This document shows positions 1 to 54,917 of a stretch of DNA of 54,917 nt, in pieces. The translations under genes and the position numbers were made by a program. Location: NCBI GenBank assembly GCA_038741495.1, contig JAVYKX010000001.1:1-54917 (forward strand), read 5' to 3'. The first letter of the stretch is position 1; every line of letters starts with the position of its first letter. The notes under the pieces are model-generated. The model ran no database searches, was not told where the DNA came from, and saw only the letters and a program-made list of their open reading frames with translations. The stretch is from Thermofilum sp. GTDB lineage: Archaea > Thermoproteota > Thermoprotei > Thermofilales > Thermofilaceae.

Positions 1-975
1 CAACTTCTCCATATCACTCTTCTTCACCCTCCTCACAGCCAAAATCCCAGCCTTCGCCAAGTAGTACTGAGCCACATCATCAATACCCTTCTGGCAGAAC
101 ACCACAGTAGCACCAGCCTCCTTAATCTTCTCGATCTTCCTCCTCAAGATCTCTGTTTCCTCGTCTAGGAAGAGCTTGAGCTGATCAGGTGAAGTGATGT
201 TAATCTTGGCTGTCCACTCAGGCTTTTCGATCTCCAGCGGGGCGTCAAGCAGAGCAATCTTCGCGTTCTCAACACGCTTAGGCATCGCGGGGTGCACAAC
301 CTCCTTGTCCAGGACAATTCCATGGACGAGAACCGTATCGAGGAGGCTTTCGCCTCTCTTCTTCTCGACCTTTATATCATCTAGGCTTACGTCATACTTA
401 CCGTCCTTCTTGGTAGCTACCTGCAGTGCCGCGTCGACAACCAGCTTCGCAAGATAATCCTTAAACTCGGCAACAACTTTGCTGGAAAGCGCCGTTTTAG
501 CGACATTCTCAAGGATGTTTCTGTCGAGAGGATCAACCTTTTCAGCAATCGCGTCTACTGTGTTGAGAGCTTCGACGAGTGCTTTCTCAAAACCCTCAGT
601 AATTATGCTCGGGTGAATATCCTGCTCGATAAGCTCCCCAGCATGAGTAAGCAGTAAGCCAGCCAAGACGACGACAGTGGTAGTACCGTCACCCACTTCA
701 TCGTCTTGCGCTTTGGCGACTTCTACGAGCATCTTAGCAGCGGGGTGCTGAACCTCCATCTCTTTCAGAATAGTTGCTCCGTCACCGGTGATCGTCGCAT
801 TCCCGAATGAGTCGACGAGTAGCTTATCCATTCCCCGTGGACCTAGCGAGCTTGCAAGAGCTTCAGCTATCACCCGTGCAGCGTAGATGTTCGCTCTGCG
901 GGCATCTCGCCCAGTAGTTCTCTGGGTTCCCTCCTTAAGTATGAGGACGGGGATCTGGGAAACCGGCTGAGACAT
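1..975 (-). CDS. Thermosome (group II chaperonin) subunit, 3' part outside window
   Basis: ATP-driven cytosolic protein-folding chaperonin that forms a double ring. The ATG is at 975 and the frame stays open to the left edge, so only about 325 N-terminal residues are present. The start [16 protein letters not shown], the segment [11 protein letters not shown] and the nucleotide-binding motif [12 protein letters not shown] are typical of archaeal thermosomes. Apical-domain sequence follows. The intact frame and strong motifs make this a working gene cut by the window, not a truncated one. Which paralogue it is (alpha, beta or gamma) cannot be told from this part. Confidence 0.95.
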
Positions 976-1002
976 ATCCGTTCGAGCCAACCAAATTATC
1001 GC

Positions 1003-1016
1003 TTCTATAAATTTTT
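1003..1016 (-). promoter_or_regulatory. TATA box of the thermosome gene
   Basis: On the minus strand the A/T run AAATTTATAGAAGC lies about 31 bases before the ATG at 975. With the usual archaeal TATA-to-start distance of about 25 bases, transcription would begin a few bases before the ATG. Confidence 0.65.
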
Positions 1017-1041
1017 TTCTCTGGGGCTCTCTCGCCGCTCT

Positions 1042-1479
1042 CTACGGCAGCTGAATGGGCAGGAGTAGCCTAAAAGCCCCTACGTACGGTACTACCACCG
1101 CAGCTTTCCCCACCATCTCCTCAGGCTTTGGCTGGTAGCTGTCCTCGTAAGCATTGGCATCGCCTTTCATCACGTAAGATCCGGCTAGAGTTTCGCCAAG
1201 CACCCTGTGGACAATGATTGTTCCCTGCTGGCTTCTGTAGAGTGCTATGTCGCCCGGAAGGTACTTGTCCTTTTTCACCACCACGACAATGTCTCCCACG
1301 TGGAGTGTAGGCTCCATAGACCAGCTCGACACGACGGCTAGCGGTACGATGTTCCACTGCTTCATCAAAGGTGCGAGCACTATTGCTGCTAGCAAAAGGA
1401 TAGCTAGGGTCGCTATGAAGGGTAAAATGTCACTGCTGGGTTCACTTTTCGTGCGGAGCCGTTTTTCACCGTGTCCCAC
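1042..1479 (-). CDS. Signal peptidase I, archaeal/ER type (S26B)
   Basis: Membrane peptidase that removes signal peptides from secreted preproteins. The 145-residue protein has one N-terminal membrane segment (about residues 18-40), the catalytic serine in SWSMEPT (Ser54), and HRV with His91 as general base instead of the lysine of bacterial enzymes, followed by GDANAYED with a conserved Asp. The GTG start at 1479 lies about 27 bases after a TATA box, so the mRNA is probably leaderless. It is divergent from TBP. Its substrates would include the surface protein at 17.7 kb. Confidence 0.92.
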   Translation of the reverse strand: MGHGEKRLRTKSEPSSDILPFIATLAILLLAAIVLAPLMKQWNIVPLAVVSSWSMEPTLHVGDIVVVVKKDKYLPGDIALYRSQQGTIIVHRVLGETLAGSYVMKGDANAYEDSYQPKPEEMVGKAAVVVPYVGAFRLLLPIQLP

Positions 1480-1500
1480 GCGGTGGCGGTAACGCGCCGA

Positions 1501-1511
1501 AACATATACTT
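1501..1511 (-). promoter_or_regulatory. TATA box of the signal peptidase gene
   Basis: Minus-strand AAGTATATGTT lies about 27 bases before the GTG at 1479. It sits back to back with the plus-strand promoter of TBP. Confidence 0.55.
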
Positions 1512-1532
1512 CTCGCTAATGGGCACTAAGCA

Positions 1533-1550
1533 TTTATAGGGCTTTAAATA
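1533..1550 (+). promoter_or_regulatory. TATA region of the TBP gene
   Basis: Two overlapping candidates, TTTATA (1533-1538) and TTTAAATA (1543-1550), would place the transcript start at about 1558-1570, before the GTG at 1591. TBP controlling its own promoter is possible but not shown by the sequence. Confidence 0.5.
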
Positions 1551-1590
1551 ACCCCTTTAAAAGAGGGGTGGGAGCATCGCCCGAGAACCT

Positions 1591-2162
1591 GTGTACGAGA
1601 TACAGAACGTTGTGGCATCCGTTACCTTGAATCAGCGTTTAGACCTTGAAAAAATTGCTGAGAAAATCCCCCATGCCGAGTATAGCCCGGAACATCCCGG
1701 ATCTCCGGATCCGGGATCCGAGAGTTTCCGGGGCTCGTGCTGAGGCTCACCAGGCCTAAGACTGCTACGCTAATATTCTCTAGTGGGAAGATGGTTTGTA
1801 CTGGTGCTAAGTCAGAGGCAGAAGTCTACAAAGCCGTAAAAAGTATAGTTAAGCTATTGAAGCAGTACGGGATAGACATAAGGAACGAGCCGATAATAGA
1901 GATTCAGAACATTGTTGCCAGCGCTAACCTGAGAGCGAGCGTGGACCTAGAGAAAGCGGCATTCATGCTCGAGAACGCGATGTACGAGCCCGAGCAGTTC
2001 CCAGGTCTTATATACAGGATGAGAGAGCCTAAAGTCGTGTTGCTGATATTCTCCAGCGGCAAGGTGGTCTGCACTGGTGCAAAGAAGGAGGAAGAGGTTC
2101 GAGAGGCCGTCATGAAGGTATACAATACTCTGAAGGAGTACGGGGTGCTTCTTGAAGAGTAA
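1591..2162 (+). CDS. tbp: TATA-box binding protein, interrupted by a 29-nt intron
   Basis: General transcription factor that bends promoter DNA and recruits TFB and RNA polymerase. The gene is read as 1591-1693 joined to 1723-2162, giving 180 residues. The two direct repeats of the TBP fold are clear: EIQNVVASV with SPEQFPGL and [12 protein letters not shown], then EIQNIVASA with EPEQFPGL and [12 protein letters not shown]. Without removal of 1694-1722 the frame runs into TGA at 1741, and only a truncated peptide results. The GTG at 1591 is chosen because an in-frame stop lies at 1558 and no ATG is available. A GTG at 1568 is out of frame. The identity is certain; the splicing is inferred. 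Confidence 0.93.
1694..1722 (+). other. Probable bulge-helix-bulge intron in TBP pre-mRNA
   Basis: This 29-nt segment breaks the TBP frame at codon 35. In RNA the 5' exon end CGGA pairs with UCCG near the intron's 3' end, giving a 4-bp central helix. The bulges are ACA and AGA, and the inner hairpin has arms of 9-10 bp closed by UCCG. Cutting between the second and third bulge bases, the rule that also fits the tRNA introns here, joins GAAC to AGTTTCCG and gives codons for PEQFPG. A one-base shift (1695-1723) yields the same mRNA. The outer helix is weak, so this is a relaxed form of the motif. Confidence 0.8.
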
Positions 2163-2220
2163 TCGGCGCGAAATTGTAATAATCCTTTATGTGGGAGCTT
2201 CAGTAGCTCGAGCTTGAGAG

Positions 2221-2703
2221 GTGATAGTTATCACGTTCATCGTGAGAGAAGCTCAGCGGGAGGATCTCTCCAAAGTAATTAAGATCAACAGGGAGGTTTT
2301 GCCGGAGAACTACCCACCTTTCTACTTCGAACTTCACCTGAACCAGTTCGGCAAAGCTTTCCTGGTCGCAGAAGAGAACGGTGAAGTGCTAGGCTACATC
2401 ATGTGCAGAGTTGAGTACGATAACCTGTACACAAACCCGAGCAAGGTAGGGAAAAGAGGACACATAATCTCTTTAGCCGTGGTAGAGAGTGCGAGACGCC
2501 GGGGGATCGGCACTGCGCTGATGATCGAGGCTATGGAGAGTATGAAGAAGTTTTACGGCGCTGAGGAGTACTACTTAGAGGTAAGAGTCAGCAACGAGCC
2601 AGCGATTCGCCTATACAAGAAGCTCGGCTACAGCGTGATCAAGGTCATTCCCAACTACTACCTTGACGGCGAGGACGCCTACTTGATGGCTAGGCCTGCG
2701 TAA
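2221..2703 (+). CDS. GNAT N-terminal acetyltransferase, Ard1/NatA type
   Basis: Acetyl-CoA dependent enzyme that acetylates protein N-termini. The sequence follows archaeal Ard1 closely: INREVLPENYPPFYF, the substrate-loop region, HIISLAVVESARRRGIGTAL with the RRxGIG acetyl-CoA loop, YLEVRVSNEPAIRLYKKLGY, and the C-terminal GEDAYLMARP. The GTG at 2221 gives 160 residues, but a perfect ribosome-binding sequence GAGGTGAT (2217-2224) overlaps it, so GTG at 2242 (VREAQREDL) may be the true start. It stands alone between TBP and eL40. Confidence 0.9.
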   Translation: MIVITFIVREAQREDLSKVIKINREVLPENYPPFYFELHLNQFGKAFLVAEENGEVLGYIMCRVEYDNLYTNPSKVGKRGHIISLAVVESARRRGIGTALMIEAMESMKKFYGAEEYYLEVRVSNEPAIRLYKKLGYSVIKVIPNYYLDGEDAYLMARPA

Positions 2704-2751
2704 TGCATAAAGAATTTATTATCCGCTACTCTTCAAGAGCTCCGAGGAGCT

Positions 2752-2907
2752 ATGCCTATAAGGGACTCTGAGAAGCTTCAGCTCGCTCTAGACCACCACT
2801 TCCGGGTAAAGATTTGCAGGAGGTGTAATGCCCGCAACCCTTGGGATGCTGAGCGCTGCAGAAGGTGCAAGAGCAGAGACCTGCGGCCGAAAAGGTATAA
2901 GAAGTAA
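2752..2907 (+). CDS. rpl40e: Ribosomal protein eL40
   Basis: Small zinc-binding protein of the large ribosomal subunit, 51 residues, as usual for archaeal eL40 without the ubiquitin fusion of eukaryotes. Two CxxC pairs (CRRC and CRRC) bind zinc, and the tail is basic (SRDLRPKRYKK). The start MPIRDSEKLQLALDHHF is typical of archaeal forms. An A/T-rich TATA-like element (AGAATTTATTA, 2711-2721) lies about 35 bases before the ATG. Confidence 0.95.
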   Translation: MPIRDSEKLQLALDHHFRVKICRRCNARNPWDAERCRRCKSRDLRPKRYKK

Positions 2908-3068
2908 CTGATGATCTTCTACCCACTCTACTCCGGCGAGCCCGGCCAGAAGTTGACCGCTGCTGGCACTCGCTTCTCACCCAGCCTATGTAGCGATTTT
3001 ATCGTGAAAGATATGTGAAAATGCGGGCACATGTAGAGGTGGTAGGGCTAAGACTCAGGTGAGGGATC

Positions 3069-5579
3069 GTGCTCTATCTCTTATCGGTAAAGTACGATGG
3101 CAGGAGCGGCAAAACTAAGATGGTGTTCTACGATGATGAGAAAGAAACTCTAGTCGAGATACTTGACCGGTCTAACCACAAACCCTACCTTCTCACGGAC
3201 CTCAGCCCGGAGGAGGTTGTTCAGAGGTATCCTGAGGTCGTACGTCATCGGGGTTTTTTCAGAATAGATATCGTAGAGAAGTACGATGCTCTCGAGGATA
3301 GACTCGTCTTAATGAGCAAGATCGAAGCGCAGGATCCCTTATCTATCGGAGGCTCTCCGCATAGCATTAGAGAGATTCTTAAGGGCCACGCTTGGGAGGC
3401 GAAGATTAAGTATCACCACTGCTACATTTACGATAGGAGCTTAATCCCCGGAATGCCTTACGAGATAGTTGACGGCGAACTTAAGCTTGTGAGAAAGCAC
3501 GCTGACGAAAACCTGGCCCGGATCATCGAAGAGCTTTACTCGAAAGATAAAGTCTTGGCAGCAGAAGCGCTTGAGTGGGCTGAGGTGCTAAGTGCTCCTG
3601 TGCCGCGTATTAAGCGTGTGGCTGTAGACATAGAGGTTGAGTCTCCTAGGGACAGAGTCCCCAACGCCCAGGAAGCTAACTACAGGGTTATTGCTTTCTC
3701 GTACTGCGCGTCGGATGGACGGAAGGGTGTTTTTCTCCTGAAAAGAGAGGAAGGCTTGCAAGAAGAGGTGAAGGTAGATGGCGAAGTGGTTTTCTTCGAT
3801 GACGAGAAGAGTCTTATTGAAGCCATTTTCAACCTCTTATCTTCGTATCCTTTAGTGATCACCTTCAATGGCGATAATTTCGACTTACCCTACCTTTACA
3901 ACAGGGCGCTTAAGCTGGGAGTACCAGAGGAGAAGAACCCTATCGAGTGGTCTCCTAAGATGGAGTATGCAGGGTTGAAAAGGGGTTTACACATAGACTT
4001 GTACAAGTTTTTCACTAACCGCTCCATGAGAGTGTATGCCTTCGGAAACAAGTATCGGGAAGGGAGAACTCTAGACGAAATATCCACGGCGCTTCTCGGG
4101 AAAGGCAAGGTTCAGAGAGATTCTGCGATCGCTAGCATGAGTTATGGGAAGCTTGCGGAGTATAGCTTGCGAGACGCAGAGCTCACCTACGAGCTCACGG
4201 CATTCAACGATGATCTTGTAATCAACTTAATAGTCATGATGATGAGAATTTCTAAGCTTCCAATTGAGGATCTTACACGTCATAATATCTCGGCATGGAT
4301 AAGAAACATGCTGTATTACGAGCACAGACAGAGGGGATGGCTGATCCCCAACCCTGAAGATATAGTGAGAAAGAAGGGCCAGGTCTCCACGAGAGCTATA
4401 ATTAAAGGTAAGAAGTACATGGGAGCTATCGTCCTTAACCCCTTGCCGGGGGTTTACTTCAACGTCGTTGTCGTGGATTTCGCGAGCCTGTACCCTAGCG
4501 TGATCAAGACATGGAATCTCAGCTACGAGACTGTTAGATGCTCCCACGAGGATTGCAAGAGCAACAGTATACCCGGCACGACTCACTGGGTGTGCCGCCG
4601 CCGACGAGGCATGATGTCCAGCATAATCGGCATTCTCAGAGATCTCAGAGTATATGTTTTCAAGCGGCTAGCCAAAACCGCTGGCAGTCGCGAAGAGAGG
4701 CAGAAAGCGGAGGTTGTTCAATCCGCTCTGAAGGTTTTCCTCAACGCTAGCTATGGGGTATTCGGAGCCGATAGCTTCCCCCTCTACTGCCCACCTCTAG
4801 CAGAGAGCACGGCCGCGCTGGGCCGATACTCGATCCTGCGCACGATGGAGAAGGCAGTCTCGCTAGGTATCCCAGTGGTGTACGGCGACACAGACAGCCT
4901 GTTCCTCTGGAGCCCCTCCCCCCAGGCTGTCGAGGAGCTAGTTCAGTCTGTGCTCTCGGAGCTTCAGATCGACTTGAGCGTGGACAAAGAGTACGCGTGG
5001 GTGGTTTTCAGCAGGAGGAAGAAAAACTACCTTGGGATGCTGGCCGACGGGCAAGTCGACGTAAAGGGTCTTACCGGAAAGAAGAGGAATACTCCAGACT
5101 ACGTGAAGGAGATTTTCAGGGAGGTTATCGAAGCTCTCTCCTCAGCCTCCGACGTTGCAGCATTTGAGAAAAGCGTTGACAAGGTTAAAGATATTCTCAG
5201 AGATTCGATAGACGATCTAAAGCGGGGGAAAGTTCCTCTTAACCTTCTCGCGTTTAAGGTGGCTCTCACTAAGCCTCTGTCGAGCTACACGAAGACCACA
5301 CCGCAGCACGTGAAAGCTGCGAGGCTTCTAATCACCCACCTCAAGAAGCTTGGGATCGAGCGATCTATCGAAGTGGGGGATGTGATCAGCTACGTAAAGA
5401 CGAGTGATAAAATGGGAGTGAAGCCTGTGGAGCTAGCTCGAATAGACGAGGTGGATCACGAGAAGTACATCGAAATAATCAGGACCACTTTGGAGCAGGT
5501 GCTCGAAGCGCTGGACATCCGCTTCGAAGAGCTACTGGAGAAATACTCGATTGAGTACTTCGCCGCTGCGCAAAGCTAG
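3069..5579 (+). CDS. polB: B-family DNA polymerase, PolB1-like
   Basis: Replicative DNA polymerase with proofreading, 836 residues. Exonuclease motifs are AVDIEVE (Asp187, Glu189), FNGDNFDLPYL and YSLRDAELTYEL. Polymerase motif A is DFASLYPS (Asp470), motif B is KVFLNASYGVFG and motif C is YGDTDSL (Asp607, Asp609). KKNYLG and LTGKK follow. All catalytic residues are present. A Cys-containing insertion after motif A (CSHEDCK then WVCRR) is seen in crenarchaeal PolB1-type enzymes. The start is GTG at 3069, preceded by GGTGAGG. The 3' end meets a minus-strand gene with a 4-nt overlap. Confidence 0.95.
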   Translation: MLYLLSVKYDGRSGKTKMVFYDDEKETLVEILDRSNHKPYLLTDLSPEEVVQRYPEVVRHRGFFRIDIVEKYDALEDRLVLMSKIEAQDPLSIGGSPHSIREILKGHAWEAKIKYHHCYIYDRSLIPGMPYEIVDGELKLVRKHADENLARIIEELYSKDKVLAAEALEWAEVLSAPVPRIKRVAVDIEVESPRDRVPNAQEANYRVIAFSYCASDGRKGVFLLKREEGLQEEVKVDGEVVFFDDEKSLIEAIFNLLSSYPLVITFNGDNFDLPYLYNRALKLGVPEEKNPIEWSPKMEYAGLKRGLHIDLYKFFTNRSMRVYAFGNKYREGRTLDEISTALLGKGKVQRDSAIASMSYGKLAEYSLRDAELTYELTAFNDDLVINLIVMMMRISKLPIEDLTRHNISAWIRNMLYYEHRQRGWLIPNPEDIVRKKGQVSTRAIIKGKKYMGAIVLNPLPGVYFNVVVVDFASLYPSVIKTWNLSYETVRCSHEDCKSNSIPGTTHWVCRRRRGMMSSIIGILRDLRVYVFKRLAKTAGSREERQKAEVVQSALKVFLNASYGVFGADSFPLYCPPLAESTAALGRYSILRTMEKAVSLGIPVVYGDTDSLFLWSPSPQAVEELVQSVLSELQIDLSVDKEYAWVVFSRRKKNYLGMLADGQVDVKGLTGKKRNTPDYVKEIFREVIEALSSASDVAAFEKSVDKVKDILRDSIDDLKRGKVPLNLLAFKVALTKPLSSYTKTTPQHVKAARLLITHLKKLGIERSIEVGDVISYVKTSDKMGVKPVELARIDEVDHEKYIEIIRTTLEQVLEALDIRFEELLEKYSIEYFAAAQS

Positions 5580-5920
5580 CCGAGAGCTGCTAGAATCTTC
5601 TTCTTTGCCTCCTCGAAGTCGGGTTCCGTTCCGGCGATAGGGACGCGGGTGAGCACATGCCTTATTGTTCCATCGTCGAATTCCACAAATACCTGGGGTA
5701 TGTCGGCACCCCCGAGCTCATCTTTCTCTCCGTGCTTCATGAGAAAGATGTAGTCCTCTACTTTCTCCTCGAACCCGATACCCTTCTCGGCTGCTATATC
5801 CTGGCAGATTTTTTTGAGTTTGTCGTTGAAAGCTGCCCAAGGAGCTCCAACAAGTATCAGTTTTGTAGCTCGAGCCGTTGCCACCACCGCGGCAAGCAGC
5901 AAAGCACGGTAAATAAGCAT
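5576..5920 (-). CDS. Thioredoxin-fold protein without CxxC
   Basis: A 114-residue protein of unknown function. The core LILVGAPW, the helix after it, GADIPQVFVEFDDGT with the cis-proline position, and the C-terminal helix look like a thioredoxin fold, but the redox CxxC is missing (GAPWAAFND at that place). The N-terminus MLIYRALLLAAVVATARA may be a short signal-like segment, or translation may start later, near VVATARA. It begins 8 bases after the PDCD5-like gene and is probably co-transcribed with it. The fold is inferred from pattern only. Confidence 0.5.
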   Translation of the reverse strand: MLIYRALLLAAVVATARATKLILVGAPWAAFNDKLKKICQDIAAEKGIGFEEKVEDYIFLMKHGEKDELGGADIPQVFVEFDDGTIRHVLTRVPIAGTEPDFEEAKKKILAALG

Positions 5921-5928
5921 TTAGCTGC

Positions 5929-6297
5929 CTAGTCTTCTTCGCGAAGCATATCGCTTATGCTCTTTACCTCCCCACCCTTCTTGTAGACTATTCTCGTCTC
6001 TAGCCTTATAGGCATACCTATCTCGTAGAAAACCCAGTACACCGTTTCAGCATTCAGCTTCCCCCTGATCCTGCCCGCGTGTATTAGCGCACCTAACCTC
6101 TCCCCCACCTTCTTTGCAGCCTCGCCATACTGCTTGACAGCTCTGTTGAACATCTCTCTCCCGTCATCCGTTAAACTGCTAGTGAACACTGTGAGGAAAT
6201 CGATCTTCTTCTCCTGCTTCGGAGCGCTCTGTTGCAATGCCCGCCGCTGTAGCTCGAGGAGCATGCGCCGCTTAATAATCTCGATATCCTCGCTCAT
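5929..6297 (-). CDS. PDCD5-like DNA-binding protein
   Basis: A 122-residue helical protein. The start MSEDIEIIKRRMLLELQRRA matches the conserved N-terminus of archaeal PDCD5/TFAR19 double-stranded DNA-binding proteins, and GRIRGKL corresponds to the family's GRxxGKI turn. After this the protein carries an extra C-terminal stretch of about 30 residues (GMPIRLETRIVYKKGG and onward) that ordinary PDCD5 lacks. A minus-strand TATA-like TTTTAATTCC near 6331-6343 would give a short leader. It is the first gene of a pair with the thioredoxin-fold gene. Confidence 0.72.
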   Translation of the reverse strand: MSEDIEIIKRRMLLELQRRALQQSAPKQEKKIDFLTVFTSSLTDDGREMFNRAVKQYGEAAKKVGERLGALIHAGRIRGKLNAETVYWVFYEIGMPIRLETRIVYKKGGEVKSISDMLREED

Positions 6298-6344
6298 GCC
6301 ACGTCACCGATAAAGTGATTAGCAGATACCTAGGAATTAAAATT

Positions 6345-6418
6345 GCCGGGCGCTCCAGGTCACCGCTCGAGAGGCTACGGAGGCCGCGATGAAAAGCCGG
6401 TAACCCGCGCCCGGCACA
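6345..6418 (+). ncRNA. Candidate box H/ACA guide RNA
   Basis: A 74-nt element in the gap before tRNA-Trp. The lower stem is a perfect 9-bp pairing of GCCGGGCGC (6345-6353) with GCGCCCGGC (6407-6415), followed directly by ACA (6416-6418). An internal pocket (TCCAGGTCA and TAACCC) and an upper stem CCGCT/AGCCGG lead to CGAGAGGC facing GCGATGAAA, which can form a kink-turn for L7Ae. The distance from the pocket to ACA is about 14 nt, as the family requires. The rRNA target is unknown. Confidence 0.62.
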
Positions 6419-6458
6419 AGCGAAAAGGATAAACCCCTTCAAAACCAGCTGTTAGGCA

Positions 6459-6546
6459 GGGCCGGTAGCTCAGCAAGGTAGAGCGGCGGTCGAGCTGGCC
6501 GATGCTCCAGACCCGTAGGTCGGGGGTTCAAGTCCCTCCCGGCCCA
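6459..6546 (+). tRNA. tRNA-Trp (CCA) with a 14-nt intron
   Basis: The acceptor stem GGGCCGG/CCGGCCC and D-arm GCTC/GAGC are standard. The anticodon stem is split: GCGG (6486-6489) and G (6504) pair with CCCGT, the loop is CTCCAGA and the anticodon CCA is at 6507-6509. The intron 6490-6503 lies between positions 30 and 31. CGGC pairs with GCCG as central helix, with bulges GG|T and AT|G. Discriminator A, CCA encoded at 6547-6549. An unspliced reading would suggest CGA, which has no proper stem. Confidence 0.9.
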
Positions 6547-6639
6547 CCAAGCCAGATAGTTCCGTTTTCATGCTCTTTCTACGTAGGCCGAGAGTGTTCA
6601 CAAGCCAGGGTCTTTTACGTGCCCATCCTAGTCTCCTAA

Positions 6640-7167
6640 CTAGATAGATAGTGTCCAATATTCATCGCCGAGGTAATGAACGTTAGTTATAGCTTTACCT
6701 TTCATCATTTGAGGTATATTTTTCGACTCGACGAGCGCTACACCGATAGCTATCGGGCGACCTTTCTCCAGTTCTTTAACCACAACCTTGCCTCCTGTAC
6801 TAAACTCCCCCTCTATCTTTCTGATACCAGGGGCCATCACGTCAGCCCCGTTGAGTATGCGGGAAACAGCTCCTGTGTCTACGTATACGCTTGGCAACTT
6901 GGGGCTCACGCCAGCTTTGTAGATGTAATATAAGGCGGGCAAAAGCCCGTGCACCTTATGTTCTAGCATCGCGGGGACTCCGTCCAGGAAGTACACCGCC
7001 TCTATATCGCCTTCGCGTATCTTTGCGACTTCAACCAGGTTGCACTTCTCGATAGCTTCCTTGTAGCTCTCGCCGAGCTCACTAAGCGCCTTCTCCGCTA
7101 GCTCTCTCCTGTCCCTCTTGCTGAGACTGTACCTGCTCGTAATCCTCAGCTTCGATTGGTGCGACAC
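6640..7167 (-). CDS. PUA-domain RNA-binding protein, MCT-1/Tma20-like
   Basis: A 175-residue protein with an N-terminal pre-PUA part (SLSKRDRRELAEKALSELG) and a C-terminal PUA domain: VYVDTGAVSRILNGADVMAP, GKVVVKELEKGRPIAIGVAL. This architecture is found in archaeal relatives of eukaryotic MCT-1/Tma20, which act in translation initiation or recycling. Its first 86 bases overlap the 3' end of the endonuclease subunit gene, suggesting translational coupling. No closer start is obvious, and the residues before SLSKRD fit the family. Confidence 0.8.
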   Translation of the reverse strand: MSHQSKLRITSRYSLSKRDRRELAEKALSELGESYKEAIEKCNLVEVAKIREGDIEAVYFLDGVPAMLEHKVHGLLPALYYIYKAGVSPKLPSVYVDTGAVSRILNGADVMAPGIRKIEGEFSTGGKVVVKELEKGRPIAIGVALVESKNIPQMMKGKAITNVHYLGDEYWTLSI

Positions 7168-7675
7168 GTACTACACCCTCAACGGTGTAGTAGGTGATCA
7201 CACCCTCCTTATCAACTATCGCCACTACCAGCTCTCTATCGCTCTCCAGAGCTCTCCTGTGCATCTCTTCGAAGTCGGAGAAGCTTATCTTGGATCCTTC
7301 GTGAAGTACCCTGACTAGGAATCTTCTTGCGCCGTCTTTCTTCTTCCAGTCTACCAAGAACTCGGATTTGGAGACACCCGGCATAACGACGAGTGCTCTG
7401 TTACGCAGATCCGTGTAGACGTTCAGCTTAATCCAGAAGTCAGGATCGTAAGAGCTGCCAACAGACAGAAGGTCTGAGAAGCTTAGCTTGCCTCCTTTCT
7501 CATCCTCGACTACAAGCAATCCTCTGTAGGTGAGGTACGCGGCCTCTATTAGGTCGAGCTGCAGCTCTGTCTCGCGAGAAAGTCCGTAGCCTCTCGCCGA
7601 GAGAAAGTCTATCGCGCTCTTGTCGGTAACTATAATTTTCTGGCCTCTGATCTTTCCCTGAAAGGGTCCTTGCAC
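7082..7675 (-). CDS. endA: tRNA-splicing endonuclease, non-catalytic (structural) subunit
   Basis: Partner subunit of the intron-cutting endonuclease. The EndA domain is visible in NVYTDLRNRALVVMPG, the strand RFLVRVL, the helix DFEEMHRRALESDRELVV and VITYYTVEG. The catalytic Tyr, His and Lys are replaced: FLVD in place of the Tyr segment, RRFLV where HSEYLV is expected, and SDRELV where the lysine is expected. In Crenarchaeota the active enzyme is a heterotetramer of catalytic and structural subunits, and this matches the latter. The acidic, Gln-rich tail overlaps the PUA gene. The catalytic subunit is not in the window. Confidence 0.82.
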   Translation of the reverse strand: MQGPFQGKIRGQKIIVTDKSAIDFLSARGYGLSRETELQLDLIEAAYLTYRGLLVVEDEKGGKLSFSDLLSVGSSYDPDFWIKLNVYTDLRNRALVVMPGVSKSEFLVDWKKKDGARRFLVRVLHEGSKISFSDFEEMHRRALESDRELVVAIVDKEGVITYYTVEGVVRVAPIEAEDYEQVQSQQEGQERASGEGA

Positions 7676-7717
7676 CTCGCCCGGAGAGCTGCCTCCTTCA
7701 GCATTACTCGAGCTCAG

Positions 7718-9646
7718 TTATACCACCCTTACACTTTCTGCGTTCTTGGGTGCTATTACCTCAGCTTTAAAGTCGAATTTCTTTCGGAACCACTCGCTCG
7801 TCAAGTAGCTTCGGAACTCAGCAATTTTACTACTCTCGCCGTGATTGAGTACCACTAGCCTGGGTGAGGGCTCCATTCGTCTTAAAAAGTTCTCCAACTG
7901 CCGCCTATCGCTGTGCCCCGAGAACCCTTCAAGCCTGTAGACCTGCATCTGTAGCTCTACTGTGGCAACGCGCCCTGTGTCTTCAACAAAGGAGAGTTTT
8001 CTCAACCCCTGCAAGATCTTTCTACCTAGAGTCCCCTCCGCCTGGTAGCTTACGAAGACGAGGCTGCTATTCGCGTCGCTTGCAAGCAGCCTGAGGTAGT
8101 CTAGCACAGGGCCGCCGGTGAGCATGCCTGAGGTTGCCAGAATTATGCTTGGGCGCTTGCTCACCACCTCCTCTCTCTCCTCTCCGCGTATCACGTGTAC
8201 GTTCTCATACGTGAAGGGGCTCTCACCGCTGTAGACGAGCTTCCTGATCTCTGCGGATAAGTGCTCGGGAAACGCCATGTGCACCGCGGATACTTCGTCC
8301 ACCATCCCCTCTATGAATATAGGCAGCTGGGGCAGAAGATTCTTCTTCATTAGGTTAATAAGCCCCACCAGGACTTCCTGTGCTCTACCGACTGCCAGAA
8401 CCGGTATTAGAACAACCCCTCCTTTCTCGGCAGTATCTTTAACTATTTTAGCTAGATCGAGCAGCGAGTCCTCCTCGCTGGGGAGGACATCGTTCTTGCT
8501 TCCGTAGGTCGTCTCCATGATCAGTACTTCTGCGCGCGGGAACTTGCTGTGCGCCGGATCGAGGAGTAGAGTTCGTGCATACTTCATATCGCCCGTGTAT
8601 ACTACGTTCACGAGCCCCTCTCCAATGTGTAGGTGCGCCATGGCGGAGCCCAGTATGTGACCAGCTCTGTACAGGGTTAGCCGAACACCTGGAGCGATGT
8701 CGGTTACCTCCCCGTATGAGAGCGTGTAAGCGTTGAGAAGCACAGAGTTTACCTCCCGCATGGAGTAGAGTTCGCGCTTCCCCTCTCGGCTGGAGACCTT
8801 GATGTAATCCTCGTAGAGGAGCTTGATGAGGTGGAGCGTTGGCTCGGTCATGTACACGGGACCCTTGTAGCCGTACTTGTAGAGAAGGGGTAGGGCACCG
8901 CAGTGGTCTAAGTGGGCATGCGTAATAATCACCGCGTCCAGAGAGTCGACATCAAACTCCGGCAGGTCGAAGAGCGGAAGCTCATCTCTCTCGTTTGTCG
9001 GCTTGAGCCCAGCATCGAGGAGAATATTGGACTCGGGCGTCTGGACGAGGAGAGCGCTTCTGCCAACTTCCTGGAATGCTCCTAGGGCTACCAACCTGAC
9101 ACGGTCAATCTCAAAAAGCGGCTTCCTGTATATTCTATCTCCCAGCCTGTGCAGAATCTTTTTACGTTCCTCGGAGTTTGCTCTGTACAGGTCGCGAAGA
9201 TCCTGGATAGTTCTACAGCGCACTGGCAAACTTCGCACAACTTTAGGGTACCAGAGAGTTTCGATGAATATCTCCTGAACCAGCGCTGGGTCAAGTTTCT
9301 CAGGTGCTAGGACTTCTATCTCAACTTCTCCCGTCACTTCGTTGAAGTGTATATCTCGTAGGCCGACCTCGCTAGGTATCTTCTGCTTGATGATTTCCCT
9401 CGTCTCTTTCTCCTCCCTTCTCAGCTCAGGATCTCCTCTGACGACCAGTCTCTTCTTTATGGCCTTGGCTATCTTCTTCACCAGCTCGCCATCGTTTTCC
9501 AGGAAAACCCTGGGGTTTCGAGTGTAGATGACTACTTTGGCTCCTTCGAAGTCTACTCCCACTATGCCAGCAGTGGGAGGGACGTTGCTAAAGATACCTT
9601 CACGTACTTCCTTGACTGCCTCCCAGATATCCTCCAACCTTGACAC
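7718..9646 (-). CDS. aCPSF1/FttA: KH-domain beta-CASP ribonuclease, transcription terminator
   Basis: Archaeal CPSF73 relative that cuts RNA 3' ends and terminates transcription. The 642-residue protein has an N-terminal KH region (about 1-145) with GVRLTL-type spacing before the metallo-beta-lactamase core. Motifs are HAHLDHCGALP, RAGHILGSA, YTGDMKYA, ETTYGSKN, and C-terminal GFSGHSDRRQL and LNHGES. All zinc ligands appear present. The start is GTG at 9646, but GAGGTG lies over it and TTG at 9637 has better spacing. It precedes the endonuclease and PUA genes on the same strand, an RNA-processing group. Confidence 0.95.
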   Translation of the reverse strand: MSRLEDIWEAVKEVREGIFSNVPPTAGIVGVDFEGAKVVIYTRNPRVFLENDGELVKKIAKAIKKRLVVRGDPELRREEKETREIIKQKIPSEVGLRDIHFNEVTGEVEIEVLAPEKLDPALVQEIFIETLWYPKVVRSLPVRCRTIQDLRDLYRANSEERKKILHRLGDRIYRKPLFEIDRVRLVALGAFQEVGRSALLVQTPESNILLDAGLKPTNERDELPLFDLPEFDVDSLDAVIITHAHLDHCGALPLLYKYGYKGPVYMTEPTLHLIKLLYEDYIKVSSREGKRELYSMREVNSVLLNAYTLSYGEVTDIAPGVRLTLYRAGHILGSAMAHLHIGEGLVNVVYTGDMKYARTLLLDPAHSKFPRAEVLIMETTYGSKNDVLPSEEDSLLDLAKIVKDTAEKGGVVLIPVLAVGRAQEVLVGLINLMKKNLLPQLPIFIEGMVDEVSAVHMAFPEHLSAEIRKLVYSGESPFTYENVHVIRGEEREEVVSKRPSIILATSGMLTGGPVLDYLRLLASDANSSLVFVSYQAEGTLGRKILQGLRKLSFVEDTGRVATVELQMQVYRLEGFSGHSDRRQLENFLRRMEPSPRLVVLNHGESSKIAEFRSYLTSEWFRKKFDFKAEVIAPKNAESVRVV

Positions 9647-9706
9647 CTCAGAAAAGTGCTGATGAACTGCGAGTTTGCGAGTAGTTGCGTGGTAATATAT
9701 CTTGCC

Positions 9707-10303
9707 TTATCTCTGAGTAAAGTACCTTATCCCTTCACTGCTTACTACTGCTATGTCCACTCCTTCACCACTACCAGGGTCTCTCGATAGCGCCGCTCGC
9801 ACCGCTTTCGCAGCAAGCTCGACAGCTTCTTCGACGGAAATATTCTCGCGGTAACCGCTCTCGAGAACAGATATCGCGAAGGGGGAGCCAGAGCCTGAAG
9901 CGGTGAATTTCTCCCGGGTTACAGAGCCTAAAAGGTCAACTAAGTACAGAGATGGACCCTCGCTGTCAACACCGCCCACGAGCATCTCTACGGCCAGAAT
10001 TGGTCTATAGCTGAAGAGAATCAGAGACGCTAGGTTCGCGATGCTCCTAATAGGCATGGGCTCACCCAGCACCGTGCTGTAGTACCGTGCTTCGGCTCGC
10101 AGCCGATCAACAAGCTGCTGGGCATCACCAACCGTGCCAGCTATCGTCACGGCTGCATGTCTATCCACTTCGAGTATCTTTCTCACATCCTTGCTCGCTA
10201 TGTAGTACCCGCTTGTTGCTCTCTTGTCGGCAGCCAAAACTACGAAGCTAGGTCCCGCTAGCCCGATTGTTGTAGTACCTTTAAAGGGCTCAAATCTCTG
10301 CAT
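9707..10303 (-). CDS. psmB: Proteasome beta subunit
   Basis: Threonine protease subunit of the 20S proteasome. From ATG at 10303 the propeptide is MQRFEPFKG and cleavage exposes Thr10 (TTTIGL). Later motifs are [14 protein letters not shown] with the conserved lysine, [14 protein letters not shown] and [14 protein letters not shown] longer frame to 10429 exists, but the TATA box at 10337-10345 lies inside it and points to 10303. The protein has 198 residues, normal for the family. It works with Cdc48, encoded 1.6 kb further. Confidence 0.95.
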
Positions 10304-10336
10304 AGCTGTTCTACGGATCGAATTGGGGGATGGGTG

Positions 10337-10345
10337 GATAAATAC
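10337..10345 (-). promoter_or_regulatory. TATA box of psmB
   Basis: Minus-strand GTATTTATC is centred about 37 bases before the ATG at 10303, giving a leader of about 10 bases. It decides against the upstream in-frame start. Confidence 0.6.
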
Positions 10346-10540
10346 GCACTGCTGTACCGGGTTCCCCCCTGCTCTGCCGACCTCATGCTCTTCGCGGTTT
10401 TTCGGCGGCTCTAGCCGATGCTTCTGCACGCTTATTGAAAATTTTTCGAAGCTCTGGGCCTAACCTTTAATTTAAGCGTTAATTGATGGGCTAGACCTCG
10501 ATAATACCAAATCATTTTAACTTCTTTCGCACTTATCAGC

Positions 10541-11020
10541 GTGGGCAGGATGGGTAGAAGGGCTCTCTCAATGGTCACAGAGCCTTTCGCGCGTAAAGGA
10601 GCTGTGTTTCAGCCCCTGCTCACCGGGAAATGTCTCTCATGTCAATTCTTCAATGTTTGCATAGGAACGATGCGTCCTTTAGTTAGCTACCGGGTTGTAG
10701 AGGTGAGAAAGCACTTCAACCTATGCCCTGCTCTCTCAGAGAGACTCCAGGTGGTTCTCGTGGAGGAGCTCCCCGTGAGGCTCGTCGTAGAGATCCCTTT
10801 TGTAGCTCCCGGCGCGGTAATCCAGTACAGGAAGCCGAACTGCCCCGATATTCCAGCCTGCGACACTGTAAGCGTTGGTGATGGGGAGAGAATAAGGCTT
10901 CTACAGGGCCTGCAGAGGATTCGCGAGAGATTGTGGCTTGTTGAAGCAGAGCTACTCGACCCTCCCTCTCCACGGCTCTGGCTACTCGCTAAGCAGAAGC
11001 TTCTCCGCCGCTCGAGCTAG
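10541..11020 (+). CDS. UPF0179 family protein
   Basis: A 159-residue archaeal protein of unknown function. The family pattern is clear: FARKGAVFQPL, CLSCQFFNVC, YRVVEVRKHFNLCP, IQYRKPNCPDIPAC. The conserved cysteines suggest metal binding, which is inference. The frame opens with GTG at 10541, about 25 bases after ATCATTTTAACTT, so a leaderless start is plausible. ATG at 10550 is the alternative. The 3' end overlaps the convergent FKBP gene by 32 bases. Confidence 0.82.
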   Translation: MGRMGRRALSMVTEPFARKGAVFQPLLTGKCLSCQFFNVCIGTMRPLVSYRVVEVRKHFNLCPALSERLQVVLVEELPVRLVVEIPFVAPGAVIQYRKPNCPDIPACDTVSVGDGERIRLLQGLQRIRERLWLVEAELLDPPSPRLWLLAKQKLLRRSS

Positions 11021-11750
11021 CTTTCTCACTCTGGGACTGCGCTGCCTGAGCTTCATCTTCAGCCTTCCCGATCCTCTCCTCCTCTACTAGGCGGATGACT
11101 GTTATCCCGCTGAAGTATTTTTCAAGGTCCCTGATGAATCCGCTTAACAGGATGTGAGCGTTGCTGTAAGCAAAAATGGCTAGAGGAACCTTAATTTCCG
11201 CAGTATTGCCCTGCAAGCTTACCGATACCCGCTCGCGGGGTAATCCCCGGAACCATCTCCGCAACAGTTCTACTATCTTCTCGGAATCTTCGCGAAGTAC
11301 CTTCCTAACTGCAAGCTTAGCTTTCACTTTCTTTCCTGCGTAAGGGTTGTTGAAGTCCACTGTTACTCTCCCAGCCCCCACCCTGATTATGCGTCCGCGT
11401 CGCCCCTCAATCTCAATCTCTTCTCCTACTCTCGGCACCACGCCTCTGCTGCTCAGCTCCTTAGCTGGGAGAATTATTACGTTTCTCGGATCTCTTTCTC
11501 CGAAGGCGTCACGCGGCTCGAGCACAATCTCCCTAGCTTCACCCTCTTTCATGCCGCTGAGAGCCTCCTCTATCGCTTGGAGCAATCTTCCCTCACCGAG
11601 TATTACCAGCTCAGGCTCGCTTTCGCCCGCAGCCTCTTCCCCCCTCTCGGAGCTCGTTGTAACGATTACCCTCTCACCGGTCTCTTCGAGCACGCTGAGC
11701 GTGTAGTCTACTAAGAGGAAGTCACCCTTCGCAGCGCCTTGCCCGCTCAT
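10989..11750 (-). CDS. FKBP-type peptidyl-prolyl isomerase, SlyD-like
   Basis: Prolyl isomerase and chaperone. From ATG at 11750 the 253-residue protein begins MSGQGAAKGDFLLVDYTL. FKBP elements: EALSGMKEGEAREIVLEP, DAFGERDPRNV, an insert-in-flap segment, and VTVDFNNPYAGKKVKAK, which matches the DFNHPLAGK motif of SlyD. A C-terminal domain of about 100 residues (after LREDSEKIVELL) is longer than in bacterial SlyD and ends in a low-complexity Ser/Glu/Ala tail. A TTG start at 11777 would add nine residues. Confidence 0.88.
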   Translation of the reverse strand: MSGQGAAKGDFLLVDYTLSVLEETGERVIVTTSSERGEEAAGESEPELVILGEGRLLQAIEEALSGMKEGEAREIVLEPRDAFGERDPRNVIILPAKELSSRGVVPRVGEEIEIEGRRGRIIRVGAGRVTVDFNNPYAGKKVKAKLAVRKVLREDSEKIVELLRRWFRGLPRERVSVSLQGNTAEIKVPLAIFAYSNAHILLSGFIRDLEKYFSGITVIRLVEEERIGKAEDEAQAAQSQSEKASSSGGEASA

Positions 11751-11840
11751 TTCCGATCGCTTGTGCTTCTCTGACAATTACCTTTTTGTACTTTACTTCG
11801 GACGCTTCGCGCACCTGGTAGCGCGGGGGTGAAAGCATAC

Positions 11841-11848
11841 TATTTATA
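11841..11848 (+). promoter_or_regulatory. TATA box of cdc48
   Basis: TATTTATA lies 43-50 bases before the ATG at 11891. The predicted leader of about 20 bases contains GGTGAGG, a ribosome-binding site 4 bases before the ATG. Confidence 0.6.
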
Positions 11849-11890
11849 GGAGCTGCAATCTCACAAGAAACAGCGGTTCTGGTGAGGTAG

Positions 11891-14086
<2,196 letters not shown>

Positions 14087-14091
14087 AATGT

Positions 14092-14316
14092 ATGTGCGAG
14101 ATCTACTCAGTGATCCTTTACGAGCTGAAGAGAAACGGCGGCTCCATGAACGAGAAAGAGCTCTACGAAGCGGTTGCTAAGCGTCTAGAGGATTTCGAGA
14201 TCGAGCTGACGCCCAGAGACTTAAACAAAGCTTTACTTGTGTTAGAAGCGCGCGGGTTGATCACAGTTGCCGTGTTAAAAAAGAATATGAGGATGGTTAA
14301 GCTACTTTCTGCATGA
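14092..14316 (+). CDS. Small winged-helix-like protein, unknown
   Basis: From ATG at 14092 the 74-residue protein is predicted to be mostly helical with a winged-helix pattern: SVILYELKRNGGSMNEKELY, then LTPRDLNKALLVLEARGLI, then a short wing VAVLKKNMRMVKLL. Such small proteins often act as DNA-binding factors or as subunits of larger machines, but no family is recognised. A GTG at 14083 overlaps the cdc48 stop, so translation may be coupled. It is followed after 6 bases by FEN1. Confidence 0.65.
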   Translation: MCEIYSVILYELKRNGGSMNEKELYEAVAKRLEDFEIELTPRDLNKALLVLEARGLITVAVLKKNMRMVKLLSA

Positions 14317-14322
14317 GGTGCT

Positions 14323-15360
14323 GTGGGGGTCAACCTCCGGGAGCTAGCAGAGCCTGTCACTACCGAGATACCTTTGGAGCAGCTTTCCGGCCGAGTCGTA
14401 GCTCTTGATGCTTATAACATGCTCTACCAGTTTCTAGCTACCATTAGGCAGAAAGACGGAACCCCGCTGATGGACTCTAAAGGAAATATCACAAGCCATC
14501 TCAACGGTCTTTTCTACCGGACCGCGAACTTCATCGAGCTCGGGATAAAGGTGGTCTACGTTTTCGATGGAAAACCTCCTGAGCTGAAAGCGAAAGAGCT
14601 TGAGAGAAGGTACAGGCTACGTGCCGAAGCAGAGCAAAAGTACTTGGAGGCTCTAGAGCGGGGAGAAGTTGAGGAAGCCCGCATTTACGCTCAGCAGGCT
14701 AGCAGGCTCACGACATCTATGGTCGAAGATGCTAAGAAGCTGCTATCATACATGGGAGTGCCGGTGGTTCAAGCCCCCAGCGAGGGAGAAGCGCAAGCAG
14801 CCTTCATGACTATTAAGGGTGATGCTTGGGCTGCGGGAAGCCAAGACTACGACTCTCTTCTATTCGGAGGGCGAAGGCTTGTTAGGAACCTCGGGATAAC
14901 CGGGAAAAGGAAGCTTCCTAGGAAGGATGTCTACGTCGAGGTGAAGCCGGAGCTTATCGAGCTCGAGAAGCTACTCGGCGAGTACGGAATAACGAGAGAG
15001 CAGCTAGTCGTGATTGGGATCCTCGTGGGCACTGACTACGCGCCTGAAGGTGTTAAGGGTATCGGTGCTAAGAGAGCCTTGAAGCTTGTCAAGGAGCTGA
15101 AAACACCCGATAGAGTTTTCAAAGCTGTGGAGTGGACTCACGATGTACCTCCTGAGAAGATTTTAGAGTGGTTTCTCCATCCGGAGGTCACTAGCGAGTA
15201 CCGGCTCGAGTGGAGAGAGCCCGATGGAGAGAAGATACACAAGCTCCTCGTTGATGAGCACGACTTCTCTCCTGAAAGAGTTGAGAACGCTGTTCAGCGT
15301 TTAGAGAAAGCCTTCAAAACGCACTTCCGTCAGACTTCTCTTGAAAGCTGGTTCACGTAG
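14323..15360 (+). CDS. fen: Flap endonuclease 1
   Basis: Structure-specific nuclease that removes 5' flaps during Okazaki maturation and repair. The 345-residue protein has the N domain ([27 protein letters not shown]), the internal domain with acidic metal ligands ([23 protein letters not shown]) and [18 protein letters not shown], the helix-hairpin-helix region. The C-terminus QTSLESWF is a textbook PCNA-binding box. The GTG start lies 3 bases after GAGGTG. It forms an operon with the small winged-helix gene and DUF371. Confidence 0.96.
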
Positions 15361-15361
15361 T

Positions 15362-15838
15362 ATGGATAACCTCATCGCTGTCGATCGATTAGAGGCGAGA
15401 GGTCACCCCAACATCAGAGCTACTCACAAGTCCACGCTTGAAATAACGCGGGATCAAACCCTCACACTACGTGGCGACTGCATAATAGCTGTTGCAGCTA
15501 CCAAGGCGGCCGCCGACCTCCATCCGCAGCTTAAGCAGGCGATAAGGTCAGGTGAGAGAATAACTCTCCTCTTTATCGCGGAGGAGCCGGGCTTGGTTGA
15601 AACCGTAACAGGGAGGGGGCACTCCGCGCTTACTTTAGAAGACTCAAAATCCATAGTGGTGAGGAGAAGCTCCTATGTCGATAGCCGAACAATAGCTGTT
15701 AACGCTGATAAAGCTGCCTGGAACATAGACCGAAAGCTTGTAGCTTACTTGAAGCAGCCTGATGCAACTCTCAAAGTGTACATAGTGGTGCATAGAGGCG
15801 AGTTCAGCCTCGACTTTATTCGCGAGCTTCACATGTGA
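15362..15838 (+). CDS. DUF371 family protein
   Basis: Conserved archaeal protein of 158 residues with no known function. The pattern ARGHPNIRATHKSTLEIT, LTLRGDCIIAVAATKAA and GRGHSALTLEDSKSIVVRRS is typical of DUF371. The start ATG at 15362 overlaps the end of the FEN1 gene region by a single-base gap, so translation is probably coupled. Conservation next to a replication nuclease hints at a DNA or nucleotide role, but that is only context. Confidence 0.8.
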   Translation: MDNLIAVDRLEARGHPNIRATHKSTLEITRDQTLTLRGDCIIAVAATKAAADLHPQLKQAIRSGERITLLFIAEEPGLVETVTGRGHSALTLEDSKSIVVRRSSYVDSRTIAVNADKAAWNIDRKLVAYLKQPDATLKVYIVVHRGEFSLDFIRELHM

Positions 15839-15856
15839 AGCTTTAAGAAAAGTTGG

Positions 15857-15970
15857 CGCCCCGGCCGGGAGTTCCGCCGGTTTAAGTTCCCGGTTTCGAA
15901 CCCGGGTTCTGCGGCTCGACAGGCCGCCACTCCAGGGGCTAGCCTTCCTGGACCACTAGACGACCGGGGC
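15857..15970 (-). tRNA. tRNA-Asp (GTC) with two introns
   Basis: The acceptor GCCCCGG/CCGGGGC and anticodon arm GCGGC-CTGTCGA-GCCGC give anticodon GTC. Intron 1 (15930-15945, 16 nt) lies between positions 24 and 25; CCAG/CTGG is the central helix with bulges GA|A and AG|T. Intron 2 (15871-15894, 24 nt) lies in the T-loop between 59 and 60; TTCG/CGGA is the central helix with bulges AA|A and AC|T. The discriminator is G and CCA is encoded (15854-15856). Both introns are at non-canonical sites. Confidence 0.92.
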
Positions 15971-16017
15971 CCAGCTCCTTCTCAACTAGCGGTAGACTTA
16001 TACTTTTCTTCGGGAAA

Positions 16018-16140
16018 GGCAGAAGTTGCGATGCATAAAAATAATTTATTTTTTATAATTATCAAAGTTAAATTGTAAAAATCATTTCAAAAAATAAAAA
16101 ATTAACGAAAGCATTAAATTACATAAAGGTAAAACTTCAT
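16018..16140. other. AT-rich island between tRNA-Asp and tRNA-Ile
   Basis: About 120 bases with very few G or C, with runs such as AAAAATAATTTATTTTTTAT, stand out in an otherwise GC-rich window. No open frame of note and no tRNA or obvious guide RNA lies in it. A 12-bp palindrome CTACCATGGTAG follows near 16157. Possible roles are a DNA-unwinding element or strong promoter region for tRNA-Ile; neither can be decided here. Confidence 0.6.
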
Positions 16141-16239
16141 TCGTGACGTACTTTCTCTACCATGGTAGGGTAGTCTTCGACCTCCAATCGCGAAGTCCTT
16201 TTGCGAAAAATTCAAAAGAAACTAGGAGAAGGAGCAATG

Positions 16240-16328
16240 GGGCCCGTGGCTCAGCCAGGTAGAGCCGGTGCACCTAAAGCACCCGGCTGATAACCGGGGG
16301 GTCCCGGGTTCAAATCCCGGCGGGCCCA
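16240..16328 (+). tRNA. tRNA-Ile (GAT) with a 15-nt intron
   Basis: The acceptor GGGCCCG/CGGGCCC and anticodon arm CCCGG-CTGATAA-CCGGG give GAT. Fifteen extra bases sit at the D-stem. The bulge-helix-bulge fit (AGGT/ACCT central helix, bulges AG|A and AA|A) puts the intron at 16263-16277, between positions 22 and 23. Because AGC is repeated, a cut after position 25 gives the same mature tRNA. CCA encoded at 16329-16331. Confidence 0.92.
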
Positions 16329-16507
16329 CCATTGATATTTAACGAAATGTGCTCGTTCACTTGCAAGCAGGTTTAGAGCTCATTTAAGTTATCTAACTTC
16401 ACCGTTTCAGCACAGCGACTGAACCAGAGACGACCCGCACCCAGCTGCCACGGTCGGCTTTTCAGCATGGGCTTGAGGCGCTTGCTGCGCTAAGAAGGAG
16501 AGGTTGG

Positions 16508-16627
16508 TGCGGGGGCCGGGATTCGAACCCGGGCAGGCCGACGCCAGCGGAGCTCTTATCCGCTGCGGATCCTAAGTTTGGGCCGTTTTCGCGACCGCCC
16601 CCTTTGTCCTAGCTCGGGCACCCCCGC
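16508..16627 (-). tRNA. tRNA-Leu (TAG) with two introns
   Basis: A type II tRNA with long variable arm. The acceptor is GCGGGGG/CCCCCGC. Intron 1 (16578-16594, 17 nt) lies between 30 and 31, with GGGC/GCCC as central helix. Intron 2 (16553-16570, 18 nt) lies at the canonical 37/38 site, with anticodon stem GCGGA/TCCGC, central helix CTTA/TAAG and bulges GG|A and AG|C. Mature loop CTTAGGC gives anticodon TAG. CCA is encoded at 16505-16507. Confidence 0.92.
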
Positions 16628-16687
16628 ACTTCGGGAGAATTTACCAGTAGAAGTTTAAATCTTCTCCGCTAGGTGTGAGGGGTGAGG

Positions 16688-16957
16688 CTAGACGCCTTCG
16701 ATTCTCTTGATATACTCCTCTTCGTCGGTAACCGTGAGCTCTTGTCTTAAGCTCAGCTGTTGCTCGATTTTCCTCTGTCTTCTCACGAGCTTGGTTACGT
16801 ACCCGGCTATCTGGTTTCGAAGAGTTTTTGAGGGTATTTCTGCCACCTGCATTAGAACCTCTTTATTGTGTTCAAAGTCGTCTGTGAATAGGTTCGCGTA
16901 TCTCACGAGCATCTCCCTTGCCGTTCTTTTAACCAGCTTTATTCTTACATTACCCAT
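16688..16957 (-). CDS. rps17e: Ribosomal protein eS17
   Basis: Small-subunit ribosomal protein, 89 residues from ATG at 16957. MGNVRIKLVKRTAREMLVRY, DDFEHNKEV and IPSKTLRNQIAGYVTKLVRR match archaeal eS17. The tail (residues after RRQRKIEQQL) is somewhat longer than in many relatives. An in-frame start at 16975 would add MKSGFS but does not fit the family. It is divergent from the histone gene. Confidence 0.93.
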   Translation of the reverse strand: MGNVRIKLVKRTAREMLVRYANLFTDDFEHNKEVLMQVAEIPSKTLRNQIAGYVTKLVRRQRKIEQQLSLRQELTVTDEEEYIKRIEGV

Positions 16958-17091
16958 GCTGAACCCGCTCTTCACGACAGCCTGATGGTAAATAAGTTTT
17001 CGCGAGGGACGAGCGTCTCTCGAAATACAATTTCTCTTTTGACCACACAGAGAGAGGATAACTTTTTTTATTCCTACTACTAAGTAGCTTG

Positions 17092-17379
17092 ATGACGCAG
17101 AAGCCGTCTTCGAGAAGAAAAGACCATGAAATCCCTCTCGCTCCTTTGGACAGGATACTTCACCAGGCCGGAGCCGAGCGTGTCAGCGAAGAAGCGGCGA
17201 TGGTGCTCAGAGACTTCCTGGAGAAGCTAGCACGAGAAATAGCTAGAGAGTCTGTAGAGGCCTCCAGACACGCCGAGAGGAAGACTGTCACAGAGGAGGA
17301 TGTGAAGTTTGCTATAAGCAGGGTGCAGAGGGTTCTGTGCGCGAACCTCGAGATCGCGGCACTCACCCGTGAGAAGTAG
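17092..17379 (+). CDS. Archaeal histone with N-terminal basic tail
   Basis: DNA-wrapping chromatin protein of 95 residues. The histone fold starts at IPLAPLDRILHQAGAERVS, continues through the long central helix (AAMVLRDFLEKLAREIARES) and ends at KTVTEEDVKFAISRV. Unlike tail-less euryarchaeal histones it has about 14 residues before the fold (MTQKPSSRRKDHE) and about 15 after it. The ATG at 17092 is preferred; TTG at 17089 adds one residue. An A/T element CTTTTTTTATT at 17062-17072 suggests a leaderless transcript. Confidence 0.93.
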   Translation: MTQKPSSRRKDHEIPLAPLDRILHQAGAERVSEEAAMVLRDFLEKLAREIARESVEASRHAERKTVTEEDVKFAISRVQRVLCANLEIAALTREK

Positions 17380-17436
17380 CAGCCCAGAAACCGTGCTACG
17401 AAAAAGCTAAAAGGAGGGGCGGTGGTTCCCCACGCG

Positions 17437-17530
17437 GCCGGGGTAGCTCAGCCAGGTGGAGCATCCGGCTGTTAACCGAGTAGAGCGGGAGGAGACCGGA
17501 GGGTCCCGGGTTCAAATCCCGGCCCCGGCG
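17437..17530 (+). tRNA. tRNA-Asn (GTT) with a 20-nt intron
   Basis: The acceptor GCCGGGG/CCCCGGC and anticodon arm TCCGG-CTGTTAA-CCGGA give GTT. Twenty extra bases are placed at the canonical 37/38 site (17475-17494), bounded by bulges TA|A and AG|A and an inner CCG/CGG helix. The central helix is weak. Because ACCG is repeated, the exact ends are ambiguous over four bases but the product is the same. CCA encoded at 17531-17533. Confidence 0.9.
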
Positions 17531-17715
17531 CCACTTCCCTTCTTCACGCTTTTAACCTGTTTTTCGCAATAGAAGGTGTACTGCAGAGCTCTTCTTCCGA
17601 TCTCTGGAGTGCTCGAGAGCTGTAGTACGTTTGTAGGATAGTTGAGTTATCCGGCGGTGTCAACGAATCACGAAATTTCTTGCGAAGCGCCGTGTTAGCT
17701 CCAGGTGAGAAGAAA

Positions 17716-19623
17716 GTGGAAAAGTGCGTGATAGCAGCTGCGCTAATAGTTCTGGCGCTCGCCCCGCTACTTGTTAATGCTGAAGCGCTCAAGTCGCCGG
17801 ATTTCTACGCCAGAATCGATGTGCTGGTGACCACAGAGGAAATCGTGGAGATAGATTTCGGAGCCAAAAGCGATGTTCTCCTGGTCAGCGCAACCACCTT
17901 ACCGGGTTTCACCTTGGAGCGTTTCGTGGCGGTTTTCGAGGGCGGTGCGCCAAAAGGGATCGTTCCAGTAGTGTACGATAAGAGGAGTGAAAACATGGGG
18001 GTGCTTGCCTCTCTCGTATCTTACACAGGTGAGATAAAACTATCCTCAAATGGGTACAACGGCACGTGTAAAGTCAGGTTAATCACTGTTCAGAGGAAAA
18101 CGAGCTGGCAGGCTATCAGGGGGGACATCACGCTGGATACTTCGGAGTACAGGGGTGCAGGCTTCGATAACGTGGTGGTGAGAGTAACGATCGATAACTA
18201 TGCTCCCTACATAGTGAAAGATGTTCTCGACCAGCAGGGCAACTCTCTCTTCAGCGTCGAATTTCAGAAAACTGTGGAGGCTAGCGCGGTGAAATTCGAC
18301 TTAAAGCACGTGGAGCTTAAAGTCTCGAAGCTGGGCTTCGGGAAGTACACGGTGAAGCTTCAGAGAAACGAGGCTTTCGCGCTGCCCGGCGCGATGCTGG
18401 TTATCGAGGACTCCTATACCGAGTACACAGTGGCGCCTAAGTCCACGAAGGCTTTAACGCTTAAGAACAAGCTCGACTGGAAGCCTCTCGGCTGGATCAT
18501 TGTCGCTTACAGCGTTGCGCCAGGACCTATGAGAGAGCCTCAGGTAAAGATTGAAGGAGATATCGTAGACCTTGCTGCGGAGAGAAGAGATCAGATAGAC
18601 GTTAGAGGAGCCTCGTTGCTGATCCCACCTTTCCTGCTCCACTACTGGATAGAAGCTTACACGGTTTACGGCGCTACCGTGAAGATCACGAACTTAGGGC
18701 GGGACGATATCCGAATAATAGCTGTGCCCGTTTACTACCGCGAGGTGGGAGTGTGGACTCCAAGGGGCTTAGAGGTTTCAGTGAGCTCTAGGGATCTCGG
18801 CGACGCATACGCAGCGTTTATAGTCGTCCAGGTACCAAGTCTCGCGAGAATTACAAGCCTTACGCTTCCAAGCGGTCAAGTGTTGGAGAGGCTAGGGAAC
18901 TACACTTCGGGGTGGGGCAGCGAGTGGCGGAGCATAGTGGTCGAGGAGCACGAGGCTGCGGTTCAGGTGAAGAATGGGGCGCAAGTCGAGGAGGGAACCT
19001 ACTTCTTCAGCATCGAGTGGCCGACTCTGCTTGTGAAGCCCGTTGACTCCAAGAGAAGACCCGTCATCGGCGCTGAAGTCGTCGTGGAAGGACCCGTTAA
19101 GATAACCGCTGTGAGCGAGGCTGATGGAGCCGCTAGGGTTAAGCCCTACGCTCCAGGGGTTTACACGGTAGCTATTAACTACAGGGGCGCGAAAGTAGGC
19201 GAAGCCACGCTCGCTACGCTCACCGGCTCCGAGCTGCTCATACCGTGCTCGCTCTACGACCTACAGGTGAACGTCAAGACCGCGCTGAGCTCTCCCGTTT
19301 CCGGCGCAGTCGTATCCGTAGAGAGTCAGGGAGGCTTTAAGCAGGAGCTGGAGACCGACGACTCCGGAAAGGTGGTCTTCACTCAGCTTCCGGGCGGGAC
19401 CTACACCGTAAGGGCAGAGTACAAGGGTGTTTCAGCCCAGCAAACGGTGAACTTAAATGCCGACGCGTCGGTGGACTTGAACCTCTGGATACTCTTCGAG
19501 CTCCCGCTGATAGGCCCGGTGACTGCCGCTACAGCAGCTGCTGCTGGAGCTGTTACAGCAGTGGTGGCTGGAGCGGCCTTCTCTAGAAGGCGAAGGGAGG
19601 TTGCCGAGATCGACATCGGCTGA
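17716..19623 (+). CDS. Secreted, membrane-anchored surface protein with Ig-like repeats
   Basis: From GTG at 17716, seven bases after AGGTGAG, the protein has 635 residues. It begins with a signal peptide (CVIAAALIVLALAPLLVNAEA) that signal peptidase could cut, followed by a large beta-rich extracellular part. Two carboxypeptidase-regulatory-like domains lie near the end (RRPVIGAEVVVEGPVKITAV and SSPVSGAVVSVESQGGFKQE, each closing with GxYTVxxxYxG). A single C-terminal membrane segment (TAATAAAAGAVTAVVAGAA) is followed by arginines. No enzyme motif is seen. A role in the envelope, with the protease gene 17 bases downstream, is inferred. Confidence 0.75.
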   Translation: MEKCVIAAALIVLALAPLLVNAEALKSPDFYARIDVLVTTEEIVEIDFGAKSDVLLVSATTLPGFTLERFVAVFEGGAPKGIVPVVYDKRSENMGVLASLVSYTGEIKLSSNGYNGTCKVRLITVQRKTSWQAIRGDITLDTSEYRGAGFDNVVVRVTIDNYAPYIVKDVLDQQGNSLFSVEFQKTVEASAVKFDLKHVELKVSKLGFGKYTVKLQRNEAFALPGAMLVIEDSYTEYTVAPKSTKALTLKNKLDWKPLGWIIVAYSVAPGPMREPQVKIEGDIVDLAAERRDQIDVRGASLLIPPFLLHYWIEAYTVYGATVKITNLGRDDIRIIAVPVYYREVGVWTPRGLEVSVSSRDLGDAYAAFIVVQVPSLARITSLTLPSGQVLERLGNYTSGWGSEWRSIVVEEHEAAVQVKNGAQVEEGTYFFSIEWPTLLVKPVDSKRRPVIGAEVVVEGPVKITAVSEADGAARVKPYAPGVYTVAINYRGAKVGEATLATLTGSELLIPCSLYDLQVNVKTALSSPVSGAVVSVESQGGFKQELETDDSGKVVFTQLPGGTYTVRAEYKGVSAQQTVNLNADASVDLNLWILFELPLIGPVTAATAAAAGAVTAVVAGAAFSRRRREVAEIDIG

Positions 19624-19640
19624 AAGCGGAGCTGCATAGT

Positions 19641-21011
19641 ATGTACGTAAAGAGCTTGTACTTACCTTTGCTCTGTTTTTCCCGCTCGCGCTCTAAACCT
19701 GAGGATGTGCTTCTTGCTCTTCAGAGGAAGGGTCTTCTCTCATTCTCTCTGAGAAGCCGTTGGGCGGGCTGCGAGACCTGGCGTGCCAGGACGCACTTCG
19801 GAGATGTTCTCATCACGCTTAACAATGAAGAGAAGCTTATAGTGGAGTCGGAGGAGAAGAAAGCTCTCGATTTTTTCCTAAAATCGTTTTTTCTAGAGGT
19901 TTCTGCCCTCTGTAGAGCGGAACCAGAGCTGGTGATAGTATTCCTAGGTGATCAACTCCTACCGGTTGGAGGAAGCAGGCTGGCGGCTTTTCTTTCTCGA
20001 GGAGCTCTTGGTGTGCTTGTTTTCGCGGCCGTGGTCACATGCCTCGAAGCTCCCCTCTCAGCCCTTGGCATACCTTTCCTGCTCTCGACCGCTCTCGCCT
20101 TCTCGATTTCTCTGCCCATTGCGCTGCTTCTGGGACCGGCTGTGGCCTTACGAGCGTTACCTAGGTGGAGGATGCCGCACGGCCAGCCCCTGAGGATAAT
20201 TGTGGCGAAGCTGGTATCGCTAGATAGTGATGTCGAGCTCGCCGCCTCTTTCGCAAAGCTGAGTCTTGCCAAAAAACCTGGAGAGCTAACGCCCGATGCT
20301 GTGATCTCCGAGCTTGAGAGCTGGGGGGTACCGGTCAGGGGGGTTTCCGTTCTCGAGTTTCCCAGCCCTGCTGCACGCTTCTGCAACGGTGGCGAGTGCC
20401 CCGAGTTTTTCCTAACAACTTCCCGAAGGGTGCTAGCAGTCAGCTACAGCGCCCTAGGCGGATCAAAGGTGGTGCTCGGGGTAGATGCGCTTATCGACCT
20501 CGACCAGGATGAGGTGCATGCCGTAGTGGCGCACGAGCTGAGCCACATTAAGCACGGTGATTCTGCTACTCTTACCCTTGTGGCATCGCTTGTAGGGCTC
20601 CTCCTGCTAGCAGGCCTAGAGGTCTTGCTGCTTAACATACCGGCTCTTATAGCCGTTTTTCTTGCCGGAGTTTATGCGGTCACGCTGCTGTGGAGAGCTC
20701 TAGAACTCCGGGCGGACCTGGAGGCTGCCCTCAAGGCGGGGCGGGCGCCCCTGAGGAGAGCGTTAATTAAACTGGAATACCCTTCTCTAGCTAAGAGCTC
20801 CTCTCCTCATAGAAGAATTCTAAGTGTTTTCCTACCTACTGCGCACCCACCGGTGTGGCTTAGGCTCGCCGCGCTCGAGAAAGCCTGTCTTCAGAAGAAC
20901 CTCTTTAGGGAGGCTTTGAAGATCATAGCTAGCTCGCTTTTCCTTGCGGTAGAGGCGCACGAGAGCTTGCCTAATCCGCCTAAGCGGGGTCTGCCGCTTT
21001 GCTGCAGCTGA
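19641..21011 (+). CDS. Membrane M48-family zinc metalloprotease, HtpX-like
   Basis: A 456-residue protein with hydrophobic segments at about residues 113-170 and 315-345, and the zinc motif HELSHIKH (His298, Glu299, His302). The third ligand glutamate is probably in ELRADLEAAL. This is the M48 pattern (HtpX/Ste24), with a long N-terminal part not typical of HtpX. It follows the surface protein with a 17-base gap and is probably in one operon. A function in envelope protein processing or quality control is inferred. Confidence 0.82.
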   Translation: MYVKSLYLPLLCFSRSRSKPEDVLLALQRKGLLSFSLRSRWAGCETWRARTHFGDVLITLNNEEKLIVESEEKKALDFFLKSFFLEVSALCRAEPELVIVFLGDQLLPVGGSRLAAFLSRGALGVLVFAAVVTCLEAPLSALGIPFLLSTALAFSISLPIALLLGPAVALRALPRWRMPHGQPLRIIVAKLVSLDSDVELAASFAKLSLAKKPGELTPDAVISELESWGVPVRGVSVLEFPSPAARFCNGGECPEFFLTTSRRVLAVSYSALGGSKVVLGVDALIDLDQDEVHAVVAHELSHIKHGDSATLTLVASLVGLLLLAGLEVLLLNIPALIAVFLAGVYAVTLLWRALELRADLEAALKAGRAPLRRALIKLEYPSLAKSSSPHRRILSVFLPTAHPPVWLRLAALEKACLQKNLFREALKIIASSLFLAVEAHESLPNPPKRGLPLCCS

Positions 21012-21117
21012 GCAGAGAAGTTAAGCAGTATTACAATCGTAACTGTTTCTTAATCATCTTCTCAAGCCTCGGAACCGCTTTACTACAACCTCCCCACTTA
21101 GAGAGAGCGGGTGGCGG

Positions 21118-21462
21118 ATGAGCGTCCGAGCTAATCTGCTGAAAGCTTTAGGAATTCTGGAGGATTTAGCGCTGAACGGCGGCTTGGAGGAGAAGCACAG
21201 AAAGCTGCTCCTCCAGGTGATTAAGCTCATCTCCGAGGTGCAAGACGAAGTTGTCAGCGCGAAAAGCAAGGTGCGCGACCTCACGTACACTCTCCGTGAG
21301 TTGAGCGAGCTCCTCGGCCTCGAGGTGAACCTTACGAATCCCAAGCTGGCTGTCGAGGACGATATCCTACAAGCTATTGAAAACAGCTCTATGGCTGAGC
21401 TGGAGCTGGAGGACGAGAGGGTAGTCGTCAAAAAGCTTATTTCAGCTCGAGCTGAGGCATAA
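21118..21462 (+). CDS. Small coiled-coil protein, unknown
   Basis: A 114-residue protein that is nearly all helix, with heptad-like spacing in LLLQVIKLISEVQDEVVSAK and VRDLTYTLRELSELLGLEV. No signal peptide, no membrane segment, no cysteine. It is not recognised. It lies on the same strand between the M48 protease gene and the zinc-ribbon gene, 18 bases before the latter, and may be part of a complex with them. Confidence 0.6.
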   Translation: MSVRANLLKALGILEDLALNGGLEEKHRKLLLQVIKLISEVQDEVVSAKSKVRDLTYTLRELSELLGLEVNLTNPKLAVEDDILQAIENSSMAELELEDERVVVKKLISARAEA

Positions 21463-21480
21463 GGGAGGTTGTTGTCCTGA

Positions 21481-22164
21481 ATGCCGGGTGTGCCAGGGTT
21501 AAACTCTTTAAAACGCTCCAGAGATCCGGAGCACACACCACCTCGACCGCCTAGGGATGAAAAATTTGAAAAGCTTCTCGGGAAGGCGAGAGAGAAAGCT
21601 CTGCAATGGTCCCTCGCGACAGCTGTGCTAACTACAGCACCCGCGATGGTACTGCTCATCGCCGTGAAGACCGGCGCAGTGGCCCTGGAGCCGGGAGACT
21701 TGATCCTTCTCGGGATTATCCCTGCCCTGGCGGTTTTCGCATTTCTATCCATGTACACGCTGCTGAACATCTCTCTACCCTCTCTCCTAGAAGCCTACTC
21801 ATTCAAGATCTACTCCCGTCTTGCTGAAGGAAGCGCTGCGCCGCAGCAAGCAGCGCTGCAGGCTCCTGCTCAGCGCCCACCCGTTCAGCGCTTGCCCAGC
21901 CCAGTGATTGCACCAGCTCCCGCTGTCGCACCGGCTCCCGCTCGCGCGCAGCCTTCGGGCCAGGCGAAAGCCGTAAAGCCTACGCCTATTACCCGCGAGG
22001 AGGGCGTCTTCGCTGCGCCGTCAACGCAACCCACGGCCACGCCGCATCCCGCTGCCTTCTCTCCGGCTTCTCTTTCTTCTCCAAGGTGCCCCAACTGCGG
22101 AAGGGAGCTACCCTACGGGGATTTACACCTCATATGCCCATTCTGCGGGGCGAGATTAAAGTAG
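21481..22164 (+). CDS. Membrane protein with C-terminal zinc ribbon
   Basis: A 227-residue protein with a charged N-terminus, two membrane segments (ATAVLTTAPAMVLLIAVKTG and ILLGIIPALAVFAFLSMYTL), a long Pro/Ala-rich linker (about residues 118-195) and a C-terminal zinc ribbon, CPNCGRELPYGDLHLICPFC. The linker would hold the ribbon away from the membrane in the cytoplasm. No known family is named. It appears to be the last gene of the plus-strand envelope group. Confidence 0.65.
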   Translation: MPGVPGLNSLKRSRDPEHTPPRPPRDEKFEKLLGKAREKALQWSLATAVLTTAPAMVLLIAVKTGAVALEPGDLILLGIIPALAVFAFLSMYTLLNISLPSLLEAYSFKIYSRLAEGSAAPQQAALQAPAQRPPVQRLPSPVIAPAPAVAPAPARAQPSGQAKAVKPTPITREEGVFAAPSTQPTATPHPAAFSPASLSSPRCPNCGRELPYGDLHLICPFCGARLK

Positions 22165-22193
22165 CGAAAAGCGTTTTCGGCTACTTCTCTACT

Positions 22194-23261
22194 CTAGCTC
22201 CGCGCCGGGGATAGCCTCACCAGGAGAAGTAGCGCTAGTGCCCCCGATGCGAGTAGCACCGCTCTAGTGAGAGAGCTATCTTGCAGCTCACTTACGTCTA
22301 TTCGCAGCCACACCTGGGTTGCCCCTTCTACACCGTACACGATAAGATAGTCGTTTGGGTTGCTCTCTCTTATCCTGTATAGGACGATAATGTTATCGAG
22401 CACGTTAAGGCTCGAGCCGGATATCTTGTCTCTAGCAGATTCACCGGCACTCGCTGTCAGATCAACGGGTACGATCCCGCTCGAGAAATTCACGACGGAG
22501 AATATGTGAGGGTGGGCGCCAACCAGGGAGTATCTTAAACCTTGAGAACTAAGCTCCTGGCTTGCGCTAGGGTCAACTATGTAGGCGTACACGAGGGCAG
22601 CGTCGAGGCCTTGAATCTTTAGAAGCGCTGCGGCGAAAGCATGTACATCTCCGCAGGGACCCGTAAGGTTTTCGAGGAAAGATGAGGGGCAGCGGACACC
22701 CCCTACCGTGCTCTCTGAGTACTTGAACCTTTCTAGAATCCACTGAATCACGCTCAGCAAGTAGTGTGCCGGTGTTTCAGCTCGGCTTCTCAGCTCCCAC
22801 GAGATCCTCTCAACGTCCTCGAACTTCACCCTGCTAGAGTTGCATCTCCAAAACGAGTTTCGGGGCAGCCTTCCGCGCGCCTCCTCCCACGAAGCTCCAG
22901 CAGGCAGCTCGAACTTTGCTCTAAATGGAGGGGATAGGGTTCTCACCTTTTGCACTAACGTCAGGTTGAGGGACCCACTGAAAGATAGAGGTCCAGGATC
23001 AGCGTACTCGTTTCCTTCGGGATCAACCATCACCGAGTAGCTCGCCGGAACCCCGTTCACGTAGAGTTCGGCGGTCACCCTTTCCTGTACCCCCTCGAGG
23101 GTCGGGACTAGTATCATGTGCTTCGAGTATACGCTGCTGTCTACAACACCGCTACCGTAAGCGATGTACTGAATTCTGATCACGAAAGTCCTGCTACTGA
23201 GAGGCGCCATCAACCAGAGAGCCAGTGCTAGCAGCGCTAGGCTACGTCCACGCCAGCTCAT
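22194..23261 (-). CDS. Secreted transglutaminase-like protein, membrane-anchored
   Basis: A 355-residue protein with an N-terminal signal segment (LALLALALWLMAPLSS) and a C-terminal membrane helix (AVLLASGALALLLLVRL). The transglutaminase-like core has the cysteine in TGPCGDVHAFAAALLK (Cys203), the histidine in GAHPHIFSVV and an aspartate in IVPVDLTAS, the usual Cys-His-Asp triad. Archaeal members may be peptidases or cross-linking enzymes on the cell surface. It converges on the zinc-ribbon gene and diverges from atpA. Confidence 0.78.
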   Translation of the reverse strand: MSWRGRSLALLALALWLMAPLSSRTFVIRIQYIAYGSGVVDSSVYSKHMILVPTLEGVQERVTAELYVNGVPASYSVMVDPEGNEYADPGPLSFSGSLNLTLVQKVRTLSPPFRAKFELPAGASWEEARGRLPRNSFWRCNSSRVKFEDVERISWELRSRAETPAHYLLSVIQWILERFKYSESTVGGVRCPSSFLENLTGPCGDVHAFAAALLKIQGLDAALVYAYIVDPSASQELSSQGLRYSLVGAHPHIFSVVNFSSGIVPVDLTASAGESARDKISGSSLNVLDNIIVLYRIRESNPNDYLIVYGVEGATQVWLRIDVSELQDSSLTRAVLLASGALALLLLVRLSPARS

Positions 23262-23288
23262 CCCCCCTCCAGGTGAGAGGGGAGGGGG

Positions 23289-23298
23289 AAATATTAAT
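23289..23298 (+). promoter_or_regulatory. TATA box of the atpABDC operon
   Basis: AAATATTAAT lies 32-41 bases before the atpA ATG at 23330 and immediately after the divergent transglutaminase gene start. Confidence 0.55.
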
Positions 23299-23329
23299 CA
23301 GAGTTCTTCAAAACACAGGACGGCTGGAG

Positions 23330-25138
23330 ATGTCGTCAAGGAAAGGATACATCACAAGGGTCTCGGGTCCCGTGGTTTTTGCAAAAGGAATCAGCGACAT
23401 TAAGCTCGGAGAAGTGGTCTACGTAGGTGAGGAAGGACTTCTAGGAGAGGTTGTACGCATTTCCCAGGACTACTTTGCGATACAGGTTTACGAGGATACA
23501 AGTGGGATTCGCCCCAGAGAGCCGGTCACGGCTACCGGTAAGCTTCTAGTTGCTGAGCTAGGGCCGGGCCTCATGGGAATGGTGTTCGACGGCGTTCAGA
23601 GACCTCTCGAGGACATAAGGAGGCTAGTAGGAGACTTTGTGAGGAGAGGGGTCAAGGTGCCTTCCCTTTCTCGAAGCAAGAGGTGGCACTTTAAGCCCAG
23701 AGTTGCTCCAGGTGATAAAGTCGAGGCAGGTGATATCCTGGGTGTTGTGCAGGAGACTCCCTTGATTGAACATCGCGTGATGGTGCCTCCGGGACTCAGC
23801 GGCACTGTTAAGGAGGTTGCTCCTGAAGGTGACTACACTATTGAAGAGCCCGTTGTTTTCCTCGAAAGTGGTGGAGCGGCTGTCGAGCTGACAATGAGGC
23901 AGGAGTGGCCTGTGAGGCGTCCTCGCCCCTACAGGGAAAGGCTTTCAAGCGAGGTTCCCTTGCTGATCGGGCAGCGAATTATTGATACTTTCTTCCCAAT
24001 CGCGAAGGGTGGGGCTGGCGCAATACCAGGAGGCTTCGGCACCGGGAAGACAGTAACTCTTCACAAAGTCTCGATGTACAGTGACTCGCAGATAGTTGTC
24101 TACATCGGCTGCGGGGAGAGGGGTAACGAGATCGCGGAAATGCTTAAAGAGTTTCCCGAGCTAGTAGATCCGAAATCAGGAAGACCTATTATCGAGCGCA
24201 GCATCATTATCGCGAATACTTCCAACATGCCGGTCTCCGCGAGGGAGGCCTCCATCTACATGGGTGTAACCATTGCGGAGTACTACAGGGATCAGGGCTA
24301 CGACGTCACGCTGATTGCCGATTCAACAAGCAGGTGGGCGGAAGCTTTGAGGGAAATCGCTGGAAGGCTAGGAGAACTGCCGGTCGAGCGAGGTTACCCG
24401 GCCTATCTGCCCGACAAGATAGCGGAGTTCTACGAGAGGGGGGGTAGGGTTAAGGTGTTGGGGAGGCCCGAGCGAGAAGGCTCCGTTACCATTCTCGGGG
24501 CTGTGTCGCCTCCTGGGGGAGACTACAACGAGCCTGTGACTATTCATACCCTCCGCTTCGTCGGCACTATGTGGGCGCTGGACACGGAGCTCGCTTACAG
24601 GCGGCACTTCCCAGCAATCAACTGGCTAAGGAGCTTCAGCCAGTACGCAGATATTGTTGAGCGCTGGTGGGTGAAGAACGTTGCCCCGGACTTTCCGCAG
24701 TACAGGAGGAGAGCTTTGAGATTGCTCACAGTGGCTAGCGAAGTGGAAGCTATAGCGTCCGTTGTAGGTGAGGGTGCGCTTCCTGACGATCAAAGGCTGC
24801 TCCTGATAACTTCTGAAATACTAAAGGAGGGTTTCCTGAGGCAGACCGCGCTGTCGGGTGAGGACGTGTTCTGCAGGCCCGAGAAGCAGTACTTGCTGCT
24901 TAAGATGATGATAGACTTTTACGACCGAGCTTATGATCTCGTGCGGAAGAGAGTATCCGTGGAGGAGATCTTGAAGCTGCCTGAGATCTACGAGATGATG
25001 AGGGTGAAGGAGGATGAGAGGGGCATCGAGGCTGTGAAAGAGCTCTACGACAGAGTTATGAGTAGGCTTGAGGAGATTGCGAAGAGGCATGGCATCTCCT
25101 TTGAGGAGAGATCTGTAGAGGTGGTAGCCGGTGTCTAG
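23330..25138 (+). CDS. atpA: A-type ATP synthase subunit A (catalytic)
   Basis: Catalytic nucleotide-binding subunit of the archaeal A1 head, 602 residues. From ATG at 23330: [20 protein letters not shown]. The P-loop is [12 protein letters not shown], followed by the A-subunit-specific insertion with [19 protein letters not shown] and [18 protein letters not shown]. An earlier in-frame start at 23225 lies inside the divergent gene and before the TATA box, so it is rejected. It overlaps atpB by 8 bases. No intein is present. Confidence 0.97.
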
Positions 25139-26546
25139 CGTCTCCCTGATAAGTTTACTCGAGCAAATTCCCGGAAAAGTCTACAGAGGCGTAAGGGAGA
25201 TTCGGGGCAGCTTGCTCGTTCTCGATGGTGTAGAGGAGGCGGCCTACGACGAAATAGTGAGAATTTACGGAAAGGACGGGCGCGAAAGGGTTGGAAGGGT
25301 TCTCGAGACGAGTATAGGAAGCGCGGTGATACAAGTTCTCGGTGATAGGGAGGGTCTGGAGACGGATACCATAGTGAAGCTGACTGGGTCGACTTTCAAA
25401 GTTAGGCTCTCGGAAGATGTTCTCGGCAGGATTTTCAACGGTCGCTTCGAGCCGCTGGACGGCTTACCTCCCATTGCGACTGGAGAGCTCCGAGATATCA
25501 CGGGAGCGCCTATAAACCCGGTAGCTAGGGAGTATCCTCACGACTTCATACAGACAGGAGTCTCGGTAATTGACGGGCTATTCAGCCTTGTGAGAGGTCA
25601 GAAGCTCCCGATATTTAGTGTCTCGGGCCTCCCTCACAACCTACTGGCTGCTCAGATCGCACGCCAAGCAACTGTCCGCGGCGAGGGTGAGCAGTTCGCT
25701 GTAGTGTTCGCTGGAATCGGGTTGAGGAAAACAGAGGCCGAGTTCTTCATGGAGCAGTTCAGAGAGACAGGCGCCATTGAGAGGCTCACCGCGGTGATTA
25801 ACCTCGCTGAAGACCCGGCTGTCGAGAGATTAATGACGCCTCGCATAGCGCTAACAGTAGCTGAGTACCTCGCTTTCGATCTAGGGATGCACGTGCTCGT
25901 CATAATGACGGATATGACCAACTACTGTGAAGCTCTCAGGGAGGTCAGCTCCGCGAGGGGCGAGATCCCCGGAAGGCTCGGATACCCAGGATACCTTTAC
26001 AGCGACCTGGCATCGATGTACGAGAGGGCAGGAGTCATTAAAGGCCGAAAAGGCAGCATAACGCTCTTCCCCATACTCACCATGCCCGGAGGCGACCTCA
26101 GACACCCCATCCCGGACCTCACCGGCTACATCACTGAAGGCCAGATCTTCCTGAGCCAGGAGCTCTACAGCCAGGGTCTCTACCCACCGGTGAACATCTT
26201 ACCCAGCTTAAGCAGGTTGATGAAAGCTGGCATAGGACCCGGGAAAACCAGAGAGGACCACAGGTATCTCGCAGACCAGCTGTACGATGCCTATTCGAGA
26301 GGTGTGAGAGCCCGCGACCTCGCGCGAGTTATCGGGGAGATAGGTCTCAGCGAGAGGATGAGAAGGTTCCTCAAGTTCGCTGAGGAGTTCGAGGCGAAGT
26401 TCGTGAACCAGGGATTCTACGAGAATAGGAGCGTCGAGGAGACGCTGGACAGGGGCTGGGAGGTCCTCTCCGTCCTACCTGAGGAAGAGCTTGTCAGGAT
26501 ACCTCAGAAGATCATCGAGAAGTACCACCCGAAGTACAGGAGTTGA
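25131..26546 (+). CDS. atpB: A-type ATP synthase subunit B
   Basis: Non-catalytic nucleotide-binding subunit of the A1 head, 471 residues. It lacks a P-loop as expected and has [54 protein letters not shown] and [19 protein letters not shown]. The GTG start at 25131 overlaps the end of atpA, a sign of translational coupling that would fix the A:B ratio. Confidence 0.97.
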
Positions 26547-26551
26547 GACCC

Positions 26552-27151
26552 ATGCTGAGCGAGCTAAAGTTTCTCCCAGCCTCCAGAGGGGCTTTGCAGC
26601 TTTTAAGGAGGAGATTAGAGCTCGTGAAGAGGGGTAAAGATATTCTCCAGATGAGGAGGGATCAGCTCGCCAAGGAGCTTCTCTCGATCATGGAGTACCT
26701 ACGCAAGCGCGCGGAAGCCGAGAGGGAGTTTTTCGAGGCTGCCCGCAGAGTATCGCTGCTCCGCGTGGTTAGGGGCGATTACGATTTCAAGTCCACAGCT
26801 TCTCTAGTGAAACCTCCCAAGATCGTCTTCGTGATAACTAGCTACCAGGGAGTACCCGTCCCTCAGGCGAGGATAGCTGAGAGGCCGGACTACTCGAAAG
26901 TAGCAGATCCTGAGTACCGCGAGGCTGTCGAGAAGTTATGGGGTGCTGTGGAGAAGCTCATAGAGGTTGCTAACAGTGAAGTAGCGGTAGAGAGAATTGG
27001 AGAGCAGTTATCCTATATAAACAGGGTTGTGAATAGCTTGGAGAAGAACACCATACCCGCGCTAACCGATGCTCTCCGGAGGATCGAGGAGAGGGTTATC
27101 GAAGAGGAGTTGGAGGACTTCGTCAGGATTAGATTGCTAGCGGGTGGTTGA
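26552..27151 (+). CDS. atpD: A-type ATP synthase subunit D (central stalk)
   Basis: Long antiparallel coiled-coil rotor subunit, 199 residues from ATG at 26552. ALQLLRRRLELVKRGKDILQ at the N-terminus and the C-terminal helix RVVNSLEKNTIPALTDALRR are typical. It begins 5 bases after atpB and runs into atpC. A TTG at 26543 would add three residues. Confidence 0.93.
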   Translation: MLSELKFLPASRGALQLLRRRLELVKRGKDILQMRRDQLAKELLSIMEYLRKRAEAEREFFEAARRVSLLRVVRGDYDFKSTASLVKPPKIVFVITSYQGVPVPQARIAERPDYSKVADPEYREAVEKLWGAVEKLIEVANSEVAVERIGEQLSYINRVVNSLEKNTIPALTDALRRIEERVIEEELEDFVRIRLLAGG

Positions 27152-27155
27152 ACGC

Positions 27156-28040
27156 ATGGAAGTGTATACTGCAGTAAGGGCTCACGGGCTGAAGGCGAGG
27201 CTGTTGACGAAGCAGGATTACGAAGCACTACTTAAGGGTGCTAGAAAGCTTTGGGATTTTCCGGACTATTCGCAGGTATCCGAGAAAGATCCGATCGAAA
27301 TGAAGCTTGAGAAAGTTTACGCTGTATATGTTCGAAGAATGAATCTTCTTGCTAAATCGACTCCTACGCTTTTCGACTTTATACGCGCTCTACTAGATAG
27401 ATTGGAAGTTGAGAACATTAAGATACAGATAAGGTACATTCTGGGTTTTCAGAGGCCTGTTATTTACTACCCCTACGGTCACTTTCTGGGACCTGCTAAG
27501 CTGAAATCACTCCACTCGGAGTCCTCCTTATGGCGGGAACTCTCGAACTCTCCCTTCAAGCTACCCGAGGATTTTTCCTTCAGAACTCAGCTTCCAGCGG
27601 AGAGGGAGGTTTTAGTCGACATGCTTTACCTCCGCTACTTATCAGATGAGATCAGGGGGTTGAAGATGACAAGGGATGCCCGCTCAGCTCTCGAAGATTT
27701 GCTATCTCTGGAATATACTCTAAGGTATGTGCTTTGGGAGAAAGCCTTGGGGGGAAGCACCACCAAGGAGATGCTAAAGGCTGTAGAGCTACCTCTTCAA
27801 CTTTTGGAGGGCTTCCTAACCGAACTGAGGGCGAGATCCGTGTCGGATGTTATTGTTCACGGCATGAGGGAGGTCTTAAGGAAGGCTCGGGCAGAGGCTC
27901 TAAAATACCCTCTCGGCGCCGTCTACATATATATTTTCAACATCCTTGCGCTTGTAGAGGCTCAAAACATTGAGAAAATACTACTAGGTCAGGAGCTCGG
28001 ACTCGCGGAAGAAGTCATAGACAGACATCTATATCTCTAG
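27156..28040 (+). CDS. atpC: A-type ATP synthase subunit C (d/AC39-type)
   Basis: Funnel-shaped subunit linking the central stalk to the membrane ring, 294 residues from ATG at 27156. Typical elements are YTAVRAHGLKARLL, LEVENIKIQIRYIL and the C-terminal YIYIFNILALVEAQNIEKIL. It lies 4 bases after atpD. The usual peripheral-stalk subunits E and H and the subunit F do not follow; they must be encoded elsewhere. Confidence 0.88.
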   Translation: MEVYTAVRAHGLKARLLTKQDYEALLKGARKLWDFPDYSQVSEKDPIEMKLEKVYAVYVRRMNLLAKSTPTLFDFIRALLDRLEVENIKIQIRYILGFQRPVIYYPYGHFLGPAKLKSLHSESSLWRELSNSPFKLPEDFSFRTQLPAEREVLVDMLYLRYLSDEIRGLKMTRDARSALEDLLSLEYTLRYVLWEKALGGSTTKEMLKAVELPLQLLEGFLTELRARSVSDVIVHGMREVLRKARAEALKYPLGAVYIYIFNILALVEAQNIEKILLGQELGLAEEVIDRHLYL

Positions 28041-28056
28041 CTAAGGCACGCTATTT

Positions 28057-28422
28057 TCAAATCTTCCCGAGAATTAGTATGGCTACTAGGAGGCCGTAGA
28101 TCGCTATTCCCTCCGCGAGTCCACCCATTATTAGTATCCAGGTGGCTAATCTAGGGTTCTCAGCTGCTGCAGCGAAGCCCGCTGTCGCTACTCCTCTAAG
28201 CGCTATTCCGGATGCGATAGTTGAGCTCGTAACAGCGATCGCAGCACTAAGCATTGCTATAGCGTCAGCTAGCCCTAACCCTCCTGCCGCTTCGGCTGAA
28301 GGAGACATCTTCTGTGCCGTTCTGATAGTTACTGCAGCGAAAACGCTCGCTGATGCTATCATTATTGCTACTCCGAAAGCTGCGAGAACAGCTGTTGCCA
28401 GGGTTCTTGGTTTTAGCATCAT
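28057..28422 (-). CDS. atpK: A-type ATP synthase subunit K (proteolipid ring)
   Basis: Membrane rotor-ring subunit of 121 residues with a hydrophobic N-terminal segment and two further helices. The ion-binding carboxylate is the glutamate in GGLAEGIAIYGLLVAILILG. It converges with atpC (16-base gap) and follows atpI on the minus strand. Alanine- and glycine-rich helices fit the family. The first of two adjacent ATG codons is used. Confidence 0.92.
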   Translation of the reverse strand: MMLKPRTLATAVLAAFGVAIMIASASVFAAVTIRTAQKMSPSAEAAGGLGLADAIAMLSAAIAVTSSTIASGIALRGVATAGFAAAAENPRLATWILIMGGLAEGIAIYGLLVAILILGKI

Positions 28423-28480
28423 ACGCCTTAATGTGACCCATTATCCAAAAATAATTTACTCTCTTCGCGAAGGTTCGTGC

Positions 28481-31279
28481 CTAAGGAGCTTTTCCAAAGC
28501 TTATGAGGGGCTTGAACTCCACTCCTTCTCCTTTGAAGAACTTGCTGGAGAACTCGTAGTAAGTAAGCCTTAGCGCCTGGATTCCGACAGCCAGCGCCTC
28601 GATGGCGAGAACTAGTAAGTTAGCAATAATCAAACTAGTTATCTCACCGAACATCGTGCTCATGCTCTCAGCTAGAATACCGAATGCCTCGTGAGCCATG
28701 GCGAACGCAGCTAACCTTATGTACGAAAGCGAGTTCGCCGGAAGGGCTATTATCATCTCTACAACTTCGGACACCGAATGCATGAGTTTCTCCTTCTCAC
28801 CCTTGACCTCAGCTTCATAGACACCGAAAGCCATAACGGAGATCAGAGAGCACGCTATGCAGAGAAGCAGGGGCTTCAAGCTTGGATCCGAGAGAAGAGC
28901 TAAATCGAACCCGCTTGTAGCCAACCTGTAAGCTACGATGATTCCTGAAGCATAGAAGAGAATCCCCATTCCTCCCATCCCGCTGAATAGCGCTCCTAAG
29001 CGGTCGCCGTACATCAGGAGATTAACAACATTTAAGATCATTCCGAGAAGGAGCTGCGCTGCGCCAAACCACAGCGCGATTGCCACGATCTCGTAGACGT
29101 CGTGGACGGGACTTATCACGGGGTGGGCAAGAGGCTTCAGAAATACGACGAATCCATAGAGCAAACCGAAGGCTATGCTCGAAGCTCCTGCTAGCAGTGC
29201 TAACGCGCCAAGCGATGCAGCGCCTTCTTCAGTTATGCCTAGCAGCCTATAGCGGGTTTTCAGCAACCATGCGCCAAAAAGCGATAATAAAATCCCTTGA
29301 CCTACATCTCCGAACATCATGCCGTACATGGCCGCGAAGAGTACTGTGAAGAACAGAGTCGGGTTAAGCTCCCAGTAAGCCGGTACTCCTCGCATGAGGG
29401 TGATCGAATGAAGATATTTCCACAATCCCCGGCTTTCAACGTATGTTGGGGCTTTTTCACGCCTAGCTATGTCCACTACTTTAAAGTAGAGGACCTGTGG
29501 GACGCGTTCGCTTACAAGCTTATGCAGAGTCTCTTTATATTTTGAAGGGATGTATCCTTCTACGACGGTTATTCGTCTACTTCGGAGGACCCTGATTTCA
29601 CGAATCATTGGTTGAACTTTAAGTATAACTTCAAGCTGATCGGCGCTTCCTACGACGTAGCATGCATTTCTCAGCAAAGATGATAGCTTTTCAATGATGG
29701 GCCCCGTCTTGTTGCTAACTTCCGAAAGCGGAAGATGCGATAAACTTTCAAGGTCTGATGCAATTTCTAAAACTCCAGCGCTAACTTCGTCTGCAGAAGT
29801 TATCACGTTTTTCAGGAGCTCTGAAACACTCTCCGCCGGCGGCGGGGGTAATTCTCCCTTGATAAGCTGCTCGAAAGCGCTCCAGACGGATGCCGCCTCT
29901 TCATCCCCGACTTGCGCTAGTATCCTAGACACACTAGCTTTGTCTTTTCTAAACTGTAACAGCAGTAAATCTGAAATGATTATACTCTTCATCTCCTCAA
30001 GTCTTAAGGATATGTTTTTCTCAAGCTTCTTCAGCCCCTCATCCGTAAAAGGTACAACGAAATTCACGGCTTTATCCTCCAGCTGCTCTGCCAGCCCCTT
30101 CAAAAGCCCCTCTGGGCCTTTTAGAGCTGCTACATGATAGTCTTTAGTAGATTCAGAAAAGAGTATCGATGTTCCGTAAACAGATAGTTTATTACTTTGA
30201 ATTAATTCCTTTAATTTATTATCGCCGCAAATTAAAAGGAAGAAGTCCTGCCCCGTAGGTCGTAGCTCAACTATGAGAGCTTCTCCCCTCAGTAACGAAT
30301 TGTATATTAAAGTGTTTCTAATGAGTTCCTCTTCTAAGTCGAGATGAGCAGCCACTTTCTTAATTAGTTTCAGTTTAATAACCTCGTTCTGAAGTATATT
30401 TTTAATGATAGTATGTATTTCTCCAGGTTTAGTGTTCTCCGTAAGAGCAAGAAGCTTTCCATTCAAATATGCTTTAGCTGCAATATACATCGTAAAAGTT
30501 TTTAATGTTATTTCTTCTATTTTGGGCAGCAAGTTACGTACATCTTCTACAGCTTTTTTAGCGCTCTCGAGGACATCTACACGGGCTGCTTTCTCAAACT
30601 CAACAGCATCGCGAAGAGCCGATGCTGTGTCTACTAGCAGGTCTAGAAGCTCTTTTCTCAACCTAGCCTCCTCCTCCTCAATCCTGGCCTTAACGGTTTC
30701 TAGCTTGCCGAAGAACCACGGCGGGATGCTGAAGTCTTTTCCATAAACTTTCTTTATTTTTTCTACTGCGGAGGCTTTTTCCTGCGTATAAATGGGGAGC
30801 AACGCGTATGTATGAGGCATTAATCGTATTCTTCTAACAACTGCTCCAATTTTTGATAAATCCAGGAAAGCGCTGGCGAGGTCCTCCTCCTCTAAGAAAA
30901 CCAAGTCGACTATAGTGCCGTAACGGGCTTTCCCTATCGTTTCTGGCTGTATGCCTAGAGCCTCGAGCCTATCGGCTAGTATACGAAGCGCTTGCAGATT
31001 TTTCAGCTGGTTCGCTTTTTCCTCGATTTTTGCGAGCAGTATGTCTCCCGGCCTTAAAACTTTCCTAGCAGCAGCTAGTGCTTCATCCACATTTAGCGAA
31101 GCGTATGTGACCCCACCCTCAAGGACCTCTATGAGGTACCCAGGCAGAAGATGTCTAGTTTCAAGAGGTTCTTCGAGATGGATTTTTCCTACGCTTGTAA
31201 GTGCTTTGAGAAGCTCTTCTTCATACTGTGAGCGAACCGCAATTCTGAAGTACGCGAGCTTCTCTGGCATCAGCGACAT
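28481..31279 (-). CDS. atpI: A-type ATP synthase subunit I (a), unusually long
   Basis: Membrane stator subunit that forms the ion path. ATG at 31279 follows GGAGGAG by about 9 bases. The C-terminal 300 residues hold the membrane domain, beginning ELNPTLFFTVLFAAMYGMMF, then GDVGQG, with the essential arginine region NSLSYIRLAAFAMAHEA. The cytosolic N-terminal part has about 628 residues, roughly twice the usual length (family about 650 in total). The middle, coded at about 30180-30520, is markedly AT-rich. The gene is intact. Confidence 0.93.
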   Translation of the reverse strand: MSLMPEKLAYFRIAVRSQYEEELLKALTSVGKIHLEEPLETRHLLPGYLIEVLEGGVTYASLNVDEALAAARKVLRPGDILLAKIEEKANQLKNLQALRILADRLEALGIQPETIGKARYGTIVDLVFLEEEDLASAFLDLSKIGAVVRRIRLMPHTYALLPIYTQEKASAVEKIKKVYGKDFSIPPWFFGKLETVKARIEEEEARLRKELLDLLVDTASALRDAVEFEKAARVDVLESAKKAVEDVRNLLPKIEEITLKTFTMYIAAKAYLNGKLLALTENTKPGEIHTIIKNILQNEVIKLKLIKKVAAHLDLEEELIRNTLIYNSLLRGEALIVELRPTGQDFFLLICGDNKLKELIQSNKLSVYGTSILFSESTKDYHVAALKGPEGLLKGLAEQLEDKAVNFVVPFTDEGLKKLEKNISLRLEEMKSIIISDLLLLQFRKDKASVSRILAQVGDEEAASVWSAFEQLIKGELPPPPAESVSELLKNVITSADEVSAGVLEIASDLESLSHLPLSEVSNKTGPIIEKLSSLLRNACYVVGSADQLEVILKVQPMIREIRVLRSRRITVVEGYIPSKYKETLHKLVSERVPQVLYFKVVDIARREKAPTYVESRGLWKYLHSITLMRGVPAYWELNPTLFFTVLFAAMYGMMFGDVGQGILLSLFGAWLLKTRYRLLGITEEGAASLGALALLAGASSIAFGLLYGFVVFLKPLAHPVISPVHDVYEIVAIALWFGAAQLLLGMILNVVNLLMYGDRLGALFSGMGGMGILFYASGIIVAYRLATSGFDLALLSDPSLKPLLLCIACSLISVMAFGVYEAEVKGEKEKLMHSVSEVVEMIIALPANSLSYIRLAAFAMAHEAFGILAESMSTMFGEITSLIIANLLVLAIEALAVGIQALRLTYYEFSSKFFKGEGVEFKPLISFGKAP

Positions 31280-31428
31280 ACATTTACTCCTCCTTCAAGA
31301 AGACTCTACTTATTTATTAAGTTCCTGCTTCGCGCATCTCTTCCTCCTCTGTTCTTCTAACACTGCAGGATAGAAGGATGGCTGGCATATTTTTGCTTCA
31401 TTAAAGCCAATACAACTACATTAACAAG

Positions 31429-32934
31429 TTAAGGTTTCTGCGTGACAAATTTTTCTCTGAATTCAAGATAGCTTTTCATGTAGCTAGAATAGCTTCCTTT
31501 TCTGAGCAGGTAAGAGCCGAATCTCCAAAGCGCGTTTAATGCTTTTACGGCCCGCTCGGGGGTTGGGTAGGCGGGAATACCGAGTCTGTCGTACTCTCTT
31601 CTCATCAGCACCGCTGCGTCACTCCAGCCAGTGTCAACGGCGAGAACAGGTTTATCGAACCTCCGCGAAATCTCAGCAACTTTCCTCGCGAGCTCGACAG
31701 GATCAGGTATTCCCGGTACCTGATGGAGCGAAAGCACGAGCACCGAGTCGATTTCGTCGCTAGAGAGCAGTACCGTTAAAGCCGCTGTGAACATCTCGTC
31801 CGTCGCGGATCCTGTGAGGTCAACGGGATTCGCGATCGGCGCATAGCCGGGTATGACCCCTTTTCTCTGCAGGGCTTCGAGCTCCTCGCGCGCCCAGCCT
31901 CTCAGCTCCGGCACAGTTAAGCCCAGCATCTCCGCCATATCTGTGGCCATTACTCCCGCGCCTCCACCATCTGTCAGTATTCCAACTCTTGGACCTCTGG
32001 GGGGCGGCTGGTATAGTAAGGCTTTAGCAAAGTCGAAGAGCTCCTCTAGATCAGCTGCCCTTACGATACCGCAACGTTCGAAAGCGGCGTTATAAACTTC
32101 ATCAACTCCCGCTAGAGCTGCCGTGTGCGACGCCGCCGCCCTTCTCCCGGCCGCCGTCCTACCAGCTTTCAGGGCAACAACGGGTTTCTCCTTCGTCACT
32201 TCGCTAGCTACTTTGACGAACTCCCGCCCTCTTCTCACGTTCTCGAGGTAGAGGAGGATAACCCTTGTGGAGTGGTCGGCTCTAAGAGCTTCCAGCAGCT
32301 CAACTTCGTCTACATCGACCTTGTTACCGATGCTGAAGAAGTGCGAGAGACCTATCCCTTCACCTGCCATGTAGTCGAGTGCTGCTGTACCTACGGCGCC
32401 GCTCTGCGATATCAGCGCGACGTATCCTCGGGCTGGCCGTGGTGCGCTTTCCAGCACCCGCCCGTCTTTCAGCTCTTTCGTGCTAGGAATGAAGAGCGTG
32501 TCAAGGCCGCTCCAAGGAGAGAAAATGCCGATGCAGTTCGGCCCAATAATCCTCACACCCGCTTTCCGGGCTGCCTCGAGGAGTTCACGCTCGAGCTCTA
32601 CGTTTCCCACTTCGCTGAATCCTGCAGTGATGACTACTGCCGAGCGGATACCCTTAGCTCCCAGCTCCAAGACCACTTCAGGTACGAATTTTGCCGGTAC
32701 CACTATGATAGCGAGGTCAACAGAGTCGGGTAACTCCCTCACGGACTTGTAGCACCTCACTCCCAAGATCGAGTCCGCGTTGGGGTTCACTGGGTAAACG
32801 TCGGCTCTGAGAACGCCTCGCTGCCTGTTCTCTAGGAGCATGCGCAGAATCACATGGCCAGGTTTCTCGGGCTCGCGGGATGCTCCTACAACTGCAACTC
32901 CCCGAGGGTTGAAGAAGCTTGCCAGTTTCTCCAT
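31429..32934 (-). CDS. Acyl/acetyl-CoA synthetase (ADP-forming), alpha-type subunit
   Basis: Enzyme of sugar or peptide fermentation that makes ATP from an acyl-CoA. The 501-residue protein has a CoA-binding Rossmann domain (NPRGVAVVGASREPEKPGHV), succinyl-CoA-ligase-like domains (IIGPNCIGIFSP, LISQSGAVGTAALDY, SIGNKVDVDEVELLEAL) and AASHTAALAG with the histidine expected to be phosphorylated. It is the alpha (CoA-ligase) part only; the ATP-grasp beta part is not adjacent. The acyl substrate cannot be told. It is a single gene with its own promoter region. Confidence 0.87.
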   Translation of the reverse strand: MEKLASFFNPRGVAVVGASREPEKPGHVILRMLLENRQRGVLRADVYPVNPNADSILGVRCYKSVRELPDSVDLAIIVVPAKFVPEVVLELGAKGIRSAVVITAGFSEVGNVELERELLEAARKAGVRIIGPNCIGIFSPWSGLDTLFIPSTKELKDGRVLESAPRPARGYVALISQSGAVGTAALDYMAGEGIGLSHFFSIGNKVDVDEVELLEALRADHSTRVILLYLENVRRGREFVKVASEVTKEKPVVALKAGRTAAGRRAAASHTAALAGVDEVYNAAFERCGIVRAADLEELFDFAKALLYQPPPRGPRVGILTDGGGAGVMATDMAEMLGLTVPELRGWAREELEALQRKGVIPGYAPIANPVDLTGSATDEMFTAALTVLLSSDEIDSVLVLSLHQVPGIPDPVELARKVAEISRRFDKPVLAVDTGWSDAAVLMRREYDRLGIPAYPTPERAVKALNALWRFGSYLLRKGSYSSYMKSYLEFREKFVTQKP

Positions 32935-33221
32935 CCTTTACCTATACCTATGCGTGGCTCACTTAATTTAATTTTACTTCATTGCAGCCGGTCGGAATTC
33001 TAGCAGAAAAACAGTACTTTTGAAGCAATGCATACCGTACCACCGGGACGCTTTGTTAAGAGAAAGTATGCCTTGGCGGTGATAACGTTGGAAAACATTA
33101 AATACTTACCTAGTGACAACTTTTGCGGAAGGCTATACAATAAAACAAAAATTATCACTTTCGCTAGAAATCTTGCTTCCGAGATATACAGTTGGGAGGC
33201 TTGGAGAGGTGGTGTCCCTTA

Positions 33222-35126
33222 GTGGTTGCGAGAGCACTTACTCGCACAGAGCATACCACCTCTCTCCTCCGCAAGCTTGAGCAGGAGTACCTATCCGACC
33301 TCTCCTGGGAGAAGAGGGAGAATGCTAATCACACAGTAAGCTACAGCAATTTCCGGAACTACCTCTTCGAGAAGCTGATCAAGAGCAAAGACGAGCTTTC
33401 GCAGTTCTTGCCCCCTCAAGCCGTCGAGCGGCACTTCAGCGGAGATATACACGTTCATAAGCTTCCCGATAGCCTCTGGATACCTTACTGCGCTGGCTGG
33501 AGCTACCGCAAGATCTTGGAGAAAGGGCTTCGAACACCCTCCATTGTTTCAGCACCGGCTAAGCACTTCGACACTGCCGTGGCTCACCTCGTGAACTTCT
33601 TCTTCATGGGTGCTCAGGAGTGGACAGGGGCTCAGGCGGTCAGCGCCTTTGACCTCTATACCGCTCCCTTTGTTAAAGCGGATAAACTCAGCTACACTCA
33701 AGTTAAGCAGATCTTGCAAGGTATGCTTTTCGAGCTCAACTACCCCGCGCGCTCAGGCTACCAGAGCCCCTTCACGAACATCACGCTGGTTGCGGACGTT
33801 AGCTCGGGGATGCTGGAGGGGGACGCGATCGTCGGAGGCGTTAAGGTTGGTTCGCTCAGCGATTACGTGGAGGAGGCTTTGAAAGTAGACGAAGCTCTAT
33901 TCGACCTCTATGCTCACGGAGATGCTCTTGGACAACCCTTCACGTTCCCTATACCCACTCTCATGCTTACCAGGAATTTCGATTGGAACGGTAGGAGGTG
34001 GGGTGAGCTTTCCGACAAGATTTTCGAGGCCGTTGCCAAGAAGGGGACTGTGTACTTCCTAAACGGCTACGCGAGCAACGTTGAAGCCCTGTACGCGATG
34101 TGCTGCAGGTTGACGATAGATGTGAATCACGCAGTCCTCAAGAGCAAGGCTACCCTCAGCCTGAAGCTGAGCAGGGTGGACGCGGAGGAGGCTTACGAGA
34201 GCTTTCTGAAGGCTCGCGAGGCTTCCAGAGCCTATGGTATATGGGCGATGCCGGACGCTACCGGCAGCATAGGGGTTGTCACGTTGAACATGCCGAGGAT
34301 CGCTTACTACAGTAAGGGAGAGTGGAGCGTTTTCGAGGAGCTTCTTGACGCGGCTCTCCAGAGCGCAAGGAGCGTGCTGCGCGCGTGGCGCGAGAGGTAC
34401 AAGCTTTCCCTAGAGGCTGGCTTTATGCCGCTAACTAAGGAGTACTTAGGGCACTTCAACTACCATTTCGGGACGGTGGGTCTGATCGGCCTGCCTGAGG
34501 CCGCGGCGAACTTCCTCCGCGACCCGTTCCTGTGGGTTGAGGGTAGCTTCAGGAGAATGAGGGAGGCTCTCGAAGTGGAGAAGAAGATGGTGGAGCTCGT
34601 GCGCTCAAGGGTTGAAGAGTTCGAGCGTCTAGACGGCACTCTCTACAACGTGGAAGAGGTGCCAGGCGAGAGCGCAGGCTATCGCCTTGCCAGCTCTGAC
34701 GCGCGCGTCCTGAAGGATGCTTGCATACCGTCTGATGGCAGCGCACCCTTCTACAGCAACAGTGTCGTGCCCTACTACGCCGATATCCCGCTGTACCAGC
34801 GTGCTCAGTGGGAGGGGGAAGTGCAGCAGCTCTTCACGGGCGGCGTCATGATGCACCTATTCCTCGGCGAGCAGCCTGACCCTGAAGCATTGAAGAAGCT
34901 TGTCTACCGCCTCGCCGTTTCGACGAAGCTAGTTTACTTCAGCATAACGCCCACGATAACTGTCTGCCACGGGTGCGGGACGAGCATGACCGGGTACTAC
35001 CCTACCTGCCCGAAGTGCGGAGGAGACCGGGTAGACCACTGGAGCAGGATAGTGGGCTACTATAGGCCTGTGAGGAACTGGAACCCCGGCAAGAAGGCGG
35101 AATTTAAGCTGAGAGTTACCTACTGA
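33222..35126 (+). CDS. nrdD: Anaerobic (class III) ribonucleotide reductase
   Basis: Glycyl-radical enzyme that makes deoxyribonucleotides without oxygen. From GTG at 33222 (after GAGGTGGTG) the protein has 634 residues. FSGDIHVHKLPDSLWIPYC lies near the N-terminus. The C-terminal zinc site is CHGCG...CPKCGG and the glycyl radical site is RIVGYYRPVRNWNPGKKAEF (Gly612). There is no ATP-cone regulatory domain at the N-terminus. The activase NrdG is not nearby. The 290-base region upstream holds TATA-like elements (ATTAAATACTT at 33095) and no gene. Confidence 0.9.
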   Translation: MVARALTRTEHTTSLLRKLEQEYLSDLSWEKRENANHTVSYSNFRNYLFEKLIKSKDELSQFLPPQAVERHFSGDIHVHKLPDSLWIPYCAGWSYRKILEKGLRTPSIVSAPAKHFDTAVAHLVNFFFMGAQEWTGAQAVSAFDLYTAPFVKADKLSYTQVKQILQGMLFELNYPARSGYQSPFTNITLVADVSSGMLEGDAIVGGVKVGSLSDYVEEALKVDEALFDLYAHGDALGQPFTFPIPTLMLTRNFDWNGRRWGELSDKIFEAVAKKGTVYFLNGYASNVEALYAMCCRLTIDVNHAVLKSKATLSLKLSRVDAEEAYESFLKAREASRAYGIWAMPDATGSIGVVTLNMPRIAYYSKGEWSVFEELLDAALQSARSVLRAWRERYKLSLEAGFMPLTKEYLGHFNYHFGTVGLIGLPEAAANFLRDPFLWVEGSFRRMREALEVEKKMVELVRSRVEEFERLDGTLYNVEEVPGESAGYRLASSDARVLKDACIPSDGSAPFYSNSVVPYYADIPLYQRAQWEGEVQQLFTGGVMMHLFLGEQPDPEALKKLVYRLAVSTKLVYFSITPTITVCHGCGTSMTGYYPTCPKCGGDRVDHWSRIVGYYRPVRNWNPGKKAEFKLRVTY

Positions 35127-35138
35127 CCTGGCTTTAGG

Positions 35139-35948
35139 TCAGCCGCCTCGCAGTTCAATTATCTTCATTTCCTTACCTTTAACGAGAAGCGCTTTAGGGG
35201 ATGATATAGGGTAGAACCCGCAGCTAAATATGCTCAGCAGTTTCCCCCCGAAGAACCAGCGGTAACCCTCCGGAAAAGGCTCGTGTGCCCGTATAACGAG
35301 CTGAAGCCCGTTATCGTCCATGAACCTCTGAAGGGGGCGCAACCCGAAGAGGAATGCACCAGGGCCTCTAGGGCTTGGCTCGAATTCCTCAACCTCTTCA
35401 TCGGGATCATTCCACAGGATCTGGAAGGCTAGCGGGTTTAGAGGCTCCTCGTCGCCTTTAGGCAACTCTTCAATCTGATTAAGTGTTTCAAGACCGCGCG
35501 CCACTCCCCCGTGAACGCTGAAAATTTCACCGTTAACTAAAGCAGCGTAACTCATATTCGAGAATATTTTCACGAATAACTGATAAATCTCCCTATTATA
35601 ACGTGAAAGTACAGTCCTCTTGAACCCGTACACCTCGTTCATGAAAGGAGACTCGTGGTTCCCTCTCAGAAGCACGATGGAATCCGGTTTCTCCAGCTTT
35701 ACCTCCAGCAACGTGACGATATTTTCCAGCTGGTATAACCCTCTGTCGACGTAGTCTCCCAGGAAAACCTTCACCTCCGCCTCATGCTTCAAAGCTGAGA
35801 GTGTCGAGGCTAGATCGCCGTGGGTATCCCCCACGAAAAGCACGCTCGAAGCCTGAACGTCCACTACCTGCTTCTCGAGGCTAAGCAGTTTCTCAGCTTC
35901 TGCTAGAAGCTCGACAAGCTTTCTCTCTTCGAGTAGCTTTTCCATCAT
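35139..35948 (-). CDS. PPP-family Ser/Thr protein phosphatase
   Basis: Metal-dependent protein phosphatase of 269 residues. All signature motifs are present in order: GDTHGD, GDYVDRG, RGNHES, SVHGGV and RAHEPFPEG. The N-terminal 40 residues form a helical extension. It is probably co-transcribed with the small cysteine-rich gene 9 bases upstream. Archaeal PPP phosphatases of this type counter protein kinases; no kinase is encoded in the window. Confidence 0.92.
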   Translation of the reverse strand: MMEKLLEERKLVELLAEAEKLLSLEKQVVDVQASSVLFVGDTHGDLASTLSALKHEAEVKVFLGDYVDRGLYQLENIVTLLEVKLEKPDSIVLLRGNHESPFMNEVYGFKRTVLSRYNREIYQLFVKIFSNMSYAALVNGEIFSVHGGVARGLETLNQIEELPKGDEEPLNPLAFQILWNDPDEEVEEFEPSPRGPGAFLFGLRPLQRFMDDNGLQLVIRAHEPFPEGYRWFFGGKLLSIFSCGFYPISSPKALLVKGKEMKIIELRGG

Positions 35949-35957
35949 TTCGAGCCA

Positions 35958-36206
35958 CTAGCTTAACGGGTCGCCCTTACAGTGCACCATGCCCCTTACT
36001 CTGCGCACGAAGTTCCGGCACGTGTAGCACTGCAGGAACGGTACCTGCTTCCTTAGAACAGGGCACTGCACAGCCTCCTTCTCCATCTCGCTGAGCATTT
36101 TCCTCGGGACTTTCCCAAGGGTTTCCTTCACGTGCCTGGCGAGTTCCTTATCAACCCTGAGCGGCACGTCAAGCCTCTCTATCGCAACTTCGTACCTGTA
36201 CCCCAT
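35958..36206 (-). CDS. Small cysteine-rich protein, unknown
   Basis: An 82-residue protein. The N-terminus GYRYEVAIERLDVPLRV is strand-like, a basic helix follows, and the C-terminal half has five cysteines (CPVL, CYTC, HC with spacing that could bind one zinc). Not recognised. Position 9 bases before the phosphatase gene suggests an operon, possibly a regulator or partner of the phosphatase. Confidence 0.65.
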   Translation of the reverse strand: MGYRYEVAIERLDVPLRVDKELARHVKETLGKVPRKMLSEMEKEAVQCPVLRKQVPFLQCYTCRNFVRRVRGMVHCKGDPLS

Positions 36207-36245
36207 CGAAAAAGCGCCGGCCGAGCTCTCCTCTTAAATTTTGCT

Positions 36246-36935
36246 TTAAGTCTGCTCTGCTTTAGGTCCGCCGCTCCCCCGCGTTCTCCGCAGCATGAAC
36301 GCTGCTAACCCTTCGCTGCGGACGCGGTTGAAGAGACCTCCTAATCCGCTCTCGCCCAGCGTTGCGAGGACCTCTTCCCAGTCGAAGAAGTACAGGGCTA
36401 CCATCACTACGATGAAGAACGCTAACGCTAGGAGAAAGCTAGTCATAATGTCGCCTCCTATGTGTCTTATCACGACTCCCGTGCCAGCGGTAGCTATGCT
36501 TATTACGATCTTACCCGCAAGGACGCCGACAAAGAACTTCAGGGGGCTGTAGTTCATCAAGCCTAAAGGAACGATTATCACGTCGTCCGGTGAGGGAGTA
36601 GCAGCGAAGATGAACACACCGAGCGCACCGTAGTTCCCTATAAGCCTGCCGAGCTTCTCGTACCGCCTCGCTGTTTCTCTGCTGAGAACCACGTTACGCG
36701 CGAGTTTGCTCGAATAGAATACGAGAAGTTTACCTAGGGCCGCGCCGGTACCGCTAACCACGCCCACGAGGAAGGGGTTCACCTGCGGTAGCAAAGAGGC
36801 ATAGAAGTACACCGCTGCCAGGTAAGGAATGGGGAAGAAGGGGACGAGGTTCCCGATGATGGAGATCACGAAAATACCCAGGTATCCTCCAATCCCGCTC
36901 GCTATATCGATCAACCAACGCAACAGTGGATACAT
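36246..36935 (-). CDS. VTT/DedA-like membrane protein
   Basis: A 229-residue protein with about five membrane segments. The first half contains GNLVPFFPIPYLAAVYFY and GTGAALGKLLVFYSSKLARN; the second contains FIFAATPSPDDVIIVPLG and VLAGKIVISIATAGTGVV, the re-entrant-loop proline/glycine patterns of the VTT (DedA/TMEM41) superfamily. Members move lipids across membranes or maintain membrane potential; the exact role here is unknown. It is divergent from pyk. Confidence 0.75.
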   Translation of the reverse strand: MYPLLRWLIDIASGIGGYLGIFVISIIGNLVPFFPIPYLAAVYFYASLLPQVNPFLVGVVSGTGAALGKLLVFYSSKLARNVVLSRETARRYEKLGRLIGNYGALGVFIFAATPSPDDVIIVPLGLMNYSPLKFFVGVLAGKIVISIATAGTGVVIRHIGGDIMTSFLLALAFFIVVMVALYFFDWEEVLATLGESGLGGLFNRVRSEGLAAFMLRRTRGSGGPKAEQT

Positions 36936-37028
36936 GCCCTTGATCCGCCCAAGATGAATTTATTCTCACCGTGGCTACAGAGGAGAATGCGGCGGTAGGA
37001 ATAAACGCTTGCTGCTCAGTCTTTCTCC

Positions 37029-38423
37029 GTGGACGCTCAGAGAAGAGTGAAAATTGTAGTTACGGTGGGGCCTGCCTCCTGGCTTGAGGAGACTCTTCAA
37101 GCGATAGGCCGGGAGGGAGTAGAGGGGTTCCGGTTTAACTTCTCTCACTTCGACCACGAGAACTTCCGTCGGGCAGCATCCTACCTGCGGAGCTTAGAGA
37201 ATCCTCTGCGACCACTAACGCTTATCGCCGACCTCCAGGGCCCTGTAGTTAGGCTTGGCGAGTTTAGCGAGCTCCCGGTTAAGGCTGGCGATACCGTGAA
37301 GTTTGTTCCGGCTGGGGAGGCAGGCGAAGGAGTGCCTGTCGACAAGGTTATCTTCAGCGTCGCTGCGGAGAATGACATTCTCTCCGTTGAAGCCGGCCGC
37401 TTAGCGTTCCGCGTTCTGCGCAACGATGGCCACGTTATCGCAGCGCAAGCCTTGGTCGACGGCCTGCTCAAGCCCAGAAAAACCCTCGCGATAAAAGGCA
37501 AGGACCTTCCTCTCCCCTCGCTAACACAGAAGGATCTCAAAGACCTTAAATTCGCGGTGGAGGCGGGCTTCGATGCGGTGGCGCTCAGCTTTGTGAGAAG
37601 AGCGGAGGACGTTGCGCGTGCACGAGAAGTCCTCGAGGATCTCGGTGCGAGCGATGTTAGGCTCATCGCGAAGATAGAGACCGGGAGCGCGGTGGAGAAC
37701 ATCGACAGGATTCTCGACCTGGCCGATGGTATTCTCGTCGCTAGGGGTGATCTCGCCAACTACTACGACCTGGAGAAAATTTACAGTGTGCAGCAGTTCC
37801 TTATTTCGAAAGCTAGGCAGCGCGGAAAACCTTCCATAGTAGCTACACAGCTTCTCGAGTCGATGATAGACAACCCTGTTCCCACGAGGTCCGAGGTTGT
37901 GGACGTCGTCACCGCCGTGAAAATGGGGGCGGACGCGCTTATGCTAGCTGGGGAGACCGCGGCCGGGAAGTACCCCCTCGAAGCTGTGCGGTGGCTCAAG
38001 AAGATAGCTCTCGAGGCCGCGCAGTTCCACGAGGAGGAGGCTGTTGAACCAGGATCTAGCGAAGCTTACGAGGTGATAGCCCGCGGGGTAGTTGCTCTAG
38101 CCGACATAATCTCGGGCAAGATTCTCGCTTTCTCTGAAGGGGGGAACACGGCGAGAAGGCTGGCGAAGTACAAGCCGCGGGGCCCAGTTATAGTCTACAC
38201 GAACCGGCTTTCTACAGCAAGGTACGCAAACCTACTTAGGGGTTTGATCCCGGTGTATATGCCAGATCTTTCGAAGACCGACGTGAATCTCTTTGAGCGC
38301 ATGCTTGAGCACGCTGTTTCCGTCGGTTTAGTGTCTGCCGGGGACATAGTCGTCTTCACCGCTGGAAGGCGCCCGGGAGCTACGGACTTAATAACTGTAG
38401 AGAAAGTCAAGCCGAAGCTTTGA
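37029..38423 (+). CDS. pyk: Pyruvate kinase
   Basis: Last step of glycolysis: phosphoenolpyruvate plus ADP gives pyruvate plus ATP. The 464-residue protein shows VKIVVTVGPAS, FRFNFSHFD, LIADLQGPVVRLGE, the metal- and substrate-binding segment RLIAKIETGSAVENIDRIL, ILVARGDL, KPSIVATQLLESMIDNPVPT with the catalytic lysine earlier, and GADALMLAGETAAGKYP. The start is GTG at 37029. The C-terminal domain is compact. It is a single gene. Confidence 0.95.
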   Translation: MDAQRRVKIVVTVGPASWLEETLQAIGREGVEGFRFNFSHFDHENFRRAASYLRSLENPLRPLTLIADLQGPVVRLGEFSELPVKAGDTVKFVPAGEAGEGVPVDKVIFSVAAENDILSVEAGRLAFRVLRNDGHVIAAQALVDGLLKPRKTLAIKGKDLPLPSLTQKDLKDLKFAVEAGFDAVALSFVRRAEDVARAREVLEDLGASDVRLIAKIETGSAVENIDRILDLADGILVARGDLANYYDLEKIYSVQQFLISKARQRGKPSIVATQLLESMIDNPVPTRSEVVDVVTAVKMGADALMLAGETAAGKYPLEAVRWLKKIALEAAQFHEEEAVEPGSSEAYEVIARGVVALADIISGKILAFSEGGNTARRLAKYKPRGPVIVYTNRLSTARYANLLRGLIPVYMPDLSKTDVNLFERMLEHAVSVGLVSAGDIVVFTAGRRPGATDLITVEKVKPKL

Positions 38424-38639
38424 TCCGCGCCGGTGTTCATCCTCCCTTCGGCTGTTGCTGGCCTCTGGGGCCCGGTCCTTCGGCTCCCGTGATTTTGGCC
38501 GCGGGGAACCGGGGCAGGCTCATGGGGTCGGCCGCTTTAGGGCGGCCTGCTCGCCCGCCTCTCAGCGTGCCTTCGCCGATGCGCTGCTTGGCGGGGTTGT
38601 GCCTCCTCGAAGTTCTACGCTGTCGGGTTTAGGAGGAGG
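38424..38639. other. GC-rich non-coding stretch with hairpins
   Basis: About 215 bases after pyk with GC well above the surroundings. A 6-bp perfect hairpin GGCCGC-TTTAGG-GCGGCC lies at 38530-38547, and GCCCGGTCC near 38468 can pair with GGAACCGGGGC near 38504. The open frames here have no protein-like pattern. It may be a structured RNA or the 5' part of the decayed gene that follows; no known RNA class was recognised. Confidence 0.4.
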
Positions 38640-38798
38640 GTGAGTGCTGAGGAGGTGGCGGTGGCGCTGAAGGTGGAGAACATTATCCCGCTGAGAGACG
38701 TGAGACTCGTCACGGAGGAGGGTGTAGCTTTCCTCCACGCGGGAAAGCTCCTCAACGAAAAAATCAAGCGAGTATTGGAAGAGGCTCTACCGCGCTAA
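38640..38798 (+). pseudogene. Remnant or tiny gene, paralogous to 53.1-53.3 kb remnant
   Basis: A 52-codon frame from GTG: SAEEVAVALKVENIIPLRDV, then EEGVAFLHAGKLLNEKIKRV and EEALPR. It aligns over its whole length with a decayed frame at 53130-53288 (GAEEATLALAAKRLIPP, AEGASTFQVGSLLDETIRRA, EEAMPS): both share AEE, ALxxxxxIP, EGxxxF, GxLLxExIxR and EEAxP. Upstream codons KFYAVGFRRR parallel MFYGSIGAEE there. So it is probably the C-terminal end of a mobile or repeated gene family. Function unknown. Confidence 0.5.
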
Positions 38799-38810
38799 GA
38801 GTTCTCCTAC

Positions 38811-38840
38811 GATTTTTTCTCTACTGGATCTTTTTTCTCT
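38811..38840 (+). terminator. T-rich termination region
   Basis: Two T runs (GATTTTTTCTC and ATCTTTTTTCTC) follow the remnant gene after pyk. T-rich stretches are the usual intrinsic termination signal in archaea and are targets of aCPSF1. Confidence 0.45.
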
Positions 38841-39023
38841 CGACAAGGTTCTAGGGTTACGTGAGGCTGCTCGGAGCGTGGAGGCTTAGGAATATTAGAA
38901 GAAGCAAGGTGGCGAAGAAGTTTATCTTTGAGCGGTGCGTCGGAGAGATGTGAGTGTTTTCGCTGTACACGGGGCTGCGGAGAGTAAATATTTGTGAGCC
39001 GCGCGTTTGACTAGGCAGTAAAA

Positions 39024-39788
39024 CTAGAGGTGGTTGAGAGAGATATGAACATCTCTTATGCTTCCTCCGTACCTAGTCAAGAGATGATGGAGCGACCGCC
39101 GAAGCTTTGAACAGAAGTCTCTCACCCGGCCCCTCAGCATAGCTGCCTCATCTTCCTCGAGCTCCGTGAGGACGTAGTCCACCTCTCCCCGCGCGATGAC
39201 TAGGCCTCCCTCGTCATCCTGAGGAAAAGCGTAGGGAAGCTCGGTAGTGCCGTAACGGGTGTGGAGGGAGAGCCCCTTGACTAGAGGAATCTCACTTAAG
39301 GAGAGGCCCTCGCAGACTTTCCTAGCAACGTATGCTGCACCATTCACGGTGAGCTGGTGGGGTCCCAGACCCCTAGCCAGCGCCCTCTTCATTCTCAGCG
39401 TGAGCTCCTTTCTTGTACGCCCGCTAGGGGGGTGCGACCCCATGATCCCCCCGATGATCACGAATGTTAAACCGGTGAAATCCTCCGCACTGAGCTGGCT
39501 CTCCGCAGCGGGGTCCAAGACTATAACCTTGGCGTCGCTAGGAATCTTATCCTCCAGCTCCACAATACTCTTCTCACTTAGCAGACTAGCTACCGGCGTG
39601 AGGACCTCCCTCTCGCACTTACGTCTAACGCGCGTTATCCACAGGTTGCTGCGTCCCACGATTTCGGAAATGTGGAGTAGTTCGAGAAAGAGCCACGGGC
39701 TCAGGAAGGGCTCCATCACTTCGACCACGAAAATGGCTCTGCAGGAACCATTCCGGAAGGGAAAAGTTGAAGGTGCGGTTGTCGTCAT
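39024..39788 (-). CDS. SPOUT methyltransferase, Sfm1/DUF431-like
   Basis: S-adenosylmethionine-dependent methyltransferase of the knotted SPOUT class, 254 residues. The pattern FVVEVMEPFLSPWLFLELLH, KVIVLDPAAESQLSAEDF, IIGGIMGSHPPSGRTRKEL, GPHQLTVNGAAYVA and TELPYAF matches the family of yeast Sfm1, which methylates ribosomal protein uS3, and of archaeal homologues whose target is unknown. A C-terminal helical extension (EDEAAMLRGRVRDFC and onward) goes beyond the core. The upstream 100 bases hold TATA-like elements. Confidence 0.77.
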   Translation of the reverse strand: MTTTAPSTFPFRNGSCRAIFVVEVMEPFLSPWLFLELLHISEIVGRSNLWITRVRRKCEREVLTPVASLLSEKSIVELEDKIPSDAKVIVLDPAAESQLSAEDFTGLTFVIIGGIMGSHPPSGRTRKELTLRMKRALARGLGPHQLTVNGAAYVARKVCEGLSLSEIPLVKGLSLHTRYGTTELPYAFPQDDEGGLVIARGEVDYVLTELEEDEAAMLRGRVRDFCSKLRRSLHHLLTRYGGSIRDVHISLNHL

Positions 39789-39889
39789 TCGCTGACCCCC
39801 TCAGCCGCGTTTTACAGTCACCCGAACTCCTACCTTACACGGGTCACCATCGGGGGCGGGAATTAAACGCGGGGAGGCTATAAATCCGC

Positions 39890-40279
39890 TCACTGCTCAG
39901 GCTTCTCGACTTCTTCGATCTCTGTGATGAAGTACCCGCTGTTCTGGTTCACGATCACTGAAAGCCATGCTCTTACTTCCAGACCCTTGCTCTTGCTAGT
40001 CTTGAAGACTACTCTCTTGTTGCCGAAAACGTCCTCCACGACGGAGTAGCTTACTCCGGCTTCTTTCAGGGCCTTCGAGCCCCTCTTTTTTAGCAACTGG
40101 TAAGGTATGCTGAAAGTGTACTCGTTCTCCCCCTCTACGACCAGGATTTCCTCCTCCATTAGCGGCCATCTCGACCACGTGTCTTCAGGCAGCATACCCC
40201 CTTTCTTCTCCCGCGGAAAGTTAAGTCCATCACTTGAAAAAACAGGAAGCGATATAGCGTTTTCTTGACGGTAAGGCAA
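39890..40279 (-). CDS. Conserved hypothetical protein
   Basis: A frame of 129 residues. The likely domain begins at MEEEILVVEGENEYTFSIPY (ATG at 40159) and continues with strand-helix-strand elements, GNKRVVFKTSKSKGLEVRAW and IVNQNSGYFITEIEEVE. The residues before it (from ATG at 40279) are less protein-like, so the start is uncertain. No family is recognised and no cysteine, signal or membrane segment is seen. It is divergent from the PDO gene. Confidence 0.6.
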   Translation of the reverse strand: MPYRQENAISLPVFSSDGLNFPREKKGGMLPEDTWSRWPLMEEEILVVEGENEYTFSIPYQLLKKRGSKALKEAGVSYSVVEDVFGNKRVVFKTSKSKGLEVRAWLSVIVNQNSGYFITEIEEVEKPEQ

Positions 40280-40314
40280 TTAAGTAGTTCCCCGGAGGTT
40301 AACTGCGAAAGCAG

Positions 40315-41034
40315 ATGCCCGTAGAATACGATGAAGAGCTGGTCCGCGAGCTGAGGAGGGTGTTTGCAGGACTTGAGAATCCAGTGCAGCTGAAGTACTT
40401 CGTAGACCCCGAGTCAGAGTGCATGTACTGCGACGATATAGAGCAGATACTGGAGCTTATCGTTAGGGCTTCCGATGGGAGAGTTAAAGTCTTGAGCTTC
40501 AAGAGCGGGGATAGGGAGGCGGTAAAGTACGAGGTTGACATGTACCCAGCTCTCCTTGTTCACGGAGTTGAAGAATGGAATGTCAGGTTTTTCGGGATAC
40601 CGGCAGGTCACGAGTTCGGCGCGCTCGTTGAGGATATTGTAGACGCTTCCACTGGCCGCCCGGATGTGTCGCCTAGCGTGGTAGATGCGCTCACCAGGTA
40701 CGTTACCAAGCCCACTAGGATCATGGTATTCGTCACGCCTACATGCCCGTACTGTCCTCTAGCGGTTCGCGCCGCCCACCGCTTCGCGATGGTTAACAAG
40801 ATGATATACGGCGACATGATAGAGTCTATCGAGTTCTCCGACCTCGCGGACAGGTACGGAGTTTACGCCGTTCCAAAGATCGTGGTGAAGGTAGGGGGCG
40901 AGGATAAAGTCGAGTTCGAGGGTGCGGCGCCGGACCCCTTATTCGTCGCCAAGATACTGGAAGCGCACTCGGTGGAGCTGCCCGGCGAGCTAGAGAGGGA
41001 GCTTTCCAGCTTCGGAAGTCCCGGGTATTTCTAG
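40315..41034 (+). CDS. Protein disulfide oxidoreductase (PDO)
   Basis: Cytosolic protein of two thioredoxin folds that makes and reshuffles disulfide bonds, typical of hyperthermophiles with disulfide-rich cytosols. The 239-residue protein has one active site per fold: C36-MY-C39 in DPESECMYCDD and C144-PY-C147 in VTPTCPYCPLAVRAAHRFA. The cis-prolines are in VDMYPALLV and YAVPKIVVK. A TATA-like ATTAAGT near 40279 fits a short leader. Family length is normal. Confidence 0.93.
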   Translation: MPVEYDEELVRELRRVFAGLENPVQLKYFVDPESECMYCDDIEQILELIVRASDGRVKVLSFKSGDREAVKYEVDMYPALLVHGVEEWNVRFFGIPAGHEFGALVEDIVDASTGRPDVSPSVVDALTRYVTKPTRIMVFVTPTCPYCPLAVRAAHRFAMVNKMIYGDMIESIEFSDLADRYGVYAVPKIVVKVGGEDKVEFEGAAPDPLFVAKILEAHSVELPGELERELSSFGSPGYF

Positions 41035-41093
41035 GTAGCGGGCTAAGGGAAAGTTTTATCTGTCTACAAGTGCAGCAAGGTAAGACTCTCGCG

Positions 41094-43520
41094 ATGAGCG
41101 AGCGGCTGCCGAAGGTTTACGACTTCAAGGCCGTTGAAGAGAAGTGGCAGAGGATCTGGGAAGAGCGGGGAATCTACAGGTTTGACAGGGAGGATAGGGG
41201 AAGGCCCGCTTTCTCCATCGATACTCCGCCGCCATACCCTAGCGGTGAGCTGCACGTCGGGAACGCCCTGAACTTCGTCTACATAGATTTCGTAGCGCGC
41301 TACAAGAGGATGAAGGGGTACAATGTCTTCTTCCCCCAAGGTTGGGACTGCCACGGCTTACCCACCGAGGTTAGAGTTGAGAGGACTACAGGGAGGAAGA
41401 AGAGCGAGTTTGCTCCTGAGGAGTTTCTCAGGCTCTGCAGAGAGTATACGCTGAAGTGGATAGGCGAAATGCGGAAGGACCTGAAGGCGCTGGGCCTCAG
41501 CATCGACTGGTCTACGGAGTACATGACGATGGATCCCGATTACTGGCGCCGCACGCAGCACAGCTTCATCGCTATGTACCGAAGAGGTCTCGTGTACAGG
41601 GGCGAGCACCCCGTAGTGTGGTGTCCCCGCTGTGAAACCGCGATCGCAGAAGCTGAGGTCGAGTACGTTGAGAGGAGCAAGCCCCTCTACTACGTTAGGT
41701 TCAGGATAAAGGAGAGCGGTGAAGACCTGGTAGTAGCGACTACGAGACCTGAGCTGTTAGGCTCGTGTGTAGCCGTGCTCGTCCATCCTGACGATAGCAG
41801 GTACGCTCACTTAGTCGGCAAGCACGCGGTAGTACCCTTGTACGGGAGGGAAGTGCCTATCCTGGCGGACGAGGGTGTTGATCGAGAGTTCGGGACTGGA
41901 GCGGTTATGGTCTGCACGTACGGGGATAAGAGCGACGTGAGGTGGCAGAAGAAGTACTCTCTACCGGTAATAATTTCGATAGATGACCGTGGAGTAATGA
42001 ACGACAACGCGGGCCCCCTGGCTGGCTTGAAGGTGGAGGAGGCGCGAGCTAGAGTTGCTGAAATTCTAAAGGAGAAGGGTCTTCTCGTGAAAGTCGAGAG
42101 CATCAGCAGCACGATAGGTACTTGCTGGCGGTGCCACACGCCCGTCGAGATTCTCCCGAAGAAGCAGTGGTTCGTTAAGTCTACAGAGCTGTCTCAGAAG
42201 GTGCTGGAGGAGGCGAGGAAAGTTAGGTGGATACCTGACTACATGTATAAGAGGCTCGAGAACTGGGTTCAGAGTCTTGACTGGGACTGGGTAATCTCGA
42301 GGCAGAGGCTCTTCGCCACGCCTATCCCGGTCTACTACTGCTCGAACTGCGGAGCCGAGCTCGTGGTTGGCGAGGAGCATCTGCCGATCGACCCGAGGTT
42401 CGACCCGCCGCCTTTCGAGAAGTGTCCCAAGTGCGGGTCCAGGGAGCTTGTGGGCGAGAGAGATGTTATGGATACGTGGATGGATTCAAGCATCACGGCG
42501 GCCGTTCACGCGGGGTGGCCCGACAGACTCGACGAGAGGCTTTTCCCAGCTGATTTACAGCCGAACGGCTACGACATCATACGCACCTGGGACTACTACC
42601 TCATCCTGAGGGGTGTAGCGCTCTTCGGGGTCAGCCAGTTCAAGGAGGCTCTCATCAACGGTATGGTAAGAGGTACGGACGGGAGGATGATGCATAAGAG
42701 CTACGGCAACTATGTTGCAGCGCGCGAAGTGCTTGAAAAGTACGGTGCTGACAGCTTCAGGCTGTGGATCGCGCTCGCCGCTGCTACTGGGCAGGACGTT
42801 AGGTTCTCGTGGGAGGGTGTCGACTATGCTCACCGCTTCCTCGTTAAAGTCTGGAACGCGGCGAGGCTAGCCGAGGCCTACTTGAGGGAATTCACGCCGG
42901 CCCGCGCGCTCAGCGGCCTCAAGCCGGTCGATCACTGGATTCTCAGGGAGCTAGCATCCACGGTCTCGAGGGTCACAAAGCACCTAGAGGAGTACAACTT
43001 CCAGGGAGCCGCGCAGGAGCTTGTCGAGTTCGCGTGGCATAAGCTGTGCGACCACTACCTTGAAGCCATCAAGTACAGGCTTTCAGCTAACGACCCCGCA
43101 GCTAGAGAGGTGCTATACGCGGTTCTCCTCCAGCTTCTTCAAATGCTCTCTGTGTTCGCACCCCACATCTCCGAGGAGATATACCATACGATTTACCGCG
43201 ATAAGGAGGGCTTGGACAGCATTACTCTCTCCCGCTGGCCCGAGCCCGTCTCCTACAGCGAGCAGGAGGCGAAAGTGGGAGAGCTTGCCATAGCTACGAT
43301 AGCAGAGGCTCGACGCGCGAAACACGACTCGCGAATACCCCTGGGAGCTAGGATTAAAGCTGTCCACCTGTACTCCTCGGAGTTTGCAGCGCTGCTCAGA
43401 TCGGTGACAGAGGATATTAAGGGTACTCTTCGTGCCGAGCAAGTGGTTATCCATGAGGAAGGAGAAGGCGAGAGAGTAGTACCCGAGTTTCCAAGCGTGA
43501 GCCTCACCATCGAACCTTAG
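41094..43520 (+). CDS. valS: Valyl-tRNA synthetase
   Basis: Charges tRNA-Val. From ATG at 41094 the 808-residue protein has the class I HIGH region as PYPSGELHVGN, the editing domain with TTRPELLGSCVAVLVHPDD, two zinc-like clusters (CWRC with CPRC; CSNC with CPKC) and the ValRS motifs VISRQRLFATPIPVYYC and MDTWMDSS. The KMSKS loop is unusual: GRMMHKSYGN, with Met-His in place of Lys-Met-Ser order though the last Lys-Ser is kept. The C-terminal anticodon domain lacks the long coiled coil of bacterial ValRS. Confidence 0.94.
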   Translation: MSERLPKVYDFKAVEEKWQRIWEERGIYRFDREDRGRPAFSIDTPPPYPSGELHVGNALNFVYIDFVARYKRMKGYNVFFPQGWDCHGLPTEVRVERTTGRKKSEFAPEEFLRLCREYTLKWIGEMRKDLKALGLSIDWSTEYMTMDPDYWRRTQHSFIAMYRRGLVYRGEHPVVWCPRCETAIAEAEVEYVERSKPLYYVRFRIKESGEDLVVATTRPELLGSCVAVLVHPDDSRYAHLVGKHAVVPLYGREVPILADEGVDREFGTGAVMVCTYGDKSDVRWQKKYSLPVIISIDDRGVMNDNAGPLAGLKVEEARARVAEILKEKGLLVKVESISSTIGTCWRCHTPVEILPKKQWFVKSTELSQKVLEEARKVRWIPDYMYKRLENWVQSLDWDWVISRQRLFATPIPVYYCSNCGAELVVGEEHLPIDPRFDPPPFEKCPKCGSRELVGERDVMDTWMDSSITAAVHAGWPDRLDERLFPADLQPNGYDIIRTWDYYLILRGVALFGVSQFKEALINGMVRGTDGRMMHKSYGNYVAAREVLEKYGADSFRLWIALAAATGQDVRFSWEGVDYAHRFLVKVWNAARLAEAYLREFTPARALSGLKPVDHWILRELASTVSRVTKHLEEYNFQGAAQELVEFAWHKLCDHYLEAIKYRLSANDPAAREVLYAVLLQLLQMLSVFAPHISEEIYHTIYRDKEGLDSITLSRWPEPVSYSEQEAKVGELAIATIAEARRAKHDSRIPLGARIKAVHLYSSEFAALLRSVTEDIKGTLRAEQVVIHEEGEGERVVPEFPSVSLTIEP

Positions 43521-43541
43521 TTTTCCTCAGCTAGGGCAGCT

Positions 43542-44129
43542 ATGAGGCTCAAGCACCTAATGTTTTCGCGCGAGTACCTAAGCAAGCTTTTGAGCGGAGA
43601 GAAGCGCGTAACGATAAGAGCCAGGAACCCTAACGTAAAGAGAGGTGATACTGCGCTAGTGCACTCCGCAGGCTTACTCGTAGGGAAAGTTCGAATAGTC
43701 AGCGTCGCCTCGAAGAGGGTGAGGGACCTCTCTGAGATCGAGGCTAAGGAGGATGGCTTCCCCTCTTTGGAGGAGCTTAAAAAGGCACTCAGGAGGCACT
43801 ACCCTAACCTGCGCGACGACAGCTTCGTCTACGTAGTTAGATTCGAATGGATAGAGCGCTATGATCCACCGCTAAGCGAGAAGGGCTTTGCGTGGCCTTA
43901 CAGGCTCTCTCCGCGGGAGGTGGCCCGGCTAGCTCTCTCTTCAGGGATAGAGCTCGGCGAGGAGGAGAAGGAGATCCTGCAGGTACTTGCAGCCGAAGGA
44001 TCCGTGAGGAGGACAGCTGCAAAACTTGGCGGTATGAGGCTCCGACCGCTTGTGAGAGGAGTTTTACGCAGAGTTGCTGCAGAGCTCGAGGAGCGCGGAT
44101 TTATTTCGAGGGAGCTCAGCATTAAGTAG
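43542..44129 (+). CDS. ASCH-domain protein with C-terminal winged helix
   Basis: A 195-residue two-domain protein. Residues 1-105 are an ASCH domain (LKHLMFSREYLSKLLSGEKR, VTIRARNPNVKRGDTALVHS, FVYVVRFEWIE), a PUA-like fold that binds RNA or modified nucleotides. Residues 115-195 are helical with a winged-helix look (EEKEILQVLAAEGSVRRTAA, GVLRRVAAELEERGFI). A role as RNA-linked regulator is plausible but not shown. It lies 21 bases after valS and is probably co-transcribed. Confidence 0.75.
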   Translation: MRLKHLMFSREYLSKLLSGEKRVTIRARNPNVKRGDTALVHSAGLLVGKVRIVSVASKRVRDLSEIEAKEDGFPSLEELKKALRRHYPNLRDDSFVYVVRFEWIERYDPPLSEKGFAWPYRLSPREVARLALSSGIELGEEEKEILQVLAAEGSVRRTAAKLGGMRLRPLVRGVLRRVAAELEERGFISRELSIK

Positions 44130-44155
44130 TTATAGTCTCGTCGTGGAGCGTTTCT

Positions 44156-45595
44156 GTGGAGACACCGAGGTACTTGGGCCCTATTCACCATCCAGCGCTG
44201 GGTGTTAGGATACCTGAAGTCCTCCTTGAAGGGGTGTTTAGGGCGCTCAGTAGAACAGCTACCGCTGCGGGGATTATGCTGTCCTACCACCGCGAAACAG
44301 CTCCAGAGTACGTGATAAACGCGCCACCAGGTGTGTACGAGGTAACAAGGGGGCACACGGGGACTTCGATCAGGAGCTACATTCTGAGTGCTGTGGAGAA
44401 AGCGAGAAAGAATGGAGTGGTTATCGAAGCTGAAGCTGACCACTTAGCTGCGATAACTACGAGCGTTAGAGCTGTGATGAGGATAAGCGGAGCTGGCGCG
44501 CTCCAGGCACCGAGCGCCTCTCTCGAAGAAGCGCTGAGGTACGTAGAGGATGAGGTCAGGGAAGCTGCGGACACGCGTTTCATAAACTTCTTCACACTCG
44601 ACGCTTGCGATTATATCGATTACAGAGCTGATAAGCTTGACTCCCGTGAAGTTGAAAGCTTTTTCGAGCAGATATACGATGACCACGCTGAAATAGTTAA
44701 GCGCTACACTTCTCACCCTTTCAGGTTTATCACCGAGGATGGAGGAGTTGTAGAGCTGAGGCTCAGAAGAGAGGATGTCGCGCGAATCGCTGTCAAGCTG
44801 CATAAGCCTCTAGAGGTTATCAAAAGGATGTATGACATCGTTAAAAGCTATGTCACGTGGCCTGTAGGCTTCGAGATAGCTTTCGATGAGACACCTTACC
44901 TCACACGGGCAGAGGAGCTCTTGTTCCTGCTCCAAGAGTTAAGGTTGAGGGGGATCCAGCCGGACTTTGTTGCTCCTAACGTGGGTTTCGAGAAGAGAGC
45001 CGACTATGCGGGCGATATTAAGGAGCTGGAGTCGAGGGTTTCTGTGCTGGCTTCTATAGCGAGAGCTTTCGGCTCGCTGCTATCGTTCCATAGTGGTAGC
45101 GGAAGCTCACCTTGGTCCGGCAAAGGTCCGGGTGTCTACAAAGCTCTGCTTAGGGCTACGGGAAGGAAGCTTAAGTACAAGGTTTCGGGCGTGTACATGG
45201 AGCTCGTTTTTCACGTGCTGAGCCGGCAGCCTCAGGGGAGCCCGGCCAGGAGGCTTTACGAGGAGATTTACCAGGCGGTGGTCGACTACTTGGAGGAGCA
45301 GGTAGAGGCGAGGGGTGAGCTGTACTCAGAGACTTTGGAGAAGCAGCTGAAGAGCTACTTTGCCCGTATTCAGGCTGGTGAAAAGTACCCTGTGGACGCT
45401 GAAGTTTTTAGGCACTACTCTTTTCTGGCTTTCAACCTGCGGGAGGGAGGCCGAAGGATTTACAGGGAGAGGTTGGTGGAGCTGTACCAAGAGGACGAGC
45501 AGCTGAAGCGCGCTATAGACCGTGAAGTTGCTGAGCTAACTTCGCGGCTTATCGATGGGCTCGAGTTTGCAGGAAACATCTCGCTACTCCGCTAA
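44156..45595 (+). CDS. UxaE-like sugar-acid epimerase
   Basis: A 479-residue protein of the tagaturonate/fructuronate epimerase family. Family features: VIEAEADHLAAITTSVRAVM, FFTLDACDYIDY, FEIAFDETPYLTRAEELLFL, LRLRGIQPDFVAPNVGFEKR, DYAGDIKELE and the active-site region FGSLLSFHSGSGSSPWSGKG. The acidic and histidine residues that bind the metal in bacterial UxaE appear present. The substrate in this organism is unknown; no other uronate gene is adjacent. The start is GTG at 44156, 26 bases after the ASCH gene. Confidence 0.75.
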   Translation: METPRYLGPIHHPALGVRIPEVLLEGVFRALSRTATAAGIMLSYHRETAPEYVINAPPGVYEVTRGHTGTSIRSYILSAVEKARKNGVVIEAEADHLAAITTSVRAVMRISGAGALQAPSASLEEALRYVEDEVREAADTRFINFFTLDACDYIDYRADKLDSREVESFFEQIYDDHAEIVKRYTSHPFRFITEDGGVVELRLRREDVARIAVKLHKPLEVIKRMYDIVKSYVTWPVGFEIAFDETPYLTRAEELLFLLQELRLRGIQPDFVAPNVGFEKRADYAGDIKELESRVSVLASIARAFGSLLSFHSGSGSSPWSGKGPGVYKALLRATGRKLKYKVSGVYMELVFHVLSRQPQGSPARRLYEEIYQAVVDYLEEQVEARGELYSETLEKQLKSYFARIQAGEKYPVDAEVFRHYSFLAFNLREGGRRIYRERLVELYQEDEQLKRAIDREVAELTSRLIDGLEFAGNISLLR

Positions 45596-45711
45596 CCCTG
45601 TGCCGGCTCGCATTTCTCTGCTGTCCTGGGAGTCAGTGCGTTAAGATGCGTCCACCTGAACTTCAGGCGGGGTTCTCGGGCCTGGCGGGCTGTGCATCCG
45701 CGAGAAGTTTC

Positions 45712-45731
45712 CGCGAGCTCTAGAGCTCGCG
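45712..45731. promoter_or_regulatory. Perfect 20-bp palindrome next to TATA box, candidate operator
   Basis: CGCGAGCTCT is followed directly by its reverse complement. The palindrome ends 4 bases before GAATATAAG (45735-45743), the TATA box of the gene starting at 45769. Binding of a dimeric repressor or activator here would block or help TBP/TFB. The 170-base gap holds no other gene. Confidence 0.55.
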
Positions 45732-45768
45732 TTGAATATAAGGGGGTGAATGCGTTGACTATGCCGTC

Positions 45769-46080
45769 ATGCCTCAAAGGAGGAGGAAAGAGGCCGGCGA
45801 TCAGCCTCCTGCAACAGCGGATCTGACGAGCTTCTTTACGCAACCGGTTGGTAAGGAGGTGGAGCAGCCTCACCTAAGGGAGGATGTCGAGGCTTTAGTG
45901 CTGGCTCTTTTGAAGAGTAGGGGGCTGCTCACTCGGAGCGAGCTATACGAGTGGGCGAAGAAGCGAGGTATCAAGCCCGTTGAGCTATACAGGTCCCTTT
46001 CTTCTCTCCTGAGCAAGGGTCTCTTGGGCCGCAGGTTCGATGCCGAGAGAGAAGAATACGTGTTTTACCTCGCTCGGTGA
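45769..46080 (+). CDS. Small winged-helix protein with PIP-like motif
   Basis: A 103-residue basic protein. The N-terminal 30 residues are disordered and contain ATADLTSFF, which resembles a PCNA-binding box but lacks the glutamine. The rest is a winged-helix fold: REDVEALVLALLKSRGLLTR, SELYEWAKKRGIKPVELYRS, LLSKGLLGRRFDAEREEYVF. It may bind DNA. Its promoter carries a perfect palindrome, so it could regulate itself. It converges with the next gene. Confidence 0.65.
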   Translation: MPQRRRKEAGDQPPATADLTSFFTQPVGKEVEQPHLREDVEALVLALLKSRGLLTRSELYEWAKKRGIKPVELYRSLSSLLSKGLLGRRFDAEREEYVFYLAR

Positions 46081-46105
46081 TCTTTCCCATAGAAGCGGGA
46101 GCTAG

Positions 46106-46435
46106 CTACTTGGTGGATCTAAAGCGCTTTTTCACCTCCTGGTATTCCTCCTGCGGCACTCGGGAGGCTAGTCGCTTGCCTTCATCGGTTAGCACGATTT
46201 CGAACCCTCTGAGGACGATTAGCCCCTTATCCCTTAATCCTCGGAGAGCTTCAGCGAAACCTTCGCGTACCCTAGAGAAGTTGGGGTTACTGCGCGGCAT
46301 GAATTCTTCTGTGATGAACTCTGCTAGGAAATCCTCTGCTCCCTCTCCTCCCATTGCTTGAAAGTACATTTTGCCGCCGTACTCGTAGTACATGTACGCT
46401 AGGAGAAATCTTTCCACACCTGTTACAGCGCTCAT
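46106..46435 (-). CDS. Helical hypothetical protein, winged-helix-like
   Basis: A 109-residue protein with helices around VERFLLAYMYYEYGGKMYFQ and a C-terminal half that reads as a winged helix (FAEALRGLRDKGLIVLRGFE, VLTDEGKRLASRV). No family is recognised. A TATA-like GTTTTTTAAAC lies about 30 bases before the ATG at 46435, so the mRNA is probably leaderless. It lies tail to tail with the previous winged-helix gene with a 25-base gap. Confidence 0.6.
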   Translation of the reverse strand: MSAVTGVERFLLAYMYYEYGGKMYFQAMGGEGAEDFLAEFITEEFMPRSNPNFSRVREGFAEALRGLRDKGLIVLRGFEIVLTDEGKRLASRVPQEEYQEVKKRFRSTK

Positions 46436-46651
46436 GAGGACCGTGCCCCTTGCCTCAAGCCTGTTTAAAAAACTGTTTTCATCAGCTACTGCGATCGGCT
46501 GTAGAGCTTAGGAGTTGTAGCCTACGGCTCTAGAGAAGCTTGCTGCAGGAACCCTTACGAGATTTCACAGCAGGTTTACTCGCTTAAGTGTCGTCCACCG
46601 GGCTACAGCGAGGAAAAGTTAATATCTCGTAGGAGGGAGATAGCATACGCT

Positions 46652-46742
46652 GCGGCCGTAGTCTAGCCTGGCAGGATGGCGGCCTCCCATGACGCTGGGC
46701 GGAGAAAGCCGCAGATCCCGGGTTCAAATCCCGGCGGCCGCA
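46652..46742 (+). tRNA. tRNA-Gly (CCC) with a 17-nt intron
   Basis: The acceptor GCGGCCG/CGGCCGC and anticodon stem GCGGC/GCCGC hold the loop CTCCCA-A with anticodon CCC. The intron 46690-46706 is at the canonical 37/38 site. CTCC/GGAG is the central helix, with bulges CA|T and AA|A. CCA is encoded at 46743-46745. A TATA-like AAGTTAATATC lies about 30 bases upstream. Confidence 0.92.
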
Positions 46743-46834
46743 CCAGCAATTTCTCGACTTTAACCTGAAGCTTGGCTGCTACCTAGCTGTGCGCCGGTGC
46801 TCCAGCGCAAGTATTAACGCCTCTTGAACGGTTT

Positions 46835-47398
46835 GTGCACAGTATGCATAGAGCTTTGCGTCTAAAGAGCACTAGGGAAGCGAGAAGTGCTATGGCGTAC
46901 CCTTGGGGGTACGTGGTATTTGAGGATCCCCCCGAGTCGGTGCGGTTTGCAGCCGAGCTCATCGGGGATAGCATCGTGGTTACTGTCGGCGACGTAGTCA
47001 GCTGGAATTTTGCCAAATACTTTCGCTCCGACCTGATGGTCATTGACCGGAGAAGTAGGAGAGTCGCCACCGAGCGCCATCCCTCGCTTTCAGTGAGAAT
47101 TTACACGTGTGAGAATCCGCCCTCAACTCTCTCCTCCGAATGTTGGGAAGCACTCTCGAGAGCCTTATCCGATGTAAACCGCGGTCTACGTGCTGCCGTG
47201 CTCGTGAACGGGGAGGAGGATCTCCTCGCCATCCCCGCGATAATCCTCTGCCCCAAAGGGGGCTGGGTTGTCTACGGGAACTGGAAAGGTTTCCTCTGCC
47301 TTATCCCGTGCACTCCCCTGTTCAAGAGGATCGCGAGTACCCTCCTCGAAAGCTTCTTCGAGAAGGAGGGAGCGGACGAGCGAGACATTGCTCCTTAG
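46835..47398 (+). CDS. GTP-dependent dephospho-CoA kinase (DUF359)
   Basis: Last step of coenzyme A synthesis in archaea. The 187-residue protein has the DUF359 pattern: AYPWGYVVFEDPPES, VVTVGDVVSWNFAKYFRSDL, VIDRRSRR, and VNGEEDLLAIPAIILCPKGG. The 3' third overlaps the TFB-like gene on the other strand by 213 bases. The start is ATG at 46835 or 46844; a TATA-like GTATTAACG near 46810 supports a leaderless start. It stands just after tRNA-Gly. Confidence 0.85.
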   Translation: MHSMHRALRLKSTREARSAMAYPWGYVVFEDPPESVRFAAELIGDSIVVTVGDVVSWNFAKYFRSDLMVIDRRSRRVATERHPSLSVRIYTCENPPSTLSSECWEALSRALSDVNRGLRAAVLVNGEEDLLAIPAIILCPKGGWVVYGNWKGFLCLIPCTPLFKRIASTLLESFFEKEGADERDIAP

Positions 47399-48148
47399 CG
47401 ATGTGGCGGGAACGTTGGCTAAGCGCGCGAACCTGAATATGGGGATAGAGTAACCAGCTTGCTCGCAGCACACGTACACGATCGCTGCGGCTACGTTCTC
47501 GCGGCTGCGCCCAGTCACACTTTTTCGAACTACTTGTAGGATTTTCAAAGCTCTCCGCAGTAATTCTTCACTATTAACAGGTATAACGTGAGATGCGATT
47601 CTCGCGTAACGTGCAACAAGCTCGGTCCACGAAGCGTCATGCAGCCGGCCGCACTCGCGAAGATGGGCAAGAGCCCGCATCACGTCTCCAACGCTGATCC
47701 TAAAACCGCTTTCTCTTAGGTGAGCTACGACAGATTTAAGATTCACGCGTTTCCCCCTCTCTCTAGCTAGCAGGTACGCGAGTGCTATGAGGAGTGCTGC
47801 TCGGCTTACCGGTAGACTTTCCTTTGGAATCTTCCTCACCAACCGGTAGAACTCTTCCAGCACGATATCGCGCTCTGCGGGGGTCAGGTGTGCTACTCTC
47901 TGGAGCTCTGCAGCGAGCCTCCGGGCCCTACTCATCGCAGCAAAAAGCGCAGTGTGGCTGAGCTGAATCTGCCTCCACCTTAGAGTGCTCGAGTCAAGGA
48001 TGAAGCTGCCGTAACTCCAGCGATCTGGAGCTAGATGGCTATGCTCACCTTCATCGAAGACGACGTCCTGATACACGAGGCCGCACTGCTGGCAAACGTA
48101 CGTTCCCTTGTCTATAACCAGCACGCTGCCGCATTTCTCGCATTTCAC
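47186..48148 (-). CDS. tfb: Transcription factor B paralogue, divergent
   Basis: TFB bridges TBP and RNA polymerase. The N-terminal zinc ribbon is CEKCGSVLVIDKGTYVCQQC, followed by a linker unlike the usual B-reader, then two cyclin-like repeats (helices RLAAELQRVAHLTPAERD to LKSVVAHLRESGFRISVGDV, and SEELLRRALKILQVVRKSVT to FRFARLANVPATSLRSNVSL). It is more divergent than the main TFB of such archaea, so a specialised or second TFB is likely. The last 60 or so residues lie antisense to the dephospho-CoA kinase and do not look conserved. Confidence 0.82.
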   Translation of the reverse strand: MKCEKCGSVLVIDKGTYVCQQCGLVYQDVVFDEGEHSHLAPDRWSYGSFILDSSTLRWRQIQLSHTALFAAMSRARRLAAELQRVAHLTPAERDIVLEEFYRLVRKIPKESLPVSRAALLIALAYLLARERGKRVNLKSVVAHLRESGFRISVGDVMRALAHLRECGRLHDASWTELVARYARIASHVIPVNSEELLRRALKILQVVRKSVTGRSRENVAAAIVYVCCEQAGYSIPIFRFARLANVPATSLRSNVSLVRSLLLEEAFEEGTRDPLEQGSARDKAEETFPVPVDNPAPFGAEDYRGDGEEILLPVHEHGST

Positions 48149-48294
48149 GCGCTCAGCGAGGCGAGTATTCTCTATATAGCATAAAGGAGGGTCCGGCCGG
48201 GGTCGCCACCAGAAAGGTAAAAAACTTTTCGCAGCTCTGCGTGGGTGGGCGCGGATGACTTAGCGGATTGGCGGAGGAGTGCTGGGGCTACTGG

Positions 48295-48528
48295 TCAGTC
48301 TATCACAGGCATTGTGAGAGTTCTTCTCACGCCTGAGATTCGCCTGATATGATTCGTCACAGTTTCTCTGATCTCGAGATCGCTTTCTCCTGTTACTTTC
48401 ACGATAATGTCGTACACTCCGTAAAGCATGTGAGCCTCGGCTACGCCCGGTGTCCGGCGGAGCTCCTCTAGAACCTTGCTCTCCTTCCCGATGTCGCAGT
48501 TTATCAGAACGTATGCTATCTTTACCAT
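48295..48528 (-). CDS. Stand-alone Lrp/AsnC ligand-binding (RAM) domain protein
   Basis: From ATG at 48528 the 77-residue protein is the effector domain of Lrp regulators without the HTH: AYVLINCDIGKESKVLEELR, GVAEAHMLYGVYDIIVKVTG, ETVTNHIRRISGVRRTLTM. Such proteins bind amino acids and can pair with full-length Lrp. A TATA element 22-31 bases before the ATG supports this start over the longer frame to 48615. Confidence 0.88.
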   Translation of the reverse strand: MVKIAYVLINCDIGKESKVLEELRRTPGVAEAHMLYGVYDIIVKVTGESDLEIRETVTNHIRRISGVRRTLTMPVID

Positions 48529-48548
48529 CACAGGTATAGGGTTCTCGG

Positions 48549-48559
48549 GCTTTTTAAAC
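48549..48559 (-). promoter_or_regulatory. TATA box of the Lrp-domain gene
   Basis: Minus-strand GTTTAAAAAGC is centred about 27 bases before the ATG at 48528, giving a leaderless mRNA. Confidence 0.6.
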
Positions 48560-48569
48560 CCTTGGGCCT

Positions 48570-48720
48570 TCCCGACTCGGGCCCCCATTTCACCGGGGCC
48601 CTTGTCACCGGTCACGAGGCCCCGCTGAGGGGAACCCCTCCCCGCGGCGGAACCGCGGGGGAAACCCCCGAGGGCCGCTTTCCGCGGCCCGGTTGGCCCC
48701 GGGGGCGGCTGGAGGCTGGA
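48570..48720. other. Very GC-rich array of hairpins, candidate structured RNA
   Basis: Four strong stems lie in a row: GGGCCCC/GGGGCCC (48579-48601), GAGG/CCTC (48627-48640), CCCCGCGG/CCGCGGGG with loop CGGAA (48640-48660) and GGGCCGC/GCGGCCC with loop TTTCC (48672-48690). An alternative GGGGG-AAA-CCCCC overlaps the third. The GC content is far above the window average, a known mark of structured RNA in hyperthermophiles. No SRP RNA or RNase P RNA signature was found. The strand is undecided. Confidence 0.45.
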
Positions 48721-48759
48721 GCTGGGTCTCTGGCGGTTCCGCGCCGAAGCTGTGCTTCC

Positions 48760-48885
48760 TCACAGCTTGACCTCTATCCTCACCTCTGGGAGCCCCCAGA
48801 ACTTCGGCGGTAGCTTGGGCTCGAGGCCGAGCGTTTTGACTGCCCGCAGCCACACGTTGAGGGCGGTGAGCCTCTGCCTATCCAT
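48760..48885 (-). CDS. 41-residue ORF, unknown
   Basis: Reads MDRQRLTALNVWLRAVKTLG then LEPKLPPKFWGLPEVRIEVK. The composition is protein-like, but no family is recognised and the neighbourhood is full of broken genes. It could be a tiny gene or the end of a lost one. Confidence 0.3.
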   Translation of the reverse strand: MDRQRLTALNVWLRAVKTLGLEPKLPPKFWGLPEVRIEVKL

Positions 48886-48923
48886 CGTGAGGCCGCAGCG
48901 CGGTTAAACCCTCTCCTTCCTGC

Positions 48924-49263
48924 TCAACCCCCTTCTGGACCCACGCTAGAGATGGGAAAGGGGGTTAAAACGGTGATCCAGCGGCCCGCGAACCTCTTAG
49001 CCAGCGCGTCGAGGATCTCCTCCTCACTCCCGTACATCTCCAGCTCCTCTTCGTCCGTCAGCCTGGCGTGCACGAGCATGAGAACCCCTTCACTTCAACC
49101 ACCAGCTCCTCGTGGGGCCGGAGCCTTACGGCCCGCAGAACCGGCTTGCCCCTCGCAGCTCTGTGGAGATCACGGTGCCCGGAGGCTACCAGTTCACCGG
49201 CTCGTACCCCTCAGGCTTGTGCACCAGCACGCTCCCGTCCTGCTTCACAATGATGACGCGCTC
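48924..49263 (-). pseudogene. Decayed NucS/EndoMS-like (DUF91) nuclease, N-terminal part
   Basis: Minus-strand fragments give GERVIIVKQDGSVLVHKPEG, YEPVNW-stop-PPGTVISTEL, then in shifted frames KPVLRAVRLRPHEELVVEVK and LVHARLTDEEELEMYGSEEE. This order matches the N-terminal domain of NucS, a mismatch/branched-DNA endonuclease, whose motif NWQPPG is recognisable with the glutamine codon turned into TAG. The C-terminal nuclease domain is missing. At least one stop and two frameshifts make it non-functional. Confidence 0.6.
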
Positions 49264-49570
49264 CCCCGGCCCAAGCGTCGAAGAGGCATGTAAGCCTCCT
49301 CAAGCCTGGCCACGTAGTGCAGGCTCACCCCGTCCTCCAACAACGTGAGAGGCCCAGGAGCTAGCCTGCCCAACTCCCTCACCAACCTCCTCAAGGAGCG
49401 CGCCCTCGGGCAGGAGCCCGCCTCCAGGAGCAGCCTGCACTTGAGAGCGAGCTGAAGGCGGCAAGATCCCACTCCCCGACGCTGATAAGGTGCTCGGCGT
49501 TCCGCAAGAAGCCCTCAGCCCGCCCGCAGAGGAGCCTTACCTCCTCAAGCGACAGCCGCATCACCCTCAT
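49264..49570 (-). pseudogene. Frameshifted HEPN-domain gene
   Basis: From ATG at 49570, about 20 bases after a TATA-like AAATTAATC, the frame reads SLEEVRLLCGRAEGFLRNAE, HLISVGEWDLAAF and then shifts near 49460 to LQLALKCRLLLEAGSCPRAR, SLRRLVRELGRLAP and VARLEEAYMPLRRL. This is the HEPN helical fold (often the toxin or ribonuclease of HEPN/MNT pairs), with the segment between AAF and LALK shortened. It runs directly into the NucS remnant, so two broken genes are joined. No intact MNT partner is adjacent. Confidence 0.6.
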
Positions 49571-49641
49571 GACCGTCTAGGCTTGATGATTAATTTGCGT
49601 GGTGTGCGCGGAACGATGAGGATCGAAAGGCGGCGGTACGC

Positions 49642-49648
49642 ATATAAC
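49642..49648 (+). promoter_or_regulatory. TATA box of vapBC
   Basis: ATATAAC is about 25 bases before the ATG at 49671, supporting a leaderless antitoxin mRNA. Confidence 0.5.
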
Positions 49649-49670
49649 TATGTAGCTATAAAGTTGAATG

Positions 49671-49907
49671 GTGATGTTGTTGAAGAGGTACGCGACGATC
49701 TCTGTCCCCGCTGAGGTGAAGGAGGTGCTGGAGAAGGCGAAGGGGGACATGGAGTGGGGAGAGTTTCTCCTCAAGCTCTACCTGGAGGCTAGGAGGATCA
49801 AGAGGGAGAACGCTTTCAGAGAGCTGGCTGAGCTGCTGAGCGGAGAGGATCTTGAGGCGATCGCCCAGTCATCGGAGGAGTTCAGGAAGGGGTTCGCGCT
49901 CGGATGA
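49671..49907 (+). CDS. vapB: VapB-type antitoxin
   Basis: A 78-residue protein that would bind and silence the VapC toxin and repress its own promoter. The N-terminus LLKRYATISVPAEVKEVLEK is a strand-helix typical of small DNA-binding antitoxins, and the C-terminal half (ELAELLSGEDLEAIAQSSEE) would wrap the toxin. The stop overlaps the toxin start (ATGA), so the pair is translationally coupled. GTG at 49668 is an alternative start. Confidence 0.8.
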   Translation: MMLLKRYATISVPAEVKEVLEKAKGDMEWGEFLLKLYLEARRIKRENAFRELAELLSGEDLEAIAQSSEEFRKGFALG

Positions 49908-50257
49908 AGCTGTTTGACACGAGCTGGCTCATCGAGCTGTTCAGGAGGAAGTCGTTCGAGGAGGGCGCGATATCGATCGTGACTTTAATCGAAGTCCTCA
50001 GAGGGGTTCCTGCGGGAAAGCGCGATGCCGTAAAGAGGCTTCTCGAGGAGAGCTTCGACGTCATCAACCTCGACAACGATGTCGTAAGGGTCTACTGCGA
50101 GCTATACGATGAGCTCAAGAAGCGGGGGTCACCTGTACCGGACGCCGACCTACTCATCGCTTCGACAGCGATCGCCCATAACCTCGTGCTGAAGTCTAAG
50201 GATAGGCACTTCAAGGAGCTGGTAAGCCACGGCTTGAAGCTGGAGCTTGTCGAATAA
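49904..50257 (+). CDS. vapC: VapC toxin, PIN-domain ribonuclease
   Basis: A 117-residue PIN-domain RNase. The acidic metal site is visible: Asp5 in LFDTSWLIELF, Glu in VTLIEVLRGVP, and Asp in VPDADLLIASTAIAHN, with a further Asp in KSKDRHFKEL. Length and motif order fit VapC. The toxin likely cuts tRNA or rRNA; the target is unknown. It overlaps vapB by 4 bases, forming a complete toxin-antitoxin module in the accessory part of the window. Confidence 0.9.
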   Translation: MKLFDTSWLIELFRRKSFEEGAISIVTLIEVLRGVPAGKRDAVKRLLEESFDVINLDNDVVRVYCELYDELKKRGSPVPDADLLIASTAIAHNLVLKSKDRHFKELVSHGLKLELVE

Positions 50258-50408
50258 TTTATGCGAGAAGCCCGCGCGGCTTCCGGGTGCTCTCAGCGGG
50301 CTTCAGTGACCATCTCACGAACCTCTTCTAGCGCAATCCTGTCCATATGGATACGGTCAGAGGCATTGGCAGCAGGCTTCTCGAGCAGAACAGCGCGCGG
50401 GAGTTAGG

Positions 50409-50416
50409 TTTATAAG
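50409..50416 (+). promoter_or_regulatory. TATA box of the DUF438 gene
   Basis: TTTATAAG lies about 40 bases before the ATG at 50452, and AGGTGG (50441-50446) lies 5 bases before it, which favours this ATG over the GTG at 50443. Confidence 0.6.
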
Positions 50417-50451
50417 TGGTTTATGACAGGGTAATTTGACAGGTGGCAAAT

Positions 50452-51747
50452 ATGGAAGCTCAGAAAATTGAGCTGGTTAAAAGCCTCTTGAGGAGGCTGC
50501 ACGAGGGGGCGAACGTAGAGGAGTTGAAGAGGGAGTTCAGGCAAGTCTTATCAACGGTGCAGCCCTGGGAGATACCTCTTATCGAGCAGCAGCTAGTGAA
50601 GGAGGGGGTACCGATCTCCGAGATTCTGAAGCTCTGCGACCTACACGTGGACCTCTTCCGGGAGTACCTAGCCGGAAGGGAGCTGAGGGAGGTGCCGGAG
50701 GGTCACCCGCTGGACCTCCTCCTCAAGGAGAACGAGCTGCTGCTGAAGCTGTCGGAGCAATTGAGCGTTGTAGCCGGAGCCTTGCAGTCCGCGCGCGACG
50801 AGGAGTTGAAGCCTCTCTTCGAGCAGATGAAAGCCCTGCTACGCGGCCTGCGCGGGATTAGGACCCACTACAGGAAGGTTCAGATGCTCATCTTCCCCTA
50901 CTTGGAAAGGAGGGGGATCGTAGCGATCCCCCGGGTTCTCTGGGGCCGCGAGGATGGGGTTATCGTGAAGCTAAGGGTTCTCCTCAAGAAGGTTGAGGGT
51001 GAGCTCTCGCCCAGTGAGGTAAGGATGGTGGCCGAGGAGGCTCTGAAGCTGGCTAGAGAAGTGTCGGAGCTCGTCTTCAGGGAGAACAAGATCCTCTACC
51101 CCGCTGTTTTCACCCTCTTCGGCGAGGGTGAGTGGGCCGCGATCGCTGAAGAGGCAGAGAAAATCGGCTACTTGGTGAAGCCCGAGAGAAAGTGGGAGCC
51201 GGGGGCGGAGCCCCTGCTCCCATACCAGGTGGACCCCCAGATCAGCGGTGAAGCCGTTGAGAGGCTGCCGCCCGAGTTCAGGGAGACGGCTCTCCTGAGG
51301 CTAGAGCCCGACGTGTACCAGCTGAAGCGCGAAGGAGACCTCGACCTACGTACGGGCTTCCTCACCCCAGGAGAGGTGAAGGGCATCTTCGAAGCGCTGC
51401 CCATTGAAGTCACCTTCGCTGACGCAAGCGATAGGGTTAGGTTCTACTGTGACGGCCGTCTCCCCTCAGTGTTCGTCAGGACGAGGACTATCCTCGGCAG
51501 GAGGCTGCTCTTCTGCCACCCACCGCGCCTCGAGAGGCTAGTGAACGAAACCGTGGAAGCGCTGAAGAGGGGTGAGGCCGACTACAGGGAGTTCTGGACG
51601 AGGATCGGCGATCGGGTAGTCAGAGTCTTCATCTCTGCTGTCCGGGACGAGGGGGGTAACTACCTCGGAGCGGTGGAAGTGGTTGAGGACTTCACTGAAG
51701 TGCTAAAGAATCCGGAGGAAGTGCTGAAGAAGGTGGTGGTGCTCTGA
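50452..51747 (+). CDS. DUF438-hemerythrin-PAS sensor protein
   Basis: A 431-residue soluble protein. The N-terminal DUF438 domain (KIELVKSLLRRLHEGANVEE through EGVPISEILKLCDLHVDLFR) is followed by a hemerythrin-like helical bundle (EGHPLDLLLKENELLLKLSE, GIRTHYRKVQMLIFPYLERR, RENKILYPAVFTLFGEGEWA) and a C-terminal PAS domain (FEALPIEVTFADASDRVRFY, LLFCHPPRLERLVNE). Such proteins are thought to sense oxygen, NO or redox state. It is followed after 5 bases by an HTH regulator, which it may control. Confidence 0.85.
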   Translation: MEAQKIELVKSLLRRLHEGANVEELKREFRQVLSTVQPWEIPLIEQQLVKEGVPISEILKLCDLHVDLFREYLAGRELREVPEGHPLDLLLKENELLLKLSEQLSVVAGALQSARDEELKPLFEQMKALLRGLRGIRTHYRKVQMLIFPYLERRGIVAIPRVLWGREDGVIVKLRVLLKKVEGELSPSEVRMVAEEALKLAREVSELVFRENKILYPAVFTLFGEGEWAAIAEEAEKIGYLVKPERKWEPGAEPLLPYQVDPQISGEAVERLPPEFRETALLRLEPDVYQLKREGDLDLRTGFLTPGEVKGIFEALPIEVTFADASDRVRFYCDGRLPSVFVRTRTILGRRLLFCHPPRLERLVNETVEALKRGEADYREFWTRIGDRVVRVFISAVRDEGGNYLGAVEVVEDFTEVLKNPEEVLKKVVVL

Positions 51748-51752
51748 TCCCG

Positions 51753-52175
51753 GTGCTCGAGCTGGGTGCGAGATACATCACTCCCTACATCATGAGGAGG
51801 CTCGTGGAGGCGCTCGTCAATGAGCACGGCCTTAGCAGGGTTAAGGCTGCAGCAGCCCTGGGCATCTCACCTTCGGCGGTGACGCGCTACCTGAAGGGGG
51901 AGAGGGGGTCGCAGATAGACTTGAGAGACCGCAGTGACGTTGAAGAGCTCATCTCACGCCTAGCTTCTCGAGCCGCCTCACACCCGCTGAGCGAGCTCGA
52001 GCTCCAACTGGAGGTGGCCAGGATCGCGCTGTACATCATGGGTAAGGGGTACGCTTGCCCCCTCCACTTCAGGCTTGAACCCTCACCGAGATCCACCGGC
52101 TGCAGGGTTTGCCTAAGCCTCTTCGGCCCCAGCACCCCCAACTCCTCTCCTTCAGCGGGTGAACACCAGCTCTAA
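51753..52175 (+). CDS. HTH transcriptional regulator, COG2522-like
   Basis: A 140-residue protein with an N-terminal helix-turn-helix: YITPYIMRRLVEALVNEHGL, SRVKAAAALGISPSAVTRYL. The C-terminal half has CPLHF and CRVC, which may bind a metal. The tail is Ser/Pro-rich. The start is GTG at 51753, 5 bases after the DUF438 gene, so the two form an operon: a likely sensor-regulator pair. The 3' end overlaps a small convergent gene by 24 bases. Confidence 0.78.
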   Translation: MLELGARYITPYIMRRLVEALVNEHGLSRVKAAAALGISPSAVTRYLKGERGSQIDLRDRSDVEELISRLASRAASHPLSELELQLEVARIALYIMGKGYACPLHFRLEPSPRSTGCRVCLSLFGPSTPNSSPSAGEHQL

Positions 52176-52370
52176 GGCCGCCTCCGTGCGAGTCACCAGG
52201 ATCAGAACGGCTGCCACGACCACCACAATACAGGCTCCGCCGAGCACTGGGGATATGAAGTGGAGCGGAGTTGCTAGGAGCAGCGAGTCCAGGAGCACTA
52301 TCAGCTCGAACGACAGGAACCTAGTCACTCTGCTCGGGCTGGCTAAGCTGAGGAAATAAACCAGGTTCAC
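52152..52370 (-). CDS. Small two-helix membrane protein, unknown
   Basis: A 72-residue protein with two hydrophobic segments (LSFELIVLLDSLLLATPLHF and VLGGACIVVVVAAVLILVTR). No family recognised. The start GTG at 52370 overlaps the stop of another short hydrophobic frame (GTGA), which suggests a coupled pair. Confidence 0.45.
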   Translation of the reverse strand: MNLVYFLSLASPSRVTRFLSFELIVLLDSLLLATPLHFISPVLGGACIVVVVAAVLILVTRTEAALELVFTR

Positions 52371-52486
52371 GGTCCCCAGTAGACTTCAACGGCTATCCCC
52401 GCGAGGAAGATGAGCGCTACTATGGGCAGTATCTGCTCTGACGAGGGGGCGCTGGTGGTGAGGACGGCGAGCGGGGAGGTGCTCAC
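52367..52486 (-). CDS. 39-residue single-helix membrane ORF
   Basis: From GTG at 52486 the frame ends in ILPIVALIFLAGIAVEVYWG, a clear membrane helix, and its TGA overlaps the start of the next gene. It conflicts with the plus-strand frame that begins at 52410. Kept at low confidence. Confidence 0.3.
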   Translation of the reverse strand: MSTSPLAVLTTSAPSSEQILPIVALIFLAGIAVEVYWGP

Positions 52487-53075
52487 CCTCGGCGGTGAGG
52501 GGCTGGAGGCGCTTAAGCTCCCTCCGGTTGAGAGGTGGTGCGATTTCCCGTGCGGGGTGCTCGAGAGGGCTGCTAGAGCAATGGAGGGGGAGTGGGGGTT
52601 CGCGGGACTCGAGCTGGAGGGCGACTTGCTGACGGTGAGCTTCAACGGCTTGAGGTGGAGGGCTGTGCTGGGAGGCTGCAGCTGCAGCTTCAAAGCGGAG
52701 GTGAACGTGCACACGCTGAGGAAGATCCACGAGGTCTTCAGAGCCGCGGGGCTGAAGCCGGTGAGCGTAGCGTTCAACACCCTGGGGCGCACGGTGCTGA
52801 TGAGGCTGAGGGGCGGGTGGCTCACCCTCTACAAGCCTTCGCCACGGGGTGAAAGCATGGAGCGGCTGGCGTGCGGCGAAGGCAGGAAAGGGCTGAGGGC
52901 GAGGCTAGAGGAGTGGGTCGAGAAGCGCGGAGCCGAGCTCCAGGAGCTTTTCGGCGAGTACGGGTTCGGGGGTTGGCGCTCGGAGGCTGCTGCGCCGCGC
53001 AGTGAGGAACGCTGTCTTCTTCAGCCTGCCCCGCAGCCTGCTGAGCTAGTACAGCTCGCTGATCGAAGAGGTTAG
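52410..53075 (+). CDS. Hypothetical protein, unknown
   Basis: A 221-residue frame. The first 130 residues are strand-rich (GALVVRTASGEVLTLGGEGL, FAGLELEGDLLTVSFNGLRW, KAEVNVHTLRKIHEVFRAAG) and look protein-like; the later part (LRARLEEWVEKRGAELQELF) is helical. The last 30 residues lie over the decayed gene in another frame. No family recognised. The start could also be GTG at 52452. Probably specific to this lineage. Confidence 0.45.
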   Translation: MSATMGSICSDEGALVVRTASGEVLTLGGEGLEALKLPPVERWCDFPCGVLERAARAMEGEWGFAGLELEGDLLTVSFNGLRWRAVLGGCSCSFKAEVNVHTLRKIHEVFRAAGLKPVSVAFNTLGRTVLMRLRGGWLTLYKPSPRGESMERLACGEGRKGLRARLEEWVEKRGAELQELFGEYGFGGWRSEAAAPRSEERCLLQPAPQPAELVQLADRRG

Positions 53076-53290
53076 GGAGGGCTTGAGGAAGCTGGAGACG
53101 AGGTTTGGGTTGAGCTGATGTTCTACGGCAGCATAGGCGCCGAAGAGGCTACCCTAGCGCTGGCGGCAAAGCGCCTCATTCCCCCCAGGGGAAGTGAAGG
53201 TCATCGCAGAGGGTGCTTCCACTTTTCAGGTGGGCAGCCTCCTCGATGAGACAATCAGGCGGGCACGGGAGGAGGCTATGCCGAGCTGAG
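52980..53290 (+). pseudogene. Decayed gene, paralogue of the 38.6-kb remnant
   Basis: Fragments in shifting frames read LLRRAVRNAVFFSLPRSLLS-stop, YSSLIEEVREGLRKLETRFG, VELMFYGSIGAEEATLALAA and VIAEGASTFQVGSLLDETIR, ending EEAMPS. At least one stop and two frameshifts are present. The last 50 codons align with the short frame at 38640-38798. The family is not recognised; the FYGS and EEA patterns recall small nucleotidyltransferases, but this is weak. Confidence 0.5.
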
Positions 53291-53466
53291 AGCTCGCTAA
53301 ATGATTTTCTCTCTTCTTATGCTCTAGTAGAGCGGTGTAGCGGCGCCTCCGCGCGGGGTGAAGGTTTAAAATCGCGGAAGTAATCTCTATAGGGAACTCG
53401 CACCCGACATGTTCATCCACCCGCATGCCTCATAGAAAAGACGGTCACAGGTATGGCGAAAAGGAA

Positions 53467-53476
53467 TAATTTAAAT
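53467..53476 (+). promoter_or_regulatory. TATA box of the agmatinase gene
   Basis: TAATTTAAAT lies 18-27 bases before the ATG at 53494, which fits a leaderless mRNA. Confidence 0.55.
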
Positions 53477-53493
53477 GTTCAGCAGGACTGCCG

Positions 53494-54387
53494 ATGCTGA
53501 AGACGAATCCCGAGCTTGAGATGTTTACCCGCAGGCTAGCGCCACCGCTCTTCGGAAGGGAGAGTAAACCTGAAGAGAGCAGGTTGATCGTGGTAGGAGC
53601 GCCTTTCGACTCCTCCGCAACCACAGTTCCAGGCCAGAGAGCTGCGCCGCGAAGGATACGCGAAATCTCCCTAGAGCTCGAAACCTTCGACTTTGAGCTA
53701 GAGATGGATGCCGAGGATGCCCCCTTCTACGATGCAGGCGACTTGCCCCTAGAGGTGGACTTCAGCTCATTCATGGGGATTCTCTACCGGGTAGCTTCGG
53801 AAGTCTTTTCGAAAGGTAAGATACTGGCTCTCATAGGAGGTGATCACCTGGTAACGCTCCCCTCAGTTAAAGCTGCGCTATCCACTCTCGGCACTACTCA
53901 TCTGCTCGTCCTAGATGCCCACTTAGATCTGAGGGACGAGTACCCTCTCGGCACCAAGTATAGCCACGCCACCGTGATGCGAAGATTGCTCGAGGAGAAT
54001 AGCGATCTGAGAATTACTTACTTCAAACCTAGAGCACTGTCTAAGGAAGAGTACTCCTTCCTAGCTTCCTGCAGTCGGGTGAGAGTGGTGAGAAGGGTCG
54101 AGGAGCTGCTCGAGGATTTCGAGAGCAGCCAGAGGATCTACCTCTCCATAGATATAGATGTCGTAGACCCTGCTTTCGCTCCAGGCGTAGGAGTTCCCGA
54201 ACCGCTCGGCCTTTACCCCCAAGAGGTCGCCCAGGTACTCGACCGTTTTCTTGAAGCTCACGGCAGGCGAGTAATAGGATTTGACCTAGTTGAAGTGAAC
54301 CCCGTTCTCGACGTCAGTAACGTGACATCCGCGCTAGCGGCAAAACTTTTGATGAAGATCATTGTCAGGATCTTTACGCTTAAGTAA
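53494..54387 (+). CDS. speB: Agmatinase/arginase-family ureohydrolase
   Basis: Manganese enzyme that most likely splits agmatine to putrescine and urea; in Thermoproteales-type archaea related enzymes serve polyamine synthesis. The 297-residue protein has the metal motifs LIGGDHLVTLP, VLDAHLDLRDEY with SHATVMRRL, and SIDIDVVDPAFAPGVGVPEP. The substrate loop does not decide between agmatine and aminopropylagmatine. The exon is intact. It stands alone after the accessory region. Confidence 0.88.
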   Translation: MLKTNPELEMFTRRLAPPLFGRESKPEESRLIVVGAPFDSSATTVPGQRAAPRRIREISLELETFDFELEMDAEDAPFYDAGDLPLEVDFSSFMGILYRVASEVFSKGKILALIGGDHLVTLPSVKAALSTLGTTHLLVLDAHLDLRDEYPLGTKYSHATVMRRLLEENSDLRITYFKPRALSKEEYSFLASCSRVRVVRRVEELLEDFESSQRIYLSIDIDVVDPAFAPGVGVPEPLGLYPQEVAQVLDRFLEAHGRRVIGFDLVEVNPVLDVSNVTSALAAKLLMKIIVRIFTLK

Positions 54388-54391
54388 AGAA

Positions 54392-54640
54392 TCAGTAGAG
54401 TTCTATTTCAACGCCATAAGCACTCCCCTCCATGCTTACTATAACGTCGATGTTGTTAAGCCCCTCAGTTCTGCTCAAAGCTGAAACGAAGTCACCTATC
54501 TTGGTCAGCAGCTCGCTGGGAGACTCGCCGACACCACTAAAACTCACACGCACCTTCTTGTCTTCGATTTTCACATCGAGAGAGTCCGACCCCTTGAACA
54601 GTGCGCGCAATTTCTTCTCTATGTCGGCTTTCGTAATCAC
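54392..54640 (-). CDS. Small hypothetical protein
   Basis: An 82-residue protein with an alpha/beta pattern: MITKADIEKKLRALFKGSDS, LDVKIEDKKVRVSFSGVGES, then a helix PSELLTKIGDFVSALSRTEG and a final strand pair (IDVIVSMEGSAYGVEIELY). No cysteines, no signal. Not recognised. It converges with speB (4-base gap). Confidence 0.6.
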   Translation of the reverse strand: MITKADIEKKLRALFKGSDSLDVKIEDKKVRVSFSGVGESPSELLTKIGDFVSALSRTEGLNNIDVIVSMEGSAYGVEIELY

Positions 54641-54788
54641 GTGCCCCTCGACCCCCCAGCTGAAAGCCGCGTTAAAAACCTATCCCTAAGCCAGTGCAGC
54701 CAGCCTACCATCTAACGCGATGAAAGCTGGAGCAGTAGGGAATTCCTTACGCTCAAGCCGACTTCAACTAGCGTGATAGATAGCATGG

Positions 54789-54861
54789 GGCCCGGGCCGG
54801 GATTCGAACCCGGGTTCACCAGGGCCACAGCCTGGCATGCTAGCCGCTACACCACCCGGGC
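54789..54861 (-). tRNA. tRNA-His (GTG), no intron
   Basis: The acceptor GCCCGGG/CCCGGGC, anticodon arm CCAGG-CTGTGGC-CCTGG and T-arm are complete. The genome encodes a G just before position 1 (54862), the G-1 identity element of tRNA-His, facing discriminator C. CCA is encoded at 54786-54788. It is the only tRNA in the window without an intron. Confidence 0.94.
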
Positions 54862-54917
54862 CTCGACTGCCTTTGCCCACCTCCCCCTTCATAGGCTTTT
54901 CGCCTCCAGGGCCCGCC

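Follow-up and report, generated by a model that had tools for sequence, protein, structure and literature searches.

The locus is a block of five open reading frames, hereafter labelled A–E, at positions 17716-23261 of the window, the 54,917-nucleotide stretch of a Thermofilum genome (G000, 1.6 Mb and about 96% complete) on which this analysis is based. All five lie where a preliminary description of this DNA had placed them, and the active sites of the two enzymes, B and E, are intact (Table 1). Genes A to D are separated by gaps of 17 bases (A-B), 106 bases (B-C) and 18 bases (C-D), and the shortness of the first and the last suggests that A is co-transcribed with B, and C with D. Genes D and E converge, with stop codons 29 bases apart. 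Just upstream of A, we read an archaeal histone-like gene (17089-17379) and a divergent gene for an S17e-like ribosomal protein (16688-16975), a pair whose linkage close to the cluster recurs elsewhere in the genus. ARAGORN additionally calls a tRNA-Pyl with anticodon CTA upstream of the cluster (92 bases, 16240-16331), which in this lineage we take to be, more likely, a misread intron-containing tRNA.

Table 1. Features of the five-gene block, with positions counted in the window.
Feature	Position	Strand	Length	Basis
A, surface protein	17716-19623	+	635 aa	ORF
A, CarboxypepD_reg/SpaA-type module, residues 517-589	19264-19482	+		PF13620
A, transmembrane helix, residues 600-622	19513-19581	+		hydropathy, homologues
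B, HtpX-like M48 membrane metalloprotease	19641-21011	+	456 aa	PF01435
B, HELSH zinc-binding/catalytic motif (H298, E299, H302)	20532-20546	+		invariant in 21/21 homologues
B, third zinc ligand E355 (E-L-R-A-D)	20703-20705	+		invariant in 21/21 homologues
C, soluble coiled-coil protein	21118-21462	+	114 aa	ORF
D, two transmembrane helices, Pro/Ala-rich linker and C-terminal zinc ribbon	21481-22164	+	227 aa	
D, zinc ribbon CPNCGRELPYGDLHLICPFCG, residues 203-223	22087-22149	+		17/17 homologues
E, transglutaminase-like, convergent with D	22194-23261	-	355 aa	PF01841, AlphaFold
E, catalytic Cys203	22653-22655	-		invariant in 20/20 homologues
E, catalytic His252	22506-22508	-		invariant in 20/20 homologues
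E, catalytic Asp267	22461-22463	-		invariant in 20/20 homologues

Protein A has an all-beta ectodomain that ends in two transthyretin/CnaB-type modules, followed by an Ala/Gly-rich transmembrane helix and a short Arg-rich tail. It was originally described as a signal-peptide protein with Ig-like repeats and a membrane anchor. Hydropathy bears out the signal peptide and the C-terminal helix, and the Ig-like character has family support in the two C-terminal domains only, with A matching CarboxypepD_reg (PF13620, 4.4e-16, 59.4 bits against a curated cut-off of 32.3) and SpaA (PF17802, 1.5e-6, 28.7 bits against 23.1). Outside these modules the protein is all-beta and has no Pfam match. The AlphaFold model, made with 40 homologues, has a mean pLDDT of 88. 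A search of the PDB by sequence gives no match, and Foldseek against the PDB returns generic Ig/CnaB/macroglobulin-like matches with low TM-scores and no solved relative of the whole protein. Matches to the NOMO and EMC7 families fall below the cut-off and were treated as generic.

In its transthyretin/CnaB-like modules and single C-terminal anchor, A resembles the CnaB/SpaA surface proteins and pilins of Gram-positive bacteria and the S-layer proteins SlaA/SlaB, but TM-scores normalised to A stay below 0.2, and the Foldseek match to SlaA/SlaB, with TM-scores of just 0.14-0.18, gives no overall structural agreement. A further differs in having no LPxTG motif, no adjoining sortase and unrelated N-terminal two thirds. 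Across its homologues, a G-x-P-x-[TS]-T-x-E junction is conserved before the transmembrane helix and an Arg cluster behind it, an arrangement reminiscent of archaeosortase/PGF-CTERM systems. However, the C-terminal 62 residues of about 40 homologues, read directly, hold neither an LPxTG nor a PGF-CTERM motif, and no archaeosortase is recognised in the block. We considered this junction, helix and Arg cluster as a sorting signal and rejected the idea, since similar junctions occur in other Ig-type proteins of these genomes and a helix N-cap adequately explains the T/S-T-x-E motif. Several more surface proteins of the Ig/transthyretin type, 226 to 1718 aa long, are encoded in the window's own genome (L194 6775-8646, L195 2396-7552, L196 7449-8129); they share the C-terminal modules of A and a similar transmembrane junction.

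Protein B matches Peptidase_M48 (PF01435) at 6.5e-13, with 49.3 bits against a curated cut-off of 20.3, and the assignment as a membrane M48 protease with an intact HExxH holds: HELSH and the third Glu are present in all 21 homologues. As in HtpX, pairs of transmembrane helices, seen by hydropathy, precede and follow the active site, and an NAxxxG-type motif is found in most homologues. B departs from HtpX in an extra N-terminal domain of ~110 aa, also present in most homologues, in scores below every NCBIfam HtpX equivalog cut-off (at best 33.8 bits against 245) and in its fixed neighbourhood of A, C and D. In M48 proteases of the HtpX type the catalytic domain faces the cytoplasm, and these enzymes are implicated in the degradation of misfolded envelope proteins and in membrane protein quality control, with few targets known for archaeal membrane proteases (PMC9263693). 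By analogy, the catalytic domain of B should face the cytosol; for B and D alike, we infer sidedness from homology and charge.

B is not specific to the cluster. A phylum-wide search at E <= 1e-40 finds proteins with its N-terminal domain in 92 of 348 genomes, and beyond the cluster lineage B adjoins unrelated genes, the 20 loci read having no A, C or D alongside and a single weak E-type match (L221). This breadth, together with the finding that neither G000 nor G003 has an M48 gene other than B at E <= 1e-15, raises the alternative that B is a general HtpX-type stress protease, with A as one client among many and C, D and E acting elsewhere. The five other genomes of the genus, which have a second, mostly HtpX-sized M48 gene, still keep B beside A, and its extra domain and low equivalog scores also set B apart from a general HtpX, so we regard this alternative as improbable.

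Neither C nor D reaches the cut-off of any Pfam family. C is soluble and, as first described, a small coiled-coil protein; 24 of the 81 class genomes encode a homologue, in most cases immediately after B. A small protein is likewise encoded beside an M48 gene in genomes of Thermoproteaceae-like and Thermocladiaceae-like type; homology to C was considered but not adopted, as HMMER and HHalign find nothing significant and position and size alone agree. At two such loci (L199 7523-9256 and L201 7205-8465, of f13/f9 type), the M48 gene is shorter; a small coiled-coil-like gene comes after it, and a small winged-helix-like gene and helicase-like genes come before it. The two transmembrane helices, Pro/Ala linker and zinc ribbon reported for D are all confirmed. 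Among 17 homologues the linker is variable and the ribbon nearly invariant, with C203, C206, C219, C222 and an LP-G--H core unchanged in every one. Five K/R residues precede the first transmembrane helix, a charge pattern that fits a topology with both ends of D in the cytosol.

Protein E runs from an N-terminal signal helix through a beta domain and a transglutaminase core to a C-terminal transmembrane helix, and matches Transglut_core (PF01841) at 2.5e-7, with 31.4 bits against a curated cut-off of 23. Its earlier reading as a secreted transglutaminase-like protein with Cys-His-Asp stands as regards the fold and the triad, which is kept in 20 of 20 homologues. As regards secretion it needs amending, because the C-terminal helix at about 329-353 makes a surface-anchored protein the better fit. 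The AlphaFold model (pLDDT 91, pTM 0.85) has as its nearest solved structure 3isr, which is a putative cysteine protease (E 2.5e-13), followed by TgpA (4e-5) and then by animal transglutaminases; by sequence, the PDB yields chance matches only. In fold, E thus lies closer to these two than to a proven cross-linker and may be a peptidase, although fold is no test of chemistry. TgpA is among the nearest folds, but E has one N-terminal and one C-terminal helix in place of the multi-helix N-terminal membrane region of TgpA and of MoxR-DUF58-transglutaminase systems.

Surface transglutaminase-family peptidases of some euryarchaea are linked to type IV pili, in a role not yet known (PMC4858521), and E is like them in its Transglut_core domain, its Cys-His-Asp triad and its predicted position outside the membrane. 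Among the genes of the block, no pilin, pilus ATPase, TadC, MoxR or DUF58 gene is recognised, and the adjoining genes that were read likewise include no pilin, ATPase or TadC. The E family is multi-copy, with four transglutaminase-like matches in G000. A longer relative of E (about 690-750 aa) is encoded elsewhere in members of the family (G012:C6:46820, G011:C68:20957, G009:C9:39849, G016:C44:56974), including members that have no E.

Each protein was searched in 81 genomes of the class, and 40 loci were fetched and mapped; the searches for B, C and E were repeated with profiles. The preliminary description had staked its proposal on the genes staying together in relatives, and they do: the order A-B-C-D-E is intact, not scattered, in 7 of 7 genomes of the genus. 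The grouping is non-random, with homologues of all five genes adjoining one another in every other genome of the genus. The flanks vary within the genus while the block stays. E has the V-ATPase A gene as its neighbour in G000, G002, G003, G004, G008 and G013, and in G001, G005 and G006 the same block has different surroundings, with the V-ATPase A gene not beside E. In the rest of the family, all five genes are found in G011, are split only at contig ends in G007, G008 and G013, and are reduced to A-B-C-D, with no full-length E, in G009, G010, G012, G014, G015 and G016.

In other families of the order, three genomes (G017, on two contigs, G019 and G023) have the five genes plus an inserted D-aminoacyl-tRNA deacylase-like gene. 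G020 has A-B-D with E at a separate place, and G025 and G026 have A-B, the B of G025 being cut by a contig end. Two genes separate A from B in G021, and the two lie apart in G022 and G024. Beyond the order, A-B-C is found in G027, G033 and G036, with B and C separated by a radical SAM gene in two of the three, and A-B in G030. The inserted deacylase-like gene, which by its sequence resembles DTD2, lies between C and D-E in families f2/f4 (L139 402-1247, L141 12756-13571, L147 6779-7603). The radical SAM-like protein, found between B and C in f8, is 522-537 aa long, and its N-terminus reads as B12-binding-like (L153 7219-8787, L154 3938-5551).

Overall, where a genome encodes both A and B, A lies immediately upstream of B in 26 of 29 cases, drawn from several families (counted by hand over genomes in which A and a B orthologue were located, B fragments included). 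C comes next after B in almost all genomes that have it, D follows C, and D and E are convergent neighbours in 14 genomes. A-B-C-D-E is thus a genuine conserved cluster of which E is an optional part, and a joint role of the five genes at the cell envelope is very probable. Archaeal gene order can last for long periods, and B adjoins other genes in other classes, which would suit a small genome that rearranges slowly and has just kept five genes of no shared function side by side. Since the flanks differ between members of one genus around an unchanged block, and the core order is kept across several families despite the deacylase-like and radical SAM insertions, we find this explanation very improbable.

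The optional place of E bears on the first interpretation of the locus, a pathway of maturation or cross-linking at the surface, with E and B processing or cross-linking A. E carries a full Cys-His-Asp triad, is predicted to lie outside the membrane and neighbours D in 14 genomes, and all-beta A has CnaB/SpaA-like modules comparable to those of cross-linked Gram-positive pilins. The interpretation is nevertheless weakened on several sides. E is the most readily lost member of the cluster: six members of the family retain A-B-C-D without it, and many genomes of the class have A and no full-length E. The nearest solved fold to E is a putative protease, and the sequence of A, as read, shows no sorting motif of LPxTG or PGF type. 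Since the catalytic domain of M48 enzymes is turned to the cytosol (PMC9263693) and E is predicted to lie outside, B and E would be expected to act on different regions of a substrate, which disfavours a single, simple maturation step on A. Maturation or cross-linking of the 635-residue protein thus seems unlikely to us.

The members of the cluster differ in age: B is phylum-wide and older, A is class-wide, and C, D and E are narrower. In a profile search of 397 genomes of the phylum, full-length A is confined to the window's class, where it occurs in nearly all genomes, one copy in each, including the Thermoproteaceae-like (f9) and Thermocladiaceae-like (f13) families; class members without it include f12 and G029. 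The idea that A is a general crenarchaeal protein was rejected, as beyond the class its C-terminal modules alone match (best partial match G085, 5.9e-36). In f9 and f13, A is present and B is not adjacent, and in three of the four loci read A lies near pyruvate or indolepyruvate oxidoreductase genes. B is an old paralogue that probably came to lie next to A in an ancestor shared by Thermofilales and families f8/f11, where C and D would also have been added.

This distribution of A, full-length and single-copy in nearly all of the class and absent beyond it, would suit a structural component of the envelope, such as an S-layer anchor or stalk or a shape factor, as would its large, single-pass, all-beta ectodomain. 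B, C, D and E would then be assembly or housekeeping neighbours, with no dedicated protease system. A has no global match to known S-layer proteins, however (the SlaA/SlaB scores given above), and at about 635 aa it is far from the S-layer candidate of Thermoproteus tenax, a 2,663-aa protein (PMC3189178). A purely structural A also leaves the conserved protease and adaptors unexplained, and we hold this reading to be rather doubtful.

The reading we favour, tentatively, is that A-B-C-D form a module for surveillance and turnover of envelope proteins in Thermofilales, to which E would be an optional enzyme on the outside. On the outside, A, as a single-pass surface protein, would serve as the main client, as a sensor or as a scaffold. 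B would cut membrane clients, or clients bound to A, from the cytosolic side. C may be a cytosolic partner of B, and D a tethered adaptor that, with its transmembrane hairpin and a ribbon on a flexible arm, could help bring in or gate substrates. Where present, E would be a cysteine peptidase of transglutaminase fold, trimming envelope proteins on the outer side. The sidedness, the physical interactions, the choice of client and the peptidase chemistry of E are all putative in this surveillance scheme. Three findings count against it. B stands beside unrelated genes outside the cluster lineage, so B is not bound to A throughout its range; A persists in the Thermoproteaceae-like and Thermocladiaceae-like genomes with no adjacent B; and, given that no M48 gene besides B appears in G000 at E <= 1e-15, B could simply be the general HtpX of this genome.

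The combination had been described as an unfamiliar one, and literature searches found no description of it, although a supplement listing Pyrobaculum-Thermofilum signature proteins may already include A (PMC1852104). What is new is the conserved arrangement, made mostly of known kinds of parts around a class-specific surface protein: the domains of A, B and E and the zinc-ribbon kind of D are known, and C belongs to no known family. In a wider proposal, which we consider very unlikely, A would stand at the centre of a so far undescribed envelope machine in the class comprising Thermofilales and Thermoproteales, run in Thermofilales by a two-sided protease set, with the M48 enzyme and the coiled-coil and zinc-ribbon adaptors inside and the transglutaminase-fold enzyme outside. 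Thermoproteales have no Cdv genes, and their division machinery is unidentified (PMC5840170). This makes A worth testing, although nothing here ties A to division. A class-wide, single-copy A with a fixed M48 protease and adaptors provides a named candidate substrate and candidate cofactors for an archaeal HtpX-like protease, and the question of what such proteases target becomes directly testable in cultured Thermofilum.
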